Assembly (NCBI GenBank): GCA_017515125.1
Contig: JAFWHP010000024.1
Coordinates: 1-10,482, forward strand
DNA: 10,482 nt
Direction of reading: 5' to 3'
Source: Candidatus Saccharimonadota bacterium
GTDB lineage: Bacteria > Patescibacteriota > Saccharimonadia > Saccharimonadales > Saccharimonadaceae
The position numbers were made by a program, and so were the translations under genes. Shown here one piece after another: positions 1-10,482 of the stretch. The notes under the pieces are model-generated. The model ran no database searches, was not told the DNA's origin, and saw nothing but the letters and a program-made list of their open reading frames with translations. Within the stretch, counting starts at the first letter, position 1; every line of letters begins with the position of its first letter.

Positions 1-3
1 TAA

Positions 4-32
4 ATGGCACCGCAAGGAATCAATAGTATTAT
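4..32 (+). promoter_or_regulatory. Possible promoter of the surface protein gene
   Basis: ATGGCA at 4-9 and TATTAT at 27-32 are separated by 17 bases. They match the sigma70-type consensus at 4 of 6 and 5 of 6 positions. Transcription would start near position 39, leaving a leader of about 15 bases that contains the GAGGT ribosome binding site (46-50). There is no TGn extension, unlike the other protein-gene promoters in this window. The call is weak because only 54 bases upstream are visible. Confidence 0.35.
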
Positions 33-54
33 AGGCATCTAATACGAGGTAACC

Positions 55-1569
55 ATGTGGGCAAAAATAATTAGAAATAATTTAAAATCAAATCTCCGTT
101 TAAATCTAAACTTAAGCTATATATTATATATACTGTCAACCATAACAATAATATATTTAAGCATACTATTTCAACTAGCCAACAACGCTTTTGCTTTAAC
201 TTATAGCAACGAATCCAATATAGACTTTACCATTAACCCTACTATTGGTATCACTCTTTCTTCTTCCAACCTTACTATAGACAATCTCGCTCCTGGTTCT
301 TATGCTGATAGTAACATTATAACCATTAGTGTAAACTCCAATGCCTCTCATGGATACTATCTTTCCGCTACGGCAGGAGATAGTAATACTACTAGCGCTA
401 GTCATAACACCAACCTCACTAATATAGCCAATGATAACTACACTTTCACAAGTCTAACCTCAAACCAAGCAACCCTAAGTAGCTTTAGTGATAATAGTTG
501 GGGATATTCCTATTGTCTTACTACTAATGATTGTACTACCAATAGTAACTGGATTAGCGGCAGTTCCGGTAGTACTACGGCAGGCTATAATGGTTTACCA
601 CTAGACAATGGCGATAACGGTACTACTGGAGTGACCCTAATCAACACTACCAACCCAACTGTCAACCATTCAGCACAATTTAAAATCGGTGCCAAAGCCA
701 GCAACACTCAACCAGCAGGCACTTACACCAACACCATCAACTTCTACGCCATCACCAACCAAACCCCCATCTCATTCAATGATGCTTTTGCTATAGAAGG
801 CAAAGAAAGACTCCTAGGTTATTACAAAATGCAGGATACTACGCCTAGTATCTGCAATGCTGTAACCGAGAACCAAGTAGGTACGCTCATAGACATCAGA
901 GATAATCAAACCTACAAAGTCGCTAAACTAAAAGACGGCAAATGCTGGATGGTAGAAAACCTCAAAATAGGTAAGACCCTCACAGAGTCAGGTGATTCAA
1001 TCACTCTCACTCCAGCTAATTCCAATATCAATGACAACTACACCCTCAATTTCAGCGACATTCCTGCAGACGGTAAGTTCCATGCTTACACCATTGATAA
1101 TATTCCGGATCAAAACAATAGTACCGAATATTACTGCACTGGTAATGATACCACTAATGACTGGGAAAGCTGCTACTATAATTGGTATACAGCTACTGCT
1201 GGTGCCGGTACTACCTCATCCTCTTACGGCACCAACGTAGAAACTAGTATCTGTCCAGCTAGTTGGACTATCCCAACTGTCCAACAATTTTCCGGCCTCC
1301 ACACCCAATATAATTCTCCGGCTTTGATATTAGTAGATGACCCCACTACCACTAAAGAAAACTCTGCCGGCAAAATTCCAGGTTTTCTACTTAGCGGCGA
1401 ATACCGTACTACCGGTGCTTTATATCGCGGTTATTTCGGCGGCTATTGGTCTCGTATTGCATATGACGCTCAGACCGCATTTAACATGGGCGTGTATACT
1501 TTTTCCGCTGACGTTATTGGTCACACGAGCAAGTACTACGGTTTTGCAGTCCGTTGCCTTGCCAAATAA
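55..1569 (+). CDS. Secreted surface protein with C-terminal Fibrobacter succinogenes major paralogous domain
   Basis: This is a 504-residue exported protein. A basic N-terminus (about 1-19) precedes a hydrophobic helix (about 20-41) and a likely signal peptidase site after ANNAFA (residue 47). Residues about 50-235 form an Asn/Ser/Thr-rich beta-sandwich-like region ending in PAGTYTNTINF (220-230), a segment typical of Saccharibacteria surface proteins. Residues about 260-504 match the Fib_succ_major (TIGR02145-type) domain: DIRDNQTYKVAKL (280-292), CWMVENLKIG (297-306), YYNWYTATAG (374-383), ICPASWTIPT (399-408) and C-terminal YGFAVRC (495-501). The eight cysteines after the signal peptide (154, 160, 267, 297, 361, 373, 400, 501) could form disulfides outside the cell. 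No LPxTG motif or C-terminal membrane anchor is seen, so attachment would be through an uncleaved N-terminal helix, or the protein is released. The start is supported by GAGGT at 46-50. The role is probably cell-surface binding or adhesion; the ligand is unknown. The Asn/Thr-rich composition differs sharply from the minus-strand genes. Confidence 0.85.
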   Translation: MWAKIIRNNLKSNLRLNLNLSYILYILSTITIIYLSILFQLANNAFALTYSNESNIDFTINPTIGITLSSSNLTIDNLAPGSYADSNIITISVNSNASHGYYLSATAGDSNTTSASHNTNLTNIANDNYTFTSLTSNQATLSSFSDNSWGYSYCLTTNDCTTNSNWISGSSGSTTAGYNGLPLDNGDNGTTGVTLINTTNPTVNHSAQFKIGAKASNTQPAGTYTNTINFYAITNQTPISFNDAFAIEGKERLLGYYKMQDTTPSICNAVTENQVGTLIDIRDNQTYKVAKLKDGKCWMVENLKIGKTLTESGDSITLTPANSNINDNYTLNFSDIPADGKFHAYTIDNIPDQNNSTEYYCTGNDTTNDWESCYYNWYTATAGAGTTSSSYGTNVETSICPASWTIPTVQQFSGLHTQYNSPALILVDDPTTTKENSAGKIPGFLLSGEYRTTGALYRGYFGGYWSRIAYDAQTAFNMGVYTFSADVIGHTSKYYGFAVRCLAK

Positions 1570-1595
1570 CAAATGAATAAAAACAAGAAACCCTC

Positions 1596-1624
1596 TTGAC
1601 ATCCCCACTCAAATCCTTTATCAT
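1596..1624 (+). promoter_or_regulatory. Strong sigma70-type promoter (TTGACA-17-TATCAT)
   Basis: TTGACA (1596-1601) is a perfect -35 hexamer. A spacer of exactly 17 bases leads to TATCAT (1619-1624), 5 of 6 to consensus. It starts 27 bases after the stop codon of the surface protein gene and points away from it into a stretch with no ORF. The predicted start of transcription is about 1631. It is the best-matching -35 box in the window. Confidence 0.6.
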
Positions 1625-1630
1625 TAAATC

Positions 1631-1705
1631 ATAAGGAGTATAGCACTAGGAACTATACTCGCGGGTTGATATTTCTAACTGGCTTTACTGCCAGTTAGAT
1701 TTTTT
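1631..1705 (+). ncRNA. Candidate small RNA: two hairpins ending in an intrinsic terminator
   Basis: The predicted transcript is about 75 nt. Its first hairpin is a perfect 8-bp stem, GAGTATAG (1636-1643) with CTATACTC (1653-1660), around the loop CACTAGGAA. A linker of 13 nt (GCGGGTTGATATT) follows, then a perfect 10-bp terminator hairpin (1674-1699) with six T residues. A near-consensus promoter lies just upstream, and no protein gene lies between promoter and terminator; the longest TTG-started frame is ten codons. This layout (promoter, structured body, terminator) is that of a stand-alone bacterial sRNA. I do not recognise a family, and no CRISPR repeats or cas genes are in view. It could instead be only the 3' UTR of the surface gene with a fortuitous promoter. 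Confidence 0.5.
1674..1705 (+). terminator. Intrinsic terminator (+ strand)
   Basis: TCTAACTGGC (1674-1683) pairs perfectly with GCCAGTTAGA (1690-1699) across the loop TTTACT, followed by TTTTTT (1700-1705). It would stop both the surface protein mRNA, 104 bases after that stop codon, and the putative small RNA starting near 1631. Confidence 0.9.
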
Positions 1706-2060
1706 ACTTTGGCTCTTGCGCCTGAAAGACAATCTTACGGTAATTACTATCCGCCATAGCGAAAATTTTATACCCATCAAATTCTCCTTTCTAAGCTCCT
1801 AGCCTACCTAGCATAGCCGTTTAATGAAGCTCCACACCCGCACGAATAAATAACGCTCATGCCGTAATGGTAAATTACCATCTTCTCCACTAAACTCCAA
1901 AGCCAACCCACCACTTTTCTACCATATCTTCTACTGTATTGCAACCCCACTAATCCATTAACTAAACCATAACTGTTTCTACCCCCTTATTTTTACGTAA
2001 TTCTTCTTCTGCTAATACTAACCAATACCAATTACAAAACAACCAATAGCAAGAATACTT
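1685..2060 (-). pseudogene. Possible decayed minus-strand coding region (uncertain)
   Basis: The + strand here is strikingly poor in G, so the complement has the G-rich look of the neighbouring minus-strand genes. Read on the minus strand, protein-like pieces appear in different frames separated by stops: SILAIGCFVIGIG (hydrophobic), then LVLAEEELRKNKGVETVMV, and near the end EFDGYKIFAMADSNYRKIV continuing to a TAA at 1704-1706. A 30-codon frame (ATG at 1777, stop at 1685) is preceded by an ideal AAAGGAG (1784-1790). None matches a family I recognise. Either a gene has decayed by frameshifts, or this is ordinary non-coding sequence with skewed composition. Confidence 0.2.
1867..1881. repeat. 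Short perfect palindrome
   Basis: ATGGTAA-a-TTACCAT is a 7-bp perfect inverted repeat around a single central base, lying in the non-coding stretch. It could be a binding site for a dimeric protein, but a palindrome this short may arise by chance. Confidence 0.3.
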
Positions 2061-2084
2061 AACCCCCTCTCCCAACCCGATTGT

Positions 2085-2230
2085 GACGACTTCCGAATCT
2101 CTCCATCCGGAGGAATAAAGCGAACCCGAGCGGGTGCTGACGAGGTGAATTTTGGTAAAATTCGCCGAAGGAAGCTCCGCCCGGCGTGTAGCGGCTTTCG
2201 TCCGACGGAGGGAGAGATGCGGAAGTCGTC
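2085..2230. repeat. 146-base nested imperfect palindrome (MITE-like or structured-RNA element)
   Basis: The outer arms are 2085-2109 and 2206-2230: 25 positions paired with two mismatches (A2096/G2219, A2105/G2210), sharing GACGACTTCCG and ATCTCTCC. Inside and in the same register, AAAGC (2117-2121) pairs with GCTTT (2194-2198), CGGGTG (2131-2136) with CGCCCG (2178-2183, one G-T), and GGTGAATTTT (2144-2153) with AAAATTCGCC (2157-2166, one G-T) around a GGT loop. The whole element therefore folds back on itself. It is richer in G and C than its AT-rich flanks, which suggests an inserted unit. No clear target-site duplication was found. A minus-strand frame of 63 codons across it is an accident of the repeat. 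It may also act as the end of transcription for the minus-strand operon. Confidence 0.7.
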
Positions 2231-2314
2231 AATCCAAACGAAAGAAACATTGTAAAAATTAGCTTGGCGCGAGTGAACTGCGAATAAATTTATTGGTTTG
2301 GAGCTCTTAGTGGT

Positions 2315-3031
2315 CTAAGCCACTTGACTCTGTATCGCACTCGCTTCGCGGAAGCCGTCATAGAAGTTTTCGGAGACTTTTGGATGGCCAATTCTATTTG
2401 CAGCATCAACAATTTCCGACAGATGGTCTGTAATCTTGAATATCCCAGTATCTTTTGCCGAAATTAGTCTGAGGGCTATCATTTTGCCAATCATTCTGTC
2501 AAAACCTTTCCAGTAATCTTCTCCGACTAAGAAAACCGGCATAGTAGGCATTTTCTTTTCCTGCATTAAGCAGAGTATTTCGGAAAGCTCATCCATAGTT
2601 CCGAATCCTCCCGGCATAAATACGAAAACTTTCGCTGACATTGCAAGGGATACCTTCCGCGCGAAGAAGTATTCGAATGTAACGCAATCGGTTAGATACG
2701 GGTTAGGATGTTGCTCATGCATTAATGTGATATTAAGCCCAATTGTTCGCCCTCCAATTTCGTATGCGCCATGCGAAGCCGCCTCCATGATGCCCGGCCC
2801 GCCTCCCGTAATCACCGCGTGCCCATTTTCAGCTAGCATCCGTCCTAGCGAGAAAGCCATTTTGCAGTATTTTGAATCTTGCGGTAGCCTCGCTGAACCA
2901 AAAATCGTTACTCCCTGCGGAAACGTTCGTACAATTTGTAGTCCTTGCCCCAAATCCTTAGCATAAGCGTTTGCTCGTTCCAAATCAGTAATGGACAATT
3001 TCTTCAATATCTCTTCTTCGCTTTTTAACAT
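2315..3031 (-). CDS. LOG-family (TIGR00730-type) nucleotide 5'-monophosphate phosphoribohydrolase
   Basis: This 238-residue Rossmann-fold protein belongs to the lysine decarboxylase-like/LOG family. Characterised members cleave the N-glycosidic bond of nucleoside 5'-monophosphates, releasing base and ribose 5-phosphate (in plants and some bacteria, active cytokinin). Visible motifs are GVTIFGSAR (40-48), GGGPGIMEAA (76-85), the FEYFFARK segment (119-126) and the signature MPGGFGTMDELSE (139-151) with its conserved PGGxGTxxE. The start is supported by AAAGGG in the 36-base gap after the PfkB gene. It is the last gene of the gap operon, where ribose 5-phosphate release would feed RpiB and Rpe. 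Old annotations call this family 'lysine decarboxylase', which is incorrect. The exact substrate cannot be read from sequence. Confidence 0.88.
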   Translation of the reverse strand: MLKSEEEILKKLSITDLERANAYAKDLGQGLQIVRTFPQGVTIFGSARLPQDSKYCKMAFSLGRMLAENGHAVITGGGPGIMEAASHGAYEIGGRTIGLNITLMHEQHPNPYLTDCVTFEYFFARKVSLAMSAKVFVFMPGGFGTMDELSEILCLMQEKKMPTMPVFLVGEDYWKGFDRMIGKMIALRLISAKDTGIFKITDHLSEIVDAANRIGHPKVSENFYDGFREASAIQSQVA

Positions 3032-3067
3032 GATTCCCTTTCTGCTTGCTAAATCTTAAAAATATTA

Positions 3068-4030
3068 TTAAACTTTCTGAATTGGCATCAGGTGCAATTT
3101 TTCGCGACCGCTCAGTATTCCGCGATTTGCTCCAAGCTTTGAAACCACGCCAGTCGAGTTTGCGGAAGCGAAAATCAGTGCTGTGCGAAAAGATTTTCCG
3201 CTCGTTATCGCCGCCAAAAATCCAGACCCAAACGCATCTCCAGCCCCTGTCGCATCCTTCACTTTTACGTCGCCATAGATGCCGAATCGATAAGTTTCTG
3301 CTCCGTTCGTTGCAATTCCGCCCATTGCTCCGTCTGTAATAATCGCAATTTGAATATAATTCGCTAAATGGTATAGTAATTCATTTAAAACTTTTCCCGG
3401 CACTAGACAACTCGCTTCAGCTTTATTGACGTTCAATATATCGACATATTTAAGTAGCTTTGTCAATTCATCAGGATGTTCTAACTCGCGTACGCCCGGA
3501 TTAAACATGATACGCGTTCCTATCGCTTTGGCTTTTTCAAAAAACCTTCGTAATGTATCAAAATCCCCCCGTAAAGTTGTTACATATAACCAGTCTGGCT
3601 GTATCAAGTCTAAATCTGATTCATCAAGATTTCCGAACTGTTCCGAAGCTCCCCGGCAAGTCAAAATCGTCCGCTCCCCAGATTTCGAATCAAGCAGAAT
3701 CACAGAAGTTCCCGTCGCCCGTCGCTCTAAGAACCTGACGTAGCTACTGTCAATTCCCTCCCGATCCATCACTTTGATGATTGCCATTCCTGCTGGATCT
3801 CTTGCAATATTCCCCATGAAAATCGCTTCATGTCCATGCCTAGCAAAGGTAATTGCCGAATTGAGCCCGCCCCCTCCGACTTCGTATGACACTTTGTCAA
3901 TATCCACCTTTGAACCGACCAGTACCTTGCCAAAAATAGCCGCATCTCCAATCGCGGTCGGCACTAAGTCGTCATGATCGATAAGGTAAACATCCTGCAG
4001 GGCCGAACCAAGTGATGCGATTCTTGCCAT
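3068..4030 (-). CDS. PfkB/ribokinase-family carbohydrate or nucleoside kinase
   Basis: This 320-residue protein is an ATP-dependent kinase of the ribokinase superfamily. It shows the N-terminal glycine-rich substrate motif VGGGGLNSA (51-59), NPG (177-179), the NxxE-type motif in LNVNKAEA (199-206), and the C-terminal signature DATGAGDAFGSGF (259-271), where D265 is the expected catalytic base and GAG forms the anion hole. Length is normal for the family. Its ATG (4030) shares one base with the stop codon of the rpe-like gene (TAATG), so the two are translationally coupled. Substrate is not determined by the motifs: ribose, a nucleoside (adenosine/guanosine type) or a fructose phosphate are all possible. 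The neighbours RpiB, Rpe and LOG favour ribose or a nucleoside; that is inference. Confidence 0.88.
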   Translation of the reverse strand: MARIASLGSALQDVYLIDHDDLVPTAIGDAAIFGKVLVGSKVDIDKVSYEVGGGGLNSAITFARHGHEAIFMGNIARDPAGMAIIKVMDREGIDSSYVRFLERRATGTSVILLDSKSGERTILTCRGASEQFGNLDESDLDLIQPDWLYVTTLRGDFDTLRRFFEKAKAIGTRIMFNPGVRELEHPDELTKLLKYVDILNVNKAEASCLVPGKVLNELLYHLANYIQIAIITDGAMGGIATNGAETYRFGIYGDVKVKDATGAGDAFGSGFLAAITSGKSFRTALIFASANSTGVVSKLGANRGILSGREKLHLMPIQKV

Positions 4031-4686
4031 TATAATACTACCCCGTTCTTGTCAATCTCTGCCACTAGTTCTTGAAAGGCCGCCGCAGGATCCGGTGCAC
4101 GCGAAATCGCCGACCCGACGTTAATCACATCTAGCTCAGCATGCGCCAGTGCGCGCACGTTGGACATATTTGCTCCACCGTCCCAGCCAATTTCGAGTTC
4201 GGGCTTCATATTTCGCACTAACGGCACCTTCTCCATTTGCATCAAATCTGCCTGTGACCCCTGGACTCCTAGCTGACCAGCAAAAATCAAAACATGATCA
4301 ACCATATCGATATAATGCTTGACAGCACCCGGATAAGTCGGCGGCAGAAGCGCAAGGCCGGTGCGAATCCCAGCTTTTTTCAGAGTAGTAAAAGTCGGAG
4401 TTAAATCTTCGCTCGCTTCAGCATGCAGTATACAGAGCGAAGGGTTTAGCTTCAAAATCGTTTCTAGATGCGCTGACGGGTTGGTAGCCATCAGGTGCAA
4501 GTCCGCCTTCCAGTTGTTGGGCCACCAGACATTAGTTACGTCGAGCGTCCGAGTTGGAGCAAACACTCCATCCGTCACGTCGATCTGTACGCGCCTCGTA
4601 AAGGCATTAATTTTCTCAACTTGCGAGCGATAATCTTGTTTGTTATCCGTCAATATCGACGGCACGATTGATACGGTTCTAAGCAT
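4030..4686 (-). CDS. rpe: Ribulose-phosphate 3-epimerase-like TIM-barrel protein
   Basis: This 218-residue (beta/alpha)8 protein resembles D-ribulose-5-phosphate 3-epimerase, which interconverts ribulose 5-phosphate and xylulose 5-phosphate. Matching motifs are PSIL (9-12), QIDVTDG (34-40), DLHLM (62-66), LHAEA (87-91), IFAGQLGVQGS (134-144, in place of the usual MSVNPGFGGQ) and IGWDGGANMSN (166-176). The catalytic acids D36 and D169 and metal-binding H64 are present. The His that normally precedes the first acid (H-x-D) is Gln34, so one metal ligand appears changed. The gene overlaps the rpiB-like gene by 8 bases (ATGCTTAG) and is preceded by AAAGGGAAG. It is divergent, so an epimerase acting on a related sugar phosphate is an alternative. 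Confidence 0.8.
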   Translation of the reverse strand: MLRTVSIVPSILTDNKQDYRSQVEKINAFTRRVQIDVTDGVFAPTRTLDVTNVWWPNNWKADLHLMATNPSAHLETILKLNPSLCILHAEASEDLTPTFTTLKKAGIRTGLALLPPTYPGAVKHYIDMVDHVLIFAGQLGVQGSQADLMQMEKVPLVRNMKPELEIGWDGGANMSNVRALAHAELDVINVGSAISRAPDPAAAFQELVAEIDKNGVVL

Positions 4687-5128
4687 AATCTTCCCTTTCG
4701 TCTAATCGATTAATACGCCTTACGCGGCGTTCTAAATTGTCAAATGCCGTCTCCAAGAAAGCCCTGGTTATCTCGGCTGCCTTTTCGTCATCCGTAAAAT
4801 GCGCCGACAGGCATAGCACATTCGCATCATCATGTTCGCGCGCCAACTTCGCTAACTCGGCACTATCGCAGTGCGCTGCCCGGATTCCTTTAAACCGATT
4901 CGCCTGAATAGTCATTCCATGCGCCGAATCACAAATCAGAATCCCGAAACTTCCCGGGTTTTCACGTACTGCCTTTGCTACGGCAATAGCAGAATCATTG
5001 AAGTCGTCGCCACTAGCCTGCTCATACGTACCCATATCGGTCACTTCATGCCCGCATTGCTCTAAAAAAACCATAAGTGCTTGTTTTCTTTCGAAACCTC
5101 TGTAATCTGCCCCGATAAAAATATGCAT
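4679..5128 (-). CDS. rpiB: RpiB/LacAB-family sugar-phosphate isomerase (ribose-5-phosphate isomerase B type)
   Basis: This 149-residue protein matches the RpiB/LacA/LacB family in length and fold. RpiB interconverts ribose 5-phosphate and ribulose 5-phosphate. It has IGADYRGF (5-12), GHEVTDMGTY (26-35), the active-site segment ILICDSAHGMTIQAN (63-77) with Cys66, GIRAAHC (81-87) and AREHDDANVLCL (96-107) with His99. Cys66 and His99 fall at the E. coli RpiB catalytic numbers. Two usually fixed features differ: D-H after the first strand is D8-Y9, and the CGTGIGM motif is CDSAHGM, so the phosphate/anion-binding loop is altered. Its ATG overlaps the gap stop codon by one base (TAATG), with GGAAAGG as ribosome binding site. 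LacA/LacB-like specificity cannot be excluded. Confidence 0.83.
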   Translation of the reverse strand: MHIFIGADYRGFERKQALMVFLEQCGHEVTDMGTYEQASGDDFNDSAIAVAKAVRENPGSFGILICDSAHGMTIQANRFKGIRAAHCDSAELAKLAREHDDANVLCLSAHFTDDEKAAEITRAFLETAFDNLERRVRRINRLDEREDYA

Positions 5129-6132
5129 TATTTTGCCTTTCCGAAATCTACCGCTAGTTCAGCCAAACGGTTCGAATAGCCCCATTCGTTGTCATACCAA
5201 GCAACAACCTTTACCATGTTCCCGCCCACTACATCTATTAATGGCAAATCAACGATACATGAATGTGGATCCCCAATGAAATCTGTCGAGACAAGCTCTT
5301 CGTCTGTTACGCCGATAATACCTTCATAATAAGGCTCTTTCGCCATTGATTTGAATAGTTTGGTTAATTCTTCTTTGCTGGTATCACGCTTCAAAACCGC
5401 CGTAATATCTGAAAGCGAAACTACTGGCGTCGGTACGCGTACGGAAAGCCCATTGAATTTGCCCTGCAAACTCGGTATCGTTAGTGCTGCTGCCTTAGAG
5501 GCTCCTGTTGTTGTCGGTACGATATTCTCCGCGGCACTTCGAGCTTCGCGTAAATCTTTTGCTGGTGCATCTAGGATTCTTTGGGAGCCAGTATAGGAAT
5601 GAACCGTAGTCATCATGGCTTTCTCAATTCCAAAAGCATCCTCAAGGATTTTCATTACTGGGGCAATGCAATTCGTTGTACAAGAAGCATTCGAAATGAT
5701 AGTGTCATTGCTTTCTACTACTTCTTCGTTCACGCCAAGTACTACAGTTTTTGCGCCTTCGCCTTTTGCTGGCGCTGATATTACGACTTTTTTCGCACCT
5801 GCTTTAATATGTGCCTTTGCGTCGGCTGGATTAGTGAAAAGTCCCGTCGATTCAATGACAACATCTACGCCCAACTTGTCCCAGGGTAGCTTAGTGGGGT
5901 CTTTTTCTGCAAAAACTGGTATTTCGCGTGTATTGATGATAAGCGAATTATCGCCGGCCGAAACCTTCTTGTCATAGGTCCCGTAGGTCGAGTCATGCTT
6001 CAAAAGATGCGCCAGTGTCTTCGCATCAGTAATATCATTGATTGCTACAACTTGCGCATCATGGCGTTCGAGTAAAATCTTCAGTGCATTCCTGCCAATT
6101 CTACCGAACCCATTAATTGCTACTTTTACCAT
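5128..6132 (-). CDS. gap: Glyceraldehyde-3-phosphate dehydrogenase (type I)
   Basis: This 334-residue GAPDH catalyses the NAD-dependent oxidation and phosphorylation of glyceraldehyde 3-phosphate to 1,3-bisphosphoglycerate in lower glycolysis. The N-terminal Rossmann motif INGFGRIGR (6-14) is followed by IND (31-33), where Asp33 indicates NAD preference. The catalytic segment SNASCTTNC (147-155) has Cys151, and His178 lies in TTVHSYTG. The phosphate-binding and C-terminal motifs ARSAAENIVPTTTGA (197-211) and WYDNEWGYSNR (312-322) are intact. Length and all key residues are standard. The gene is the first of a five-gene minus-strand operon, with GGAGG (6138-6142) five bases before the ATG and an extended -10 promoter about 30 bases upstream. 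Confidence 0.97.
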   Translation of the reverse strand: MVKVAINGFGRIGRNALKILLERHDAQVVAINDITDAKTLAHLLKHDSTYGTYDKKVSAGDNSLIINTREIPVFAEKDPTKLPWDKLGVDVVIESTGLFTNPADAKAHIKAGAKKVVISAPAKGEGAKTVVLGVNEEVVESNDTIISNASCTTNCIAPVMKILEDAFGIEKAMMTTVHSYTGSQRILDAPAKDLREARSAAENIVPTTTGASKAAALTIPSLQGKFNGLSVRVPTPVVSLSDITAVLKRDTSKEELTKLFKSMAKEPYYEGIIGVTDEELVSTDFIGDPHSCIVDLPLIDVVGGNMVKVVAWYDNEWGYSNRLAELAVDFGKAK

Positions 6133-6137
6133 TTATA

Positions 6138-6173
6138 CCTCCATAATATAATATACTTATGCTCATTATACCA
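6138..6173 (-). promoter_or_regulatory. gap operon promoter (extended -10) and ribosome binding site
   Basis: On the minus strand, TGG directly precedes a perfect TATAAT (6165-6170; TGn at 6171-6173). At 17 bases upstream there is no good -35, so the TGn extension probably compensates. Transcription should start around 6157-6159, giving a leader of about 25 bases that carries GGAGG (6138-6142). It would drive gap, rpiB, rpe, the PfkB gene and the LOG gene. Confidence 0.7.
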
Positions 6174-6209
6174 TATATTTGCAAAGTAGGGCATAAATAA
6201 TCCTCGGTA

Positions 6210-6222
6210 ATTTTGGCAAAAT
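6210..6222. repeat. Short palindrome ATTTTG-g-CAAAAT
   Basis: This is a perfect 6-bp inverted repeat around one base, between the rpsG terminator and the gap promoter. Similar A/T-flanked GG(T/C) hairpin cores occur inside the 146-base palindrome (2148-2162) and, with a different loop, at 10448-10468. It may be a remnant of a dispersed hairpin family or a regulator site upstream of gap. Confidence 0.3.
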
Positions 6223-6234
6223 GCAGGCTATCCT

Positions 6235-6264
6235 AAAAAAGAACGGGACATAAGGCCCGTTCTT
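6235..6264 (-). terminator. Intrinsic terminator of the rpsL-rpsG operon
   Basis: Read on the minus strand, AAGAACGGG (6264-6256) pairs perfectly with CCCGTTCTT (6247-6239) across an 8-base loop, and the second arm runs into a T tract (6240-6235). It begins 34 bases after the rpsG stop codon and separates the ribosomal operon from the gap operon. Confidence 0.88.
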
Positions 6265-6297
6265 CTTCCAAAAATGCCAGTAAAGACACAATAATTT

Positions 6298-6774
6298 TTA
6301 GCGTGCGAAATGCGCAAAAGCCCGGTTCGCTTCTGCCATGCGGTGACAATCTTCTTTCTTCTTGAAAGCGGCACCCTGCGAATTCACAGCATCAATTATC
6401 TCGGCTTCGAGACGCTTAGCATAGGGCATCCCCTTTCGAGCGCGTGCCGACTGCACTAGCCAAGAAAAGGCAAAGTGAAGCTGGCGATGGCCGGCAATTG
6501 GGAATGGAATCTGATAGTTGGCACCGCCAACTCGTCGTGATTTAACCTCGAAATCTGGCGAAACGTTCGCAATCGCCTTTTCGAGTACCTCGACCGGATT
6601 CTCGGACTTCAATTTCTTTGCTGCGCCCTCAATGGCCGAGTAAACTGCACGTTCGGCAACCTGCTTCTTGCCATCAAGCATAGATTTGTTAATTAGGCGC
6701 TGCACCAAGATAGACTGGTACTTACGATCTGGACTAACTTTGCGAACTAGAGATTTAGTAGTTTTACGTGGCAT
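6298..6774 (-). CDS. rpsG: 30S ribosomal protein S7
   Basis: This 158-residue protein binds the 3' major domain of 16S rRNA and starts assembly of the small-subunit head. Visible family motifs are LINKSMLDGKKQVAE (27-41), SRRVGGANYQIPFP (79-92) and the C-terminal KKEDCHRMAEANRAFAHFAR (139-158). Length is normal. The ATG is two bases after the rpsL stop, and its AGGAGG (6785-6790) lies inside the end of rpsL, so translation is coupled. In most bacteria fusA and tuf follow; here a terminator follows instead. In E. coli S7 represses its own operon by binding the S12-S7 junction. The two-base junction here leaves little room for that, so control may lie in the rpsL leader instead. Confidence 0.98.
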   Translation of the reverse strand: MPRKTTKSLVRKVSPDRKYQSILVQRLINKSMLDGKKQVAERAVYSAIEGAAKKLKSENPVEVLEKAIANVSPDFEVKSRRVGGANYQIPFPIAGHRQLHFAFSWLVQSARARKGMPYAKRLEAEIIDAVNSQGAAFKKKEDCHRMAEANRAFAHFAR

Positions 6775-6776
6775 AA

Positions 6777-7190
6777 TTACTTACCCTCCTTCTTCGCACC
6801 GTACTTGGAGCGACCTTGTTTACGACCCTGTACTCCTTGCAAATCAAGCGTGCCGCGCACAATATGGTAACGCACACCAGGAAGATCTGGCACACGACCA
6901 CCGCGCACTAGAACGACAGCATGCTCCTGCAAGTTATGGCCCTCGCCACCAATATATGCCCAAACTTCTTGGCCATTGGTAAGACGAACCCTAGCCACCT
7001 TTCGCATAGCTGAGTTTGGCTTTTTCGGAGTCTTGGTTGTAACTTTAATACATACACCGCGCTTCAATGGTGCTGGTGTTTCCACGCGCCTGGTCTTTAG
7101 AGTATTTACAATAGAGCCAAGAGCCGGAGATTTAGACTTCTTCGCAGCCTTTTTCCGAGGCTTACGAATCAACTGATTAATAGTTGGCAT
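6777..7190 (-). CDS. rpsL: 30S ribosomal protein S12
   Basis: This 137-residue protein is the decoding-centre component that contacts h18, h27 and h44 of 16S rRNA. Conserved motifs are [12 protein letters not shown] (1-12), [14 protein letters not shown] (51-64), [10 protein letters not shown] (81-90), [14 protein letters not shown] (96-109) and [10 protein letters not shown] (122-131). The N-terminal region between the basic tail and the TPKKPNSA loop is about 13 residues longer than in E. coli, as in Bacillus-type S12. Lys56 and Lys57 match E. coli Lys42 and Lys43. The position matching E. coli Lys87/88 in GGRVKDLPG is Pro101, at a known streptomycin-resistance site. GAGG at 7199-7202 is the ribosome binding site. 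The gene lies first in a two-gene operon with rpsG. Confidence 0.98.
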
Positions 7191-7352
7191 TAAAATTTCC
7201 TCATTAATTAATATATATAATATATAGTGAACTATCCTACGCTATATATAGTGTCCAAAGGCTATACTGAACCCACTAAAACACTATATCTAGCGCCCAC
7301 TATTTGTCCGTCCGCGTACAGCAATTGCGTTCGAACTGAAACTCTTTCAAAC
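7191..7352 (-). promoter_or_regulatory. Long structured 5' leader of rpsL-rpsG mRNA
   Basis: The promoter at 7353-7358 lies far from the ATG at 7190, so the mRNA has a leader of roughly 155 bases. It contains a 15-position hairpin with one mismatch (arms 7281-7295 and 7240-7254; 26-base loop). A second copy of the 3' pairing segment follows: the + strand word ATATATAGTG occurs at 7244-7253 and again at 7220-7229. The 5' arm can pair with either copy, and the second lies about 17 bases from the GAGG ribosome binding site (7199-7202). This is the layout of a switchable leader, perhaps for ribosomal-protein autoregulation. The ligand is unknown and the switching is inference. Confidence 0.5.
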
Positions 7353-7361
7353 ATTATACCA
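7353..7361 (-). promoter_or_regulatory. rpsL-rpsG promoter (extended -10)
   Basis: On the minus strand TGG-TATAAT (hexamer 7353-7358, TGn 7359-7361) forms an extended -10. The 17-base-spaced -35 would be TGGAAA, a weak match. A diverged repeat shared with the oxidase promoter region lies 40 bases upstream of the -10 (7399-7425). Confidence 0.65.
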
Positions 7362-7398
7362 CAAACCTTCTAGTTTTTCCAGTACTTTTTGAAGCCGT

Positions 7399-7425
7399 GG
7401 CGTTGTTGTGTAATTCGCCAGCACT
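7399..7425. repeat. Diverged 27-base repeat, copy 1 (see 10409-10435)
   Basis: This copy agrees with 10409-10435 at 21 of 27 positions, same orientation, sharing GGC-TTGTTG and TAATTCG in register. Five of the six differences are transitions. It lies between the tig stop and the rpsL promoter. GGC(T/C)TTGTTG-type ends resemble terminal inverted repeats of IS5-family elements as I remember them, so it may be a relic of such an end; a shared upstream regulatory site is the alternative. Confidence 0.4.
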
Positions 7426-7433
7426 ACTAACAA

Positions 7434-8714
7434 TTACTTGCTGTTCTCTTTGACTAAATAATCTAGCGTAGCCTCAATCACTAAACGATTATGAATATCG
7501 GTTTTAACGTTAGGATCTTTTAGTTGCTTAATTGCCTCCGGGGACTTCTTGTAGACGTCTCTCAACTCCGCGATTTTCGCAGCAACGAGTTCATCTGGAA
7601 CAGTAATATTTTCAGAAATAGCAACATTTTGCAAAGCAAGCGAACCTTTCACGCGTTCCTCGGCGACCTTTCTTGCCTCTTTCTCCCAATTCTCCAGTGT
7701 TTCATTGTTTCTTTCTAGGAACTCCTCAAAACTCAAACCCTGCGAAGAAGCATTCCTAGTCATATCATCCCGGATTATCCGCATCTGATCGTCAACTAAA
7801 ATTTCTGGGGTCGGAATAGTGGATTTTTTGACTAATTCCCGAATCAAATCATCCTTAAATTTCTCCTCGATTTGATGATTCTTTTGTGCCTCTAGGTTTT
7901 TGCGGATATCTTCTTTTAGTTCGTCAACACTCTTGAACGCACCACACTTAGCCGCCAAATCATCATTGACTTCCGGTTTTTTGATTTCATTGACCTGTTT
8001 TAAGAGTACCTCAAATACCGTCTTGGCGCCGGCTAAATCTTTTACTCCATAATCTTTCGGGAATGTCAAATCAAGGTTGAATTTATCTCCTGATTCGTGC
8101 CCGACAATTCCATCCTCAAACCCTGGAATAAAAGTCTTAGAGCCAAGTGTCAATTTGTAATCTTTTGCAGAGCCGCCCCGAAAAGCCTCGCCGTCTTTTT
8201 TGCCAACGAAATCGATAATTACTTCATCTCCTATCTCGGCTGCTTTCCTGGCTACTTTCTTCTCCGCAAAAGACGTACGGATATTTTCTAATATTTCTTC
8301 AATCTCTTTATCCGATACTTTTACTTCTGGTTTCTTTACGCCTAGTTTTTTGTAGTCGCCCAGCTTAACTTCTGGAACAATGTCGGCGGTTGCTGTATAC
8401 TCGGCCACCTCGTCCGGAACATATTTTGTTACATTAATGCTCGGTAGTACCAACGGAGATTTTTCCGTTTCTCGAAAAGCCGGGATTACCGTCGACCGCA
8501 CCGCATGGTCGATAGTCTCGGCATTCAAATCGTTTTCCGGTATAAACTTCTTGGCAACCTCGATAGGAACTTTCCCCTTTCGAAATCCTTCGACCGAAAC
8601 CCCTTTAGCAAGCTTCGCTAAGGCCTCTTTCTTTGCTGTTTTTAAATCCTCTGCCTCAAGCGTAACAGTCAATTCTACTCTAGAGTCAGAAATCTTCTTT
8701 AATTTTGTCTTCAT
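7434..8714 (-). CDS. tig: Trigger factor (ribosome-associated chaperone and peptidyl-prolyl isomerase)
   Basis: This 426-residue protein binds the ribosome near the exit tunnel and shields nascent chains. The N-terminal ribosome-binding domain (about 1-115) carries the signature GFRKGKVP (43-50). An FKBP-type isomerase domain follows (about 162-240: GDEVIIDFVGKKDG, then LGSKTFIPGFEDGIVGHE, then FPKDYG). The C-terminal helical domain (about 245-426), highly charged, forms the chaperone cradle. Length is typical. AGGAG (8720-8724) lies five bases before the ATG, and an extended -10 promoter sits in the 50-base gap after the upstream oxidase gene, so it is probably a single-gene unit. No T-tract terminator was found between its stop and the rpsL promoter, so some read-through into rpsL is possible. 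Confidence 0.96.
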   Translation of the reverse strand: MKTKLKKISDSRVELTVTLEAEDLKTAKKEALAKLAKGVSVEGFRKGKVPIEVAKKFIPENDLNAETIDHAVRSTVIPAFRETEKSPLVLPSINVTKYVPDEVAEYTATADIVPEVKLGDYKKLGVKKPEVKVSDKEIEEILENIRTSFAEKKVARKAAEIGDEVIIDFVGKKDGEAFRGGSAKDYKLTLGSKTFIPGFEDGIVGHESGDKFNLDLTFPKDYGVKDLAGAKTVFEVLLKQVNEIKKPEVNDDLAAKCGAFKSVDELKEDIRKNLEAQKNHQIEEKFKDDLIRELVKKSTIPTPEILVDDQMRIIRDDMTRNASSQGLSFEEFLERNNETLENWEKEARKVAEERVKGSLALQNVAISENITVPDELVAAKIAELRDVYKKSPEAIKQLKDPNVKTDIHNRLVIEATLDYLVKENSK

Positions 8715-8719
8715 AAAAA

Positions 8720-8747
8720 CTCCTATATATTAATGATAATTATAGCA
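8720..8747 (-). promoter_or_regulatory. tig promoter (extended -10) and ribosome binding site
   Basis: On the minus strand TGC-TATAAT (hexamer 8739-8744, TGn 8745-8747) is followed by a leader of about 20 bases with AGGAG (8720-8724). No good -35 is visible at 17 bases. It lies in the 50-base gap between the oxidase stop (8765) and the tig start (8714). Confidence 0.7.
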
Positions 8748-8764
8748 CGTTTTATTTATAATTC

Positions 8765-10351
8765 CTACCCTACAAGTCCCGATATTTCACTATCTCGAAA
8801 ATGAGTCAGCGTAAAACGTGAATCTGCCCCTAATTTAATATCAGGATTCAGGATGTTATTTGGATCAAAAATCTTTTTAATTTCACTATATAAATTTTTG
8901 GTCGAATCAAGCATGTCATTATTGGTAGCTGCAGCCTTAACCCGTCCTTCTGGTGTTCCACCAGCTAAAGTTCCGCCCTGCCTCTTAATAATATAAGCAC
9001 CTGCTCTGAGGAAAGTGGCTATTTTCTTGTTGGTATCTTTGTCTTTAAAATCAAACAACGGCCTTAAGCTATATATTCCATTCGCATACGAGCCAAACAA
9101 AGCCAAATCCAAATCAAGTTTTTCCCCAAGTACTTTTATGTCATTGGTAAAGTTTACTAGATTAACCGAGGGGATGTAAAAATCGGTCAGAATCGGCACT
9201 CGTTCGCCATTTTTTACGTTGTTCAGATAATTTATTGTGGCATTTTCGAATTCGTTAAGCGCCAATTGATTTTCGGGCTTGTCGTAAATCATTTTTACAC
9301 TTCTGGGCATTTCGTTATGTAATTTTTCAAGTCTTCGCGTAATCATATTTTTCCGCTCATCAAACACCATATAGACCGCGAAACCATCCTCGGTTTTTTT
9401 GAATACACCGTCCAAATGTTTTCCAGAGCCTCGAACGGCCTGGATGATTTTTAAATCGCATAAATTCATCTCGCGCGGCCTTAAAGCCAAAGCTTCATCC
9501 ATATATTTAATAGCAGTACTGAGGTCTTTGAACGTCGCAACCGTACGTACGACATTTTCGCGTATCGGCACCGCCCTCAAAATCACTTCCGAGATGACAC
9601 CCAATGTCCCCTGCGACCCAAAGAATAGCGGCATCAAATCGACCGTTTCCCGCTTTGGCACTTTGGCGATTCCAGGATAGCCAGACAAACCAGCATTATC
9701 AAAATCAAACTCGCGCAAAAACTTATCTTCTTCCTTTAAAAGCTTTGCGATTTTGCGGTAAATCGAGCCTTCAAAAGTTTTTTCGGCAGCGCGTTTCGCC
9801 AGTGCATACTTGCGAAGTCTATTGGTCTGTAAGCAATCGCCATTGGACAAGATCACTTCGATTCGCTCAACGTAGTTTTGGATGCCACCATATTTGCCAT
9901 AATATGAATCACAAAGGCAATTCGCAATCAACCCGCCAATCGTTTCCGCATCTCTTCCACCTATCGGAACGGTCAAGCCGGAAACAGACAATGCAGTATT
10001 AAGCTCCTTTAGCGTGATACCCGCCTGAACGCGCACCAATCTGTCCCTCGAGTCAATTTCCAACATTCTATTTAGTTTTTCAGTAGATATTACAAGTCCC
10101 GTAGTTAAATCAGCTCCGCCTTCATCAAGCCCCGAGCCTCTTACCGTTACCGAGGCCGGAATTTCCCTTAGTGCTATTTGATTAAAAAACTTCAACAGTT
10201 TTTGAATATCCCCAGTCGATTCTGGAAAAGCGACGAATTTTGGTTTAAGCTTAATAATTGAACGATCAACTGAATATTTTTCCAGAATTTCCGGATTATC
10301 AAAAACATTACCAATTATTAACTGATTAAGGTATTTCGTGATTTTTCCCAT
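8765..10351 (-). CDS. FAD-binding oxidase/dehydrogenase, GlcD / D-lactate dehydrogenase-like
   Basis: This 528-residue protein has an N-terminal FAD_binding_4 (PCMH) domain and an FAD-oxidase C-terminal domain, as in glycolate oxidase GlcD and D-lactate dehydrogenases. FAD-site motifs are VTVRGSGLDEGGAD (68-81), RVQAGITLKELN (107-118), GLTVPIGGRDAETIGGLIAN (125-144) and FGSQGTLGVISEVILRAVP (244-262). The C-terminal IFDPNNILNPDIK (495-507) matches the usual DPxxxxNPGK ending. Family members oxidise 2-hydroxy acids and pass electrons to quinone or ferredoxin partners. The expected C-terminal H-G active-site motif (GGSxxGEHGxG) is replaced by GGTLAGGTPEGRVKA (459-473), so the substrate may be different. 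No membrane segment or Fe-S motif is seen. The start codon is only about 10 bases from the -10 box, with no ribosome binding site. Confidence 0.85.
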   Translation of the reverse strand: MGKITKYLNQLIIGNVFDNPEILEKYSVDRSIIKLKPKFVAFPESTGDIQKLLKFFNQIALREIPASVTVRGSGLDEGGADLTTGLVISTEKLNRMLEIDSRDRLVRVQAGITLKELNTALSVSGLTVPIGGRDAETIGGLIANCLCDSYYGKYGGIQNYVERIEVILSNGDCLQTNRLRKYALAKRAAEKTFEGSIYRKIAKLLKEEDKFLREFDFDNAGLSGYPGIAKVPKRETVDLMPLFFGSQGTLGVISEVILRAVPIRENVVRTVATFKDLSTAIKYMDEALALRPREMNLCDLKIIQAVRGSGKHLDGVFKKTEDGFAVYMVFDERKNMITRRLEKLHNEMPRSVKMIYDKPENQLALNEFENATINYLNNVKNGERVPILTDFYIPSVNLVNFTNDIKVLGEKLDLDLALFGSYANGIYSLRPLFDFKDKDTNKKIATFLRAGAYIIKRQGGTLAGGTPEGRVKAAATNNDMLDSTKNLYSEIKKIFDPNNILNPDIKLGADSRFTLTHFRDSEISGLVG

Positions 10352-10361
10352 TCTGCTAAAG

Positions 10362-10391
10362 ATTATAACACATATTTTTTCAAACTGCCAA
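10362..10391 (-). promoter_or_regulatory. Promoter of the FAD oxidase gene (TTGGCA-18-TATAAT, extended -10)
   Basis: On the minus strand TTGGCA (10386-10391) and a perfect TATAAT (10362-10367) are 18 bases apart, with TGT before the hexamer giving an extended -10. The ATG at 10351 is only 10 bases past the -10. Transcription should therefore start 2 to 5 bases before the start codon, producing a leaderless or nearly leaderless mRNA. No Shine-Dalgarno sequence is present in that space. Confidence 0.75.
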
Positions 10392-10408
10392 GAGCTATCT
10401 TAGAAAGA

Positions 10409-10435
10409 GGCCTTGTTGCATAATTCGTCAGTATT
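10409..10435. repeat. Diverged 27-base repeat, copy 2 (possible IS-element end)
   Basis: It begins GGCCTTGTTGCATAATTCG on the + strand and matches 7399-7425 at 21 of 27 positions in the same orientation. It ends 41 bases upstream of the -10 of the oxidase gene, nearly the same distance as copy 1 from the rpsL -10. The GGC-TTGTTG-TA start recalls IS5-family terminal inverted repeats. On the minus strand a short frame ending ELCNKASF* crosses it. The window ends too soon to tell whether an element continues. Confidence 0.4.
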
Positions 10436-10447
10436 GAGGGACATAAA

Positions 10448-10468
10448 GGCAAAATTTTACATTTTGCC
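10448..10468. repeat. Hairpin near window end
   Basis: GGCAAAAT (10448-10455) pairs perfectly with ATTTTGCC (10461-10468) across the loop TTTAC. There is no T tract on either side, so it is not a standard intrinsic terminator. Its core resembles the centre of the 146-base palindrome at 2144-2166, and the following GC-rich bases (to 10482) are cut by the window end. It may be the start of a related palindromic element. Confidence 0.45.
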
Positions 10469-10482
10469 GCCGTAGGGGCGGA

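Follow-up and report, generated by a model that had tools for sequence, protein, structure and literature searches.

A candidate type I toxin-antitoxin family with a pseudoknot in the toxin leader in Saccharibacteria

We propose that a short DNA module of a Candidatus Saccharimonadota bacterium represents a new family of type I toxin-antitoxin systems, in which a small RNA read from one strand serves as the antisense antitoxin to a peptide mRNA read from the other. Judged by comparison of sequences we consider this reading probable, and the convergent gene pair itself very likely. The module lies in a window of 10,482 nucleotides, by which we mean the whole stretch analysed (positions 1 to 10,482 of contig JAFWHP010000024.1, assembly GCA_017515125.1), and its features are collected in Table 1. 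In the model the minus strand would give an mRNA some 280 nt long, from around 1909 to around 1630, consisting of a pseudoknotted leader, a Shine-Dalgarno (SD) sequence and a basic peptide of 30 codons, the toxin, while the plus strand would give an antisense RNA of about 75 nt, the antitoxin. On the mRNA side the antisense RNA would cover the 3′ hairpin, the linker and the final codons, its own terminator lying within the toxin gene. It may pair with the 3′ half of the mRNA, where the linker and the CUAG-bearing loop of hairpin 1 are the probable starting points, and the resulting long duplex would be either silenced or cleaved by RNase III. Should the labile antisense RNA be lost, a growth-inhibiting peptide would be freed. 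An RNase III gene is present in 20 of the 20 genomes searched.

The small RNA had been put forward from the DNA alone, and the promoter described in that original prediction, TTGACA followed after a 17-base spacer by TATCAT, is present in full and scores 11 of 12, one of two sites in the window to score so high. The two perfect hairpins, of 8 and 10 bp, and the T6 tract are likewise present, and the 75-mer folds at -25.6 kcal/mol (z = -4.62), none of 200 shuffles folding equally well. The -35 box had been thought special, but a perfect TTGACA is by itself unremarkable, for the two strands of the window contain 12 where 4.8 would be expected, and it is the combination of elements and their conservation that count. 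The statement that the stretch holds no ORF of note is wrong for the minus strand, where a 30-codon ORF with an SD ends within hairpin 2. The RNA was also taken to stand alone; its own promoter and its conservation are well supported, but it lies antisense to the peptide mRNA. Homologues in which only the terminator is conserved, named beforehand as evidence against a small RNA, were not met with, and the conserved unit exceeds the predicted 1596-1705, since the match to one copy in the same genome (C24) covers 442 window bases, 1594 to 2035, and so runs well beyond the terminator.

Table 1. Features of the proposed module in the window, with the evidence for each
Feature	Coordinates	Strand	Basis or remark
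Small-RNA -35 box TTGACA	1596..1601	+	motif score; promoter-like at homologous loci
Small-RNA -10 box TATCAT	1619..1624	+	motif score; promoter-like at homologous loci
Small RNA of about 75 nt, proposed antisense antitoxin	1631..1705	+	predicted; start inferred from promoter spacing
Hairpin 1, 8 bp, CUAG in loop	1636..1660	-	mRNA 3′ hairpin; also 5′ hairpin of the small RNA
Linker between hairpins	1661..1673	-	CAACCC on the mRNA strand, pairs with GGGUUG of the mRNA 5′ end
Hairpin 2 (10 bp, 1674-1699) and T6 (1700-1705)	1674..1705	+	small-RNA terminator; inside 3′ end of the peptide ORF
Small ORF, 30 codons and TAA, proposed toxin peptide, subfamily A	1685..1777	-	ORF reading, conservation, coding selection
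Shine-Dalgarno region AGAAAGGAG	1784..1792	-	sequence reading
Leader helix P2, 3′ arm	1793..1799	-	covariation
Contact K: leader segment UGCUAGG, able to pair with the hairpin 1 loop in the same mRNA	1807..1813	-	0 of 5000 permutations
Leader helix P1, 3′ arm, within P2 loop (pseudoknot)	1819..1825	-	covariation, arm permutation
Leader helix P2, 5′ arm	1826..1832	-	covariation, arm permutation
Leader hairpin P3, arms 1862-1856 and 1846-1840	1840..1862	-	covariation
Leader helix P1, 5′ arm	1889..1895	-	covariation, arm permutation
Inferred mRNA 5′ end GGGUUGG	1903..1909	-	permutation test, promoter position
Candidate promoter of the mRNA (TTGCAA-17-TAGAAA), with a weak score of 8 of 12 in the window	1916..1944	-	promoter score

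The peptide gene and the small RNA are convergent, and the last codons of the ORF share their DNA with the small-RNA terminator, the T6 tract of the window corresponding to codons Lys25-Lys26. The ORF, its SD and a conserved leader emerged from a minus-strand alignment of five copies in the same genome. In all 34 loci read an ORF begins where the leader match stops, give or take a few bases; the loci comprise these five copies and 29 from other genomes, one per genome, drawn from 72 matches to a covariance model of the leader that includes the start codon and nothing of the ORF; a copy at a contig end (C42) and the remaining matches were left out. Of these ORFs 33 are complete and one (L069) runs off its contig. 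The 33 complete peptides have 22-31 residues, a net charge of +3 to +10 (mean +6.7) and hydrophobic first 13 residues, and 31 of them, all except L073 and L095, have a basic tail of net charge at least +3. Two main kinds can be told apart, A with the pattern MxIxFSLWRIxITVxLSFRR...KK and B with the pattern MTIQINLLCIIxPxRK...KK, for which pN/pS over codons 2-14 is 0.46 (15 loci) and 0.33 (19 loci), with values of 0.86-2.55 in shifted frames. An intact ORF of like build, as judged by eye, recurs in 18 of 20 held-out weaker matches (20 of the 21 weakest of the order sample, used in neither of our models), once with a GTG start and in both copies from another genus; in the other two the frame is broken (L144) or there is an internal deletion (L149). 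By its pattern of selection the ORF is coding.

An A-run of at least five begins inside the ORF in 30 of 33 loci, so that toxin tail and antitoxin terminator are largely written on the same bases. An apparent excess of AAA lysine codons at this run was set aside, the run having been chosen for its A's. The hydrophobic part, about 11 residues by eye, is short for a membrane helix; AlphaFold2 returns a single helix with a mean pLDDT of 76 and a pTM of 0.30, to which we give little weight, and a Pfam/NCBIfam scan of the 33 peptides found nothing convincing, the two weak Pfam matches (E 0.056 and 0.098) both falling in subfamily B.

Ahead of the SD stands a leader of about 130 nt which, on the evidence of covariation, is a structured RNA. 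In a MAFFT alignment of 34 leaders 93.7% of the cells of helices P1, P3 and P2 are paired, double-change cells number 111 against 38.7 in shuffles (0 of 500), and pairing falls to 29-44% when the partner is slid along the alignment. P2, just before the SD, is paired in 99.6% of cells and has six of its seven pairs changed on both sides, P3 is paired in 86.1% with five of seven so changed, and P1 varies little, with one such pair. As the 3′ arm of P1 sits in the loop of P2, the two helices together make a pseudoknot.

The same comparisons indicate two places at which the 5′ and 3′ regions of the mRNA are complementary to each other, the one joining the 5′ end to the linker and the other, contact K, joining the leader to the loop of hairpin 1. 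Arms taken from the same locus outdo arms permuted among 33 loci, with 0 of 5000 permutations as good for P1, P2 and contact K alike and 37 of 5000 for the 5′-3′ pairing (L069 left out, L073 kept with a wrongly picked hairpin). The loci share ancestry, and it was on this very set of sequences that the helices were first noticed, which makes the p-values of our comparisons too small. The 5′-3′ pairing is weak, absent or made of G-U pairs only in C38, C24, L078, L088 and L092. Folding of the minus-strand RNA gives z = -4.74 for the window and -6.25 for a second copy (C11), and both folds pair GGGUUG of the 5′ end with CAACCC of the 3′ linker. Nested folding, which takes in neither the pseudoknot nor contact K, gives no masking of the SD by the 3′ end over 32 loci (unpaired 0.32 with it and 0.32 without), while removal of the 3′ end frees the mRNA 5′ end in the same loci (unpaired 0.11 to 0.37). 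The linker of the small RNA is complementary to the 3′ part of the peptide mRNA and shares GGGUUG with the mRNA 5′ end; the small RNA carries both of the leader segments that would grip the mRNA 3′ end, GGGUUG and CUAGG or CUAAG.

Each strand, as far as base-pair usage reveals it, carries a hairpin selected on that strand. Read in the mRNA sense, hairpin 1 contains 249 Watson-Crick, 29 G-U and 1 A-C pairs, and hairpin 2 contains 306 Watson-Crick, 1 G-U and 16 A-C pairs, the last being G-U in the small-RNA sense (30 of 34 loci, leaving out C38, L069, L091 and L095; Fisher 1.9e-10 by cells and 9e-9 by loci). Such an asymmetry is what one would expect if the small RNA terminated at hairpin 2 and the mRNA ended in hairpin 1. 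Of 33 loci, 23 have a best small-RNA promoter of at least 10 out of 12, a score that 2.0% of shuffles attain, and 30 have one of at least 9, as do 19% of shuffles; together with the selection of hairpin 2 on the small-RNA strand this sustains the part of the original prediction that gave the RNA its own promoter. The mRNA promoter reaches at least 9 of 12 in only 14 of 34 loci (2.4% of shuffles), and in the window the small-RNA promoter outscores it by 11 to 8 of 12.

The genome from which the window comes (520,584 bases in 56 contigs, 69% complete) holds two near copies, C38 and C24, of 80% and 77% identity, and a fragment, C42, all reached by DNA similarity, and two diverged copies, C14 and C11, met while reading the neighbourhoods of surface genes. 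Among these paralogues hairpin 2 and the linker are 58-62% identical, the leader 76-93%, the ORF 91-94% and hairpin 1 88-97%, with the promoter stretch ranging from 45% to 95%; the hairpins are still complementary in the window, C24, C14 and C11 and imperfect in C38. Divergence of hairpin 2 and the linker, with the hairpins still able to pair, suggests a small RNA matched to one mRNA in every copy, which the available part of PMC6733600 reports for IsoA3, and it would keep each antitoxin specific to its partner.

Beyond this genome the module is patchy, with one to six copies per matching genome. A DNA search of 60 genomes with the small-RNA stretch gave long copies only in the own genome and short matches in the other 59 (best E 2.2e-4), and relatives were reached by the covariance model of the opposite strand, not by this search. 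Model R1, built from five leaders, matched 41 of 118 genomes of the genus at E ≤0.01 (72 matches, six in the own genome). Model R2, built from 34 leaders, matched 67 of 174 at E ≤1e-4, the own genome included, leaving 107 without a match at that level, where strict filters lose weak matches, some genomes are incomplete and covariance-model E-values are rough. In the order sample R2 matched 38 of 392 genomes, again counting the own, all of the same genus except one (G300) from another genus of the family, the leader being found, weakly, in 1 of 155 other genera sampled; in the phylum sample it matched three of 379, all of the own genus and the own genome among them. An exact 22-base leader pattern occurs in 25 stretches of a species-genome collection, all titled Candidatus Saccharibacteria or Candidatus Nanosyncoccus, and 10 of the 25 titles name goat, sheep or water buffalo.

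In the window the small-RNA element lies directly behind a surface gene of the Fib_succ_major type (55-1569; Pfam PF09603, E 8.8e-7, below the curated cut-off), and the minus strand of 2315-10351 carries genes for a LOG-type lysine decarboxylase, a pfkB kinase, ribulose-phosphate epimerase, RpiB, GAPDH, trigger factor and an FAD oxidase, with two ORFs that by eye resemble ribosomal proteins S7 and S12. The surface gene had been suggested as the target, and a trans-acting small RNA regulating that protein or its family, the minus-strand ORF being incidental, would suit the position of the module beside surface-type (FISUMP) genes at five places in its own genome (window, C38, C24, C14 and C11, the C11 gene being truncated at the edge of its contig and classed by its opening codons). 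At 25 named loci, though, the nearest ORFs are varied and by eye often encode housekeeping proteins, and a surface-type gene is adjacent at five (L127, L128, L137, L139 and L140, L128 and L137 being from one genome) and missing at 20, in a tally of nearest ORFs judged by eye in which five of the 25 loci are visible from one side only. Control of the surface protein is not supported, as a conserved linkage is missing; the minus-strand ORF is moreover conserved as coding, the conservation of the linker is explained by pairing inside the peptide mRNA, and a structured leader stands on the opposite strand, all of which leaves a trans-acting regulator highly improbable. Repetition of the module in the genome, and the fact that two neighbouring genes are targets of a diversity-generating retroelement (DGR), could point instead to a repeat or mobile element at the DNA level (a MITE, a transposon end or a DGR homing hairpin) whose hairpins act as DNA. 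We find this extremely unlikely, as strand-defined G-U pairs, covariation of a pseudoknot and coding selection are signals of RNA and protein, the genomic contexts are varied, and one exact leader pattern has no match in viral contigs; involvement of the DGR was rejected, its template lying elsewhere (C53) and the window surface gene showing no match to it.

An antisense pair might alternatively control a useful peptide, such as a membrane signal, an antimicrobial or another small protein, and a cationic peptide with a short hydrophobic stretch that is under purifying selection would serve such a role; the patchy multicopy spread, the varied sites, the pairing arm that diverges between paralogues and the antisense layout nevertheless resemble type I families as the available parts of PMC6733600 and PMC6563280 describe them, and we judge this explanation unlikely. 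We consider it very unlikely that the leader is a sensor controlling the peptide gene, a riboswitch or thermosensor, and that the antisense RNA arises only as a by-product of the terminator. A compact pseudoknot directly upstream of the SD would be apt for sensing, but the small-RNA promoter is conserved and selection has acted on hairpin 2 in the sense of the small RNA. A more speculative thought, to which we give a small chance, is that the antisense RNA mimics the leader and takes the mRNA 3′ end, thereby opening a closed mRNA and changing or perhaps raising peptide output rather than only destroying the mRNA, in which case the basic peptide might act on the bacterium that carries the Saccharibacterium. 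The toxin-antitoxin reading, which we prefer, agrees with the general features of type I systems in the short coded peptide, its hydrophobic part (here short) and its charged C-terminus. The separate antisense RNA of such systems is here a prediction from the overlapping layout, a promoter and strand-specific selection.

Several other elements of this genome were observed along the way. The DGR on C53 (L056) has a reverse transcriptase (PF00078) at about 1302-2654(+) and an Asn-rich template repeat at about 2907-3110(-), and in the variable regions at the 3′ ends of the C38 and C24 surface genes most of the mismatches to the template fall on its adenines (18 of 23 and 20 of 29). Upstream of three surface-type genes stand structured leaders, L061 1788-1937(+), L057 1193-1332(+) and L022 4717-4866(-), with fold z of -7.1, -7.8 and -4.5, each with a terminator-like GGTGCC...TTTTT behind it, for which an upstream GGCACC-like arm is a possible pairing partner; they have no match in Rfam and are candidates for attenuators or leader RNAs. 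A MITE-like repeat at window 2084-2231, with 38-nt inverted ends that are 84% complementary, has copies 81-99% alike at C29:7846-8041, C32:158-475, C38:1873-2045 and C52:4736-4875, the C38 copy lying between the surface gene and the small-RNA promoter. Long inverted repeats, seen by eye directly behind other surface-type genes (L057 about 2970-3130, L058 about 2600-2730(-), L059 about 2430-2570(-)), are possibly strong terminators or cruciform elements.

In Rfam the window has no match at the gathering score, a loose threshold yielding two weak ones (E 0.83 and 4.3), and seven loci of the genome yield only tRNAs. Among 5.39 million open-licence papers, a set that leaves out most subscription papers, none joins Saccharibacteria with 'type I toxin-antitoxin', 'candidate phyla radiation' with 'type I toxin-antitoxin', or Patescibacteria with 'toxin-antitoxin' and 'antisense RNA', and the sole match there for 'Nanosynbacter' with 'antisense RNA' concerns Porphyromonas in its available text. 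HigA-HigB, AbiEii-AbiEi and the toxin YafQ are named in the available section on cell defence of PMC13059738, a paper that mentions Saccharibacteria. If our reading is true, RNA-controlled toxins would extend to ultra-small epibionts with minimal genomes, for which they would be new, and the candidate family would be set apart by a pseudoknotted toxin leader and by an antitoxin terminator written inside the toxin gene. It would also provide short ORFs and small RNAs to seek in transcriptomes and co-cultures.

Among known type I systems, txpA/RatA has its overlap at the 3′ end. The available parts of the reports cited here describe for yonT/SR6 a convergent antisense RNA that overlaps the toxin gene at its 3′ end (PMC5848175), for the modules of C. 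difficile a convergent antisense RNA over the toxin gene with toxins listed at 34-59 aa, and for txpA-RatA a duplex acted on by RNase III (both PMC6563280). The predicted antisense RNA of the present module is likewise convergent and over the toxin gene; no sequence relation to these systems was found. In aapA/IsoA of Epsilonproteobacteria, as far as the same part of PMC6733600 goes, the aapA3 ORF is 90 nt, the antisense duplex spans about 80 bp, the mRNA is closed by a 5′-3′ long-distance interaction, and several chromosomal copies have module-specific antitoxins. The Saccharibacterial module shares with it the short ORF, a predicted antisense RNA, the multiple chromosomal copies and, with the support and the five exceptions given above, the 5′-3′ long-distance pairing. 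It differs in that its antisense RNA would cover the 3′ ends of both ORF and mRNA, and in that the partners of the mRNA 3′ end are the leader and the very 5′ end, with no family match; unlike in aapA3, a lock on translation by the 3′ end is not supported by nested folding. With Fst/par_pAD1, as presented in the available part of PMC7472228, the module has in common convergent promoters, a small antisense RNA, here predicted, over the end of the toxin mRNA, a sequestered mRNA 5′ end and a YUNR motif in a hairpin loop, which 32 of 33 loci here carry on one strand or the other against a background of 0.49 (two of the hairpins were positioned manually). In contrast to the Fst/Ldr systems we find no direct-repeat families (DRa/DRb) of at least 12 within window 1500-2400 and, in the peptides, no PXXXG motif by eye and no family profile match, and where those systems have one bidirectional terminator the present module has two separate ones, hairpins 1 and 2 each being selected on one strand.
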